Virus record (IMG/VR): IMGVR_UViG_3300049046_000055
Coordinates: 1-49,761 of that record
Strand: one strand, 5' to 3'
Source of the DNA: a virus
DNA: 49,761 bases
Position 1 is the first letter of the stretch, and each line of letters begins with the position of its first letter. The notes under the pieces are model-generated. The model saw only the letters and a program-made list of their open reading frames with translations. It did not search any database and was not told the origin of the DNA. Below are positions 1 through 49,761 of the stretch, one piece after another. A program made the position numbers and the translations under genes.

Positions 1-425
1 TTCATAAATCGTGACCAGTCTATAGCGCTCTTAACCTGAAACCCTAGACGCGATATTTGATCTACAATGGATGTTAGTACGTCTATCTTTTCTTTCTGGA
101 GTCCGATGCGTAGGCTTAACTTGATAATGTCTTTGTCTGCTTCTATGTACGGTCCAGCATCACTCTTAATGATTCTTCCCTTCGCTGGCAGTTCCCATCC
201 CTTCTCAAGCTGCTCCTGAGTAGGTCCATCTACATAGAACTCGAGCTTCTCTAGCTTGAGCTGCTTATAGTCGGCTTCGTACTTCTTGTGTAGAAGCCGT
301 TCGTGACTTAGTAGCTTAACATATTTAGCGTGAAGCTTAGGTATGTCTAGAGCTACCAAGTCGAGTCTAGTGCGGTCGAGTTGAGAGTCTTTCTCCCACT
401 CGGCGAATATTTCTTCTAACTGCAT
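1..425 (-). CDS. uvsY: UvsY-like recombination mediator (3' end cut by window edge)
   Basis: The visible 141 residues begin MQLEEIFAEWEKDSQLDRT and continue to the window edge without a stop. T4 UvsY is 137 residues with a similar start, a Lys-rich helical middle, an ADKDI/VLK segment and a C-terminal 'SRGFAIK'-like stretch; here the equivalents are EADKDIIKLSL and SRLGFQVKSAIDW. In T4, UvsY loads the UvsX recombinase onto gp32-covered single-stranded DNA during recombination-dependent replication. The gene lies downstream of gp23 as in T4 relatives. It has its own sigma70-type promoter within the 61-base gap after the 571-residue gene, so it can be made early although it lies at the end of a late operon. 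The identity rests on recalled family pattern and synteny. Confidence 0.8.
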   Translation of the reverse strand, partial: MQLEEIFAEWEKDSQLDRTRLDLVALDIPKLHAKYVKLLSHERLLHKKYEADYKQLKLEKLEFYVDGPTQEQLEKGWELPAKGRIIKSDAGPYIEADKDIIKLSLRIGLQKEKIDVLTSIVDQISRLGFQVKSAIDWSRFM

Positions 426-454
426 GATATTCCACGTTCGAAACGATTTTAGTG

Positions 455-483
455 GTTATATCATACTTCTGCAAAAATGTCAA
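455..483 (-). promoter_or_regulatory. Sigma70-type promoter for uvsY
   Basis: On the minus strand TTGACA (483-478) is followed after exactly 17 bases by TATAAC (460-455). The upstream bases AAATAAGTG repeat those before the promoter at 49359. The predicted start, near 448, lies about 20 bases before the uvsY ATG at 425. This fits early transcription by host RNA polymerase. Confidence 0.8.
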
Positions 484-486
484 CAC

Positions 487-2202
487 TTATTTTTGTATGT
501 TGGCAGGATTCTTTGGATGATTAGGCCAGTTGTTATCCCAGAAAGGCTCGGCAACGCCGTTTGCATTATTAAAAAGGTGAAAATGAGATATATTAGAAGT
601 GTTTACTCCCGCCTGTCTCATTCTGGCGGCAGCACGTACGTCGTGATTCTCATCGTTTAGTGCACGCTTAGTGTGATCTAAGTGAACGTTAGGATTCAAT
701 ACTACTGCAGCTCTTCTATGCTGATCTCCGGTCGACAATGCCTTATCTATTGCATTATCAGAAATCTTACCATGAGAATATATTAAGTCTGCTGAGCTAT
801 CTTCAGTGTTTTGCAATAACTTATCGGTGTGCGACTCATCGTGATTCTTATTATTCAACACGCTCCAGCTAGCGTGCCCAACTTTAGAGCCTAACTTGTC
901 GATAGCGTAGTGTAAGTCTTCACCTTTAATTTTACTGCTAGATATAAGAGCGTCGCTGTTCAAGGCTTTAAGACGACCACCGTCAACTAACTCTCTAAAA
1001 GTCTTACTATCATAGTGTGGACTGTTATTGACTGCATGAGAAATCGCTTTATATTTGTTTTCTTCAATCGGACCTGTCTCATTATACCAAGCGTCTCTGT
1101 ACGCATCTTCATCATCTTCAAGATGAGCGTACTTGTGCTTAACTTGATCCCAGTGCTCGTCCATGTCATCATCGACTCTTGAAGTTATGAAGTGTTTGAA
1201 TTCTTTAGGATCGACGTGCTTAGAAGCCCAAGATCCTACGTATCCTCTATTATTCCAATGTGACTTTTCTTCGTCTACTTCATCTTTAGGTGCGTGATTA
1301 GCGTAGTAGTGATTAACAACGTCTGCTTCAAGATGATGTTTTGATGCGTGTGGATTGTTCTTAGCGCTCTCGACGTGCTGATCGTATAGGTCAAGATGAT
1401 GCTTCATCTCGTGTGGAAGACTACTTCTTTCTACAGGCTCGTCCTTCTCGTTCATGAGCTGCTTAGTGCTTCGATGATACTGATACTTCTCACCGGAGTA
1501 TGAAGCGCTATGCGGTATAAGAATGTGCATCGGCCCACTCTTATTATAGTGATCAAACATACTGTTTTCCAGCTTGTCAGTAGCAGTACACCAGCGAGTT
1601 CCCTTACCGAAGTGCTGAGCAGCTTCAGGAGTATGAGGTATGATCTTTGTAAAGCTTCCGTGACTCTCGGTAGTAGAGTGTTCAGGACTCTTCATCTTCT
1701 CGTGATACGCTCTAGCTTCAGCATTATTAGACTCTACATCAGCGTAACCCTCCATGGCGTGCTCAAACTCACCCATGTTCTTGAAGCGCCCCATGTCGGT
1801 GTGCTCGGGATTTAGCTTTCTGTTTGTAGCGAGCCTGTGAAACTTAGCCACGTTTGAAGCCATTCGGCTGTCTACGTCCTCGAAGTTATTAATACCGGCA
1901 CCGAGCATCTTAGCCATATGAGGAACGTACTTCTTGTTTGGAGAAGGATCTAACTTTTCGAGGTGACCTAATACGTGATGCTTATTAAGCTCGTTCCACT
2001 TATTAGCCGAAGTTTCTGGACTCTTCATCAGGTGAGTGGTATACTCTTTGTCTATTGCAGCAACTAGAGGATGATGTCTACTATTATCTAGATGGTGACC
2101 CATCTCTTTGTTAATCTTATCACCATATCTAGCCCACGTCTTCTCGGCATCATACTCGAGAAGAAGCACGCACTCGCTTAGAATCTTGTACAGATGTTTC
2201 AT
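487..2202 (-). CDS. Putative capsid-targeted internal protein with RWCT domain (571 aa)
   Basis: No specific function is recognised. The N terminus MKHLYKILSE closely resembles the T4 internal-protein capsid-targeting sequence MKTYQEFIAE, and LSE at residues 8-10 fits the gp21 protease rule (L/I)xE. The same LSE occurs at the predicted gp23 processing site. A central segment, about residues 170-260, holds GKGTRWCTA, F..Y, GP and EKYQYH, and is shared with the 470-residue paralogue at 2732-4144. The C-terminal third has helical repeats of the type RRAAVVLNPNV..DHTKRAL..ENHDVRAAA, resembling LRV/HEAT-like repeats. The protein is rich in His, Asp and Lys. Its ATG overlaps the stop of the upstream gene (ATGA), so it is translated from the late operon that starts at 4757. 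Packaging and injection are inference. Confidence 0.7.
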   Translation of the reverse strand: MKHLYKILSECVLLLEYDAEKTWARYGDKINKEMGHHLDNSRHHPLVAAIDKEYTTHLMKSPETSANKWNELNKHHVLGHLEKLDPSPNKKYVPHMAKMLGAGINNFEDVDSRMASNVAKFHRLATNRKLNPEHTDMGRFKNMGEFEHAMEGYADVESNNAEARAYHEKMKSPEHSTTESHGSFTKIIPHTPEAAQHFGKGTRWCTATDKLENSMFDHYNKSGPMHILIPHSASYSGEKYQYHRSTKQLMNEKDEPVERSSLPHEMKHHLDLYDQHVESAKNNPHASKHHLEADVVNHYYANHAPKDEVDEEKSHWNNRGYVGSWASKHVDPKEFKHFITSRVDDDMDEHWDQVKHKYAHLEDDEDAYRDAWYNETGPIEENKYKAISHAVNNSPHYDSKTFRELVDGGRLKALNSDALISSSKIKGEDLHYAIDKLGSKVGHASWSVLNNKNHDESHTDKLLQNTEDSSADLIYSHGKISDNAIDKALSTGDQHRRAAVVLNPNVHLDHTKRALNDENHDVRAAARMRQAGVNTSNISHFHLFNNANGVAEPFWDNNWPNHPKNPANIQK

Positions 2203-2732
2203 GAGCTTACTCTTATTGGTCTTACGTCGTATAGAGTGTAGTCAAACATTACCTTAGCAGTAACGACTGGCTGACCCTCGTTCGTGGTTGATAGGGTAGG
2301 TGCTGAAACCATCGTAGGAATAGCGTCTTCGAAATAGAACTCGATGTTAGAATTACGAGAGCCGGTGTTGGTGATTACCGATATCGGAGAGTGTAGGTTC
2401 TGAAATCGAGTTGCAGACCTATCTTCAATCATTCTAGAGTACTCGTCGAAGGACTCAGGAAATCCAAGGCCTCTAAGCCAAGCGTAGCATTCTCTCCATC
2501 CCTTAAGGTCTTCGTCTACAAGGAACACGACCGAAAGCTGCTCCCAGTCTATGTGATCTCCAGCCATCGGAACTCTGTTAAAAGGGTTGTCTGAAGACAC
2601 GGCTGGAAGATTGATAGACGGTAGGGACACTGTCTGCACGAAAAATGTTAGAGTTGGAGCCTTGTGAATGTAGATCCTAAACTCGTTAGGATTCAGAAGA
2701 CTCATGTTCTCAGGTGCGCACTGTACACTCAT
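2199..2732 (-). CDS. Tail-tube-like or tail-completion structural protein (177 aa)
   Basis: The protein resembles the gp19 tail tube family: an N-terminal 'NPNEFRIYIHKAPTLTFFVQ' strand region, a 'PFNRVPMAGDHIDWEQLSVVFLVDEDL' block comparable to 'VPVGYFGRDIKVAGDR...IINDEDF' in the gp19 of this phage, and a C-terminal beta-rich 'FDYTLYDVRPI'. The length matches T4 gp3 (176 aa), the tail-tube terminator, and exo-T4 phages often have a tail gene between gp23 and uvsY; the gp3 assignment is not proven. The start overlaps the 470-residue gene stop (TAATG) and the end overlaps the 571-residue gene start (ATGA), so it is embedded in the internal-protein operon. It probably acts in the tail or neck. 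Confidence 0.6.
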   Translation of the reverse strand: MSVQCAPENMSLLNPNEFRIYIHKAPTLTFFVQTVSLPSINLPAVSSDNPFNRVPMAGDHIDWEQLSVVFLVDEDLKGWRECYAWLRGLGFPESFDEYSRMIEDRSATRFQNLHSPISVITNTGSRNSNIEFYFEDAIPTMVSAPTLSTTNEGQPVVTAKVMFDYTLYDVRPIRVSS

Positions 2733-4144
2733 TATTCTACTTCTTTCTCTTCGTATATGTGAGCGTTATTAGACACGTCTGAGTGATGGTCTCTCTTAAG
2801 TCTAGTTCTCAGGTGATCTGGAAGATTAGGATTCATCGCCAGAGAACTTCTAACCTTATCACTTTCGTGCTCGGCATACTCATCCATCTTGTAAGAAGGC
2901 AACTTAGCGTGTCTAGCAATGATTGAAGTCATGTGATGATCTTTATTCGCTGGATGCTCTTCGATAGCCTCGACGTGCTCTGGCTTAAGGTTCATGTGCT
3001 CTTCGTGACCTTCGTCAGGTCTAAAGAGCTTGTGTATAGCCGCAGCAGATCCATCGTACCACTCGGTGTCGATGTGGTGGTCTATCGCTTTTTTAGTTAT
3101 AGCTTTAACGTCTGAGTTACTGTCGTCTATGTAGTCGTGCATCGACGCTTTAAGAGCGATGTAAGGGTTCTTATGGTTAATAAGACTCTGACCTAACTCG
3201 TGATGTATGTCTTGCGTATTTTCTATCGAGCTGAGTACAACCTTAGGTTCAGCATGAGTCAGGCCTCTAACACCAGAAGCCGAGCTAGATTTGTCTGCCA
3301 TGTCAGCATAAGCTCTTATGTGGTGATCTATTTCTGGATGATTTACTCTGATCTTATCCTTTGCGTCTTCATCCTTCTCATCCATAAGCTGATTAGAAGA
3401 GTAGTGATACTGATACTTCTCTCCAGCGTACATTGGATTCTTAGGAATGAATACGTGAAGAGGTCCGTGATTGTTATAGTAGTTGAACATGCCGTGCTCA
3501 CTGTCGTCACCGTCAGTGGTGCACCAGCGAGTTCCCTTACCGAAGTGCTGAGCTGCAGCAGTAGTATGTGGAGTAATTCTAGTGAAGTGTGGATGATCTT
3601 CAGTCGTAGAGTGTTCGGGACTCTTCATCAGCTCGTGATACTGACGATCTTCTTCCTTACCGCTAAGATTGTCGGCATGCTTCTCCACGACGTCTTCAAG
3701 ATCGGAAAGACTCTTGTACTTGCCGATATCGCGGTGCTCGACTGGGATAATCTTACGCTTAGAAAGATCGTGAAACTTTTCTAGTGCAGGCTTCATTCTA
3801 GCGTGCAGATCTTCTAGCCTGTTTACACCACCACTTCCATACATTCTAGCGATGTGCTGAACGTACTGCTTGTTTGGAGTGGGGTCTGAGTTCTCTAGAT
3901 GTGGTTGCACTTTTTCTCTAATGAAGTCGTGCACGCCCTCCATAGAGTAGCTCGTCTCACCTCTTTTGATGCTTGCCATCGCGGTAGCAGTACCATACTT
4001 AATATGACCTAGGTGTGAGTCGTGATCCCAAGTAGACATAACTCGATCTACCACTTTCTTGCCGTGTCTCTCCCAAGTCTTATCAGCATCGTACTCGAGG
4101 AGTAGTACGCACTCGCTTAGAATCTTGTACAGATGCTTGGACAT
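2732..4144 (-). CDS. Putative capsid-targeted internal protein with RWCT domain and LRV-like repeats (470 aa)
   Basis: This is a paralogue of the 571-residue protein at 487-2202. The N terminus MSKHLYKILSE carries LSE at residues 9-11, giving a candidate gp21 cut after Glu11, followed by CVLLLEYDA as in the paralogue. The shared middle domain contains SPEHSTTE, PHTTAAAQHFGKGTRWCT, MFNYYN..GP and GEKYQYHYSS. The C terminus carries repeats such as KVRSSLAMNPNLPDHLRTRL, close to the 'VRxxLAxNPNLP' pattern of LRV-type helical repeats. The start ATG overlaps the stop of the ParB-like gene (TAATG). The likely role is a head-packaged protein of unknown activity; the RWCT domain occurs in phage hypothetical proteins but its biochemistry is unknown to me. 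Confidence 0.7.
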   Translation of the reverse strand: MSKHLYKILSECVLLLEYDADKTWERHGKKVVDRVMSTWDHDSHLGHIKYGTATAMASIKRGETSYSMEGVHDFIREKVQPHLENSDPTPNKQYVQHIARMYGSGGVNRLEDLHARMKPALEKFHDLSKRKIIPVEHRDIGKYKSLSDLEDVVEKHADNLSGKEEDRQYHELMKSPEHSTTEDHPHFTRITPHTTAAAQHFGKGTRWCTTDGDDSEHGMFNYYNNHGPLHVFIPKNPMYAGEKYQYHYSSNQLMDEKDEDAKDKIRVNHPEIDHHIRAYADMADKSSSASGVRGLTHAEPKVVLSSIENTQDIHHELGQSLINHKNPYIALKASMHDYIDDSNSDVKAITKKAIDHHIDTEWYDGSAAAIHKLFRPDEGHEEHMNLKPEHVEAIEEHPANKDHHMTSIIARHAKLPSYKMDEYAEHESDKVRSSLAMNPNLPDHLRTRLKRDHHSDVSNNAHIYEEKEVE

Positions 4145-4737
4145 TAACTAACTCCTAATCTCTTAGCTCTAACCTGCATGCGTAGAGCACTGATATCATC
4201 GTCGTGCATGAAGTCTACTGGATGTGGTGAGCCACTCTTTGTTTCAGATCCACCCTCCCAACTCCAGTGAGTTGGTATGGTCTTGTGTCCTAGTTGAGCA
4301 GACGCTCTAGTTCTCTTATTACCTTCGTGAACTACTGCCTCACCGGTGTTGAGAACCTTAATCATAGCACCGTTTTCGTGTTCGGTATGTGGGTCTTTTT
4401 CGTGAAACCCTTCAGACTTAATTCTACCCTTGATCTTCTGAAACTCGTGATTCCACTGGCTGTCTTCTCTATCGACGTGCAGGTGCTCTCCATTACGTCC
4501 ATTTAGAGCTGCTAGCTTATTAGGATCTAGTCTAAGATTGTAGAAATGATTCTTCTCGTCTGGATGACCGTTGTAGTATGAAGACAGCGATCTAGGATTA
4601 CGAGCCATCCAGCCTTCGCCGTGGACAGGGTCTCTTACTTCTGGATTATCGTGTCTGCGACGGTGATGCTCGTCAAAGTGAGCGATGAGTTCATCGCGAC
4701 TAATAGACTCACATATAATCTGCTTCAGTGACTTCAT
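4144..4737 (-). CDS. Putative capsid-targeted protein with ParB/sulfiredoxin-like motif (197 aa)
   Basis: The open frame extends upstream to 4896, but that would run into the gp23 terminator. The ATG at 4737 follows a good ribosome site (GAGGAG, 6 bases away) and gives the N terminus MKSLKQIICE. ICE at residues 8-10 fits the (L/I)xE gp21 site, placed exactly as in T4 internal proteins. The C-terminal part contains a 'GEAVVHEGNKRTRASAQLG' / 'HKTIPTHW' segment, typical of the ParB/sulfiredoxin-fold core (E-G-N-x-R-x-x-A-x-x-x-G-x-x-x-I-P). This fold includes nucleotide-binding and nuclease-like phage proteins; activity here cannot be assigned. It is the first gene of a late operon with promoter octamer at 4757. 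Confidence 0.65.
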   Translation of the reverse strand: MKSLKQIICESISRDELIAHFDEHHRRRHDNPEVRDPVHGEGWMARNPRSLSSYYNGHPDEKNHFYNLRLDPNKLAALNGRNGEHLHVDREDSQWNHEFQKIKGRIKSEGFHEKDPHTEHENGAMIKVLNTGEAVVHEGNKRTRASAQLGHKTIPTHWSWEGGSETKSGSPHPVDFMHDDDISALRMQVRAKRLGVS

Positions 4738-4756
4738 TGCGCTCCTCACTTTTGAA

Positions 4757-4764
4757 TATTTATA
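4757..4764 (-). promoter_or_regulatory. T4-type late promoter octamer for the internal-protein operon
   Basis: The minus strand reads exactly TATAAATA about 20 bases before the ATG at 4737 and just after the gp23 terminator. This is the T4 late promoter consensus recognised by gp55/gp33-modified RNA polymerase. Confidence 0.75.
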
Positions 4765-4771
4765 GAACGCA

Positions 4772-4802
4772 AATAAAAAGGGTGGCCCCGAAGAGCCACC
4801 CC
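4772..4802 (-). terminator. Intrinsic terminator after gp23 with UUCG loop
   Basis: On the minus strand GGGTGGCTC pairs with GGGCCACCC (one G-U) around a C(TTCG)G tetraloop, followed by TTTTTATTT. It begins about 30 bases beyond the gp23 stop and separates the capsid gene from the next late promoter. Confidence 0.88.
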
Positions 4803-4831
4803 AGTTTGTTCGGTTAACCCGAATCTTATGA

Positions 4832-6178
4832 TTACATAAGGTTGTTAACGATCGTACGACGGTAGTAAACGTTAGAGTTAGGGTTAAGAGCACCACTACC
4901 CTCGGTTAGACCTTCCGCGTATGGGTTAGCTACCATGCCGTAACGGGTCTTGAAACCAATCTTTGGCTGGAAGCTGTTTGGATCGACTGCACGAACCATC
5001 TGTAGTGGAACGTATGGGCAGTAGAACAGACCAGCGTCGAATGGGTTAGTACCCTTGAAGCCGATCGTTAGGTAGTTACCACCGATCGCGTATGGGTCGA
5101 TGTAGACCTTTAGACGGCCGTTAAGAACACCCGCGAAGGTATTACCGGTATCGTCGATCTGCATGTTGTTGTTGCGATCTAGAGCAGGGGTGTAGTCTAG
5201 AACACCAGCCATCTGAAGCGCAGAAGCTACGTCCGCAGAGCAGATAACGATGTTACCCTTACCTCTACGAGTTTCTTTTGCGATCACGTTAGCTTCTCTT
5301 TCGAGCTGGAACATAAGACCCTTGAACTTCTCTACTGACCAACGGCCGTTAGAGTCGGTGTCTAGGTCGAAGATACCAGGAGTTGCAACGTCGGTTAGAG
5401 AACCCTGCTTAGCGCAAGCGTTAACTGTACGTACTACTTCACGGTTGATCTCAGCAAGAATTTCCGTAGAAAGAATGTTGCTGAGCTCAGTTTCAGCATC
5501 TAGGCCGTGAACTGCCTTAAGATCCTGAGCGAGTTCCATGGTGTACTCAGCCTTTAGCGCACGGCCCTTTGCAGTAACCGTTACCTTCTCGATGCTGAAC
5601 GCCATCTCTGCGAATGCAGTGTTAGAGTCAGTACCAAGAGCTTCAAGCTGCGCAGTGCTCATACCAGAACCGGTGTTGTAGGTGTTAACTACGCCGGTTG
5701 GAAGCTGACCAACGTGCTTCTGGCCAAAGGTGTTAGCACCCGTGACTACAGAAGAGAACGCGGTGTTAACTTCGTTGTAGAAGGTCTCTGCGCCAGTCTG
5801 GTTGGTGTAACGTGATCTCATCGCGAAGATGAGGCCAGTTGGACCACTCATTGGCTGAACACCAGCGATATCGTATGCCATTAGGTTTGGCATAGAACGA
5901 CGTACTAGTGAGATTAGGATTGGGTCGAAAGCATCGATGTTACCACCGGTGCCTGCGTTAGCAGAAGAGTTACCCCATGCGTTAGCATGGATTGGAGACG
6001 CTTCTGAAAGCAGATTGCTTGACTGACCATGTGCTGCTTCCTCACGAAGCGCTCTTTCGGTATTCTCAAGAAGCTGTGCCGTAACACTACGACGATAAGA
6101 GTCCTTGATAGGAGCCAGATCTTCGTGCTCAAGAATTGGCTGCCACTTCTTGCGAGTTTCCTCAGCTAGGTTAAACAT
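4832..6178 (-). CDS. gp23: Major capsid protein gp23
   Basis: This 448-residue protein forms the hexameric shell of the head. It matches the gp23 family from its helical delta domain (MFNLAEETRKKWQPILEHED) through the 'LISLVRRSMPNLMAYDIAGVQPM' segment and 'GLIFAMRSRY' to the C-terminal 'KIGFKTRYGMVANP'. The candidate prohead protease site is LSE at residues 57-59 followed by ASP, comparable to T4 cleavage after Glu65. It is shorter than T4 gp23 (521 aa), as in other exo-T4 phages. No gp24 vertex gene follows. A perfect late promoter lies upstream and a UUCG terminator downstream, as expected for high-level monocistronic expression. The ribosome site is AGGGAGCAATAAATG. Confidence 0.97.
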   Translation of the reverse strand: MFNLAEETRKKWQPILEHEDLAPIKDSYRRSVTAQLLENTERALREEAAHGQSSNLLSEASPIHANAWGNSSANAGTGGNIDAFDPILISLVRRSMPNLMAYDIAGVQPMSGPTGLIFAMRSRYTNQTGAETFYNEVNTAFSSVVTGANTFGQKHVGQLPTGVVNTYNTGSGMSTAQLEALGTDSNTAFAEMAFSIEKVTVTAKGRALKAEYTMELAQDLKAVHGLDAETELSNILSTEILAEINREVVRTVNACAKQGSLTDVATPGIFDLDTDSNGRWSVEKFKGLMFQLEREANVIAKETRRGKGNIVICSADVASALQMAGVLDYTPALDRNNNMQIDDTGNTFAGVLNGRLKVYIDPYAIGGNYLTIGFKGTNPFDAGLFYCPYVPLQMVRAVDPNSFQPKIGFKTRYGMVANPYAEGLTEGSGALNPNSNVYYRRTIVNNLM

Positions 6179-6210
6179 TTATTGCTCCCTTTATCTTTGG
6201 GTGTTTTTTG

Positions 6211-6218
6211 TATTTATA
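6211..6218 (-). promoter_or_regulatory. T4-type late promoter octamer for gp23
   Basis: The minus strand reads exactly TATAAATA, 33 bases upstream of the gp23 ATG and just after the gp22 stop. Confidence 0.82.
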
Positions 6219-6238
6219 ACTCAGCAATTCTTAAGCTA

Positions 6239-7240
6239 TTACTTGCGAATTGTGCGTGAGATCGAGTCAATGTAGCGCTTAACTTGTGGGTCTACACCAG
6301 CATCTGGTGCGTTACCTCTAAGCGCTGCGTCAGGGTCACTTTCCTCGACGATCATGCCGGTAGAAGGAGCGTTAGACGCCTTCTTGGTGACACTTTCAGC
6401 GAGAATTGAAACCTTACGAGTGTAAGCATCAAGATCACCATCAAACTCTACACTCTCACAAAGAGCACGTAGTTTTTCTGCTTGAGTTAGGGTCATACCC
6501 TCGCAAACAGTGTTAACTGCGTCCTGCTTTCTGCTCTCTAAAACTTCGCTCTTAAGGCGAGCGTTTTCAGTTAGAGCAGCGTCTAAGCTCTCTTCAAGAT
6601 TTGCGTTCTTGGCAGCTAGCTCTTCAGCAATGTTTACCTCTTCTTCTGGCACGTTAAAGTTGTGCTCGAGGAATAGATTCCTCATGCCAGCGATGAAGTT
6701 TTCGGTAATTTCGGTACGTAGTGCAGACTCTACGGCTACTTCGTTTTCCTTAAGCCATGCTTCTGCAATATGATCTAGATAAGCGTCTAGCTTCTCAACC
6801 ATTTCCGACTTCATGGTGTCGAAAGCTTCTTCTAGATTCTGGTTCATCTCTTCGATTAGAGCTTCACGCTCAATCACTAGTCTAGCTTCAACAGCAGTCT
6901 CAAAGAGAACTGATGCCTTTTCGCGAAGCTCTTCAGATAGCTCTTCGCCTTCGCTAAGAATTTCTGATAGATCCGACTTTACTGACTCCTTCATAGCAGA
7001 TGAAGCGGCAGATGGCTTCATTGCTAGAGTAGCCTGATTGCTAGAGGAAGCGTCTGGTGCGCCGCCGCCGTTCAGTGAGCTACCCTTGTCGCTAACTTGA
7101 GCGAGAGTATCGTTAAGAAAATGTGATAGGTCTTCAATATCTAGGCCAGCCATCTTTGCAAGTGCTGCGCCTAGCATCTGAGACTTGTTCTGAGGCTTTA
7201 GCGTATCGCTAGCAACAGACTCTTCTACTGGCTTCGTCAT
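6239..7240 (-). CDS. gp22: Prohead scaffold protein gp22
   Basis: This 333-residue acidic, coiled-coil-rich protein has the position (between gp21 and gp23) and character of the T4 internal scaffold gp22 (269 aa). It forms the core around which gp23 assembles and is then degraded by gp21. It contains several candidate (L/I)xE cleavage sites, including three close together near residues 91-103 (DLSE, ILSE, ELSE). Long helical stretches such as EVNIAEELAAKNANLEESLDAAL fit a coiled-coil core. The low-complexity N-terminal part, with GGGAPDASSSNQ, is likely flexible. A perfect TATAAATA lies just upstream. Confidence 0.92.
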   Translation of the reverse strand: MTKPVEESVASDTLKPQNKSQMLGAALAKMAGLDIEDLSHFLNDTLAQVSDKGSSLNGGGAPDASSSNQATLAMKPSAASSAMKESVKSDLSEILSEGEELSEELREKASVLFETAVEARLVIEREALIEEMNQNLEEAFDTMKSEMVEKLDAYLDHIAEAWLKENEVAVESALRTEITENFIAGMRNLFLEHNFNVPEEEVNIAEELAAKNANLEESLDAALTENARLKSEVLESRKQDAVNTVCEGMTLTQAEKLRALCESVEFDGDLDAYTRKVSILAESVTKKASNAPSTGMIVEESDPDAALRGNAPDAGVDPQVKRYIDSISRTIRK

Positions 7241-7264
7241 CGAAGTAATCTCCTAGGTTTTTTT

Positions 7265-7272
7265 TATTTATA
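7265..7272 (-). promoter_or_regulatory. T4-type late promoter octamer for gp22
   Basis: The minus strand reads exactly TATAAATA, 25 bases upstream of the gp22 ATG at 7240 and downstream of the small 40-residue gene. Confidence 0.78.
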
Positions 7273-7331
7273 ACTACTGTGTTTTCAAGTTAGAATGTTA
7301 CAACACTCTATCATAATCTACGTAAACTAAT

Positions 7332-7454
7332 CTAACCGCCAAAGTGAAGTACTGCAATTAGAGCTAAAGCGGTAAGCGCTAAGAATATAGCGACACCACA
7401 TAAGTCACACTGGTGTCTCTTTCGACTTAGAATAATATCAACTAAGCGTGTCAT
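7332..7454 (-). CDS. Small CxxC membrane protein (40 aa)
   Basis: A 40-codon frame starts MTRLVDIILSRKRHQCDLCG and ends VLHFGG. The ATG overlaps the stop of the upstream 68-residue gene (ATGA), which suggests translational coupling. Residues 20-36 are a hydrophobic helix, preceded by a Cys16-x-x-Cys19 pair and basic residues, so one membrane span is predicted with the CxxC close to the membrane face. No family is recognised. Its location within the prohead cluster is odd for a membrane protein, although T4 proheads do assemble on the inner membrane. Short length makes the call tentative. Confidence 0.5.
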   Translation of the reverse strand: MTRLVDIILSRKRHQCDLCGVAIFLALTALALIAVLHFGG

Positions 7455-7657
7455 ACTCTAGCGTCGTAATATGTCTTGGCTAGCTCCCCGCGATCAGAAT
7501 TAGCGAATCCCGTTAGGTCTTCTCCGGTCTTACGCACGCTGACGTAAACCTGAGTTCCATCACTATTAGTGCGAACACCAGCAACGCCTCCGGCTTTTGT
7601 AGCCGCGTTATCGTATTCCCAAATACCACCAGATCCTGGAACTGCTACGAAAGCCAT
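7451..7657 (-). CDS. Conserved small structural-type protein between gp21 and gp22 (68 aa)
   Basis: The 68-residue protein begins MAFVAVPGSGGIWEYDNAAT and ends LAKTYYDARV. It is not a T4 gp68 look-alike. The Gly-rich, beta-prone sequence with 'TQVYVSVRKTG' suggests a small folded beta protein. It begins one base after the gp21 stop and overlaps the next small gene, so it is part of the head operon. A role in prohead assembly or on the capsid is inferred from position only. Confidence 0.7.
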   Translation of the reverse strand: MAFVAVPGSGGIWEYDNAATKAGGVAGVRTNSDGTQVYVSVRKTGEDLTGFANSDRGELAKTYYDARV

Positions 7658-7658
7658 C

Positions 7659-8330
7659 TTATCTCTTCTTGTTAGTTAGAGTCTTAAAGAAAGTTTCTAG
7701 AAGCGCTAGCTTATTCTCATTGATGACCTTAGCAGGAGCTGACTTCATCTGCTCTGCAAGCTTCTCAATGCCGCGCTCTGCCCAAGTGCCGCTGATTGGG
7801 TCAAATATCCAAGCTCGACCTTCCATGATTCCCTGAACAAAAGCGTCAGGAGCTGATGGGTCTGCAACGACGTCAGCTAGCGTCGCTAGTCTAAAGTCGT
7901 TCTGGACTCTTTGAACGCCCTCGACCATCTTGATAGAGCCCATACCTCTAGAAGACACGCCGAGCTGGCAACCTTCCTTGATGTAGCCCTCGACAATCTT
8001 ACCCATAGGAAGTTCGGTTAGAACTCGAGCCTTACCGATAAAATTATCGCCGTCTCTTCTTACGTTCTCGTGAAGAATGCAGACGCGATCTAGATTGATG
8101 GTTGGTCCCTGTGGGTGTCCAAGCTCACCGTAAGCTCTATTAGACTTTACGTTCTCTTTTACGTATCGGCTGATTTCGTTCTCTAGAATATCCGCGTCGT
8201 AGATACGACCGTTACGGTTCTTGATGTTACCCTGAAGGAAAGTACCCTCGAGGTACATCTTCTTCTTACCTTCAGAGGTTTCTTCGATAAGGAATCTAGA
8301 GTCCTCGATGTTTTCGCAAATTAAAAACAT
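7659..8330 (-). CDS. gp21: Prohead core protease gp21
   Basis: This 223-residue protein is close in length to T4 gp21 (212 aa), the serine protease that matures the prohead by cutting gp22, gp23 and internal proteins after (L/I)xE. Candidate catalytic residues are His72 in 'YGELGHPQGPTINLDRV' and Ser126/Ser127 in 'LGVSSRGMGS', which match the pattern of the herpes-protease-like fold in this family. The start ATG at 8330 follows AAGGAAAG. It lies between the gp67-like gene and the small 68-residue gene, as expected. Its specificity appears in this window as LSE in gp23 and in the putative internal proteins. Confidence 0.95.
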   Translation of the reverse strand: MFLICENIEDSRFLIEETSEGKKKMYLEGTFLQGNIKNRNGRIYDADILENEISRYVKENVKSNRAYGELGHPQGPTINLDRVCILHENVRRDGDNFIGKARVLTELPMGKIVEGYIKEGCQLGVSSRGMGSIKMVEGVQRVQNDFRLATLADVVADPSAPDAFVQGIMEGRAWIFDPISGTWAERGIEKLAEQMKSAPAKVINENKLALLETFFKTLTNKKR

Positions 8331-8349
8331 GTACTTTCCTTTTTTGTTT

Positions 8350-8357
8350 TATTTATG
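8350..8357 (-). promoter_or_regulatory. Late-promoter-like octamer before gp21
   Basis: The minus strand reads CATAAATA, one base off TATAAATA, about 20 bases before the gp21 ATG. It overlaps the end of the gp67-like gene. Confidence 0.45.
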
Positions 8358-8574
8358 CGTCGTCGACTTCTACGGACTGATCGTCCTCTGACTCGACTGG
8401 CGCATTTGCTGCCTCATATTCAGGCGTTCCGAATATCTTAGAAGCAACTTCAACTCTCTTAGCCTCAATAGCATCTAATATTTTGTCCGCAAGTCCGACT
8501 CTTACTTCAGACTCGAACTCAACTGGCTTACCGGCGAGAGCTAGAGTTACTGCTCTGTTTGCATCATATTCCAT
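8353..8574 (-). CDS. gp67: gp67-like prohead core protein
   Basis: This 73-residue protein lies between portal gp20 and protease gp21, the position of T4 gp67 (80 aa), a small acidic prohead core protein. The sequence 'LADKILDAIEAKRVEVASKIF' resembles the helical middle of gp67 (I/L-x-E-K-x-x-x-A-R-x-F), and the C-terminal tail is acidic (ESEDDQSVEVDDA), like the acidic tail in T4. It starts directly before the portal stop on the same transcript. Position and composition support the call more than sequence identity. Confidence 0.75.
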   Translation of the reverse strand: MEYDANRAVTLALAGKPVEFESEVRVGLADKILDAIEAKRVEVASKIFGTPEYEAANAPVESEDDQSVEVDDA

Positions 8575-8576
8575 AT

Positions 8577-10178
8577 TTACTTTCCTTCTTCAGGTAACGG
8601 TGGCAGCTCTGGAGAGTCGCTAAATCCATTAGCGTCAGGATCCAGTAGCGCCGGATTAAACTGTGGATTCATTAGCTCTTCTGCGATTTCTTCATCCATT
8701 ATCGCCTGCTCCTCCTCGTCTTGCTGAAGGATGTTCTTACGCACCCATCTCCAAGAGAAGGCCTTACCGATGAATGGATATACTGTTTCGAGAAGATTTA
8801 GTCTGTTGTTTAAGACTTCGGCTTCCTTAAGCTCGGCAAAATAGTTATCGCGAGTAAAGCGGAATCGAATGTCTTGCTTGATGAGAAGCCAGTCGTCGTA
8901 AGAAGCGATTCCCTTGAGAATGAGTTGCTTCTCGACTAGCTGTAAGAATAGCTTCGCGAATCTGGTACGAAGTCTATCGATGAACTTAGCGAACTTGATC
9001 TCGTCTCGGCTAATCTGAGTAGCTCTTCCGAGGTCGAACATAGCCTCTGAGTCTAGACGAGTAACTGGAACGTTAAGAGATCTGTAGAGCTGCTTCTGGA
9101 AGTACAGAACGTCGTCCATCTGACCTAGATTCTGACCGCCTGGAAGAATGTCGACCTGAGTACCTCTACCACCTTCTCTACGAGGAAGCCAGTAGTCCTC
9201 AAGCATCGTCATATACTTACGGTCGTCTCTTATCTCACCGCTCATAGAGTCGTAAACTAAGCGATTCTTGTGCTTAGTCATGATGTCCTGTAGATACTGT
9301 TCGGCTTTCATCTTAGGAAGATTACCGACGTCTACGTACCATATTCTACGCTCTGGAGCTCTCGATAGACGGTAGATAATTGCCGCGTTTTCGAGTGTTC
9401 TTAGCTGGTTGGTCTCTCGTATAGCCTTCTGAAGATGGCCCATGACTAGAGTGCCGTTGGCGTCTGTCATACCAGAGCTGATAAGAACGACCGAGTCTCG
9501 AGCAATCTTTAGTCCCTGTGTAGCGGCTTGCTGAGCGATACCGACCGTCTGATTCTTGGTTGAGAAACCCTTCTCATTGTAGATGTAGTACTCGTTAACT
9601 ACTCTCTTTAGAGTAGCGTCACCGTCACCTAGCATTCTACCCTGAGTGCCGGATACCTTTTCAGTCTTGATCTCGCGCACCTTTCTAATCTTGCGCGGGT
9701 CTAAGTATCTCAACTCTCTGATACCCATCGCTGGGTCGTCGATGATAACGTGATAGTAAAGACGGCCGTCAATGTACCATCTTCTGAACACTTCGTACGG
9801 CTGGCTGTCAAACTCAAGGAGCTTCAGTATTTGCTGAAACTCTTGCTCTATGATTTGCTTGATCTTTGGTGGAGCGTTAACGTTGTCTAGAATAATATCT
9901 ACGACCGAATTATCGCTGTCTAGAGTGATAGCTTCATTGACTATCTCGTCGATAGCTGAGTCTACTTCTGGTTGAGTAGCTATCTCTCGATACTTTGTAA
10001 TGAGGTCCGCTTCGTTACGTACCGTTCCGTCTAGATCTAAAACAGTGTCGTAAGCACCACCGGTGGCACCAGTAGACTGTACTAGTACAGCACCGTCGTC
10101 ATTGTTTGGTGGAGCGAAAGAAACTGTCTGCGCTTCGATCTGTGTCTTGCGCTTGATCTCGAATCCAAATAAGTTCAT
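8577..10178 (-). CDS. gp20: Portal vertex protein gp20
   Basis: This 533-residue protein (T4 524 aa) forms the dodecameric portal that initiates prohead assembly, and through which DNA is packaged and released. Family features include 'RNEADLITKYREIATQPEVDSAIDEIVNEAI' near residues 50-85, 'YYHVIIDDP..GIRELRYLDPRKIRKVREI', 'RIWYVDVGNLPKMKAEQYLQDIM' and 'LPGGQNLGQMDDVLYFQKQLYRSLNVP'. The C terminus is acidic and Pro-rich (SPELPPLPEEGK). A 9-base-pair hairpin precedes the ribosome site. Confidence 0.97.
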   Translation of the reverse strand: MNLFGFEIKRKTQIEAQTVSFAPPNNDDGAVLVQSTGATGGAYDTVLDLDGTVRNEADLITKYREIATQPEVDSAIDEIVNEAITLDSDNSVVDIILDNVNAPPKIKQIIEQEFQQILKLLEFDSQPYEVFRRWYIDGRLYYHVIIDDPAMGIRELRYLDPRKIRKVREIKTEKVSGTQGRMLGDGDATLKRVVNEYYIYNEKGFSTKNQTVGIAQQAATQGLKIARDSVVLISSGMTDANGTLVMGHLQKAIRETNQLRTLENAAIIYRLSRAPERRIWYVDVGNLPKMKAEQYLQDIMTKHKNRLVYDSMSGEIRDDRKYMTMLEDYWLPRREGGRGTQVDILPGGQNLGQMDDVLYFQKQLYRSLNVPVTRLDSEAMFDLGRATQISRDEIKFAKFIDRLRTRFAKLFLQLVEKQLILKGIASYDDWLLIKQDIRFRFTRDNYFAELKEAEVLNNRLNLLETVYPFIGKAFSWRWVRKNILQQDEEEQAIMDEEIAEELMNPQFNPALLDPDANGFSDSPELPPLPEEGK

Positions 10179-10196
10179 AAGTTCTCCGAAAGCAAT

Positions 10197-10220
10197 AGAA
10201 GGGGCATAAGCGCCCCTTCT
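10197..10220 (-). terminator. Strong hairpin between gp19 and gp20
   Basis: A perfect inverted repeat of nine bases (AGAAGGGGC / GCCCCTTCT) with a six-base loop lies 20 bases upstream of the gp20 ATG. No T-tract follows on either strand, so it is not a classical terminator; it may stabilise the tail-tube mRNA end or moderate gp20 expression. Confidence 0.5.
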
Positions 10221-10247
10221 ACTACACTAATATTTAGAGGCTATAGG

Positions 10248-10255
10248 TATTTATT
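10248..10255 (-). promoter_or_regulatory. Late-promoter-like octamer before gp20
   Basis: The minus strand reads AATAAATA at the end of gp19, one base off the T4 late consensus. The same variant is found before gp19 and before the oxygenase gene at 26035. Confidence 0.4.
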
Positions 10256-10805
10256 ACCCGAAGAGACCACGGCCTCCGACTCCTCTTACAGCATTCCACC
10301 AGTCGAACGCGAACGTAGTATCGAATACTTCAATCTGGTTCTTACTGTCCCAGCTGAGTTCGATTGGTCCGATTGAAGTCGGGAAAATACCAACCATCTC
10401 GTACTGACGTAGAATGTTGCCTTCCTTGCCGTACTGAGTAATAAGAGCTTCTCTCTTATACTGTCTGTCACGACGAAGGTTTGGAACCGTCGAGTTGAGA
10501 ACCTGAGACCAGCTCTCCATCATATCTCTAATAGCAAAGTCCTCGTCGTTAATTATAGAGACGTTCCAGTCTGGGAATACTCTATCGCCAGCGACTTTGA
10601 TGTCTCTGCCGAAGTAACCAACTGGTACAGACTCTACAATCGCAGGAGGAATCTGCGTTGCTCTGCACATAAACTTAACCTTCTCGATAGTAGCGCCGTT
10701 AGCAGTGCCCGCAGGTGGATTGTTAATCTCCACCTGGAACAGCGTAGGACGAGCACCATGGAAGGTAAGACCACGTGACTTGAAGTCCTGTACGTTAAAT
10801 GACAT
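10254..10805 (-). CDS. gp19: Tail tube protein gp19
   Basis: This 183-residue protein (T4 163 aa) polymerises into the inner tail tube. Family signs are the N-terminal 'FKSRGLTFHGARPTLFQVEINNP', 'ATQIPPAIVESVPVGYFGRDIKVAGDR' and 'NVSIINDEDFAIRDMMESWSQVLN', followed by 'FPTSIGPIELSWDSKNQIEVFDTTFAFDWW'. It lies directly downstream of the sheath gene gp18. The ribosome site AAGGAGAAC precedes the ATG. Confidence 0.95.
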   Translation of the reverse strand: MSFNVQDFKSRGLTFHGARPTLFQVEINNPPAGTANGATIEKVKFMCRATQIPPAIVESVPVGYFGRDIKVAGDRVFPDWNVSIINDEDFAIRDMMESWSQVLNSTVPNLRRDRQYKREALITQYGKEGNILRQYEMVGIFPTSIGPIELSWDSKNQIEVFDTTFAFDWWNAVRGVGGRGLFG

Positions 10806-10826
10806 CTAAGTTCTCCTTATCCTTCG

Positions 10827-10834
10827 TATTTATT
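10827..10834 (-). promoter_or_regulatory. Late-promoter-like octamer before gp19
   Basis: The minus strand reads AATAAATA, about 22 bases upstream of the gp19 ATG and overlapping the gp18 stop. It is one base off the consensus. Confidence 0.42.
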
Positions 10835-12866
10835 AGAATTGGCCGACGATTTCATCGAATCGTACACTTCCACGTACTGCTACGAAGTTAAGCTGAATGC
10901 CACGAATAGATCTATTTGGTCTGATGTAGATATCGCCCACGAACTCTTCGCGATCGATTACCTCGTCAGTGTTGTTAGTCTCGTCACATACAACCTCGAA
11001 GCTTAGAATGCCACGACGTCCCTGGATATCGCGTAGATAAGGAATCGTACGGTTACGGAACTGAGCTCTCGTAAAGTCATCATTGAACTCGAACAGAGTG
11101 TACTTCGCGTCAGTTGCAATAGCCTTCTGGAGGATAATGAACAGTCTGCGAACACCAAGAGCGCGGAACGGTGAGTTCTTCTTAAGAAGAGTTCTGTCGT
11201 CGAATAGGATGAAGCCTTCGCCCTCTTCCTTAATTACGGCGTTTACAGAAGCCTTAGATAAAAGCTCTCTTGCTGCTTCGCTTGGGTTCCAAGCTAGCTT
11301 GGTTACGTTTCTGATACGACCTCTATTGTAACCCGCTGGTGAGAACCATGGATCATTAGATCTGTCTGTACGTACGCATAGACCCGCGATGTCGCCGTTG
11401 AGTGGAACCCAGCGATAGATATCGTTGTACTTGTCGTACTGGTACTTGTAGCCAGAGTCTAGGAAGCCGTATGAAGTAGCTCTTAGATCGTTAGCGAAGT
11501 TAACGACGTTAGTTACTTCGTTACCAGTGTTGTTTACCACCATCTCCTTAGGAGGAGAAGCGAAAGCAACGCAGTCTCTACGCTTTTCAGAAACGTTATC
11601 GATAATGTAGTTAACCAGCGTAGCACCGTCTGACTCACGAGCCTTACCAGCGATAACTAGCGAGATGTCTACGTCATCAGCGTCTCCAAGGAGATCGTAT
11701 GCCGCAGCAAGACTTCCTAGTGGAACGCCGGTCTCACCTGGTCCATCAGTACCACCCACCATTGAGTAGTTAGTTGGAGAGAGTGAAGAAGCGCTTGCTA
11801 CAGTTGCAGCAGGAGCAGATGGAGCTATCGTAGCATCGTTAGCCCACCAGATGTACTGTGAGTTAGTGTTCAGAACTTCCTTGTAGTAGTTTACAGCGCC
11901 GTTCTCAGTCTTAGCGTTAGTTGCTCTAGACAGACCGTTGTAAACTTCAAGAATAGACCCAGGAACGCCTGAGAACGCACCGTTCTCATCGACCACAACT
12001 AGGTGCACTTCGTCGACAGCCGCGGTGTTACCGAAAGCTTCGACGTAGTCAGAAGTGCCTGGCGCTGCAGTAACAACATTGTGGAACTCCCAGTAACGAT
12101 CAAGAGTCGTAGACGCCCAGTTTTCACGTAGGCGGTATGGCTCAGAAAGATTGAAGCTGAACGTGAAGATAGTAGAGTTACCACTTACGCTTCCGACGCT
12201 AGCAACCTGTAGGAACTGCTCTCCGATAGTAGAGTTACCAACCTTGATGTTGTCACCTACCTGAATAGCGTCCTTGATAGCGAATGCCTGAGTGTTAGCG
12301 ATAGCTGAGTTACCAGTTCCACTGAAACCAACAGAAACCGTAGCAACAGAAGATCCAACGCTGATAGAAACGTTGGAAGTTGCGGCGATGCTTGAGTTAG
12401 CTACAATGTCTACTAGAGAGTTATAAGCGGCAGCACTGTCGCAAACAGAAACTCTTAGAGAGTTACCTAGCTCACCTGGATACTTAGCAACGTAAGCTAC
12501 GTTAGCGCTAAACGTTACGGCACCAGAATCGTAGTGATCTCTATTCTTAATCGTCTGAGTTGCTGCGTTTGGTGCAGTAGTACCAGAGAAAACCGCCATA
12601 GCAGACGTGCCACTTTCAGCACGAACCACCTGAAGCTGGTTGCCATAACCTAAGAAGTTAGCGGCTGTGAACCACGTTTCGGCGTTTAAGTTAGTTGGCT
12701 TGTGAAACTTCGTTACCAGATCTGGTTCGGAAGTAACTAAAGTTCTCTGAGCTACCGGACCCCAACGAAACACACCAGCGAATCCTGCCTGAGTTGTAGA
12801 TACAGCTGGAATACCAGTTGCTGCATCAATCTCAGATACATTGACGCCTGGACTTAGTCTAAACAT
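10833..12866 (-). CDS. gp18: Contractile tail sheath protein gp18
   Basis: The 677-residue protein (T4 659 aa) builds the contractile sheath. The N terminus 'FRLSPGVNVSEIDAATGIPAVSTTQAGFAGVFRWGP' is the typical gp18 opening. The conserved C-terminal domain has 'WFSPAGYNRGRIRNVTKLAWNPSEAARELL', 'NAVIKEEGEGFILFDDRTLL' and 'INLQ/IILQKAI...YTLFEFND' type segments, ending 'RFDEIVGQF'. The middle (about residues 90-340) is Ser/Asn/Val-rich and variable, as expected for the surface domains. A perfect TATAAATA lies upstream. Confidence 0.97.
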   Translation of the reverse strand: MFRLSPGVNVSEIDAATGIPAVSTTQAGFAGVFRWGPVAQRTLVTSEPDLVTKFHKPTNLNAETWFTAANFLGYGNQLQVVRAESGTSAMAVFSGTTAPNAATQTIKNRDHYDSGAVTFSANVAYVAKYPGELGNSLRVSVCDSAAAYNSLVDIVANSSIAATSNVSISVGSSVATVSVGFSGTGNSAIANTQAFAIKDAIQVGDNIKVGNSTIGEQFLQVASVGSVSGNSTIFTFSFNLSEPYRLRENWASTTLDRYWEFHNVVTAAPGTSDYVEAFGNTAAVDEVHLVVVDENGAFSGVPGSILEVYNGLSRATNAKTENGAVNYYKEVLNTNSQYIWWANDATIAPSAPAATVASASSLSPTNYSMVGGTDGPGETGVPLGSLAAAYDLLGDADDVDISLVIAGKARESDGATLVNYIIDNVSEKRRDCVAFASPPKEMVVNNTGNEVTNVVNFANDLRATSYGFLDSGYKYQYDKYNDIYRWVPLNGDIAGLCVRTDRSNDPWFSPAGYNRGRIRNVTKLAWNPSEAARELLSKASVNAVIKEEGEGFILFDDRTLLKKNSPFRALGVRRLFIILQKAIATDAKYTLFEFNDDFTRAQFRNRTIPYLRDIQGRRGILSFEVVCDETNNTDEVIDREEFVGDIYIRPNRSIRGIQLNFVAVRGSVRFDEIVGQF

Positions 12867-12899
12867 GGGATTCTCCTTTGCCCAATCGATAGTTTTTAG

Positions 12900-12907
12900 T
12901 ATTTATA
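12900..12907 (-). promoter_or_regulatory. T4-type late promoter octamer for gp18
   Basis: The minus strand reads exactly TATAAATA, 34 bases upstream of the gp18 ATG at 12866 and just past the gp17 stop. Confidence 0.78.
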
Positions 12908-12919
12908 GACGTAAGACCC

Positions 12920-14614
12920 TTACCAGGACCCCATCCAGTTCCATCCAGCAGGCGCTTCTGGCTCTAGCATCTCTTCGTCACCAAAGTGATCGTCTAGAAA
13001 GCCAAACGGAGTTAGATCGCTCTCAATCTCTTCGTCAGTCTTTTCTCTGAGCTTGATGAGAGTGTTAATGTCGGTGTACTCTTTAAAGAACGGCTGGTCT
13101 GTCATCCAAGCGAACAGTACGAGACCCATCACTAGGTCGTCGTGATGCCCTGACTCGGCCTGATACTGCTTTCCTTTGAGAGAGAACGTCGCGAGCTCGC
13201 CTATAGTGTTATAGTCGTGAACCATAAGCTGGCGCTGCTCAATAAGAAGCTTTAGCAGAGAACATCCGGCGTTCTTAACTGGACTGGTAGTTCTCACCCC
13301 CATGTCGACAGACTTACCGCCAAAGCCTGAGCAGATTCTCTTACCAGCACGACCAGCGTTTTCTGTAAACAGAACGCCCTCGTACTCGTACTCCTCCCAG
13401 AGAATGCTAGACACAGTGTGTCCCCAGTCGTTAAGTTCGACTAGAACCACGCAGTTATTGTAAGCTTTAAGTGTAGCATACAGCAACTTAGCGTAGTCGG
13501 CAGGAGCTAGCAGATTGTTTCTGAAAGCTACAACTTGCTGGTAGGGCATAGACGTTACGTCTATAATGCTGAAAGCCGAGTAGTCTAGACCCTTACCCTG
13601 AGATACGTCGACTATGCACGCGTACAGGTGATCTCGCTGAGGCTCGAAGTACTTGTACAGACCGTCGTGCTGATAGATCGGGTCGCGGTGCACGAGATCT
13701 TTAAGAGCCTGACCACCGATAAGAGTATTTGAGCTACCGAGGAACTCGACGCAGTATTCCTGATTGAATCTATCCTGATCATTAGACATACCACGAAGAA
13801 CGGCGTTTCGCCACTCCTCGTCTCGACCAGGAACGTCGTACCACATGACCTTAATCGGATTGTAGTCGTTTCTTGGAGGATTAGACGTAGACTCGGCCCA
13901 GAGCTTGTGGAAGTGATTTAGTCCGTTCGGTGTAGAAACTAGAACGATCTTAGTAGACTTACCAGAAGAAATCGTAGGGAAGACCGAAGTGAAGAACTCA
14001 TCCCAGCCCTCGATGAACGCGGCCTCGTCGATGAACAGCATGTTGATGGTGTAACCACGAATGTTATCACTCGAGGTAGAACCAGCTAGAACGCGGCTCT
14101 TATTCTCGAGCTCGATGTTACCCTTGTTCCACTCGACGATACCCTGTTGCAGCCACTTTGGAAGATACTGATACGCTAGCTGAACGCGCCCAAGAATTTC
14201 TCGAGCGGTATCACCCTTGTTAGCCAGAAGAGCTACCGTCTTCTCTTTATTGAAGATGATGTACCAGAGAATAAATCCACACGTAGTAGTAGACTTACCA
14301 GCCTGACGTGCAGTAGCGATGATACTCATACGGTTGTTAGCCATAGAGTTGACCATCTCTTTCTGATAGTCGTAGAGCTTAAAGTTAACGAGACCCTCGT
14401 CTACGTTAATGATCTTCATGTAAGTTTCGATAAAGTAGATCGGATCCTGCGAGCACTTGATGTACTCACTGACTCTGCTCTCGGTCCACTCGATGTCTTC
14501 GCCAACTCGCTTTAGGTTGGGGTTACCAAAGTACCCCTTGCTAATCGTAATGTCGTCTACTGGAGGGGTCAGTACGTACTTATGACCCTCTGTCTCATCA
14601 CTCTCATTACTCAT
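12920..14614 (-). CDS. gp17: Terminase large subunit gp17
   Basis: This 564-residue DNA-packaging motor (T4 610 aa) has an N-terminal ATPase and a C-terminal RNase H-fold nuclease. The Walker A-like loop is ATARQAGKST (Lys107) and Walker B is MLFIDEAAF (Asp196, Glu197). Nuclease acidic residues are visible in 'CIVDVSQGKGLDYSA', 'VLVELNDWG' and 'SGHHDDLVMG'. It starts two bases after gp16 ends. Together with gp16 it binds the portal gp20 and packages concatemeric DNA by a headful mechanism, as known for T4. Confidence 0.97.
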   Translation of the reverse strand: MSNESDETEGHKYVLTPPVDDITISKGYFGNPNLKRVGEDIEWTESRVSEYIKCSQDPIYFIETYMKIINVDEGLVNFKLYDYQKEMVNSMANNRMSIIATARQAGKSTTTCGFILWYIIFNKEKTVALLANKGDTAREILGRVQLAYQYLPKWLQQGIVEWNKGNIELENKSRVLAGSTSSDNIRGYTINMLFIDEAAFIEGWDEFFTSVFPTISSGKSTKIVLVSTPNGLNHFHKLWAESTSNPPRNDYNPIKVMWYDVPGRDEEWRNAVLRGMSNDQDRFNQEYCVEFLGSSNTLIGGQALKDLVHRDPIYQHDGLYKYFEPQRDHLYACIVDVSQGKGLDYSAFSIIDVTSMPYQQVVAFRNNLLAPADYAKLLYATLKAYNNCVVLVELNDWGHTVSSILWEEYEYEGVLFTENAGRAGKRICSGFGGKSVDMGVRTTSPVKNAGCSLLKLLIEQRQLMVHDYNTIGELATFSLKGKQYQAESGHHDDLVMGLVLFAWMTDQPFFKEYTDINTLIKLREKTDEEIESDLTPFGFLDDHFGDEEMLEPEAPAGWNWMGSW

Positions 14615-14616
14615 TG

Positions 14617-15039
14617 TTACCTATCCTTGGCTTTCTGCTGATCTAAGAAAGCTTGAAGTTCTGCCGTAGAGCCTACAAAGAGATTGTTAGTCACGTTTGC
14701 TGGTCCCTTAGTATGTCTGGCTTCTGATGGAGATATATCGTTCTTCTTCTTGTGAGCGTTTATAATATCGTTGTTCATGTCCGCCACAGTCTTCATGAGA
14801 GTAGCGATGACTTCAAATGCTCTTGGATGCTGAGACTGCTTGGCGATAAGAATAAGCTCGTTAATAGTTTCCTGGCCTTGCGCGATAAGCTCTTTAAGAT
14901 TGTCCACGACATATTCAAAGTCTACGTCCATCTCGCTCAGACTGATAGTCTCGGTAGGACCGGTAGTAACTATTGCTGTAGTCTCAACTTCAGGAGCGTC
15001 GTCCATACCTAACGCTCTTCTAATAATATCGTCACTCAC
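14617..15039 (-). CDS. gp16: Terminase small subunit gp16
   Basis: This 140-residue protein (T4 164 aa) directly precedes gp17. The central helical region 'LIAQGQETINELILIAKQSQHPRAFEVIATLMKTVADMNNDIINAHKK' matches the gp16 coiled-coil oligomerisation core with its conserved 'PRAFEV' segment. It regulates packaging initiation and stimulates the gp17 ATPase. Its start overlaps the gp15 stop by four bases. Confidence 0.92.
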   Translation of the reverse strand: MSDDIIRRALGMDDAPEVETTAIVTTGPTETISLSEMDVDFEYVVDNLKELIAQGQETINELILIAKQSQHPRAFEVIATLMKTVADMNNDIINAHKKKNDISPSEARHTKGPANVTNNLFVGSTAELQAFLDQQKAKDR

Positions 15040-15836
15040 TCAAAGTCTCCATCGATTATCTCGACTATATATCCGAAGTTGTCATCTTCATTGATCTGCG
15101 CTACTGGTATAGAGAGTAGCGGATCTGTAGTAGGCTCACCATTAGCGGTAAGACCTGGTTGAACTCTAACTGTCTCGAGCGTCTGTCCCGTACCAGAGTC
15201 TCTGGCATTAACAAACGCAACACGAATGATCTTTCTTCCACCAATTACCGGACCTAAGAACACTGCTTTCATTTCGAAGTCTAGCGTCCATATGAGCTTA
15301 CGGCGATCATTGTAGTCACCATACGAATCGTTTTCGTAGTTTATGTTCTTGAGTACGATAGGAATGTCTAGAGAGAAGTCGGTCTCGTCTACGAGTCTGG
15401 CCGTCACTGTAAGTGAAGGCGTAAAATACGGGAATATCTTCTCGATGATCTTTAGACCGTCTTCCTCATCTCTAGAGTAAACGTAGAGCCTGAATGGAAT
15501 GTTGTATGGAACACCTACGTACTGAAACTGAAGACCGTCGTTCCCAACAATACAAATGCGATTGAGGCTCGCGAGCTTTCTCTCGGCGTCATAGTACGGC
15601 GCGAGCATCTCGAAAGACATGGCTGGAGTTCTTGCCGCGACCTTACGATCTAGATCTTCGTCACCGAATACTCTAGACAGCATCTTGTCCTGAGAAGAGT
15701 ACGTAAGAGGAACCTTAATCGTGTCAGTTACTGCTGGAGTTCCACCAGTTCTGGTTATGGTGAAGTCGTTAAACAGAGTACCGAATAGCGTTACGTACTT
15801 TCTGGTCAGCGCGTGATAGAAGTTCTGTCCAAACAT
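15036..15836 (-). CDS. gp15: Tail sheath stabiliser and tail terminator gp15
   Basis: The 266-residue protein (T4 272 aa) has the family start 'MFGQNFYHALTRKYVTLFGTLFNDFTITR', a mid region 'KVPLTYSSQDKMLSRV', 'RTPAMSFEMLAPYYDAERKLASLNRI' and 'YKNIN/LKNINYEND...WTLDFEMKAVFLGPV'. In T4, gp15 caps the tail and joins it to the neck. It overlaps gp14 upstream and gp16 downstream by one and four bases. Confidence 0.93.
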   Translation of the reverse strand: MFGQNFYHALTRKYVTLFGTLFNDFTITRTGGTPAVTDTIKVPLTYSSQDKMLSRVFGDEDLDRKVAARTPAMSFEMLAPYYDAERKLASLNRICIVGNDGLQFQYVGVPYNIPFRLYVYSRDEEDGLKIIEKIFPYFTPSLTVTARLVDETDFSLDIPIVLKNINYENDSYGDYNDRRKLIWTLDFEMKAVFLGPVIGGRKIIRVAFVNARDSGTGQTLETVRVQPGLTANGEPTTDPLLSIPVAQINEDDNFGYIVEIIDGDFE

Positions 15837-16480
15837 TAGACTGTACCGCCTCTGCTAAATGGATCGACTTCTGAGAAGTCTATAATGCCGTCAGTCTCTT
15901 CCTGAATTTCAGTAGACTGATCGCTCCAGTCGGTAAACGTATCGTCCTCAGTACCATCCATCTGATAAGTGGTCTCGATAGAGTCTATCTCAGCGATGCC
16001 GGTATTGAACTTCTGACCATTGAACTCCAGAAGCTCACACTGCAGATCGAAGACCATGAGTCTACCAAGCTGGTAGAACAGGTCCTGATGCTCGACAAAC
16101 TGAATCTCGTAGACTTTCCTATCCATAGGAAGGTACATTAGGTCTCCTTCTTTAGGACGCTCTAGTCCTGTAAGAGTTCTAAACGTACTCTGCGCGATAG
16201 TAAAAGTGGTCTGATCTCGTATCTCGAGTCCGAGCTGCTGAGACATGAACTTACCGTCACCCTCGAAGCGCATGTTGCTCTTGAGATAAGCCTCAATGAG
16301 CGTAGCGCTATTGAACGAGTTAACTGTAGACTCTCTGAACACCTGATCGTAGTCGTCAAGAGTTCTTGGCATGTAGTACGAGTTGAAGCCATATATCTGG
16401 ATCGACTCGATAATAAGACTCTCGAGAAGATCTTGCTCGTTAGTAGCGTCGTAGTGATCGAAATACGGATTTACTGGCAT
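15836..16480 (-). CDS. gp14: Neck protein gp14
   Basis: This 214-residue protein (T4 256 aa) opens 'MPVNPYFDHYDATNEQDLLESLIIESIQIYGFNSYYMPRTL', a typical gp14 start, and contains 'RFEGDGKFMSQQLGLEIRDQTTFTIAQ' and 'RPKEGDLMYLPMDRKVYEIQFVEHQDLFYQLGR'. With gp13 it closes the filled head and forms the neck to which the tail attaches. It lies between gp13 and gp15. Confidence 0.94.
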   Translation of the reverse strand: MPVNPYFDHYDATNEQDLLESLIIESIQIYGFNSYYMPRTLDDYDQVFRESTVNSFNSATLIEAYLKSNMRFEGDGKFMSQQLGLEIRDQTTFTIAQSTFRTLTGLERPKEGDLMYLPMDRKVYEIQFVEHQDLFYQLGRLMVFDLQCELLEFNGQKFNTGIAEIDSIETTYQMDGTEDDTFTDWSDQSTEIQEETDGIIDFSEVDPFSRGGTV

Positions 16481-16483
16481 GTG

Positions 16484-17227
16484 TTAGCCTATCATGTCAG
16501 AGACTGGAAGCGAGTAGCTGTTGATCATCTCATGTTCCATGTTAGCTATTTCTTCGATAGCTTCGTTATATATTTCTTGACCGTTAAGCATCACACCATT
16601 TAGACCAACAACGTTCTTGTGCTTCTTTAGGTTGTTACCCCACTGTCTCTTGACGAGAGCAGTAGCATACGCCATGAGCCATCTGTCAGACCATACGTCA
16701 GTCCAGATGTCAGGATCCACGATTTCATAAGCCTCAACGATTAGATACTGGCCAGTGTCGATAACGTCCCAGTTCATGTCAACGTATAGTCTATTCTTAT
16801 GGCGATTGTATCTAATCGGCTTCTGACCGACAAGTATCTCCTGCAGAACGTTAAGATGCTGCATAGTCATGTAGAACGGTACTACGTTGTAGCTAGTAAG
16901 AGCGTACAGATCATTAAGAGCTATCTGATACTGAACGTTAAACATGTTGTTAGTAGAGCTAGAGTAGAAACCGAGCCCAAATATACGAACTGCGCCGATG
17001 ATATTATCCGGCATAGTTATGTACTTGTTCTCTTTGTCTTCTTCAGTTATCTGATGCTTGTAGTACTGCTTCTCACTACCGTCAAAGTGATAGTCCCAGT
17101 AGTATCTAAGAGCTTCGTCTATTCTGTCTTCGACCTGCTCGTCGGCAACGTTAATATTGATGACCGGCTTGCCTAGCGAGCGCAGGCAGTATTCTTTTAG
17201 TTCTGCACGTGATGTAGGCTTTACCAT
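16484..17227 (-). CDS. gp13: Neck protein gp13
   Basis: The 247-residue protein (T4 309 aa) begins 'MVKPTSRAELKEYCLRSLGKPVININVADEQVEDRIDEALRYYWDYH', characteristic of gp13, and ends with helical 'GQEIYNEAIEEIANMEHEMI'. It is the head-completion adaptor binding the portal. The stop is three bases before gp14. Confidence 0.94.
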   Translation of the reverse strand: MVKPTSRAELKEYCLRSLGKPVININVADEQVEDRIDEALRYYWDYHFDGSEKQYYKHQITEEDKENKYITMPDNIIGAVRIFGLGFYSSSTNNMFNVQYQIALNDLYALTSYNVVPFYMTMQHLNVLQEILVGQKPIRYNRHKNRLYVDMNWDVIDTGQYLIVEAYEIVDPDIWTDVWSDRWLMAYATALVKRQWGNNLKKHKNVVGLNGVMLNGQEIYNEAIEEIANMEHEMINSYSLPVSDMIG

Positions 17228-17232
17228 GTTAG

Positions 17233-17403
17233 TTATCCTGTATTATCGTTGTCGTTAGAAGCATCACTCTTACTCTTAGATATGAGAGCCTGCTTCTCAA
17301 TCTTAGATATGATCGGCGCTGCTCTCGAGTAGGTCATGTGCTTTAGTGCTTGAATAACAAACTGCAGTTCATCTTCGTTAATTGTTAGATCTATCTGTGT
17401 CAT
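17233..17403 (-). CDS. Small paralogous protein A (56 aa)
   Basis: The frame reads MTQIDLTINEDELQFVIQAL, continues with KHMTYSRAAPIISKIEKQAL, and has a Ser/Asp/Asn-rich tail. The ATG at 17403 follows the 193-residue gene by seven bases, and the stop lies five bases before gp13. The first 40 residues align with the 58-residue protein at 17996-18172 (LTI/LTL, DEL/NEL, V-I/L-x-A/G-L, A-x-I-I-x-K-I), so the two are paralogues flanking a fibre-like gene. Helical; function unknown. Similar small proteins exist in T4-like phages, but no name is recognised. Confidence 0.68.
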   Translation of the reverse strand: MTQIDLTINEDELQFVIQALKHMTYSRAAPIISKIEKQALISKSKSDASNDNDNTG

Positions 17404-17410
17404 GTAGCTC

Positions 17411-17992
17411 TTATACTGTCTGTGCGCTTAGCTCTACATAAGAAGAAGCAAGAACTGTTAAAGTAGTTGCGTTTCTTATTTCAAGAGTAAAGTTAGCAAA
17501 CTTGTTTTGACCAACAAAGTCAACAACAATATACCACTCTCTCGTAGTGCCTAATCCTAACCAAGTGTTAGTCGCGCTTCCAGTAAGACCGTCACCGCCC
17601 ATAGCTGATACTCTAACTTCATACCCGTTTCCGGCCGCAGATGTTGGCGCAATCCAAGAGTCGACCTGGTTTTGAGTAATACCAACTCCACTTTCAGCTA
17701 GCTCGTAAACTGCGCCATCGTTACCTATTCTAATTCCAGATGCAGCAAGATCGTCAAACTGGAAGTTAACGAACGAGTAGTTCGGATTAAGAGCAACGAG
17801 AATAGCACTAGTGCCGTAGAACTGACTAAACGATATCTGACCACTAGAAGGAACCGCACCATTAGTTCCACTCGTTCCAGAAGGAACCAAACCGCCACCG
17901 GCGTAGTACTCACTGATAGAGATAGGGTTAGAACCCCCAAACTCTGTCTGAATAGCAGAAAGTGATAGTGCGCCGGATGACGGTATTGGCAT
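17411..17992 (-). CDS. Fibre-like or tip adhesin protein (193 aa)
   Basis: The N terminus 'MPIPSSGALSLSAIQTEFGGSNPISISEYYAGG' and 'GQISFSQFYGTS' is a repeated short module found at the start of many phage tail and fibre proteins. The remainder is beta-rich with no recognised enzyme motif (it includes 'TREWYIVVDFVGQNKFANFTLEIRNATT'). A role as a small virion-surface or fibre tip protein is inferred from this module and from its place beside the long collagen-like fibre. Confidence 0.65.
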   Translation of the reverse strand: MPIPSSGALSLSAIQTEFGGSNPISISEYYAGGGLVPSGTSGTNGAVPSSGQISFSQFYGTSAILVALNPNYSFVNFQFDDLAASGIRIGNDGAVYELAESGVGITQNQVDSWIAPTSAAGNGYEVRVSAMGGDGLTGSATNTWLGLGTTREWYIVVDFVGQNKFANFTLEIRNATTLTVLASSYVELSAQTV

Positions 17993-17995
17993 TTG

Positions 17996-18172
17996 TTATT
18001 CCTTGCTTACTTGCTTCTGAGCTTCGGCCATAATCTTATTGATGATCGCCGCAGAAAACTTGTGAGGTAGCTCTTGCAGACCAGCTAGTACGAGGTTCAA
18101 CTCGTTTACGTCTAGTGTAAGAGTAACTTTTGGTTCTGCGTTAACGTCTAGTTTATCTAGTTCTTCGTTCAT
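17996..18172 (-). CDS. Small paralogous protein B (58 aa)
   Basis: The frame reads MNEELDKLDVNAEPKVTLTL, continues with DVNELNLVLAGLQELPHKFS, and ends EAQKQVSKE. Its ATG overlaps the stop of the 116-residue gene (TAATG) and its stop is three bases before the 193-residue gene, so translational coupling is likely. Residues 16-50 align with the 56-residue protein at 17233-17403. Predicted mostly helical, Lys- and Glu-rich; function unknown. Its position between fibre genes suggests assembly or chaperone help, but this is inference. Confidence 0.7.
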   Translation of the reverse strand: MNEELDKLDVNAEPKVTLTLDVNELNLVLAGLQELPHKFSAAIINKIMAEAQKQVSKE

Positions 18173-18522
18173 TATTCACTTCCATTCCAAGGTAGTTGAT
18201 CTGTCGAAACAGACTCGATCTTTTTCGCTTCAATTTGAGCAGTTATTCTATCCTGTACGTGACTCCAGTATATACCGTCGTCAGTTATGACTTCATCCAT
18301 TATCCACTCTAACACCATCGCTTCGGTTAGAGACTCGTATGGTGTGAAGCTCTCAGGGTCAGGGTTTTTAAGAGGAGTAGCTCCAGTGAACACTCCAATG
18401 TTTCCTTCTGCGTCTTCGCCCTGACACTCCCAGTAGGTCTGGATAACTGCGTTATCGATGCCTAGCTCGGTTATGTTCTTCTTAGCGAGACCTGTTAGTT
18501 TCCACGTGTACGTAAGTGTCAT
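18172..18522 (-). CDS. Small conserved fibre-operon protein (116 aa)
   Basis: The 116-residue protein begins '[17 protein letters not shown]' and contains 'VIQTYWECQGEDAEGNIGVFTGATPL', then a helical C-terminal half with 'SLTEAMVLEWIMDEV'. This kind of protein is common beside tail-fibre genes of T4-like phages, but no proven function is known to me. It starts on the last base of the 1194-residue fibre gene stop, so it is co-translated. It may be a virion decoration or fibre assembly factor (inferred). Confidence 0.65.
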   Translation of the reverse strand: MTLTYTWKLTGLAKKNITELGIDNAVIQTYWECQGEDAEGNIGVFTGATPLKNPDPESFTPYESLTEAMVLEWIMDEVITDDGIYWSHVQDRITAQIEAKKIESVSTDQLPWNGSE

Positions 18523-21500
18523 TATTTTACCTTTTCGTTCAGCATATTTATTTGAATCTGCAGTTCTTTAACTGCTTCAATTAGAAGACCTATGGTTGCG
18601 TTATAGTCGACTGACTTAAGATTACCGTTACTGTCGAATATTGCTTCTGGCAGTACTTCCTCTATCTCCTGAGCGATGACACCTGCATATCTTCTCTCTT
18701 TGTCCTTAAGGTCTGTTCTGTTAAATGTAACACCGTTGATCTGTGAGATCTTATCTAGTGCGTTCTCAATTATACGAATATCGCTCTTGACTCTTCTATC
18801 AGAAAACGCAGTGATGTTACCAGCTGCTACGATGGCACCAGCGACGTTAAGAGACGTTCCAGTAGAGTTAGGATCGAGGTAGAATGCTGTGTTAGATATA
18901 TCATAGAAGATTGGAGCTCTTACATCAGTGTATGAATACAAGAACGATAGAGACAGACCTCTTAAATTGTTTGTAATATCACTCTGACCAGCCAGTCTAA
19001 AGTTACCGCTAGACTCCATTAGGAATCGTCCTGCCGCAGTTAGAGACCAGTGGAAGTTAATACCAGGCGCGTAAGGAATCGTGCTAAATGCGTTTGCTAC
19101 ACCACCGGCTTCTCTAAGTTCTATGCCGCCAAACGTATCGTTTGAGTTCGCTGCCCTCCAATGGTAAATATCACCCTTAAACCAGCTTGTTCCGTTGGGG
19201 TTTACATAAGTGCTAGTATCACTTGAGTCATAGAAAATAGGAGCGCGAAAATCTAATGCAGCAACACCTGTGCCCGCGCTATCGAACGTAAATACATCCG
19301 TGCCAGCGCTATTTCTAAAGCGCCAGGCACTAAAAGCTTGAAGATACCATGAGCTACTATGATACTGTATTTTGCCCGCAATTTCACCAGTCCATGCAAC
19401 ATCATCTGAATGCCAATGCCCCGCAGTTCTAATAGAGGTAGAGGATGTTGGATCAAGATAATATCCAGTGTTGTTTTGATCGTAGAAAATAGGAGCACGA
19501 ACATCGCTTGCTGAAGAGATAATCGAGCCGGTTAAGGTCAGATTACCAGTGTATGTTCTTCCAGAAGTGTTTAGATATTCTACCCATGCACCAAACGAAC
19601 CACCCGTGATATTGCGCTGGAGTAATCTGTTAGCATTGTCCTCCCAACCCCATGCAAGCTGTGTACCCCAGAAGTTTGTAGCGTTAGCGTGTCGCATCGA
19701 TTCATAAAACCACCACGTTCCAGCGGGGCCGCCTACACTTATATCGCCATGATATACTTTAGTAGAAGCAGGCACAGATTGAAAACCGGCAACCCAGTCA
19801 TTATTCGCAAATCTTGGTCTTAGATTTAATTCAACCCCTGCCAAGTTTGAGTTACCCGCGGGATCAACATAATAGTTAGTATCGTTACTATCATAGAAAA
19901 TCTGTGTGCGTATATCCTGGTTTGCAGTAATTCTACCATCTGAGCCAAGCGTAATAACATTACCCCCAGTTCTATTACCGCTATGTATGCGAACACCAGC
20001 AGAGAATCGCATAGCTACAAAGCCATCGTTAAGATCTACTATGTCACCATCATCACCAAGAATAATTCCATTGCCACCCGGGTTTACGGTTGCAACCTGT
20101 ATACCCCCAGCAAATTTTGCAGAAGCGGATGATGAGCTATTCAAATCAATATAGTACGTTGTATCTGAACTATCGTAAAAAACAGGCGCTCTCATATCAG
20201 AGTTTGATTGAATACCACCATTTACGTCTAGCGTAAAGCTAGGATCAGTTCTTGCGATACCAACTAGACCAGCAGCAGTAATTCTCATTCTTTCAGCACT
20301 GTTTGTAGAAAGAACAAGTTCATCGGTTGTGATTAAGTTGAGAGCTCTAGATCTCATGTAACCTCTGTTAGCAGTATCTACTCCAAAGGTCATCATTCTT
20401 CCATCACCGCCACTAAAGGTAACACCACTAATAGCGCCTGAAGCGGATATTGTAAATATTTCGCCAACATCTACTGAAGCAGGATTTGCAGTAATGGTAG
20501 AGTTGAATTCCGCTACTCCAAATCCAGGAGATGCAACGTGCAATCTTCTGTTTATAGTCGTTGTACCAATACCAATATTACCATCTGTATTGATGCGCAG
20601 TCTTTCAAGATTAGAGGTGTAGAATGCAAGCGCACGAGTAGCACCAGTACCACCATTAAAGTTACCAAGCCAAGTAACCTGAGAACCAGAATCTATTCTA
20701 ATTTCAAATCTGTCAAAGTTTGCTCCAAATGGAGTGGTTCCAAACTTAGGAGCGAAAATAATATAACCATTACTGTCACCTCTAAAAATAGACGTGCCAT
20801 TAAGATCAAACGGAACTTCAGGGCTGGTTGTATTAATACCAACGTGGCCATCAGAACCTCTGATGTAAAGTCTTGAAGTAAACGAGTTTGTTGATCTAAA
20901 GCTAAAATCACCCGTAGTAGAACCAGCTCCAACACCGCTATCGAAGAACATGGTAGAACCACTAGTGCTGAGATTACGAATTGCTGAGTTCTGACCTATC
21001 TCAAACGCGACACCATTTGTTTCAGATGAACTAAAAGTTCTAGCACTAAGAACACCGGTTGATGGAGTATAAGAAAGTGCTGTTGATGTTGTTCTTACTC
21101 TAGGCGTTTGCGCTCCAGTGCCAGCCACAAATACAGGATAGTGAACTGTGGCAGACGTATCATTTGTAGAGTTAAGAACATTGTTTGGTCCAGCAGAACC
21201 AGTGAAGCCTGTCGGTCCAGTTGCGCCTTGCGAACCAGTGAAGCCTGTCGGTCCAGTCGGCCCTGTCGTACCTTGAGAGCCCGTGAAGCCGGTAGGACCT
21301 GCAACAGTAGACGCCGAACCAGTAAAGCCTGTAGGCCCTGTCGTACCTTGAGAGCCCGTGAAGCCTGTAGGGCCTGCTACCGTTGAAGCCGAACCAGTGA
21401 ATCCTGTTGGCCCAGTTGGTCCGGTCGCACCCTGAGAACCAGTGAAGCCTGTAGGGCCTGCTACTGTTGAAGCCGAACCAGTGAAGCCAACTGAACCCGT

Positions 21501-22106
21501 GAAGCCGCGAGAGCCAGTGAAGCCAGTAGGGCCCGCAACCGTAGACGCAGAACCCGTAAAGCCTGTTGGTCCAGTCGCGCCCTGAGAGCCAGTGAAGCCT
21601 GTAAGACCTGTCGGACCAGTCGCGCCCTGAGAGCCAGTAAACCCTGTCGAACCGTTAAATCCGGTCGGACCAGTCGCACCCTGAGATCCTGTAAAGCCAG
21701 TAGGTCCAGTCGCTCCCTGAGAGCCAGTGAAGCCTGTCGAACCGTTAAAACCCGTTGGTCCTATCGGTCCAGTAGAACCCTGAGAACCCGTGAAGCCAAT
21801 AGCACCAACAGAACCCGTGAAGCCAGTCGCGCCAGCCGAACCAGTATAGCCTGAGCTAGATATAGGAACCCACGTCTGACTGCTAGCTTCATAAATAAAT
21901 GCAGAGTACGTGTCGCTGTCTACCCAGATAGTACCGTCTTCAAAGTCTTCTGGTGGCGTTGGTCCTAAGTACGCTCCGGCAGGAATGTCTAGACCAAAGA
22001 CTGGACCCTGAAACGTTACTGACTTCTCAAACACGGTGTTGGACGGAACATACATTCCGTCTTCCCTAAGTCTGAACATGCCAATGTCAAATTCGTCTAA
22101 AGCCAT
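18522..22106 (-). CDS. Collagen-like tail fibre with S74 chaperone end (1194 aa)
   Basis: The N-terminal ~85 residues ([21 protein letters not shown]...) probably attach to the virion. Residues ~87-305 are Gly-X-Y triplets of collagen type, dominated by [13 protein letters not shown] with interspersed ASTVAGPTG blocks. A beta-rich shaft follows, with five copies of a '[17 protein letters not shown]' module at roughly residues 645-1080. The C terminus from about residue 1100 ([20 protein letters not shown]...[17 protein letters not shown]...LLIEAVKEL) is a Peptidase_S74-type intramolecular chaperone. In that family it trimerises the fibre and cuts itself off, here near the Ser before DRRVKSD. 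Probably a long receptor-binding fibre. Confidence 0.88.
21186..21850 (-). repeat. Collagen-coding repeat block in the 1194-aa fibre
   Basis: The DNA is a run of imperfect 9- to 45-base repeats coding Gly-X-Y triplets ([12 protein letters not shown]). Near-identical units recur, for example around 21300-21380 and 21450-21480 ([13 protein letters not shown]). Such blocks expand and contract easily and share sequence with the block at 26462-26973. Confidence 0.88.
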
Positions 22107-22129
22107 CTAGCCCTCTCTGATTTATTCTA

Positions 22130-22136
22130 TATTTAG
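22130..22136 (-). promoter_or_regulatory. Weak late-promoter-like site before the collagen fibre
   Basis: The minus strand reads CTAAATA 24 bases upstream of the fibre ATG, a partial match to TATAAATA in the expected position. This is the only late-like signal in the divergent region. Confidence 0.3.
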
Positions 22137-22147
22137 TTAAAATGCCA

Positions 22148-22176
22148 TTGACAATTTCTATCGTATATGATATAAT
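22148..22176 (+). promoter_or_regulatory. Perfect sigma70 promoter for the glycosyltransferase operon
   Basis: TTGACA at 22148-22153 and TATAAT at 22171-22176 are both full consensus with an exact 17-base spacer. The predicted start is near 22183, giving a leader of about 30 bases to the ATG at 22215. It drives rightward transcription against the surrounding late genes. Confidence 0.88.
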
Positions 22177-22214
22177 GACTATGGTCTAACAAAAGTGAGT
22201 TGATTAATTCTTCT

Positions 22215-24788
22215 ATGCGCGTAGCGATACTTGATCCAATTGGTGCACCGTATGACGGTAACACTCCCTACATACGAGGCTTAGGTGGCAGCGAGTCGGC
22301 CATCGTATTCATAGCACGAGAGCTAGCCAAGCTCGGTATCACGGTGGACGTGTTCTGTGACTGCGACAGAGACGTTGAGGTGGACGACGTGTTCTACTTC
22401 AACAGACTTAATATGGGTGCTTGCACGTTCAACGAGTACGACATAGTCATCTCTTCTAGATCGGTCGCACCGTTCGTGAACTATAAGATCAAGGGACATA
22501 AGGTACTCTGGCTTCACGATACCTTCTGCGACGGTGACGAGATGATGGAGAGACTCTTCGTAAACGGCTACATCGACGAGCTCTGGACTCTTTCCGACTG
22601 GCACACCAGCTACATTCAGAACTGCAATCACGGCCACAGGCGCAGCATGGAGGTTCTCAAGCGCAAGACTTGGGTGACTCGTAACGGAGCTAACATCTGG
22701 GACGTCGACGTAGACATCTACAAGAAAGACCCAGACCTCTTCATATTTAACGCCGCGGCCAACAAGGGTATGAACGTGCTTCTCGAGCGCGTATGGCCGC
22801 GCGTACACGCGCTATCTAATGGTAAGGCTAAGCTGACGATCATCGGCGGTAGCTATCATCTGAGAAACCCCGACATTCAGAACGATCGAGTAGCTCAACT
22901 GCAGAAAGAGCACGACGGTAAGCTGAACGTGTCGTTTACCGGATACATCACTCAGCAGGAAGTGGCAGAGCATCTAGCCAAAGCTTCCTTCATGCTCTAC
23001 CCTCAGGAGCTGCCCGAGACTTACGGCATCTCGACGCTGGAATCTCTAGTCTATGGAACTCCAGTCATCAGTGGCAGATTCGGTGCTATGGAGGAGACTG
23101 CCGTAGACCAGGCGTGCTACCTCATGGACTATCCTGTAACTTCTAACGTGCTCAACACTTTTGACGAGGAAGCTCATCTAGAGGTGTTCATAGACCTCGT
23201 TGGTCGTGCGTACTTAAACAGATACCTGTGGCAGCAAAAAGCTGAGAAGGCTCTAGAAGTTAGAGAAGTCTGCGAGTGGAGCAAAGTAGCTAAGCAGTGG
23301 AAGCAGCATCTCTATCGAGTCACTGGTCGTTACATGACCAGAATGGAGCAGAGAGAAGCTCTTAAGATTACTTACGACACTAACAGAATATTTGGTCGAC
23401 GCTGGCAGAATCCGGAGGACATGTGTCCGCCGGCGTCGTACTACAATCGTCGCATGATGGTAGTAGTCACTTGCTACAATGCCGAAAAGTACATCAAGAA
23501 GTGCCTAGACTCGATCAACAACCAGCTGTACGATTACTACGACGTCTATGTAGTAGACGACGCGTCTACAGACGACACGTACAGCATCATCGAAGACTGC
23601 TCTTACATTAACTACCACATGGAAAAGAATGATGAGAGAGTCGGTGCTCTAGCAAATCAGCTAGCGATGATTAGTCAGTACGGTCGAGAGTACGACATTA
23701 TCGTTATCATCGACGGTGACGACGCTCTAACTAACGATCCCCACATCTTTAGCCGAATCAACGACCTGTACTCTCAGGGATACAAGTTCACTTACGGTTC
23801 GTGCTGGTCGATGGCCGACAATATTCCACTAATCGCTCAGGAGTATCCTGATGAAGTTAAAGATAACAGATCTTACAAGTCATATCACTTCCCGTGGAAG
23901 ATCCCGTATACGCACCTTCGTACGTTCTCATCGAAACTCATTGATAGCATCGACTATAATAATCTTCGCGATGGCGACGGTAATATATACAAAGCCGCAG
24001 GAGACTCGGCTCTTTTTTACGAGCTTATACGACACGTTGAACCTAGAGCAATTAAAGCGGTACGCGACGTTACCTACCTCTACAACGACACCAACCCAAT
24101 AAACGACTACAAGGTCAACTCAGAAGAGCAGACAAGAAACTCTAATGAGATCATCATGGGAAAGCAACCTAAAATTCCTAGCAAAAAGAAAATACTTTGC
24201 GCGATTCCAACGGCGCAGAACATTCACGCCGAGACGTTTAAGTCTATCTTCGACCTAGAAGTGCCAGACGGTTACGAACTTCACTTTCAGTACTTCTACG
24301 GATACTGCATCGATCAGGTAAGAAACCTAATCGCAGACTGGGTAGTGAGAGGATACGACTACTTGTTTGCAGTCGACTACGACATATCATTTCCACCAAC
24401 AACACTGAAGACTCTAATAGAGACAGATAGAGACGTAGTTAGTGGACTCTACATTCAGAGAATCGAGGGCACTCATACGCTCGAGCTCTACAGAACAGAC
24501 CCGGCTGGATCGATGTACAACGTGCCTCTAGAATCGTTGAGTAACGGTGACGTGCACGAAGTAGACGGCGTAGGATTCGGATGCGTTCTAGTTAAAGCCG
24601 AAGTGTTCAGAGCTATTGGCTATCCATACTTTACGTATCATCACGCTCTAGACATCAAGGACACCATCTCAGAAGACGTTGACTTCTGCATGAAGGCCAA
24701 GAGTAAGGGCTTCACAATCGTAGCGAACTCTAAGGTAGTTTGCGACCACCACGGAAAGAGAGTGTTTCAAGTAAATGCACGTATATGA
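22215..24788 (+). CDS. Multi-domain glycosyltransferase (GT4 + GT2 + third GT-A-like domain)
   Basis: The protein has 857 residues from ATG 22215; an in-frame TTG at 22200 would add five. Residues 1-390 look like a GT4/GT-B enzyme: 'MRVAILDPIGAPYDGNTPYIRGLGGSESAIVFIARELAKLG', 'LWLHDTF', and the E-x7-E motif in 'ELPETYGISTLESLVYGTPVIS'. Residues ~410-640 are GT2-like: 'MVVVTCYNAEKYIKKCLDSI', 'VVDDASTDDT', 'IVIIDGDDAL'. Residues ~650-857 form a third GT-A-like unit with 'LFAVDYDISFPP' and 'SEDVDFCMKAKSKGF'. This suggests stepwise synthesis of a short sugar chain. Targets could be phage fibre, host envelope glycan or DNA. It is followed by an overlapping FkbM methyltransferase and lies between two collagen-fibre genes. 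Confidence 0.88.
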   Translation: MRVAILDPIGAPYDGNTPYIRGLGGSESAIVFIARELAKLGITVDVFCDCDRDVEVDDVFYFNRLNMGACTFNEYDIVISSRSVAPFVNYKIKGHKVLWLHDTFCDGDEMMERLFVNGYIDELWTLSDWHTSYIQNCNHGHRRSMEVLKRKTWVTRNGANIWDVDVDIYKKDPDLFIFNAAANKGMNVLLERVWPRVHALSNGKAKLTIIGGSYHLRNPDIQNDRVAQLQKEHDGKLNVSFTGYITQQEVAEHLAKASFMLYPQELPETYGISTLESLVYGTPVISGRFGAMEETAVDQACYLMDYPVTSNVLNTFDEEAHLEVFIDLVGRAYLNRYLWQQKAEKALEVREVCEWSKVAKQWKQHLYRVTGRYMTRMEQREALKITYDTNRIFGRRWQNPEDMCPPASYYNRRMMVVVTCYNAEKYIKKCLDSINNQLYDYYDVYVVDDASTDDTYSIIEDCSYINYHMEKNDERVGALANQLAMISQYGREYDIIVIIDGDDALTNDPHIFSRINDLYSQGYKFTYGSCWSMADNIPLIAQEYPDEVKDNRSYKSYHFPWKIPYTHLRTFSSKLIDSIDYNNLRDGDGNIYKAAGDSALFYELIRHVEPRAIKAVRDVTYLYNDTNPINDYKVNSEEQTRNSNEIIMGKQPKIPSKKKILCAIPTAQNIHAETFKSIFDLEVPDGYELHFQYFYGYCIDQVRNLIADWVVRGYDYLFAVDYDISFPPTTLKTLIETDRDVVSGLYIQRIEGTHTLELYRTDPAGSMYNVPLESLSNGDVHEVDGVGFGCVLVKAEVFRAIGYPYFTYHHALDIKDTISEDVDFCMKAKSKGFTIVANSKVVCDHHGKRVFQVNARI

Positions 24789-25488
24789 CTATAACTACGC
24801 CATGGAAGAGTTTCAAGCCAGTGGCGAAACTGAAATGCTCAATAGAATCGCTGCTAGCGGCAAAAAGTTAAATACGGTCTTTGACGTCGGCGCTAACATC
24901 GGATACTGGGCTCAGCACGTAAGTGGCATAGCCGAAAACATTCACTGCTTCGAGCCAATGCCTCCCGTGTACGACAATCTTAAGAACAATGCGCCAAACA
25001 AGGCCATTCTTAATCCATTCGGACTCTCAAACAAGACCGAGTGGCTGCAGTATCTCTACTCAGCAGACAACGATAGGCTAACTACTCCATGTTTAGAGCT
25101 AGCTCGAGAGAATCCAGAGGTAGTTAATCTTCTAATGGTCGACGGAGAGAGTTACTGCAAGACAAGAAACATCGATACGATAGATCTTCTTAAGATCGAC
25201 ACCGAGGGACACGAGTTTAAGGTCGTAAAGGGCTTTGAGAACATGATCGCCGAAGGTAAGATAAGCATCATTCAGTTCGAGTATGGATACGCAAACGTTC
25301 TTACTAAAGATCTTCTTATCGACTTTTACAGAATGCTAATTCCACTGGGATATACTCTTGGTCTTCAGACAGCACAAGGTGTCTATTTTAAAGACTACAT
25401 TCTGACAGACGAGAACTTTCAAGGACCAAACTACGTGGCAGTATCACCACTGACGCCAGAATACGTAGCGATGCTTAGCGCCACTTAG
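24775..25488 (+). CDS. FkbM-family methyltransferase
   Basis: This 237-residue protein has the SAM-binding loop 'FDVGANIGYWAQHVSG' with acidic 'IHCFEPMPPVYDNL', and the FkbM signature 'IDLLKIDTEGHEFKVVKGF'. FkbM enzymes commonly O-methylate sugars of polysaccharides or natural products. The start overlaps the glycosyltransferase stop by 14 bases, so the two are coupled and probably act on one product, for example capping a glycan by methylation. The 3' end overlaps the convergent oxygenase gene by 14 bases. A plus-strand terminator lies about 70 bases further on. Confidence 0.87.
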   Translation: MHVYDYNYAMEEFQASGETEMLNRIAASGKKLNTVFDVGANIGYWAQHVSGIAENIHCFEPMPPVYDNLKNNAPNKAILNPFGLSNKTEWLQYLYSADNDRLTTPCLELARENPEVVNLLMVDGESYCKTRNIDTIDLLKIDTEGHEFKVVKGFENMIAEGKISIIQFEYGYANVLTKDLLIDFYRMLIPLGYTLGLQTAQGVYFKDYILTDENFQGPNYVAVSPLTPEYVAMLSAT

Positions 25489-26035
25489 GTCCTTCGATCC
25501 AACTCACTAGCGAGTATCTAGTACCACTAGTGACAGGTAGAACTCGATGCAAGAAGAAGGAGGGGAACACTAACACTGATCCCCTCTTTTTGAAGTCTAC
25601 GGGCTGAGCTAAATCGAAGAACTCAAATTCCCCGCCCTCGTAATCGTCAGGCGAGCTCAGCTGAACTACTATTGACAGCTTTCGGTCGTATGGAGCGGGA
25701 TTCTCCCAGTGAACGTCGTGATGCCAGTCGTACTTACCGTTAGCAGACCCGTGATACTCTGTAAACTGTATCTCGTTCATCTTAGTGATGTCGAAGCCAA
25801 AGTTGTTTCGGTTTGACATCCTAACGAAGCGCATCAGAGTTTCGGCAATGTCGTTATTAATGCCCTCTACGTCTAACCATCTTATGGTAGACGATCTGTA
25901 GCCCAACTTAGCTGGTGAAGAGGCTTCAAAGCCGACAGTAGCTGTTTGAGGCTCATGCCTCTGAGAGCAGTTAATAATGTAGTCACAGTATTGATCGCTC
26001 AGGCCTTGAGGCCATAGTTCCCATAGATTACGCAT
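25475..26035 (-). CDS. 2-oxoglutarate/Fe(II) oxygenase, prolyl-hydroxylase-like
   Basis: This 186-residue protein has the double-stranded beta-helix metal site: His105-x-Asp107 in 'YDWHHDVHW', distal His163 in 'SFFLHRVLPV', and 2-oxoglutarate-binding Arg173 in 'GTRYSLVSW'. 'YEGGEFEFF' and 'RGSVLVFPSFFLHRV' are typical of the P4H/PKHD (PiuC-like) branch. The gene starts 16 bases after the 697-residue collagen fibre stop on the same strand, so it is probably made together with that fibre. Candidate substrates are collagen triplets of the fibres. However, prolines there mostly occupy the X position, unlike substrates of animal prolyl 4-hydroxylase. Other possible targets are nucleotides, DNA or small molecules. 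Confidence 0.87.
   Translation of the reverse strand: MRNLWELWPQGLSDQYCDYIINCSQRHEPQTATVGFEASSPAKLGYRSSTIRWLDVEGINNDIAETLMRFVRMSNRNNFGFDITKMNEIQFTEYHGSANGKYDWHHDVHWENPAPYDRKLSIVVQLSSPDDYEGGEFEFFDLAQPVDFKKRGSVLVFPSFFLHRVLPVTSGTRYSLVSWIEGPKWR
25560..25591 (+). terminator. Intrinsic terminator for the glycosyltransferase operon
   Basis: On the plus strand GAGGGGA and TCCCCTC form a 7-bp stem with a 13-base loop, followed by TTTTT. It lies about 70 bases beyond the FkbM stop, inside the antisense coding region of the oxygenase gene. Confidence 0.75.
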
Positions 26036-26051
26036 TACAAAACTTTCTTAG

Positions 26052-28145
26052 TTACTTTCTAAGAGTATTTATTTCACTCTTCAGCTCTTTTATAGCCTGT
26101 ATGAGTAGTGCTACAATTCGGTCATACTTAACGGCTAAGCTTCCGTCTTCTCTCTCAACCACTACTTCTGGCATGATACTCTGAAGCTCTTGCGCGATAA
26201 CACCGACGTCTCTCTTACGAATAAAGTATCCGTCCTCACCACCGTGCTCGGCTATGTAGTCATCACTCCAGTCGAAAGTGACACCGCTGATACTGTCAAT
26301 CTTGGTTAGAGCGTCTTCAATTGGCTGAATGTTCTCCTTGAACTTTCTATCTGAAGAGAAGTACGCCGTAATGTTATTTGTCGCTCTTATCTCACCACCA
26401 GTACCAGAAGCAGCAGTACCAACACCAAGAGAGTTTACCTGAGCGTTAGAGCCAGTCGTAAATCCACCCTGCGAACCAGTAAAGCCGATAGGGCCGGTAG
26501 GACCAGTCGCACCGGTAGGTCCTGTTGGCCCAGTCGGGCCAGAAATACCCTGAACACCCTGAGGTCCCGTAGGTCCAGTAGCACCGATCGAACCGGTGAA
26601 GCCAGTTGGTCCTGTCGGACCTGTTGGTCCAGTCGGTCCGGTCGCACCCTGGATACCCTGCGGACCAGTTGGGCCTGTAGCACCGATCGAACCGGTGAAG
26701 CCAGTCGGACCAGCAGGCCCGATCGGTCCCTGAGGACCCTGGATACCCTGCGGTCCCGTTGGACCGGTAGCACCTACAGAGCCGGTAAAGCCGATCGGTC
26801 CAGTTGGGCCAGCAGCGCCTGTTGGTCCAGTCGGCCCGGTCGCACCAAGAGAGCCAGTAAAGCCGATCGGTCCAGTTGGACCAGTAGCTCCAGTCGCACC
26901 CTGCGAACCAGTAAAACCAATCGGTCCCTGAGGTCCCGTTGGACCGGTAGCACCTACAGAGCCTGTGAATCCGATAGTGATGTTAGACCACGTTCCGTTA
27001 CCAAGTAAAACTGTCGTAGAGTTTGCGGTACCTGTACCGAGTCTAGCAACGTTAAGAACACCAGAATTAACTCTGTCTGCTGGAACGCTACCAGAGGTCA
27101 TAGTTCCAGTAAGCGCTAAGTTACCACCTACAGAAGTGCTACCAGATACGTTTACCGAAGTAGCGTTTACAGTACCAGAAATGGTTACGTTAGCGTTAAA
27201 TGACGACGTACCGCCTACACCGAGAGTCCCAGTGAAGTCCCCATTAGTGCCGAATAGAGCCCATCTGTTAGTAGTGTTACCAAGAGAAAACGCGTTGCTA
27301 GACGGGATGTAGTCACCCGAAGAAACACCCGAAGATACAACGTTACCTGTTACGAGAAGGTTACCACCGACCGTAACGTTACCAGCGATGTTAGCGAATC
27401 CTGTAGCTACAAAGTTGTTAGCTCTGCTAAACTCAGCTTCCAGTCTAGAATTACCTAGAGTAACAGTCGTGCTATTAGCAACCATTCCATTAAGAACAGT
27501 TATAGCAGTTTTAGAATGAACGTGCTGAGCGTCTACGTTACTAGAAGTCACAGCAGTATTTACTGTAGAGTTACCTAGTCGTAGAGTCGTGGTCGTAAGC
27601 GTTACGTTCGCGCCGAGTGATACAGTGTTACCGCTGAAAGTGTTAGCGTTCACTCCTACGAAGTTACCGTTACCCGTAGCAGTTACTGTAGTAGTGCTGA
27701 GTGCTGTAGTGTTTACAGTGGTGTTGCCTACCGTAAGCTGAACGCTGACGTTAGCAGTAGGTACAGCCATGTCTGTAGATCTGAAGAATGAAGTAGTGCT
27801 GTGGTGTAGGTTACCCTGTCTAAGAGTAGTGGTTCCTACAGCAAGAGACGTAGTATTGACTACGGTGTTACCCACAGTGACAGTGTTCGTAACAGTCGAA
27901 TTGTTAGAAGAAGTATTGCCTACGACAGTGGTGTCACCGCCTACAGTTAGGTTAGTGACAACGTTTGCAGTTTGCGCTCTTACGGTACCACCGATAGCAA
28001 CGTTGGCCGAAACGTTAGCCGTACCAACAATAGAAACGTTTGCGTCAGGCGTGGCGGTATTGAAACCTATCTGACCTGCTTTAGCGGTTATTAGGTTTGT
28101 ATTTACAACCAGTCCATTACGGACTACAAAATCTCTCTCGGCCAT
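26052..28145 (-). CDS. Collagen-like tail fibre with S74 chaperone end (697 aa)
   Basis: The N-terminal '[30 protein letters not shown]' and the following ~370 residues form Asn/Val/Thr-rich beta repeats ([13 protein letters not shown] type), a probable beta-helical shaft. Residues ~391-560 are collagen-like Gly-X-Y triplets ([19 protein letters not shown]). The C terminus '[31 protein letters not shown]...[15 protein letters not shown]...[14 protein letters not shown]' is a Peptidase_S74-type chaperone, with probable self-cleavage near Ser-Ser-Asp-Arg. It shares both the collagen block and the S74 tail with the fibre at 18522-22106. A perfect late promoter lies upstream. Confidence 0.88.
26066..26073 (-). 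promoter_or_regulatory. Late-promoter-like octamer before the oxygenase gene
   Basis: The minus strand reads AATAAATA inside the last codons of the 697-residue fibre, about 30 bases before the oxygenase ATG. It is one base off the late consensus. Confidence 0.35.
26462..26973 (-). repeat. Collagen-coding repeat block in the 697-aa fibre
   Basis: This stretch is about 57 Gly-X-Y triplets with recurrent units such as [13 protein letters not shown] and [13 protein letters not shown]. The DNA units are partly identical to those in the other fibre. Confidence 0.87.
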
Positions 28146-28174
28146 AGTTCACTCTCCCTATTAGGCGTTTGACC

Positions 28175-28182
28175 TATTTATA
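28175..28182 (-). promoter_or_regulatory. T4-type late promoter octamer for the 697-aa fibre
   Basis: The minus strand reads exactly TATAAATA, 30 bases before the fibre ATG at 28145 and just before the stop of the 206-residue gene is reached. Confidence 0.75.
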
Positions 28183-28186
28183 GAGA

Positions 28187-28807
28187 TTAGACTACGAGCG
28201 TTCTGTGGATATTGTAGGTTACGGCGTTAGACGTAGCTGTAGAAGTAAGTATTACAGAAGTAGCGTTTGTCGTCGCTGTGAACGAGCAGAACTGAGTGTT
28301 TGAGAATACCGTAGCGTATTCAGTCTTATAGATCGTGTTTGCCGCGTGCATCAGCATGATCTCTGTAGACTGCCTGTCACCATTGTTAGTGTTAACAGCC
28401 GCAATAACGTACTTTGCAGTCGAGTGAGTGTCTCTACTAAAGCTGTCTAGGTTCTGAGTTCCGACAGTATTTGTTGTAGCTAGTAGACCCTCAATCTTAA
28501 GAGAAGAGTTAGCACCTACTTCCACGCTGCCGTTAATTATGACTCTTGGTGCGGTGAACGTAGTATTGCTAGATACTGTAAGAGCAGCGTTGGCTATAGT
28601 GTTACCACCTCTCAGCACGTCGCACGATATAGTGTTCGCACCAAAAGTACCGATAACGTAGCCGCGTCCTGAAGTCACGGCACCATTAGCACTGTTATTG
28701 GCAGTGACAACTTCTGTGTTGCACAGATTTACCAGGTTGTTAGTCTTCACGATCCACGAAAAGAACGTGTCCGTGTTAGTGTCTACAATAGGAAGTTGTT
28801 TAGCCAT
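28187..28807 (-). CDS. Baseplate or fibre-associated structural protein (206 aa)
   Basis: The protein begins 'MAKQLPIVDTNTDTFFSWIVKTNNLVNLCNTEVVTAN', a helical opening seen in virion proteins. The middle 'NAALTVSSNTTFTAPRVIINGSVEVGANSSLKIEG' is beta-helical in style, and the C-terminal domain 'STAKYVIAAVNTNNGDRQSTEIMLMHAANTIYKTEYATVF' resembles the terminal domain of cyanophage-type fibres (from memory). It overlaps the 65-residue coiled-coil gene upstream by eight bases. Probably a short fibre or connector of the baseplate. Confidence 0.65.
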   Translation of the reverse strand: MAKQLPIVDTNTDTFFSWIVKTNNLVNLCNTEVVTANNSANGAVTSGRGYVIGTFGANTISCDVLRGGNTIANAALTVSSNTTFTAPRVIINGSVEVGANSSLKIEGLLATTNTVGTQNLDSFSRDTHSTAKYVIAAVNTNNGDRQSTEIMLMHAANTIYKTEYATVFSNTQFCSFTATTNATSVILTSTATSNAVTYNIHRTLVV

Positions 28808-28997
28808 TTAGTATCTTCTCTTCCAAAATCTTTACTGTTGCTTCTAGTAACTCGACTCTTCTGACTAGTTGCTGTCTTTCTAGCTCTTTCTTAACTTCTA
28901 ATTTATAAGCTTCTAGCTTAGTAAGGTCAGTGTTAAGTAGAGCGTTAGACTTACTGTCTAGAACGTAGTTACGATCGTTAGTCTTCACTAACTCCAT
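28800..28997 (-). CDS. Small coiled-coil protein (65 aa)
   Basis: The 65-residue protein is helical, with 'LTKLEAYKLEVKKELERQQLVRRVELLEATVKIL' forming clear heptads. Its start overlaps the stop of the 861-residue gene by one base and its end overlaps the next gene. It could be an oligomerising element of the baseplate fibre or an assembly factor; no family is recognised. Confidence 0.65.
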   Translation of the reverse strand: MELVKTNDRNYVLDSKSNALLNTDLTKLEAYKLEVKKELERQQLVRRVELLEATVKILEEKILNG

Positions 28998-31582
28998 TAT
29001 GCAGAAACTCCAACCGCTCTGATGTTTGCAATTTCAGGAGTTACTGTAGTGTCGTTGGTTAATAGAACAACCTTAATAGCGAACGAGCTGTAACCGTCGT
29101 GAGAACCCATCATCGAGTCGTAATATCTAGAGATGAAAGAGTTCGCCTTGTAAGACCATGCCGATCCAGGTGTTCCCAGATCTGTAATTCCTCTTCTACC
29201 AACTAGATCAATCTTAACTGCCGCAGCAGCTAGGTCTACTGTCGCAGGTGTAGCGATAGTTAAGTTGGTGTCGTTAGTTATTGCTGTTACTGGAGCGACA
29301 ATGTACGTCTCAGGGAACAGCTCAGAATAGATCTTGATAAGGTCGTTAACCTGCAGGCTAGTAGTAAACGTGGTATTCACACCAGTTACTGCAGTGCTTC
29401 CATTCGTTACTCGAGCAAATCCGTCTAGCGTGCTTACTGTAGTAGGTGTCTTCTTGAGACCCCAAGTAAACTCGATAAGATCGTTCTTATTCGTAGTAGA
29501 GCTAAACTTAGCAGCATTGTCGCTCTTAAGCTCCAACTCAGTCCAGTCCTTATCGTCGAACGGCTCAGAGTCTGTGCTTGCTAGTAGCTTAGCGTAGACC
29601 TTAAGATCAGTGCCAGCTGGTCTGTAAGCGTCCATGTACACTACGATGTCTTCGGCAGATCTACCCTCTACAAAAGTTACTCTCTTAGAGATGTGGCGAG
29701 CAAGAGCAGTTCCAGCTCCCTTGTTCTCATTAGAGATGCTATTGTTGACGATGTACTTAAAGTTGTACACTGTGTCAGACTCTATCATAGGAATAGAGAA
29801 GACGTTGTTAGAAGTTACGTTCACTTCTAAGATTGAAGAAGACTTAACGTCAAGGTTAAGAATAGCACCGTTAGCTACTCTTATTGAGACGTTACTCGTC
29901 TTAACTGCTTCATTAGAAGTAGATGCAAGAACGTACTTACGGCTGTCACTGGTTGCCGCACTCTGATTAGATATGTTGGTGTACGAGTCTATCTCAGTAG
30001 AGTAAGCGACAATGTCGTTACTTCTTAGGATGTGCTCAGTGCCAGGAAGCGTGTAGTACGGATAGTGCTGGTAAAGCTTATAGTCGTGATGCTGGTTGCC
30101 CTTGATATTGATCGAAGGGAAAGCTCTGTGAGTCTCGACGTTAGTTACTATGGTCTTAGCTACGGCCTTAGTGCCCTTCTCACTCTTCAGTGTAGAGCCA
30201 ACGCTGATAACTAGGTTCGCACTGGTTCCACCCGCAGTCGCTATTGTGTAAGCAACGTTGCTGATAAGACCAAATCCGGCGTTAGTTATAGCGATACCTG
30301 TGATCGTTCCAGCTCCATTAGTAACTACGTTAGCTACAGCGTTCGCGTATGACTCGATGTATCTGATGTCGTTAGCGTCGGCAGTGTTAGCGTTAAGAAC
30401 AGGATACACGGTTATGACGTCAGAGTTGCTGTAACCTAGTCCACCAGAGCTGATAGCTATAGACTGAACCATGTTGTTGACGAAGCGAACTGTGCTGTTA
30501 GCGTTTGTAGCTGACAGTTTTAGAATATCCGTACGCTGATTGGTCTTGTACTCCATGGTAGTTCCATTCCAGACTCTACCAGTGTACCAGTGCTCTCTTA
30601 CCTCGTCGACCTTACCTACTGCAGTAACTGAGAAAGTAGCTGTCTGATTAGTAAAGTCTGGTAGTCTATCAACTCGAATCTCGGTATTAGAGACGATCTC
30701 GACAATTTCTCTTATCGTCACGTTAGAACTCTGACTAGATCCGTTTCTTAGAACGATGTAGCCCTTCTGTCCGACTGTAGGAGTCGTGTTCGCTAGAGTA
30801 TTGTCGGTGTCTCTAGATATTGTAAGAAGGTTAGAGAAGTTTATATTGCCGCTAGTAGTGATGGTCGTACTGTTAGAAGACACGTTCACCGGACCATATA
30901 GAATAGGAGTTTCTTGATAGACTAACTCACCTACACCTATGTTCTTCCAATTGACTGTTCCAGTATCGTATCTGTCAAAGATGATGTACTCAGTTGGATC
31001 AGATGGAAGTATGTAAGTAGAAGACACTTCGGTGTTTGAAGTACTTTCGGCAAACACACCACAGTAAACTGTGAACTTAAGGTCGGTGTTGCTTATTGAT
31101 AGCCACTCGGTGCTAGTGTTCTGTCTAGAAGAATATAGGAAGTACTTACCGACGTTTGGTGCCGTAGCGCCTCCGGTGATGATGTCTGACCCGACGATCT
31201 GCTCGCCCTCTTTACAGGTCCACAGAACGTAGTCTTCATCACCGTCGCACAGAACAGCTATAGCGTAAGAGCGATCGGTCTTAATGATTACTGGTCTGGA
31301 GAAGTTAAACTTCGTTATAACAGACGCGTCAGATGTCGCTACGACTGAGTCGTAGTCAACTCTAGAGTTTGAGTTGTTTACTACTCTAGTAAGATTAGGA
31401 ACGTCGTTTACGTCAGTTTCTAGCAATACGATAGACACGCCTGGCTTAGTGATACCAGAACGGTTGCTAGTAGCTCTAGGCTTAGACTTAAAATACAAAT
31501 CTACACTAGTCAGCGTTACGTTCTCAGCACCGCGTACGTTATCTCTACTAACATAGAAAGTCTGTGCTAGTTTAAAAGCCAT
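28997..31582 (-). CDS. Large peripheral baseplate or fibre protein (861 aa)
   Basis: The protein opens 'MAFKLAQTFYVSRDNVRGAENVTLTSVDLYFKSKPRA', a start seen in structural proteins of marine T4-like phages next to DUF4815 proteins. It is beta-rich and Asn/Ser/Thr-rich. 'AISSGGLGYSNSDVITVYPV' and 'AITNAGFGLISNVAYTIAT' near residues 375-445 are GxGY-type repeat units shared with gp7-like, gp8 and the 1607-residue protein. The C terminus 'GSHDGYSSFAIKVVLLTNDTTVTPEIANIRAVGVSA' probably folds as a beta domain. It may do the job of T4 gp9, gp10 or gp11 at the baseplate rim (inferred from position). Confidence 0.7.
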   Translation of the reverse strand: MAFKLAQTFYVSRDNVRGAENVTLTSVDLYFKSKPRATSNRSGITKPGVSIVLLETDVNDVPNLTRVVNNSNSRVDYDSVVATSDASVITKFNFSRPVIIKTDRSYAIAVLCDGDEDYVLWTCKEGEQIVGSDIITGGATAPNVGKYFLYSSRQNTSTEWLSISNTDLKFTVYCGVFAESTSNTEVSSTYILPSDPTEYIIFDRYDTGTVNWKNIGVGELVYQETPILYGPVNVSSNSTTITTSGNINFSNLLTISRDTDNTLANTTPTVGQKGYIVLRNGSSQSSNVTIREIVEIVSNTEIRVDRLPDFTNQTATFSVTAVGKVDEVREHWYTGRVWNGTTMEYKTNQRTDILKLSATNANSTVRFVNNMVQSIAISSGGLGYSNSDVITVYPVLNANTADANDIRYIESYANAVANVVTNGAGTITGIAITNAGFGLISNVAYTIATAGGTSANLVISVGSTLKSEKGTKAVAKTIVTNVETHRAFPSINIKGNQHHDYKLYQHYPYYTLPGTEHILRSNDIVAYSTEIDSYTNISNQSAATSDSRKYVLASTSNEAVKTSNVSIRVANGAILNLDVKSSSILEVNVTSNNVFSIPMIESDTVYNFKYIVNNSISNENKGAGTALARHISKRVTFVEGRSAEDIVVYMDAYRPAGTDLKVYAKLLASTDSEPFDDKDWTELELKSDNAAKFSSTTNKNDLIEFTWGLKKTPTTVSTLDGFARVTNGSTAVTGVNTTFTTSLQVNDLIKIYSELFPETYIVAPVTAITNDTNLTIATPATVDLAAAAVKIDLVGRRGITDLGTPGSAWSYKANSFISRYYDSMMGSHDGYSSFAIKVVLLTNDTTVTPEIANIRAVGVSA

Positions 31583-31613
31583 CTATATCTCCAAGTACTT
31601 TTACATACTTATA

Positions 31614-34600
31614 TTAAAACAGAGAGATGTCTACAGGAGAAAAGGTGTCTCTAGTTGACGATCCGTCTGAAAGAAACAAATACTGTGGACCCGTAACTGT
31701 ATTGGTTATTGGTGGCGCTGGCTCTGTCGTTCTTATGTAGAAGTTCAGTCTAGACGTGTTGTCGGTAGAAGCCATAGTTATAAGAGCTAGCTCTGGAAGC
31801 TGTCCATATGAGATATTGCTGTCAGAAAGAACTGGTGTTCTTCCTCCTGAAGATGTCTGAGATGGAGTCACTACCATATCGAATATAGCGATACCGAACT
31901 GATTCGTTCTAATCGTGTTATTAGCACCGTTATCAACTATAGTTCCAGTTGCGTCAGAAAGAACAGAAACGATAGAAACCTGAACTGCTGAGTCTGGAGA
32001 ACTTACTAGATGATTAGTGTTCGGCTTCAGACCAACTACGGTAACTCTTACAGTGCTACCAGACGTTACAGCCGCGATAGTACCGAAGTTCTGATCGATT
32101 GACGCTGCAGTTAGGTATCCTGGTGTTATATTCGTTACGTGACCAATAAAGTCAGTAGTGTTTATAATTGTAGAAGGCGGTAGCGTGTCTACGACAGAGG
32201 TACTGTCGACAGGCCACGTCACGGTGTACTCCCACTTAGGACTGCTCTCTCTTACAGTTATTACGTATTCTCTTCCTGTAGAAGGATCGTGAGGTATGTT
32301 AACCGTGCCTCTGTTCTTAATCTTCTGATTATACAGAACGACGCCATTCTTCGTTACGTTTAGCCAGTCGGCGTCACCGTAGAAGTAGTACGCGATGCTG
32401 ATAGTTCCAGGAAGAGTTCCTGCCGTAATCGTGAAGATGTCGCTCTTCTTGAACGTGCTGTTTCTGTAAGATCTAAACGCACTTCTAGGAACAGACGTAA
32501 TAATCGTCGTCTGTGGTGGAGCCGTTGGAGGCGTTATTACCGGAGGTGGCAGAACTGGAGACGGCGGCTCTGTAGGAGTTGGTGTAATTATAACCGGAGG
32601 TTGCTCTGCAGGAGGAGTTACTGGAACTACCGGAGCTGGAACCGCAGACGCAAGATCTTGTCTCACTAGAGCAAACTCACTCTGGAACTCACCTATTCTG
32701 TAAGTGTTACCATGCGTGATGCTGCTAGTTTCAGAGATAGGAACAACTCTACTGCCGATGACGCTAGCCTGATACTCAGCGTGATTTACGTCTGAGTTCT
32801 TGTCTGTAGAGTAGTCGTCAACGAAGAAGCCGAACTTAAATCTGTTGATGTCTGGGCTGATTGAAGACGGAATAACTCTATCTTTTAGATCGGCCTCTAC
32901 TGTGCTTAGCTGTACGTTGTACTCGAGGTCAGATATTCTGCGCTCAAGTCTGCTTATGTCAGACATGGTGTATGCACGTGGCTGACTTAGCTCGATGTTG
33001 TTACCGTCTAGCTCGTTCTGAACAGTTCTTTCTCTTACTCTTCTCTGAAGCAGCTTTTCTGTCATCATTCTAGTGTTGAGAATAGCTGAAGTTGAGCTAG
33101 AGACTCTCTGACCAAGGCATGGATATGGTGGTATCACCACGCTGTTTAATAGCAGAGTGTTTTCTGGCTGCCTTGGAGTTGGATAAGGAGTGTTGTCAGC
33201 AGGCGCACCTCTTACGACCTTTATAGTATTGTCGTTTGAGATAACCACCATATCCTTACGACCTCTGAATGAGTCGATGTCGTAAAGAACACCAGACTCA
33301 GGCAGAGGAGAACCTTCGATGCTTGCAGTCATCGTTTCGGTAGCAGAAGGGTTTACTGTAGCACTGGAAGAAATAGTAGCTAGAACTGCAGTGTTTGCTG
33401 CTCTTGGTCTAAAGTCGATGCAGTTAGAAAGATCGTAGTAACCACTTCTAGAGAACAGCTCTGGAATCTCAAAGCTGTTAACTTTGGTTCCTAGGTTGTC
33501 TAGTGTGAGTGAGTCGTCTGTAAATCTCTGCGCCGTGTTAGCCGAGACGTAAGAGTTGATGGTGTACACACCACCAGCCGCAGTAAACGCGTCGAACTTA
33601 ACTAGAAGCCAGTCTGAAGAAGTAAGAACGATGTTAGAGTTGTTCTTAAGGTACAGGTAGCTAAGACCGTACGCGTCATCTTTCTGATTGTGGTCCACTA
33701 GGAACTGATCGGTGATGTCAGTCGTAAACGTGTTAGTATCGGTTCCTCTGGTTACAGACTTGAGTCTGAACACGTCAGCTACACCCAGGCACCATGGACC
33801 GAGCAGACCACCCGTGTTTGTAGCTAGGTTGAGCTTTACGAAGAGGTCTCTGTTTGCAGTCTTAGACTCGGCAGCATCACCAGAAACCTTAACATCGTGA
33901 GTGATGCGGCATGTGATGTTGTTAGAAGTCGGAAGAGCGCCACCGAAATTGATGTTTAGCGTCTTATTACCACCAGTTAGTGTGGCAGTCGTAAATCTGT
34001 CGAGAGGAACGCTTACGTTTCTAGGGAATACCTTAGCGAAGTTCTGAGAACCAGTTACCGAAGCGTTGCTGTCTAGGATAAGAACAGTCGACGTCTTATC
34101 GATGATTCTTCTGTAGATGTAAGAAGAACCAGAGGTGTAGATCGCAACGAAATCACCGATATTGTAGTTGTTTATTTCAGAAACGTTCGATGGTGTAGCG
34201 TTTGGTGAAGCGGCAGTAACTGCTACAGTACCAGAAGAGTTTGCAAGCACGATGTCTTCTGAAGTGGGCGCTAGAGTTATGCTTCTTCTTTCAGCATCTG
34301 TAAGAGTTGAAGAAGTGTATCCGAAGGTCTCGTTCGGATCGCTTAGTAGCACAGAAAGAACACCAGTGTTAGCTAGTGTAGCGTTCTTTGCCTGACTTCT
34401 GTAGACGTACTCTAGGTTGCTTATGTTTCTCGTAGAATCTGATGCAGTTCTTACGATTAAGCTTCCACCTAGGTTTGTTTCCTTGAGCTTACATACAGAA
34501 GCGTTTAGCGTAGCGTCGAGCTCGGTTACTACGTCTGCAATGCCGTTGTTATTGCGGAAGACTCTCGTTTCGGCAAAAGTTCTGCCAGCCTGCATGGCAA

Positions 34601-36437
34601 TGTCGTACAGATAGAGTCTACCTGTAGCTTCCTTAGTTCCAGGAACGCCGTTCTCATGAATGTACGTTCTAACCTTGGCTGTACCGATAGTGTTAGATAC
34701 AGTCGGAATAGTACCAGCCGCAATTGCTGTGGTGTTAGCCAGATACTGAACTGCAGCAACACCTAGGTTTACAGTCTCGCCTACGCTGAACTGACCGCCG
34801 TAATTACTGACAATTACGTAGTTTCCGTAGTTGATAGAGCTAGAGACATTGCTGTTTGACTTAGTGTCTATACCCTTGTCGATGTCTTGCACGAAGTTCG
34901 CCTTCGTGTTGACTCTGTAGCCGTTGATGTAGCCAGAGCCAGGGTCTACCACGACAGAAAGCTTGCTTCCCTCGTTAGCCTGATTTGCAGTAGAACGAGT
35001 GGTTACAAGGAACTTATTGAGTACGAAGTTACCAGCCTGCTCTTTAGTGCGAAGAGCTAGTTCGTCCATTACAGAGTTGAACTGCGTGCTCTTATTTTCT
35101 CTAAACGCTCTACCTTCAGAGAACTCTACGATAGCCAGAAACTCGTTGTTAGCTTCAGCATCTTCAGATGGAATTACTGTAAGGAACGGAGTTAGCTTTA
35201 GTCTGTCAGCACCAGGTGCGAACTGGTTACGAGTTCCGCTAGCGTTGTCTAGAAGGTCTTGATCTTCGTTGTAGTCAATAATGTCTTCGCGAGTATCGAA
35301 GCCTACAGCAATTGCGTCCGGAGAAGGACTGTACTTATCAACGATAACAGTCTGAGGCTCTACTCGGCTGAAGTAGCCCTTTTGGTATATCACACCTTCT
35401 GTTACACCGAAAGCGTAACCCTTGCCTACAGAGTTCGCTACGCTTGCAACTGTAATCTGAGCTATGAAGTTACGACCGACTAGGTTTAGATCATTATAGT
35501 TTCTAGCACCAACGTTAGACTGAGTGCCAGAAGACTTTATGGTGACGTAAGGAGCTACGTAGTAACCCTCACCTCTAGCCGTAACGTCGACGTTTACAAT
35601 CTTACCAATGTCTGCCGAAGTAGTAATCTTACCGACAGCGCCCGTACCGATCGTGTTAGCCACAGTCGCTACTGCACCACTGGTAGAACCAATGATGTCA
35701 GCGCCAGAAGTAAACGTCCATATCGTAGAAGATATTTCGGTGTTTGTTAGGTCGGACTGTCTAGGTCTTATCTTTAGAACGCTGACGTCTTTTACAGTGG
35801 TTACTTCGGTAATAATAGCGAAGTTAGTGTTACCACTCTGAGAGATAGTCTCACCGACTGTAAAGTTAACATTGCTCGTTCTGTTGATCTCGATTGCAGA
35901 GCAGAATACTACAGAGTCAGTGTTAGAGAAGCCAGAAGAACCGTTGTTTACAACAACCTTGCTCATTGAGTCAAGATAGTCGTATACAGTAAGAATGCTC
36001 GCTGGGCTGAACTGAGTCTGGTTACCGTCGTTACCAGAGTTGATGTATCTTAGGTATAGCGTCTTGAGGTTTGGATCGGTAGACTCGAAACCGTCAACTG
36101 AATTAATGACGTGAGCGGTTAGGTTAGATGTAGGATCTACAACAAAGTTGCCCTGATATAGAGTAGGGACTGCAGACACACCGTCAAGCTGACTATCCTT
36201 GATCTTGATGTAAGAGTAGTCTGGATAGTAGATAAAGTTGACACCATCGATGATAGTGCCGCGCTTGAAAATGTTGTTACCAAACTTTTCGATCTGATCT
36301 TGCAGAATTGTCTGCAGCTGGTTTAGCTCGCGGACCTGAACCGCAACACCAGGCTTGAAAAGAATCTTGTAGAAGTTCTTTTCGTCGTCAAAGTCATCAA
36401 AGTATGGAGAGACGCTTAAGTCCTTATTAATAGGCAT
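31614..36437 (-). CDS. Giant DUF4815-type baseplate or tail protein (1607 aa)
   Basis: The N terminus 'INKDLSVSPYFDDFDDEKNFYKILFKPGVAVQVRELNQLQTILQDQIEKFGNNIFKRGTII' is the hallmark of DUF4815 proteins of T4-like and cyanophages. It contains GxGY-type units ('VNNGSSGFSNTDSVVF', 'ARGEGYYVAPYVTI'). A helical segment near residue 1110-1180 (TRMMTEKLLQRRVRERTVQ...ISRLERRISDLEYNVQLS) probably trimerises. A Pro-rich linker lies at about 1255-1315, followed by two beta domains (fibre-tip-like). It lies immediately downstream of gp8, where T4 has gp9-gp12, so it may replace gp10-type tail pins; that is inference. Confidence 0.75.
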   Translation of the reverse strand: MPINKDLSVSPYFDDFDDEKNFYKILFKPGVAVQVRELNQLQTILQDQIEKFGNNIFKRGTIIDGVNFIYYPDYSYIKIKDSQLDGVSAVPTLYQGNFVVDPTSNLTAHVINSVDGFESTDPNLKTLYLRYINSGNDGNQTQFSPASILTVYDYLDSMSKVVVNNGSSGFSNTDSVVFCSAIEINRTSNVNFTVGETISQSGNTNFAIITEVTTVKDVSVLKIRPRQSDLTNTEISSTIWTFTSGADIIGSTSGAVATVANTIGTGAVGKITTSADIGKIVNVDVTARGEGYYVAPYVTIKSSGTQSNVGARNYNDLNLVGRNFIAQITVASVANSVGKGYAFGVTEGVIYQKGYFSRVEPQTVIVDKYSPSPDAIAVGFDTREDIIDYNEDQDLLDNASGTRNQFAPGADRLKLTPFLTVIPSEDAEANNEFLAIVEFSEGRAFRENKSTQFNSVMDELALRTKEQAGNFVLNKFLVTTRSTANQANEGSKLSVVVDPGSGYINGYRVNTKANFVQDIDKGIDTKSNSNVSSSINYGNYVIVSNYGGQFSVGETVNLGVAAVQYLANTTAIAAGTIPTVSNTIGTAKVRTYIHENGVPGTKEATGRLYLYDIAMQAGRTFAETRVFRNNNGIADVVTELDATLNASVCKLKETNLGGSLIVRTASDSTRNISNLEYVYRSQAKNATLANTGVLSVLLSDPNETFGYTSSTLTDAERRSITLAPTSEDIVLANSSGTVAVTAASPNATPSNVSEINNYNIGDFVAIYTSGSSYIYRRIIDKTSTVLILDSNASVTGSQNFAKVFPRNVSVPLDRFTTATLTGGNKTLNINFGGALPTSNNITCRITHDVKVSGDAAESKTANRDLFVKLNLATNTGGLLGPWCLGVADVFRLKSVTRGTDTNTFTTDITDQFLVDHNQKDDAYGLSYLYLKNNSNIVLTSSDWLLVKFDAFTAAGGVYTINSYVSANTAQRFTDDSLTLDNLGTKVNSFEIPELFSRSGYYDLSNCIDFRPRAANTAVLATISSSATVNPSATETMTASIEGSPLPESGVLYDIDSFRGRKDMVVISNDNTIKVVRGAPADNTPYPTPRQPENTLLLNSVVIPPYPCLGQRVSSSTSAILNTRMMTEKLLQRRVRERTVQNELDGNNIELSQPRAYTMSDISRLERRISDLEYNVQLSTVEADLKDRVIPSSISPDINRFKFGFFVDDYSTDKNSDVNHAEYQASVIGSRVVPISETSSITHGNTYRIGEFQSEFALVRQDLASAVPAPVVPVTPPAEQPPVIITPTPTEPPSPVLPPPVITPPTAPPQTTIITSVPRSAFRSYRNSTFKKSDIFTITAGTLPGTISIAYYFYGDADWLNVTKNGVVLYNQKIKNRGTVNIPHDPSTGREYVITVRESSPKWEYTVTWPVDSTSVVDTLPPSTIINTTDFIGHVTNITPGYLTAASIDQNFGTIAAVTSGSTVRVTVVGLKPNTNHLVSSPDSAVQVSIVSVLSDATGTIVDNGANNTIRTNQFGIAIFDMVVTPSQTSSGGRTPVLSDSNISYGQLPELALITMASTDNTSRLNFYIRTTEPAPPITNTVTGPQYLFLSDGSSTRDTFSPVDISLF

Positions 36438-36453
36438 CTATGACCCTCAGTTA

Positions 36454-38505
36454 TCAGAACCCAAACACAATCTTGAATGTTTCTGAGTTTTCGTTTGATC
36501 TTGTAATTTGCTCACCGTTCTCGATGTAGATAATATCACCAGAACCGAACACTAAATCTGGTAAGTATTTATCAGTAAGATCCGCAACCGCTCCGCTAGT
36601 TAAACCGTTAATTTTACTGGTGAGCGATATTTCGTCGGCAGAAGTGTTAAACAGTCCATATTGATTCGTAACGTAAAATCTCGTCTTACCCGTTAGTCCG
36701 TCTGGCTCCTGAGAGTTGAAGGTAGCTCTAGCTACAGCGTTGGCGACCTGGAACACCTGCTCGTCAGGATCGAACTGGCCAGAGACGACGTCACCTATGT
36801 AGGTGTGGCATCCGAGGAACGTGTTGTAGCTCTTGAGAGCACCAGTAATTCTTACGGTAGATACTTCCGCTCTAGTTCCAGTTGTAGAACCTATTACGAT
36901 ATCTCCAGTCTGAAACTCACCGGTTGACTTGGTTAGATCGACTAGACCCGTAGCGAATCCGTCAACTAGACCATACGCCTTAATAGTAGCCTTTGATATA
37001 GTAGCTGGTGTCGAAGCCGTGTTGAATATCGCGGCCTTATCCATTACAACCGAAGTGTTAGAAACACTCACTACGTTAGCGATCTGGTATGACGTACCAG
37101 AGTTAAGAACTATAGTGTCGCCGGAGCTGAGAATGTTGTGCCCAACAACATTGTTCAGTGTAATTGTAGTGGTTAGTTCAGTGTTAGCATTTACAACCGT
37201 GTTCGCAGTACCATCTAGTAGAACAGTGTCGATGCTGAACACGTCTTCGTTAGTGTCGAAGTCTCTATTCTGACCCGTTATGTTCAGAGTTATCTTTCTG
37301 AACTCTGGATTCCTAATGATGCCTATCTGCGAGTAGTCGTTTTCGGTTATGACTGTGTTTGCTTCGCTACCATTTAGAGTTACAGATGTCACCACAAATC
37401 TAGCGCCTAGTTCTGTCGCAACGTCGAATCCATGCCCACCTTTCGGTGAGTAGATTGGAACGACTCCAGAGTTTGCAGTAACACCAACTGAACTAGCAGC
37501 CATTACCTTGCCGGTCGCGCTGTTGTATCCCTTACCCTTGTTTAGCATCTCGACTCTAGAGACGGTATTTCCAACAGGGTCGATGATAGCTCTAGCCTTT
37601 GCAGCAATCGTTTCGTAACCGTCGCCGACGATATCAACAGAAGGATATATCTCGAAGACAGAACCGTTCTCTGGGTCGTCTGCAGGATCGAATGCTTCTA
37701 CTAGCTCTACGAAGTTGTAGGTGCTGTTTGAGCTGTAGCTCTCAATCTGTCTGTACTGACCAGCGCCAGCACCTGACGCAATGTAGAGCCAGCAACTGTC
37801 GTAGAACCCGTTGGAAGTCTTTACACCTTCTGTCGAGATACCGTAGATCTTAGGATCACCATTGAGTCGAATGTCTCCGACTCCAAACGTTCCTGTAAAG
37901 TAGTTAGCGTAGCCAGAACCTGGAGTTACTACATTGATGACGTCTATCGCTCCGTCTATAGCTTTTAGCTTAACGGCCTGATCTTGTATGAGTGGAAAGT
38001 ACTGTGGAGTAGCAAACTTTTCGGCCTGAGCGTCAGAAATAGAGTACATGTACTTCCATCTGTATCCATCGTTAGGATAGTAGAAGTCGTCATTGTCTAC
38101 ACTTACTTCTGATCTAGAAGGTGCGACTATAGAAGGGTTGCCACCACCATTTTCTAAGCACTTGAATACGTCGTACTGCGTTCCTTCTCTTACTATAACG
38201 TAAAAGTCACTTTCATACAAGCTCGGGTCGGTATGATCGTAAATATCGTAGACTATACCAGACTGCCAGTCGATTCTTCTTATCATAGCGCACACGTCGT
38301 TTTCGGTGATCTTCTTACCGAAGATCATTCCATAGTGCGCTTTAAGCAGAGTATCTTGAGGGTTGTCATATGGCTCAGAAACAGTGTTCGTGCTTACATG
38401 GTTGCCCACAAAAAGATAGTGATTGTTGTCTTTAACAGAGTCAATGAACAGTTCAGTTGAGTTGACTCTGTAACTCATAGTAAGTAGTGGTTTTGACTGT
38501 AGCAT
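36454..38505 (-). CDS. gp8: Baseplate wedge protein gp8, enlarged (683 aa)
   Basis: Recognition rests on 'NNHYLFVGNHVS', 'VCAMIRRIDWQSGIVYDIYDH', 'YVIVREGTQYDVFKCLENGGG', 'DGYRWKYMYSISDAQAEKF' and the extreme C terminus 'NSETFKIVFGF', which parallels T4 gp8 (ending EEINILFTF). T4 gp8 has only 334 residues; the extra length (about residues 190-640) includes GxGY-type beta units ('VTPGSGYANYFTGTFGVGD', 'NKGKGYNSATG'). The ATG at 38505 has an AAGG ribosome site; an inner ATG at 38478 is also possible. It connects gp6, gp7 and gp10 in T4 wedges. Confidence 0.85.
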   Translation of the reverse strand: MLQSKPLLTMSYRVNSTELFIDSVKDNNHYLFVGNHVSTNTVSEPYDNPQDTLLKAHYGMIFGKKITENDVCAMIRRIDWQSGIVYDIYDHTDPSLYESDFYVIVREGTQYDVFKCLENGGGNPSIVAPSRSEVSVDNDDFYYPNDGYRWKYMYSISDAQAEKFATPQYFPLIQDQAVKLKAIDGAIDVINVVTPGSGYANYFTGTFGVGDIRLNGDPKIYGISTEGVKTSNGFYDSCWLYIASGAGAGQYRQIESYSSNSTYNFVELVEAFDPADDPENGSVFEIYPSVDIVGDGYETIAAKARAIIDPVGNTVSRVEMLNKGKGYNSATGKVMAASSVGVTANSGVVPIYSPKGGHGFDVATELGARFVVTSVTLNGSEANTVITENDYSQIGIIRNPEFRKITLNITGQNRDFDTNEDVFSIDTVLLDGTANTVVNANTELTTTITLNNVVGHNILSSGDTIVLNSGTSYQIANVVSVSNTSVVMDKAAIFNTASTPATISKATIKAYGLVDGFATGLVDLTKSTGEFQTGDIVIGSTTGTRAEVSTVRITGALKSYNTFLGCHTYIGDVVSGQFDPDEQVFQVANAVARATFNSQEPDGLTGKTRFYVTNQYGLFNTSADEISLTSKINGLTSGAVADLTDKYLPDLVFGSGDIIYIENGEQITRSNENSETFKIVFGF

Positions 38506-38539
38506 CTTTGACCTTAGGTTCTAACTTGTTCTAGACTAA

Positions 38540-41062
38540 TTATGGGTTGCTGGTTATGGACACTGTACTAGAAACACAGTCAGTAGTTGAGTCGACGTGT
38601 CTCACACTCAGAATAGAAGAGAAGTATCTAGTACCAGAAACGTGAAGAACGTTCTTAAGCATGTCGACATATCTGTCGGCTGTAATTGGAGATCTTATCT
38701 CGTAAGAGAAGTCCTGATAGTACTCGCCATCGTGTAGGTACTTACCGTCACTTAGGAAACCAGACGTACTTATATAGAAGCCACTGCCTCGCCCAAGAGT
38801 TTTGACTCGACTAGTTGCCGTACCTGCTCTAAGATTATCGAGAGAAGAGAACGTTAGTCTAGAATTATCTAGGAAGCCAAAACCCGAGTCAGTTATCTTA
38901 AGAGACTTTACAGCAGAGTTTGAAGATATAACGTCAGTGTCGATTACAGCATTAAGACCTGCCACGCCATCGATATCGTAAGTTACTTCGGTTGGATAGG
39001 CACTGAAACCAGAAGACTCACCTATTATGGCGAACGAGACGTTAGCGTTACCAACTTGCCACTTGTCCTCGTAGTTCAGTCTTCTTACGTGAACTTCAGA
39101 AGTGTTAGCAAACTTTACTAGACCTCTAGCACCCTCTTGAGCCTGAACGACTCTCTCACCCAGTCTAAAGATACCAGTCGCGCTCTCGATTCTTATCACG
39201 AAGTCCTGCTTGTATAGCGGAGCGACGAGAGGTTCTATCGCCTGAACGATAGGAGGATAAGAGTAACCAGAACCAGGGTTCGCTAGCTGAAGTCTAGCGA
39301 TGGTGCCTAGAGTATAAGCGTCGAAGCGAAGTGCTTCGCCTAACACTGGAGAGTTTAGGTTAGCGTTGTTTAGAGAAGCACCGTATGAAGCAGAATTGAC
39401 CCAGTTTGCTGAGTTTAGCTCGTCAATGTGATCTCTAACGTAGTTAGGATTCAGCATTACGTTTTCGGTGTTGACTAGATCGTCGTCGAAGCTAACGTTA
39501 GCTCCGCTACCAAAAGGAATGTTGGTTATTGTTGCCGTACTAGTAGAAACGTTAGCGACGAACTTAATAATGTTTCCAGTAAGAACCTTGAACGAATTGT
39601 TAGTGTTAATCACACCAGCGTCTAACTTCAGAGAAGAGATATTTGCTGTAGTGTTAGAACCAGTCTTTAGCAGTGGAAAGTTTGTTAGGAACATTCCATT
39701 GAGGTTGTCAACCTTAAGTTCGAAGTTCTGCGAGCTAACTGGTGTAACTTCTATTACTGAGGCTCTCGAGAATATTACGTTGTTAGAAGACACCTGATAC
39801 ACGACGTCGTCTGCAGAAAATGTAGCAGAGTTGCCGACGCAATTGATAGTAACGTTGCTAGAAAGACCCGTGACGTTAGCTGTTGCAGTAACATTGACGT
39901 GTCCTGCAGGCTGAACTGTAAACGACTGAGTGTTTGCCTGATTGAAGTACTGAGAGTTGGTGTAGTCAATCGCAGTGTTGCCGCTTATCGTATTGAGCAA
40001 GAAGTAGTTAGTAGTGTTAGAAGTGCCGTACTCAGCAGAGATAATAACGCTCGATCCAATCAGCGACCCGTTAGCGTAGTAGTTATACACGACGTCACCC
40101 ACTCCGAAGTCGGCAGTGTTGGCATACCACTGAACGTTTGCCATTGGCTGTGAGATGACAGTCATCTTGTCAGCCATAGTGGCGTTAGTGGTCGTAGTTA
40201 GCTGTACGTTTGCTAGCTGTAGAACGTTTTCAGAAACGTTAATGATCGTGTTAGAAGTGTAGCCCCATCCACCATCTAGTAGATCAAACTCGACGATTCC
40301 GCCGATTGAGTTGAGCTCGCTAACGATGGCTCTACCTTGAATACCAGTACGTGATGAAATGTTTACGACTTCACCTAGCTCGAACCCGTCACTACCGTTA
40401 GAAACTGCAGCTTCATTCAGAGAACCTATCATCGTAGGAAACTCTGATATTGGAACAGTGCTGTTGTCTAGTTTTATGATCTCACCCGTCTCAAACTCAC
40501 CCGTTATAGCAGAGACGTACAGTACTTCAATGTAAGTGTTCTTGACTCTTCTTCGAACTAGCTTCTCCACGAATGCTGTCGCACCAGAGTTCGTACCTAC
40601 GACAGAACGACCGACTAGCAGTCTGTTAACTGGCTTAGAGGTAACTTCAATGTAGCTAGGAATAACCCACTGCGCGTCAGACAGTCTGAAGACGTCTAGA
40701 CCTGGATAGTACACCTCGGCAGGTGAAGAGAATATCAGGTCGAAGAAGAGTCTTATTGCGTTTTCAGTTCCCTTAGATCTGTAGAGATCGATAGAGTTCT
40801 TTACTAGCTGCTTAGTGTTTGTAGCAGTGTTTAGCTGAATTCCCTTTAGATACTTCTCTTTAAAGTAGACTACAAACTCGTCTACTGTGGTATCGATGTC
40901 GTGAATGCTGCTGTGAATTCTAGAGTTGTAGACCGGCGAAGAAGGATCTGTCTCAAGCCACACGTAATACTGCTTCATGAACTCGACAAAGAACGGTCCC
41001 TCCTGTCTATAGATAGAAGGAAACTGCTTCTCGATGAAGGTTGATATTACTGTGTCTAGCAT
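38540..41062 (-). CDS. gp7: Baseplate wedge protein, gp7-like (840 aa)
   Basis: The 840-residue protein lies between gp6 and gp8, the position of T4 gp7 (1032 aa). It begins 'MLDTVISTFIEKQFPSIYRQEGPFFVEFMKQYYVWLE', with 'KEKYLKGIQLNTATNTKQLVKNSIDLYRSKGTENAIRLFFDLIF', a pattern shared with baseplate wedge proteins of exo-T4 phages. The rest is beta-rich with three GxGY-type units ('LDGGWGYTSNTIINV', 'ANPGSGYSYPPIVQ', 'TDSGFGFLDNSRLTF'). The 'YRSKGTENAIRLFF' segment is also seen in tail protein I-like wedge connectors. The exact T4 equivalence is by synteny. Confidence 0.78.
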   Translation of the reverse strand: MLDTVISTFIEKQFPSIYRQEGPFFVEFMKQYYVWLETDPSSPVYNSRIHSSIHDIDTTVDEFVVYFKEKYLKGIQLNTATNTKQLVKNSIDLYRSKGTENAIRLFFDLIFSSPAEVYYPGLDVFRLSDAQWVIPSYIEVTSKPVNRLLVGRSVVGTNSGATAFVEKLVRRRVKNTYIEVLYVSAITGEFETGEIIKLDNSTVPISEFPTMIGSLNEAAVSNGSDGFELGEVVNISSRTGIQGRAIVSELNSIGGIVEFDLLDGGWGYTSNTIINVSENVLQLANVQLTTTTNATMADKMTVISQPMANVQWYANTADFGVGDVVYNYYANGSLIGSSVIISAEYGTSNTTNYFLLNTISGNTAIDYTNSQYFNQANTQSFTVQPAGHVNVTATANVTGLSSNVTINCVGNSATFSADDVVYQVSSNNVIFSRASVIEVTPVSSQNFELKVDNLNGMFLTNFPLLKTGSNTTANISSLKLDAGVINTNNSFKVLTGNIIKFVANVSTSTATITNIPFGSGANVSFDDDLVNTENVMLNPNYVRDHIDELNSANWVNSASYGASLNNANLNSPVLGEALRFDAYTLGTIARLQLANPGSGYSYPPIVQAIEPLVAPLYKQDFVIRIESATGIFRLGERVVQAQEGARGLVKFANTSEVHVRRLNYEDKWQVGNANVSFAIIGESSGFSAYPTEVTYDIDGVAGLNAVIDTDVISSNSAVKSLKITDSGFGFLDNSRLTFSSLDNLRAGTATSRVKTLGRGSGFYISTSGFLSDGKYLHDGEYYQDFSYEIRSPITADRYVDMLKNVLHVSGTRYFSSILSVRHVDSTTDCVSSTVSITSNP

Positions 41063-42870
41063 TATTTTCTAACTGCTTCTACCAATATAACTGTCTCGGA
41101 CGGCTCGATCCTGAATACGTCGTTAAATGCTGACGTGATGTCTTTTGCCTTTGGTTGAGCGTATACTCTGATGCTCTGTCCCTCGTAGTCTTCGACTGCA
41201 AAGTTACTGATCTGAAGAACGCCACTATTGTAGTCTACAGTTCCTATGTTCTTAACGAGGGTTAGAGCGTTACTTTCAGCTCTCATTAGTCTGAGAGTTC
41301 CCTCACCATCGTCCTCGATTATCATCGTATCTCCACTTACAGTAAATGGAGATGAGTAGATAGTTCTTAGTTCGGACACGGAGTGACTTGCAGCAATCGC
41401 TGGAATGTCGTCTCTTAGTGGTAGACCATACTGAATGTCGATGTTTTGAAACACTCCTCTTACAGGAACGATCTTCTTATAGACTAGAATCTCAGTTGAG
41501 TTAGACACCATCGATTCGTGTGCGTCGTCAATGTCCGCAATAAGATTAGAGCTGTATAGCGTAGAGTTGAAGTCTCTTAGGTTTTCGGTCTCGTACTCAG
41601 TGATCTTATTGAGTACCAGAAGCTTAATCTCGTCTGGCTTTAAGTTCGTGATGTTGAGATTGTACTTGACTCTAGAAGAGATGCGCGCGTACAGGAAGTT
41701 AGGGTCTACGAACTCAGGCTGAATAGGATTAGGCATCTTCGGCTTAATGAAAGCTCTGTACTCGTTCTTCTTTGAGTTAGGAACACCCTCGACGCCATTT
41801 ATGCTTACAGAAATAAACACTTTACCGTACTGCGGAGGATTTACGTTCTCACCGCCATATACCGAGATAGCGTCGATCTCTGGAAATTGAGCTCTTAGGA
41901 TAGTCTCATAGTCGGAAGCCGTAATAGCTCTTTCTTGAGTCTGGAAGTGTCTTGGAGCGTTGAACTTGATAGAAGATATGCTCTCAGGAGCGTCTCCACC
42001 TGCAGCAGAAGCTATTGTGGTTACTACAACTCGACCAGAACTATCTGAAGTAAGATCAGCGTCAGGCGCGAACTTCTTAGCACCATTTGCGTCGCTACCC
42101 TTTGAGACTCTGTACTGAACAGATATAGTAGCACCATCGACAGGACGTCTTCCAATAATATCGTCGCCGAAGATTATCTCGTACTTACCCTGCTCTACAG
42201 ACTGAACGAAGTACTTTCTAGACTGGTTCGTAAGACCTAGAAGAGAAGAACCTTCGGTGTAGTTTACGATGTTAGATCCACCGTCCTCGATAGAGTTGAC
42301 GACCAGTGAGTTGGTGTCGATGTCGGCGTTAGACAGAATGAATCTCTGAGCCTCGTTGGCGTAGTTCATCACGAATGACTCAAAGATGTAGAATCCTTCG
42401 TAGATGTCAATGTCGTCGGTCTCGAAGATGTAGCTCTGAGTAGCCTCATTGAAGGGCGCGTAGTAGCTCTTGATCTCGTTGGTTGTAAACGTATAGGTCT
42501 GGAAGTTATACGTTGTAGTAAAGCTAGTTCCCTTAGGAATGATGAGAGTGTCGCTGTTGTTCTGCTCAACTCTCAGCCTGATCGTGGCTTTTGCCGATCT
42601 AGCAGAACGAGGGCGATAGTTTAGCTCCTTCGCGTGAGATACCACCGAAGATCTAAGCTGAGCAGAGTCAAGAAAAGACTCGCCAGCGAGCTGGTTCATG
42701 TAGAACGCCTGAAGAGACGTGTTGTACGCAAGAATATCTAACAGCACAGACATGTTAGAGCCATCAAAGTCGTAGTCTTTGAAGATGTCTTGATTACGAA
42801 GGTGACTCTTTAGGTTGGCTTTTATAGTTTCGAAGTCTAGCGTAGCTAGGTTTATAGAGGTGTTAGCCAT
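41062..42870 (-). CDS. gp6: Baseplate wedge protein gp6
   Basis: The 602-residue protein (T4 660 aa) begins 'MANTSINLATLDFETIKANLKSHLRNQDIFKDYDFDGSNMSVLLDILAYNTSLQAFYMNQLAGESFLDSAQLRSSVVSHAKELNYRP', typical of gp6/J-like baseplate wedge proteins. Further family features are 'TLIIPKGTSFTT', 'VNFTEG...KYEIIFGDDIIGR' and 'ARISSRVKYNLNITN'. gp6 dimers form the inner ring of the baseplate. It is the first gene of the leftward virion block. A late-type octamer is upstream. Confidence 0.94.
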   Translation of the reverse strand: MANTSINLATLDFETIKANLKSHLRNQDIFKDYDFDGSNMSVLLDILAYNTSLQAFYMNQLAGESFLDSAQLRSSVVSHAKELNYRPRSARSAKATIRLRVEQNNSDTLIIPKGTSFTTTYNFQTYTFTTNEIKSYYAPFNEATQSYIFETDDIDIYEGFYIFESFVMNYANEAQRFILSNADIDTNSLVVNSIEDGGSNIVNYTEGSSLLGLTNQSRKYFVQSVEQGKYEIIFGDDIIGRRPVDGATISVQYRVSKGSDANGAKKFAPDADLTSDSSGRVVVTTIASAAGGDAPESISSIKFNAPRHFQTQERAITASDYETILRAQFPEIDAISVYGGENVNPPQYGKVFISVSINGVEGVPNSKKNEYRAFIKPKMPNPIQPEFVDPNFLYARISSRVKYNLNITNLKPDEIKLLVLNKITEYETENLRDFNSTLYSSNLIADIDDAHESMVSNSTEILVYKKIVPVRGVFQNIDIQYGLPLRDDIPAIAASHSVSELRTIYSSPFTVSGDTMIIEDDGEGTLRLMRAESNALTLVKNIGTVDYNSGVLQISNFAVEDYEGQSIRVYAQPKAKDITSAFNDVFRIEPSETVILVEAVRK

Positions 42871-42898
42871 TTGGTCCCAGTTCCGTTAAAATCTTGTC

Positions 42899-42906
42899 TA
42901 TTTATC
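42899..42906 (-). promoter_or_regulatory. Late-promoter-like octamer before gp6
   Basis: The minus strand reads GATAAATA about 29 bases before the gp6 ATG, one base off the T4 late consensus. It lies back-to-back with the rightward promoter at 42917. Confidence 0.5.
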
Positions 42907-42916
42907 CATTTTTGTG

Positions 42917-42945
42917 TTGACAATTTTCTGGCACTGGATTATAAG
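42917..42945 (+). promoter_or_regulatory. Sigma70-type promoter for the rightward block
   Basis: TTGACA at 42917-42922 and TATAAG at 42940-42945 with a 17-base spacer. The spacer begins with ATTTTCTGGCACT, close to the spacer of the promoter at 43388. A GCACT/AGTGC inverted repeat straddles the -10. Confidence 0.75.
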
Positions 42946-42969
42946 TGCTATGGCATTAAAGAGGTGTCT

Positions 42970-43368
42970 ATGCTCGTCTATAGAATCGAAGATCAGTTCG
43001 GCAGAGGGCCATACACTGGGACTAACAGAGTAGGTAGTGTTGCCGCTAGAATAAGCAATAACGAGCTTGAATTCCACACAGTAAAGTGGAGTCAGTATCA
43101 TCCTCCGCCGAGTTCCGATCCTCTCATGCGAGAATGGTACCATAATACGTGTCTATCAAGATACTTATTTGGCTTCGAGAGCATAAGATCTTTGATTCGA
43201 TGGTTTCCCAAGAAGCGCTGGAACCATTTTGCTACACACGAGAGAGAGTGGGGTGTCTATACCTATGAAGTTGATGATGAGAGCGTAGTTAGGGGCACTT
43301 GTCAGGTAGCTTTTATCTACGATGACTCGAGAAGGCTGGAAAAGATCATAGACCTGGGTCGATATTAG
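42970..43368 (+). CDS. Hypothetical protein with FGRGPY motif (132 aa)
   Basis: The frame is open from 42871, but the promoter start is near 42952 and the ATG at 42970 follows GAGGTG, so the protein begins MLVYRIEDQFGRGPYTG. The 'YRIEDQFGRGPY' opening followed by a Trp/His/Tyr-rich body (WSQYHPPPSSDP, WFPKKRWNHFATHEREWGVYTYEV) is seen in small proteins of several phages, but no biochemical role is known to me. It ends with beta strands (CQVAFIYDD). First gene after the promoter, so likely early. Confidence 0.75.
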   Translation: MLVYRIEDQFGRGPYTGTNRVGSVAARISNNELEFHTVKWSQYHPPPSSDPLMREWYHNTCLSRYLFGFESIRSLIRWFPKKRWNHFATHEREWGVYTYEVDDESVVRGTCQVAFIYDDSRRLEKIIDLGRY

Positions 43369-43387
43369 GCCTTAGGCTATTTTTGTG

Positions 43388-43416
43388 TTGACATTTTTCC
43401 GGCATTATTATATAAT
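43388..43416 (+). promoter_or_regulatory. Perfect sigma70 promoter for the ACP-macro-NADAR operon
   Basis: TTGACA at 43388-43393 and TATAAT at 43411-43416, both full consensus, with a 17-base spacer. The predicted start, about 43422, lies 24 bases before the acyl carrier protein ATG. Confidence 0.88.
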
Positions 43417-43445
43417 GGCCATCTAGCACAATTTCAAGGGTTATT

Positions 43446-43694
43446 ATGTCTAGCTATAACGATGCTGAAGATGCCGTCATTCGGGCTCTCGAAAATATGG
43501 TCGCGCAAGGAACCGAACTGGACAGAAACGCTCTTCTGTACGACCTTGGCCTAGACTCTCTCGACGTGATCGAGATGATCATGGACATCGAGGACGATCT
43601 CGGCATCTACATCAAGGACGAAGATGCCTGCAAGTGCGAGACGGTCGGCCAGCTGATCGACTTCATCCACAGAATTATCGAGACGCAAAAGTGA
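43446..43694 (+). CDS. Acyl carrier protein
   Basis: This 82-residue protein matches the ACP family in length and helices. The phosphopantetheine attachment site is Ser38 in 'YDLGLDSLDVIEMIMDIEDDLGIYI'; the following acidic helix II is typical. ACPs carry acyl groups on a 4'-phosphopantetheine arm added by host holo-ACP synthase. It has the spacing and strong promoter of an early gene, and its stop overlaps the GTG start of the macro-domain gene. Its phage role is unknown: it could alter host fatty acid or lipid A synthesis or serve as a partner for an acyl-transfer step. Confidence 0.92.
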   Translation: MSSYNDAEDAVIRALENMVAQGTELDRNALLYDLGLDSLDVIEMIMDIEDDLGIYIKDEDACKCETVGQLIDFIHRIIETQK

Positions 43695-44161
43695 AGATAA
43701 CCTACGTCAACGGAGACCTACTCGCTTCGTCAGAGCGAGTCATCGCTCACGGGTGCAATGCCAAGGGAGTAATGCGATCGGGTATCGCGAAAGCTATTCG
43801 AGAACAGTACTCTCAGGCCTACAACGACTACTACTCGACCTACGTCAAGCAGAGAGGACTCATTCTTGGTCAGGTTATCGTGACCGAGCTGCCTGAGAGA
43901 ACGATCCTCAACATCATAACTCAGGAAGACTACGGCTACTATAAGAACGTTCAGTACGTTTCTTATGGTGCCATCAAGGATGGTATCCTGAACATCAACC
44001 AGCTGGGCTACGATAGAGTAGCGTTTCCTTTGATTGGAGCAGGTCTTGCGAACGGAAATTGGAAAGATATCGCGGCTATCATCGAGGAGAACTCGAACTT
44101 TAGCCCGATCGTATATTACCTTAATGAGTCAGAGGACATCGTGCGTGACGCCCAAGCCTAA
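43691..44161 (+). CDS. Macro-domain ADP-ribose-binding protein
   Basis: The start is GTG 43691, overlapping the ACP stop (GTGA), giving 156 residues that begin MKITYVNGDLLASSERVIAHGCNAKGVMRSGIAKAI. This is the first ADP-ribose-binding loop of macro domains (GD, H-G-x-N, G-x-M-x-x-G-I-A). The second loop is 'FPLIGAGLANGNWKDI' near residues 112-127. Such small macro proteins bind or hydrolyse ADP-ribose derivatives (Poa1p/TARG1-like). Placed beside a NADAR protein, it suggests removal of ADP-ribose marks or signals made by host NAD-dependent defences. The long upstream open frame is read-through of the ACP gene. Confidence 0.9.
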   Translation: MKITYVNGDLLASSERVIAHGCNAKGVMRSGIAKAIREQYSQAYNDYYSTYVKQRGLILGQVIVTELPERTILNIITQEDYGYYKNVQYVSYGAIKDGILNINQLGYDRVAFPLIGAGLANGNWKDIAAIIEENSNFSPIVYYLNESEDIVRDAQA

Positions 44162-44417
44162 GAACGATCTTATCAAGCTATTTGGCGTCGAAGGCATCGT
44201 AACTCCTCGCAGCCCGGCTTTCGACACCAAAGAAGAGCTAGGCCAGAAGACTCCTTCCGTTCTTGTTCAAGAAGTCAAGGTTCTGATGGACGAGATCACC
44301 GCAATGGTTGGTGCCGGTGACATCGACGGCATCATCAAGAGGCTCGAGGCAACCAGCATGCGAGTCGAATTGATGTCAGAGATCGCTCACATCCTCAAGA
44401 AGAAGTTCGATGAGTAA
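44145..44417 (+). CDS. Small unknown protein between macro and NADAR genes (90 aa)
   Basis: A GTG at 44145, eight bases after AGAGGA, gives a protein beginning MTPKPKNDLIKLFGVEGIVTP; an ATG at 44124 is an alternative. It overlaps the macro gene end by 17 bases and the NADAR start by eight. The C-terminal half is helical (VLVQEVKVLMDEITAMVGAGDIDGIIKRLEATSMRVELMSEIAHILKKKFDE), probably oligomeric. No family is recognised; tight coupling to the two ADP-ribose genes suggests a related function. Confidence 0.7.
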   Translation: MTPKPKNDLIKLFGVEGIVTPRSPAFDTKEELGQKTPSVLVQEVKVLMDEITAMVGAGDIDGIIKRLEATSMRVELMSEIAHILKKKFDE

Positions 44418-44862
44418 CAGACCAGGCATCTACGGCTTTTTTGGTGAATACAGGTGGCTTTCAAACTTCTGGATGGCCGACATCAACTTTGCCGATAGGA
44501 TCTATCCATCAAACGAGCACTTCTACCAGGCTTGGAAGGCCAAGAACTGGGAAGACCACCTCACGATCCTTGCGGCAGATGGTCCGAAGATGGCTAAGGA
44601 CCTCGGTCGCAATGTCGAGATCGTCTCGAACTGGGAAAAGATCAAGCTGAACGTCATGAAGTCCGGCTGCGAGATGAAGTTCGAGCAAAATCCAGACCTG
44701 AAGGCGAAGCTGTTGGCGACTGGCGACCTCTACCTCGAGGAGACTAACCACTGGGGTGACACCTACTGGGGAGTCTGTAATGGTGTAGGACAGAACAAGC
44801 TCGGAATCATCCTCATGTCCATTCGCGACGCAATGAAGTACGAGAAGCTGATCTATGGTTAA
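44410..44862 (+). CDS. NADAR family protein (YbiA-like)
   Basis: The 150-residue protein matches the NADAR/YbiA (COG3236) family: 'YGFFGEYRWLSNFWMADINFADRIYPSNEHFYQAWKAKNW' at the start and 'LEETNHWGDTYWGVCNGVGQNKLGIILMSIRDAM' at the end. NADAR domains act on ADP-ribosylated compounds; members of this family can remove ADP-ribose from guanine in DNA, and YbiA acts on riboflavin intermediates. With the macro-domain protein 250 bases upstream it forms an ADP-ribose-handling pair. It overlaps both neighbours. Confidence 0.92.
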   Translation: MSNRPGIYGFFGEYRWLSNFWMADINFADRIYPSNEHFYQAWKAKNWEDHLTILAADGPKMAKDLGRNVEIVSNWEKIKLNVMKSGCEMKFEQNPDLKAKLLATGDLYLEETNHWGDTYWGVCNGVGQNKLGIILMSIRDAMKYEKLIYG

Positions 44863-45052
44863 GGTTCTAATTCTTACTCTTGCCGTTATTATCGGCATCG
44901 CTTTTCTGATCAAGTTCTCTTACGTGATGTATCGTAGAGTCTTGAGAGAAAATATGGATGACGTGAAGTACATCCAGGAAGAGACTGAAGTCTACCGTGA
45001 AGCTAAGCGAATGTATGAAGATGCAGTCGCTGAAGAAAGAAGGAAGAAGTGA
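44855..45052 (+). CDS. Small single-span membrane protein with helical tail (65 aa)
   Basis: Residues 3-22 (KVLILTLAVIIGIAFLIKFS) form one membrane helix, followed by a basic then charged helix 'YIQEETEVYREAKRMYEDAVAEERRKK'. The start overlaps the NADAR stop by eight bases, and the TGA overlaps the GTG of the next gene. No family is recognised. It may anchor or assist the prohibitin-like lipoprotein that follows. Confidence 0.7.
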   Translation: MVKVLILTLAVIIGIAFLIKFSYVMYRRVLRENMDDVKYIQEETEVYREAKRMYEDAVAEERRKK

Positions 45053-45807
45053 GTATGCGTAAGCTTTCATTATGTGTCGCCGCGTCGGCTCTGGCTCTCG
45101 GTGCTTGTACCGAAGTTCCAACCGGCCACCGGGGCGTCGAGACTCGCTTCGGCGTAGTCGAGGAGGTTCACGATGAAGGCCTCGTGTGGCACTTTATCAC
45201 AGACGTTAACCTCATGGACATGCGCCAGCTCAAGGTCGCCGAGCAGACTGAAGCCTACACCAAGGACGTCCAGCAGGCCAACGTCAAGTACGCAATGACT
45301 TACCGTCTCGATCCCTCGGCGACCAAGACTGTCTACACTACTGTCGGCGTCGACTGGTACGAGAAGCTGGTTCCTCAGGTAGTCGAGCAGGCTATCAAGG
45401 ACGTCTTCGGCCAGTCGGAAGCGGTCAAGGACGCGATCAACAATCGCTCGGGTGTTCAGCAGCGCATTCTCAGCGAGCTCAAGGTTCAGCTTCGCAAGCG
45501 GAACGTTATCGTCGAGGGCTTCGAGCTGAAGGACATCTCTTTCTCCAAGAACTTCGAGGCGGCGGTCGAAGCTAAGCAGGTCGCGGTCGAGAACGCTAAC
45601 GCTGCTCGAAACAAGACCGTCGAGATCGAGGAGCGCGCTAAGCAGAAAGTTATCGCCGCGAAGGCTGAAGCAGAAGCGATGCGCATCAAGACTCAGGCTC
45701 TGGCCGGCTCACCCAAGTTGGTCGAGTACGAAGCGGTTCAGAAGTGGGATGGCGTTCTTCCCAAGAATATGTACGGCGGAACGATGCCCTTCATCAAGGT
45801 CAACTAA
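45049..45807 (+). CDS. Prohibitin/SPFH (Band 7) lipoprotein
   Basis: The GTG at 45049 overlaps the preceding TGA; an ATG at 45055 would remove two residues. The N terminus is a lipoprotein signal 'SMRKLSLCVAASALALGAC' (lipobox LGAC, Cys20). The SPFH core follows: 'VPTGHRGVETRFGVVEEVHDEGLVWHFI', 'VQQANVKYAMTYRL', then 'ERVILSEL...LRKRNVIVEGFELKDISF'. A long helix 'ISFSKNFEAAVEAKQVAVENANAARNKTVEIEERAKQKVIAAKAEAEAM' gives the typical coiled coil. SPFH proteins build ring or cage scaffolds in membranes, often regulating FtsH-type proteases; phage copies may protect or remodel the envelope. Confidence 0.92.
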   Translation: MSMRKLSLCVAASALALGACTEVPTGHRGVETRFGVVEEVHDEGLVWHFITDVNLMDMRQLKVAEQTEAYTKDVQQANVKYAMTYRLDPSATKTVYTTVGVDWYEKLVPQVVEQAIKDVFGQSEAVKDAINNRSGVQQRILSELKVQLRKRNVIVEGFELKDISFSKNFEAAVEAKQVAVENANAARNKTVEIEERAKQKVIAAKAEAEAMRIKTQALAGSPKLVEYEAVQKWDGVLPKNMYGGTMPFIKVN

Positions 45808-45825
45808 ACAACACGAGGACTCTCT

Positions 45826-46050
45826 ATGCGCTTAATTCTTCTGCGTAAAGACGAAGTTGTTATTAAGCGCGAAGAGTACGAGAAGCTGCAACGCGACTCT
45901 GATTCTCTTAAGAGAGTCCTCATTCGTTTGACCGCAATTTCACGGAGAAAAGCAAATGACGTATACCGAAGAAGCAGTCTTGGAAAGACAGATCGTAGAC
46001 CGTCGAGTGATGAGGTTCGACGCGAAGATTCATCTTCCTCTGATTCGTGA
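45826..46050 (+). CDS. Small protein overlapping the next gene (74 aa, uncertain)
   Basis: The ATG at 45826 has an upstream ACGAGGAC ribosome site, and the first 44 residues (MRLILLRKDEVVIKREEYEKLQRDSDSLKRVLIRLTAISR) form plausible beta and coiled-coil structure. The last ~31 residues overlap the ORF starting at 45956 in another frame and look like shadow translation (Arg/Ser/Asp-rich). The gene is therefore likely real, with a 95-base overlap, or an earlier stop has been lost. Confidence 0.5.
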   Translation: MRLILLRKDEVVIKREEYEKLQRDSDSLKRVLIRLTAISRRKANDVYRRSSLGKTDRRPSSDEVRREDSSSSDS

Positions 46051-46435
46051 CGCTTTCGACCGCGAAGCGCTGCAGGTGTTTAACATAAATCAGGGAGGAT
46101 GCTCTTACGTTGGACCCTGCGCTCTTGGCGTCTGCATTCGTCCTGAAGATCGTAAGTATTACGACTGCATCGACGACATTCGTGACGAAGAAGACGAACT
46201 CATCTGCGAGAGCTGCATGGCGACCGACCTGATGAAGAGTGGTCTCTTCGAGTTCAACAATGAGCAAGAAGCCGAAGACTTTATCAAGCTCCAGTCGCTT
46301 CACGACGCGGCATCTTGCTACATCGTAAATCTCGGTCTTCCCGCCTATCACAGCGCCGAATGTACCAGCAACTTTCTTCTGGCTTTCATGCAGTTCTCCG
46401 ATCATCTCGAGCACATGGAAGCCAAGTATCTGTAA
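45956..46435 (+). CDS. Cysteine-containing unknown protein (159 aa)
   Basis: Start ATG 45956 follows GGAGAAAAGCAA. The protein carries Cys49, Cys55, Cys60, Cys71, Cys84 and Cys87 in 'GGCSYVGPCALGVCIRPEDRKYYDCID...LICESC', possibly binding a metal, and a helical C terminus 'STSNFLLAFMQFSDHLEHMEAKYL'-type segment. The family is not recognised. It sits between the prohibitin gene and the membrane-protein cluster. Confidence 0.72.
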   Translation: MTYTEEAVLERQIVDRRVMRFDAKIHLPLIRDAFDREALQVFNINQGGCSYVGPCALGVCIRPEDRKYYDCIDDIRDEEDELICESCMATDLMKSGLFEFNNEQEAEDFIKLQSLHDAASCYIVNLGLPAYHSAECTSNFLLAFMQFSDHLEHMEAKYL

Positions 46436-46468
46436 CACCTAAGCGCGCGGCGCAATTTTTGGGGCCCT

Positions 46469-46660
46469 ATGTCGTTGTATCTCGTCTTCGTTCTTCTGAT
46501 CTTCCTGTTGATCTTAAGTCACGCTACTTCGGACTTCATCGTCGAGATGACTGGACGATTCGAAAAGTATTCGACGGGGCACCTCGGAGTGTTCTTGATA
46601 GTCTTCGGACTCGCTCTGTTCTGCCTAACGCTTCCAACGATGGTGCTATTAGGAGTATAG
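46469..46660 (+). CDS. Two-span small membrane protein (63 aa)
   Basis: Two hydrophobic helices at about 2-20 (SLYLVFVLLIFLLILSHAT) and 41-63 (GVFLIVFGLALFCLTLPTMVLLGV) flank a short polar loop (FIVEMTGRFEKYSTGHL). It starts after GGGG and ends two bases before the next gene. No family recognised. Confidence 0.65.
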   Translation: MSLYLVFVLLIFLLILSHATSDFIVEMTGRFEKYSTGHLGVFLIVFGLALFCLTLPTMVLLGV

Positions 46661-46661
46661 T

Positions 46662-46853
46662 ATGTCAGAAGATCTAGTTCGCTCACTCAAGAAAGCCGGA
46701 GCCTTTACCGCTCTGATATTCGGAATGATGATACTGGTCTCGTTGATGATCGCGGCCGTTAGTTTCGTGGCACAGTTCAGCACCGTGCTCGGAGTAGTGG
46801 TTCTCATCGCCATGGTCTTTATCGTGATATTCGTCGTCGACTTTTTTGGTTAG
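46662..46853 (+). CDS. Two-span small membrane protein (63 aa)
   Basis: The protein begins MSEDLVRSLKKAGAFTALIF and is hydrophobic from residue 15 to the end in two segments (FGMMILVSLMIAAVSFVAQF and VLGVVVLIAMVFIVIFVVDF). Ends eight bases before the next start. No family recognised. Confidence 0.65.
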   Translation: MSEDLVRSLKKAGAFTALIFGMMILVSLMIAAVSFVAQFSTVLGVVVLIAMVFIVIFVVDFFG

Positions 46854-46861
46854 GAAGTAAC

Positions 46862-47551
46862 ATGACAGAATTTTTGATGATCGTCTTATACTTGGCTGCG
46901 TTCGGCGCTTCTTCGGCGATGTTCACTGTCGAGCAGTGGAAGGACAGTCCTGGTCCTCTGTTCGCCTCGCTGCTGTGGCCTATCATCATGCCGATACTGA
47001 TCATGCGCTGGTTGGTCATCCGAGGACGAGAGCGAGTCGGTCAGATCAGGAAGTCTTCGGACCCGAACGTGCGAGCTATCGAGTACGCGCAAGCGCCGAT
47101 GTCGATCATGCTCGCGATGATCGGTCAGAGAATGCTGGCCAATCCCGAGAACATCAACGAGTACGAGAACTACTGGCGCGATTCGAGTCGAAAGATTAAG
47201 GTCTCTTTCAGCACTCACGCTCGAAAGATGATGTACGTCGACATCGGAGGCAAGACTCTGTACAATAAGGACTTCGACCCGAAGGAAGTCGAGAAGTTCA
47301 ACGAGATTATCAGCACTACTGTTCGATTCTACGAGGAGGCTCAGCTCGCCAAGAAGAAGTCGGACCACAACATGCTCGCGCTCGACGTCATCGAGAAGAT
47401 ACTCGCCGAAGATCCTCTCACGCCGGTTCCTCCTAGCGATCATCCGAACGCGCCCTACACGAAGTCAAAGAAGAACAGGCACGGTAACACGATCGTAACT
47501 AAGAGCGCGGCGACGTCTTCCAACTACGACAGCTTCAAGTTGTACTACTAA
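46862..47551 (+). CDS. Membrane protein with soluble C-terminal region (229 aa)
   Basis: Two N-terminal membrane helices (about 2-20 and 36-53) precede a hydrophilic region with basic residues (RGRERVGQIRKSSDPNVRAIEYAQAP), 'IGGKTLYNKDFDPKEVEKFNEII', an acidic helix and a Ser/Thr/Pro-rich tail. The stop overlaps the next start by one base. Function unknown; it is the largest of the membrane cluster and may organise the others at the inner membrane. Confidence 0.72.
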   Translation: MTEFLMIVLYLAAFGASSAMFTVEQWKDSPGPLFASLLWPIIMPILIMRWLVIRGRERVGQIRKSSDPNVRAIEYAQAPMSIMLAMIGQRMLANPENINEYENYWRDSSRKIKVSFSTHARKMMYVDIGGKTLYNKDFDPKEVEKFNEIISTTVRFYEEAQLAKKKSDHNMLALDVIEKILAEDPLTPVPPSDHPNAPYTKSKKNRHGNTIVTKSAATSSNYDSFKLYY

Positions 47552-47781
47552 TGACCGAGTTCCTAGCTCTCGTCGGAACGATCGCGATAGTCTTCGTGTC
47601 GGTTCCCATCGTAATGTACGTCGTACTCAAGACTTACGAATACGTCAGAGCGTGGCGTACTGACGTATGTCCCAAGTGCGACGGTGCTGGAGGATGGTAC
47701 TCGCTCTACCTGATATTCACGCACGACGCGTACGTAAGATGTCACCGCTGTGACGGAACTGGAAAGTGGAGAAAGAAGTGA
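47551..47781 (+). CDS. Membrane-anchored DnaJ-like zinc-finger protein (76 aa)
   Basis: Residues 3-27 form a membrane helix. The remainder holds two CxxCxGxG units (CPKCDGAGG at Cys40/43 and CHRCDGTG at Cys64/67), the arrangement of the DnaJ zinc-binding domain. This suggests a zinc-bound cytoplasmic hairpin at the membrane. Its end overlaps the GTG start of the next gene. Confidence 0.75.
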   Translation: MTEFLALVGTIAIVFVSVPIVMYVVLKTYEYVRAWRTDVCPKCDGAGGWYSLYLIFTHDAYVRCHRCDGTGKWRKK

Positions 47782-47993
47782 GAGTTATCGTAGAACAGAT
47801 GAAGTCCGAGTGGAAGACCGCCACTCGAGCAGAACGAACCGCTATCGTCGTTATCTCGACTATGCTGACCGGCTCGATGGCGTTGCTGCTCTTCGCGACG
47901 CTAGTGCACGCTCCGAAGTTACTGATGGCGTTCCTCGGCGTAATCGCCTTCACGGCAATAGTCTACTGGCTCGTAGGAGAACCCAAGAAGTGA
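47778..47993 (+). CDS. Small membrane protein (71 aa)
   Basis: The GTG at 47778 overlaps the preceding TGA; an earlier in-frame GTG at 47766 is less likely. The protein begins MRVIVEQMKSEWKTATRAER and has two hydrophobic segments (TAIVVISTMLTGSMALLLFATLV and KLLMAFLGVIAFTAIVYWLVG). The N-terminal amphipathic helix is basic and acidic mixed. No family recognised. Confidence 0.68.
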   Translation: MRVIVEQMKSEWKTATRAERTAIVVISTMLTGSMALLLFATLVHAPKLLMAFLGVIAFTAIVYWLVGEPKK

Positions 47994-48136
47994 CTAACCT
48001 TATCATATCGATCATCCTCGCGGCTATCATGTTCGCTATCGGCGCAGCAATCGTCTCGTTCTTCGGACCAGAAGCTCTCGTCCTGGCTGGAGCGTTTGTC
48101 GTTGCCGTGGCTTTCATCCACATGATAATCTCGTGA
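47990..48136 (+). CDS. Two-span small membrane protein (48 aa)
   Basis: GTG 47990 overlaps the preceding TGA. The frame reads MTNLIISIILAAIMFAIGAA then 'IVSFFGPEALVLAGAFVVAVAFIHMIIS'. It is almost wholly hydrophobic. The 'AIMFAIGA' motif is shared with the next protein ('GLLFAIGAG'), suggesting duplication. Confidence 0.65.
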   Translation: MTNLIISIILAAIMFAIGAAIVSFFGPEALVLAGAFVVAVAFIHMIIS

Positions 48137-48300
48137 AGACTCTCCTAGCAATCGCAATCGCCGGTCTTCTGTTCGCGATCGGAGCGGGAATGGTATTCGT
48201 CGTCGAAGCGTTTCTGCTACCGACACTAGGTCCTAACGGCATCGTTTTTGGAATGCTCTTCATCTTCGTGGTAGTCTTCGCTAGAATGATGCTAGAATGA
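48133..48300 (+). CDS. Two-span small membrane protein (55 aa)
   Basis: GTG 48133 overlaps the preceding TGA. It begins MKTLLAIAIAGLLFAIGAGM and ends FARMMLE; two hydrophobic segments with a short 'LPTLGPNG' loop. Its stop overlaps the AlkB start (ATGA). Probable paralogue of the preceding 48-residue protein. Confidence 0.65.
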   Translation: MKTLLAIAIAGLLFAIGAGMVFVVEAFLLPTLGPNGIVFGMLFIFVVVFARMMLE

Positions 48301-48830
48301 CTGACCTAGTCGTATATCACGACGTGCTGGACTTCCACCACACTCGCGAGAAGCTACAGAAAGAGCTGACATGGGAGCGTCGAGTCATACGAGCGTACGG
48401 TCGCGAAGTTCTCGAGTCTAGATACACGGCCTACTACGGCGACTTACCCTACACATACAGCGGCAGCACTCGTCATCCTCGACCATGGAATCCCACTCTC
48501 GAAGAGTATCGCGAGATCGTAGAGCGCTACAGCCAGACCACCTTCAACTCATGTCTGGTCAACTACTACGAGAACGGTCGAGTCGGCCTCGGGATGCATC
48601 GCGACGACGAACCAGAACTCGGCGAGAATCCTGTGGTAGCTACTCTGTCTCTCGGAGCGCCACGCACTCTCCTACACGAAGCCAACGGCCAGACTCAAAG
48701 ACTTCTTCTGTCTCACGGCGATCTGGTTGTGATGAACGGATGGACTCTACACGGAATTGAGAAGGACAAGACTCGAGAACCGAGAGTGTCTCTCACCTTT
48801 CGAACCATCAAGGCAGAAAAACGCGAGTAG
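48297..48830 (+). CDS. AlkB-like 2-oxoglutarate/Fe(II) dioxygenase
   Basis: The 177-residue protein has the AlkB arrangement 'FNSCLVNYYENGRVGLGMHRDDEPELGENPVVATLSLGAPRTL' (His101-x-Asp103), distal His152 in 'NGWTLHGIEK', and Arg163/Arg169 in 'EPRVSLTFR'. AlkB enzymes oxidatively remove alkyl groups from N1-methyladenine and N3-methylcytosine in DNA or RNA; phage copies may protect modified or damaged genomes. It ends the coupled rightward operon, starting on the last codon of the upstream membrane protein. Confidence 0.92.
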   Translation: MTDLVVYHDVLDFHHTREKLQKELTWERRVIRAYGREVLESRYTAYYGDLPYTYSGSTRHPRPWNPTLEEYREIVERYSQTTFNSCLVNYYENGRVGLGMHRDDEPELGENPVVATLSLGAPRTLLHEANGQTQRLLLSHGDLVVMNGWTLHGIEKDKTREPRVSLTFRTIKAEKRE

Positions 48831-48871
48831 CTCCGGAAAAAAATTTGAACAACTCGGTATAGGAAAAACGA

Positions 48872-49039
48872 ATGGCAGTCGACTGGTCTTCTTTCGAACC
48901 TAACAAGAGACTTCCGAACAAGCGCGAGAAGAAGCTCTACGTACAGTGGAGAGCCTATCTGAAGGACAGCAAGCTGAGTATAGAAGAGCAGCACCGAAGA
49001 GCGTGTAGTTTCGCCGAGCAAGGACGAAAGCCGGACTGA
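48872..49039 (+). CDS. Small unknown protein (55 aa)
   Basis: The ATG at 48872 lies 41 bases after the AlkB stop, with a weak AGG ribosome site. It reads MAVDWSSFEPNKRLPNKREK then 'KLYVQWRAYLKDSKLSIEEQHRRACSFAEQGRKPD'. Hydrophilic, helical, basic; no family recognised. Codon use matches its upstream neighbours, which supports a real gene. Confidence 0.6.
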   Translation: MAVDWSSFEPNKRLPNKREKKLYVQWRAYLKDSKLSIEEQHRRACSFAEQGRKPD

Positions 49040-49290
49040 CGCAAGGCTGAGAAAAGCTGAGCTGCTCTGAAAAAATTCTGAAACGCGCTGAAACGCAAGG
49101 TTGCTTTACGCACGTGTACCCTTGCCTCGTCTGAGGGCTCAGAAGCACATTGATCGTCTCTGTCCATGTAGCCCACCATCCATGCGCAGTCACGCACTCA
49201 GCCGCGTTCTGACGCGCACTCAGCCATGCGTTCTCACCCACGCGCCGCTCAGTCTTCGAGACCACCACCACGCACTACCGAGTCAAAAGT
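49040..49290. repeat. Gene-free, repeat-rich stretch
   Basis: No convincing coding frame is seen for 250 bases, although shadow frames exist on both strands. Short direct repeats occur: CTGAAACG-type units near 49078-49096 and two CGCACTCAGCC...GCGTTCT copies at 49193-49210 and 49215-49234. A perfect promoter at 49296-49324 reads leftward into it, so it may encode a small RNA. Confidence 0.5.
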
Positions 49291-49295
49291 GCCGA

Positions 49296-49324
49296 ATTAT
49301 AGTGCGACCCGATACAAATGTCAA
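49296..49324 (-). promoter_or_regulatory. Perfect sigma70 promoter reading leftward
   Basis: On the minus strand TTGACA (49324-49319) and TATAAT (49301-49296) with a 17-base spacer, both exact consensus. Predicted start about 49289, with no convincing downstream gene on this strand. Confidence 0.8.
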
Positions 49325-49358
49325 TAGGAACTTTTTTTGCGAAAGTTGAAAATAAGTG

Positions 49359-49387
49359 TTTACACCACCCTTGATATGGTGTAGATT
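49359..49387 (+). promoter_or_regulatory. Sigma70-type promoter for the last gene
   Basis: TTTACA at 49359-49364 and TAGATT at 49382-49387, spacer 17 bases, preceded by AAATAAGTG as at the uvsY promoter. The predicted start is near 49393 with a leader of about 84 bases. Confidence 0.6.
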
Positions 49388-49400
49388 GGTCATATCAAGG
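49369..49400. promoter_or_regulatory. Palindromic operator candidate over the -10 region
   Basis: CCTTGATATG (49369-49378) and CATATCAAGG (49391-49400) are exact inverted repeats of ten bases with a 12-base spacer containing the -10 element. The arrangement suits binding by a dimeric repressor or, in the transcript, a 5' hairpin. Confidence 0.6.
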
Positions 49401-49476
49401 GGCAAGGGGAAACCCACTCCTTGGTCGAAGGTTCCAAGTCGGAACTGGGTGTTCTTTGACAATCAGGAGAATGAAG

Positions 49477-49761
49477 ATGGGTACCACCACCACCAATGCG
49501 CCCGCGACCGAAGTTACCAAGGTCGAGGAGCTTGGCCCCCGCGCCAAGTACCGCGCTCAGCCGATCGTCCTCGTGGCGACGAGCAACCCGAAGAAGAAGC
49601 CCTCGATGAGCTATGATCGCTTCGAAGGCTACTTCAAGATCGACTGGGCGAAGCCCCAGACGGTCGGGTCGGTGATCGACGCTGGCATCGTTCGTATGGA
49701 CGATATCCGCAACGACCACGACAAGGGCTACATCGTCGTCGGCGCCGAGAACATCAAGGCG
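49477..49761 (+). CDS. GC-rich unknown protein, 3' end beyond window
   Basis: The ATG at 49477 lies seven bases after AGGAG; an in-frame ATG at 49471 is too close to it. The 95 visible residues begin MGTTTTNAPATEVTKVEELG and contain 'AQPIVLVATSNPKKKPSMSYDRFEGYFKIDWAKPQTVGSVIDAGIVRMDDIRNDHDKGYIVV'. No family is recognised. The GC-rich third positions are unlike the virion genes, suggesting optimisation for high expression or a different origin. Confidence 0.75.
   Translation, partial: MGTTTTNAPATEVTKVEELGPRAKYRAQPIVLVATSNPKKKPSMSYDRFEGYFKIDWAKPQTVGSVIDAGIVRMDDIRNDHDKGYIVVGAENIKA

Follow-up and report, generated by a model that had tools for sequence, protein, structure and literature searches.

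Most of what is known about capsid targeting comes from T4. In the T4 internal protein (IP) IPIII, the N-terminal 10 residues are sufficient for targeting and packing, with residues 4 and 7 acting in targeting and residues 8 and 10 in processing, and gp21 cleaves after L/I-X-E (PMC9026906). This targeting leader (CTS) is the sole feature common to the IPs of the T-even phages (PMC9026906; PMC3012670).

Three genes of a 49,761-base IMG/VR virus contig, called the window here, were compared with this and other described systems. ORF-A, ORF-B and ORF-C resemble T4 IPI, IPII and IPIII in leader length, in leader register and in their predicted late expression, and a gp21-type protease and a gp22-type scaffold are encoded in the same cluster. 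As in T4 IPs, the leader of the window phage is common to unrelated bodies, and gene content varies between close relatives. Like the hypervariable T-even IPs, ORF-A, ORF-B and ORF-C are lacking at this locus in a relative (G001), which carries homologues of ORF-A and ORF-B elsewhere. While the T4 IPs are basic proteins of about 8-20 kDa, ORF-A, ORF-B and ORF-C are of 22-65 kDa, near neutral (pI 6.1-7.0) and histidine-rich. No sequence relation to the T4 IP bodies was found with Pfam, PHROGs and NCBIfam, and, unlike T4 IPs, ORF-A and ORF-B have a second, better conserved site six residues further on.

Two further systems are similar in part. T4 Alt and the ART/ParB polyvalent proteins of phages, classed as injected effectors, are large, packaged in the head and encoded close to virion genes, as the window proteins are predicted to be. 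In a second relative (G002), an ART-PolyVal gene (PF18760, 3e-8; L146:4938-5546) overlaps an 845-aa homologue of ORF-A and ORF-B (L146:5543-8080), and the ART-PolyVal domain occurs in proteins for which injection has been proposed (PMC5512222). In contrast to these proteins, profile searches recognised neither an ART domain nor any other catalytic domain in ORF-A and ORF-B, and ORF-C has no detectable ParB_N. The other system is gp279 of phage PA5oct (PHROGs 17056/28193), annotated as a structural protein with ESI-MS/MS, in which the core of ORF-A and ORF-B is homologous (36% identity over 187 aa). This protein, with the N-terminus MKLFEVFTLYE, differs from ORF-A and ORF-B by a single (L/I)xE site and another C-terminal half, and its gene adjoins the terminase gene and not gp23.

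The preferred reading, given a probability of about 0.8, is that ORF-A and ORF-B, and probably also ORF-C, are expressed late as internal proteins of the head, with a leader cut by the S77 protease and bodies that are most likely delivered to the host.

Gene setting between gp23 and uvsY

The T4-type structural cluster lies on the - strand of the window. The following features were assigned:

8577-10178, - strand: portal of the structural cluster
7659-8330, - strand: gp21-type prohead protease (Peptidase S77; PF03420 8e-37, phrog_207 2e-70), the presumed processing enzyme of the leaders
6239-7240, - strand: gp22-type scaffold (PF25623 4e-57), which presumably partners the leader within the core
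4832-6178, - strand: gp23 major capsid protein (PF07068 7e-147), cleavage-type site LLSE59↓A
4779-4802, - strand: intrinsic-terminator-like hairpin and T-run (10-pair stem, 7 G-C pairs, tail TTTTATTTGC)
4757-4764, - strand: T4-type late promoter TATAAATA, exact match, ~20 nt upstream of ORF-C
4144-4737, - strand: ORF-C, 197 aa, 9.1% histidine, body family unassigned
4708-4737, - strand: predicted capsid-targeting leader of ORF-C, MKSLKQIICE, possible cut ICE10↓S11, register match only
2732-4144, - strand: ORF-B, 470 aa, 9.6% histidine, WCT core with FGKGTRWCT at residues 201-209
4094-4144, - strand: leader of ORF-B, MSKHLYKILSE↓CVLLLE↓Y, two (L/I)xE sites, E17 near-invariant in the family
2199-2732, - strand: gp19-type tail-tube paralogue (phrog_45 6e-25), no leader
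487-2202, - strand: ORF-A, 571 aa, 8.9% histidine, paralogue of ORF-B, also with a WCT core, C-terminal half differs
2155-2202, - strand: leader of ORF-A, MKHLYKILSE↓CVLLLE↓Y, may be cut after E10 and after E16
3-425: uvsY (PF11056 1e-21)
6211-6218 (gp23), 7265-7272 (gp22), 12900-12907 and 28175-28182, - strand: other copies of TATAAATA

Counted from gp23, the genes are ordered ORF-C, ORF-B, the gp19-type tail-tube paralogue, ORF-A and uvsY, with overlaps of 1-4 nt between the first four. ORF-C starts at an internal ATG at 4737, and the listed 250-aa ORF is an upstream GTG extension. All five exact copies of TATAAATA in the window are found on the - strand, each a short way upstream of a gene of that strand, compared to a chance expectation of 1.27 (mean, both strands). 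The hairpin lies downstream of gp23, between it and the ORF-C operon, and together with the TATAAATA copy before ORF-C it indicates that the operon is real and has its own promoter; late transcription is predicted from the TATAAATA sequence. The initial annotation had placed the three genes in one late operon between gp23 and uvsY, which agrees with the tight packing, the separate TATAAATA and the gp23 terminator, but it did not mention the tail-tube paralogue that also lies inside. Its remark that the local gp23 site is also LSE was accurate, with LSE↓A ending at residue 59.

In G001, whose gp23 is 90% identical, the order is gp23, gp19 paralogue and uvsY, and ORF-A, ORF-B and ORF-C are missing there. 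Since the paralogue of G001 stands next to uvsY without leader genes, ORF-A and ORF-B/C seem to flank the paralogue of the window as separate insertions. The homologues of ORF-A and ORF-B that G001 carries elsewhere encode 1862 and 578 aa, and small leader-like ORFs adjoin its gp21 and gp22. Copies of the ORF-A/ORF-B type differ in number, in length (from 470 to 1862 aa) and in their C-terminal halves.

These comparisons bear on the possibility that ORF-A, ORF-B and ORF-C are prohead core or morphogenesis proteins, which would be targeted and cut but would act in head assembly and not be injected. The location of the genes in the head cluster is consistent with this, and in T4 the core proteins gp67, gp68 and gp22 are cut by gp21, while IPIII has an assembly role (PMC9026906). 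However, genes that are missing at this position beside a 90% identical gp23 are not conserved morphogenesis genes here, and the variable copy number, size and C-terminal halves argue against such a role, as does the homologue that overlaps an ART-PolyVal gene. A role confined to head assembly is therefore considered unlikely, and internal proteins delivered to the host are preferred.

Leaders and their predicted protease site

The window leaders MKHLYKILSECVLLLE and MKSLKQIICE are candidate capsid tags, and the N-termini first described were confirmed (MKHLYKILSE in ORF-A, MSKHLYKILSE in ORF-B and MKSLKQIICE in ORF-C). The T4 capsid-targeting register, defined as hydrophobic residues at 4 and 7, L/I at 8 and E at 10, fitted these three only among the 38 ORFs of the window. 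The fit was exact in ORF-A and ORF-C and offset by one residue in ORF-B. At internal positions of phage proteins, the pattern occurred at 202 of 131,794 positions (0.15% per position); by chance, between 0.06 N-terminal matches (with one register) and 0.17 (with three) were expected in the window, against three found. ORF-A and ORF-B are 48% identical over residues 2-273. As the two are paralogous, their leaders count as one event, and while the three T4-like N-termini of the initial annotation are real, they represent two independent cases, one of them a single duplication.

ORF-A and ORF-B belong to a widespread unnamed phage family, mostly with a predicted removable tag, whose common core motif is (F/Y)GKGTxWCT (WCT core). 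Profile matches to phrog_17056 and phrog_28193 were obtained for ORF-B (7e-7 and 3e-6) and ORF-A (6e-4 and 2e-4), and both profiles were matched by all 33 aligned family members. In phages, PA5oct gp279 and its relatives were found by tblastn, as were matches in CcrBL9 and in Salicola phage SCTP-2. Scanning IMG/VR for the WCT motif yielded at least 119 stretches, which were reduced to 48 family members by removal of near-duplicates (among the matches listed). An [LI]xE ending at residue 8-12 was present in 30 of the 48 members and in 85 of 618 (14%) other ORFs at the same loci (Fisher p 2e-13, among the matches listed).

The leader ended in [LI]xE in 31 of 31 members with an intact N-terminus in the 33-member alignment; because these were hand-picked from family members with a usable start, the figure for the 48 members is fairer. 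P1 (E) and P3 (L/I) were fixed in all 31, while P2 and the leader length varied, which fits a protease site and not a generic helix. Outside the WCT core region, a single residue was near-invariant, namely E17 in ORF-B numbering, which is E16 in ORF-A and precedes the presumed cut in LLE↓YDA. Counterparts of LSE10/11 were confined to the closest relatives (LNE, LFE, VAE) and a small number of others. Judged by conservation, the likeliest mature start of ORF-A and ORF-B is residue 17/18, with LSE10/11 as an extra upstream site. The (L/I)xE that the initial annotation saw at residue 10-11 is thus present, but the conserved cut would fall after residue 16/17. Its suggested search for the N-terminal peptide across relatives had a similarly mixed outcome, as short-peptide scans for ORF-B and ORF-C in viral and genome contigs gave nothing usable, whereas the WCT family supplied the aligned leaders.

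Leaders like those of the WCT proteins also occurred on unrelated bodies in the same loci. Besides ORF-A/ORF-B and ORF-C in the window, this was found in L007, where two of four genes with MK.F..YLTE-type leaders are non-WCT, and in SCTP-2, where gp45, gp46 and gp48 have the common leader MK(V/I)(K/T)HITQYLFE and the adjoining gp49 has another leader ending in LIE. Similar leaders on unrelated bodies were present in L098 and L100 as well. Separately, different small proteins (for example L018:9203-9580 and L112:2326-2691) were observed to have common N-termini of type MAKKIIRLTESDLTRIVKRVIKEQ or MKFTSILKKVILEQSRFE, which contain [LI]xE and recur in many IMG/VR loci; this leader might represent a second type of capsid tag.

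Searches of 20 phage records detected the S77 protease in 13, among them PA5oct, MIJ3 and SCTP-2. No gp21-type S77 protease was detected in CcrBL9, whose WCT protein is without a leader; this is one negative case and not a statistic. The short [LI]xE motif by itself is weak evidence. In PA5oct, an N-terminal [LI]xE was no predictor of virion detection by MS (11/93 vs 30/352, p 0.32), the T4 register gave 2/93 vs 2/352 (p 0.19), and prediction of virion proteins from the motif alone was rejected as not significant. The argument rests on register, conservation and context. In the same phage, the adjacent genes gp103-gp105 (NC_071039.1 260677-262300) were observed to start with MKLSEICILE, MKILEFNLTE and MRLNEINLIE, and the latter two have virion ESI-MS/MS notes.

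A short N-terminal helix ending in glutamate is a common feature, and the leader might be part of the folded protein, with [LI]xE kept for structure and nothing packaged. The 14% of other ORFs with [LI]xE alone and the PA5oct comparison would agree with this. Yet fixed P1 and P3 beside a variable P2 and leader length, the recurrence of leaders on unrelated bodies and the virion MS note of gp279 all speak for a tag. In the AF2 model of ORF-B, moreover, the leader is a separate, detached low-pLDDT helix (3-16), and the body helix begins at residue 20. A purely structural helix is thus regarded as improbable, and a leader removed in the head is preferred.

Bodies and histidine content

The AF2 model of ORF-B was confident over most of residues 20-290 and weak beyond. 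No Pfam or NCBIfam family was found for the WCT proteins, and their fold had no significant match in the PDB. Predicted folds related to the ORF-B model were found by BFVD in other phages and giant viruses; these matches included Marseillevirus-like giant viruses, one of them annotated as an ankyrin repeat protein, and a weak match to an Indivirus FNIP-repeat protein. Kinship with PcfJ is suggestive and not significant. There were weak Foldseek matches to PcfJ-like viral proteins (E 0.05-0.6), and hhalign against PcfJ (PF14284) gave P 0.098, with 2 of 60 column shuffles scoring equally high and the WCT cysteine aligned to the PcfJ HCV cysteine. PcfJ was absent from the listed Pfam matches of the 33 aligned members. 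The C-terminal halves of ORF-A and ORF-B differ and look repeat-like by eye. LRV repeats, also seen there by eye, were rejected, as PF01816 matched only G001 and not the window.

For ORF-C, there was no convincing match in Pfam, PHROGs or NCBIfam and no match by tblastn in phages. A stretch EGNKRTRA...G...IP resembles a ParB motif by eye, but the assignment was rejected after a targeted search with PF02195 (ParB_N) gave no match at E up to 10. The single-sequence AF2 model (pLDDT 37) was unusable. None of the three bodies could be matched to a named function; a single hint at function comes from the ART-PolyVal gene that overlaps the homologue in G002.

The three highest histidine contents among the window ORFs are those of ORF-B, ORF-C and ORF-A (9.6, 9.1 and 8.9%, respectively), compared to a window median of 1.15%; the gp19 paralogue in their operon has 1.7%. 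ORF-C is unrelated by sequence to ORF-A and ORF-B, yet likewise histidine-rich. The histidine richness of these proteins is a new observation, and no report of histidine-rich internal head proteins was found in a literature search of limited scope. Over the window, G001 and G002, nine leader-type or WCT proteins had a median of ~7% histidine against 1.7% in 98 others (Mann-Whitney p 3e-6, which is optimistic because the nine include homologues and two proteins added by an IMSE motif chosen after looking). A similar enrichment was seen in L007. Histidine richness as a general trait of the WCT family was rejected, with a family median of 1.3% (among the matches listed).

Other histidine-rich proteins were observed in the vicinity of WCT genes. 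In three T4-like contigs (L024, L045 and L065), rows of short proteins with ~8-14% histidine, of type FLAKYGSPKHxxxLxxHxxxxVRAxVA, adjoin a WCT gene and are probably LRV/HEAT-like repeats. Two large histidine-rich proteins, L145:11485-13485 (666 aa) and L146:2433-4892 (819 aa), have the N-termini MSYRSMESLIRGIMSE and MSYRTPENLIRQIMSE, respectively, and are possibly another head-cargo family.

Proposed packaging and delivery

In the preferred reading, the amphipathic N-terminal leader of 10-17 residues would direct each protein to the prohead core formed by the gp22 scaffold, where the gp21-type S77 protease would remove it at (L/I)xE. ORF-A and ORF-B would be cut most likely at the conserved LLE16/17↓YDA and possibly also at LSE10/11. 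The mature bodies, which would consist of the WCT core and a variable repeat-like C-terminal half in ORF-A and ORF-B and of the unassigned body in ORF-C, would remain with the DNA in the head and, upon infection, most likely pass into the host.

Packaging and prohead-protease processing of ORF-A and ORF-B are likely because of the invariant site, the modular leader, the S77 protease, the late promoter and the PA5oct homologue with ESI-MS/MS. The leaders, conserved sites, promoter and operon, protease and modular reuse are seen in the sequence, whereas cleavage in this phage, injection and any effect in the host are inferred. The proposal that all three proteins are packed in the head holds well for ORF-A and ORF-B. 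Since no homologue of ORF-C was found, its targeting and processing are no more than plausible, and it is rated a reasonably good candidate for a third head cargo. By analogy with the T4 IPs, injection of the three bodies into the host is probable, and the counter-defence role named in the initial annotation is speculation. That the proteins are instead made late to act in the producing cell (e.g., in lysis timing or superinfection exclusion) would fit the late promoter of the operon, but the leader, the protease-site conservation and the virion detection in PA5oct point to the head and make this very improbable.

The WCT proteins might tentatively be seen as a large, so far unrecognised group of effectors that gp21-protease phages deliver from the head, with a constant WCT module behind a removable tag and C-terminal halves that vary, are often repeat-like and choose the host target. 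In some lineages, all packaged cargo, whether related or not, might have become histidine-rich by convergence, as an adaptation to residence in the DNA-filled head or to ejection from it; this wider proposal is rated as less likely than not. Conservation of the tag and its protease site extends over a large family of proteins from varied uncultured phages and jumbo phages, and a ten-residue signature together with an S77 protease could be used to list the proteins that a phage likely delivers with its DNA.
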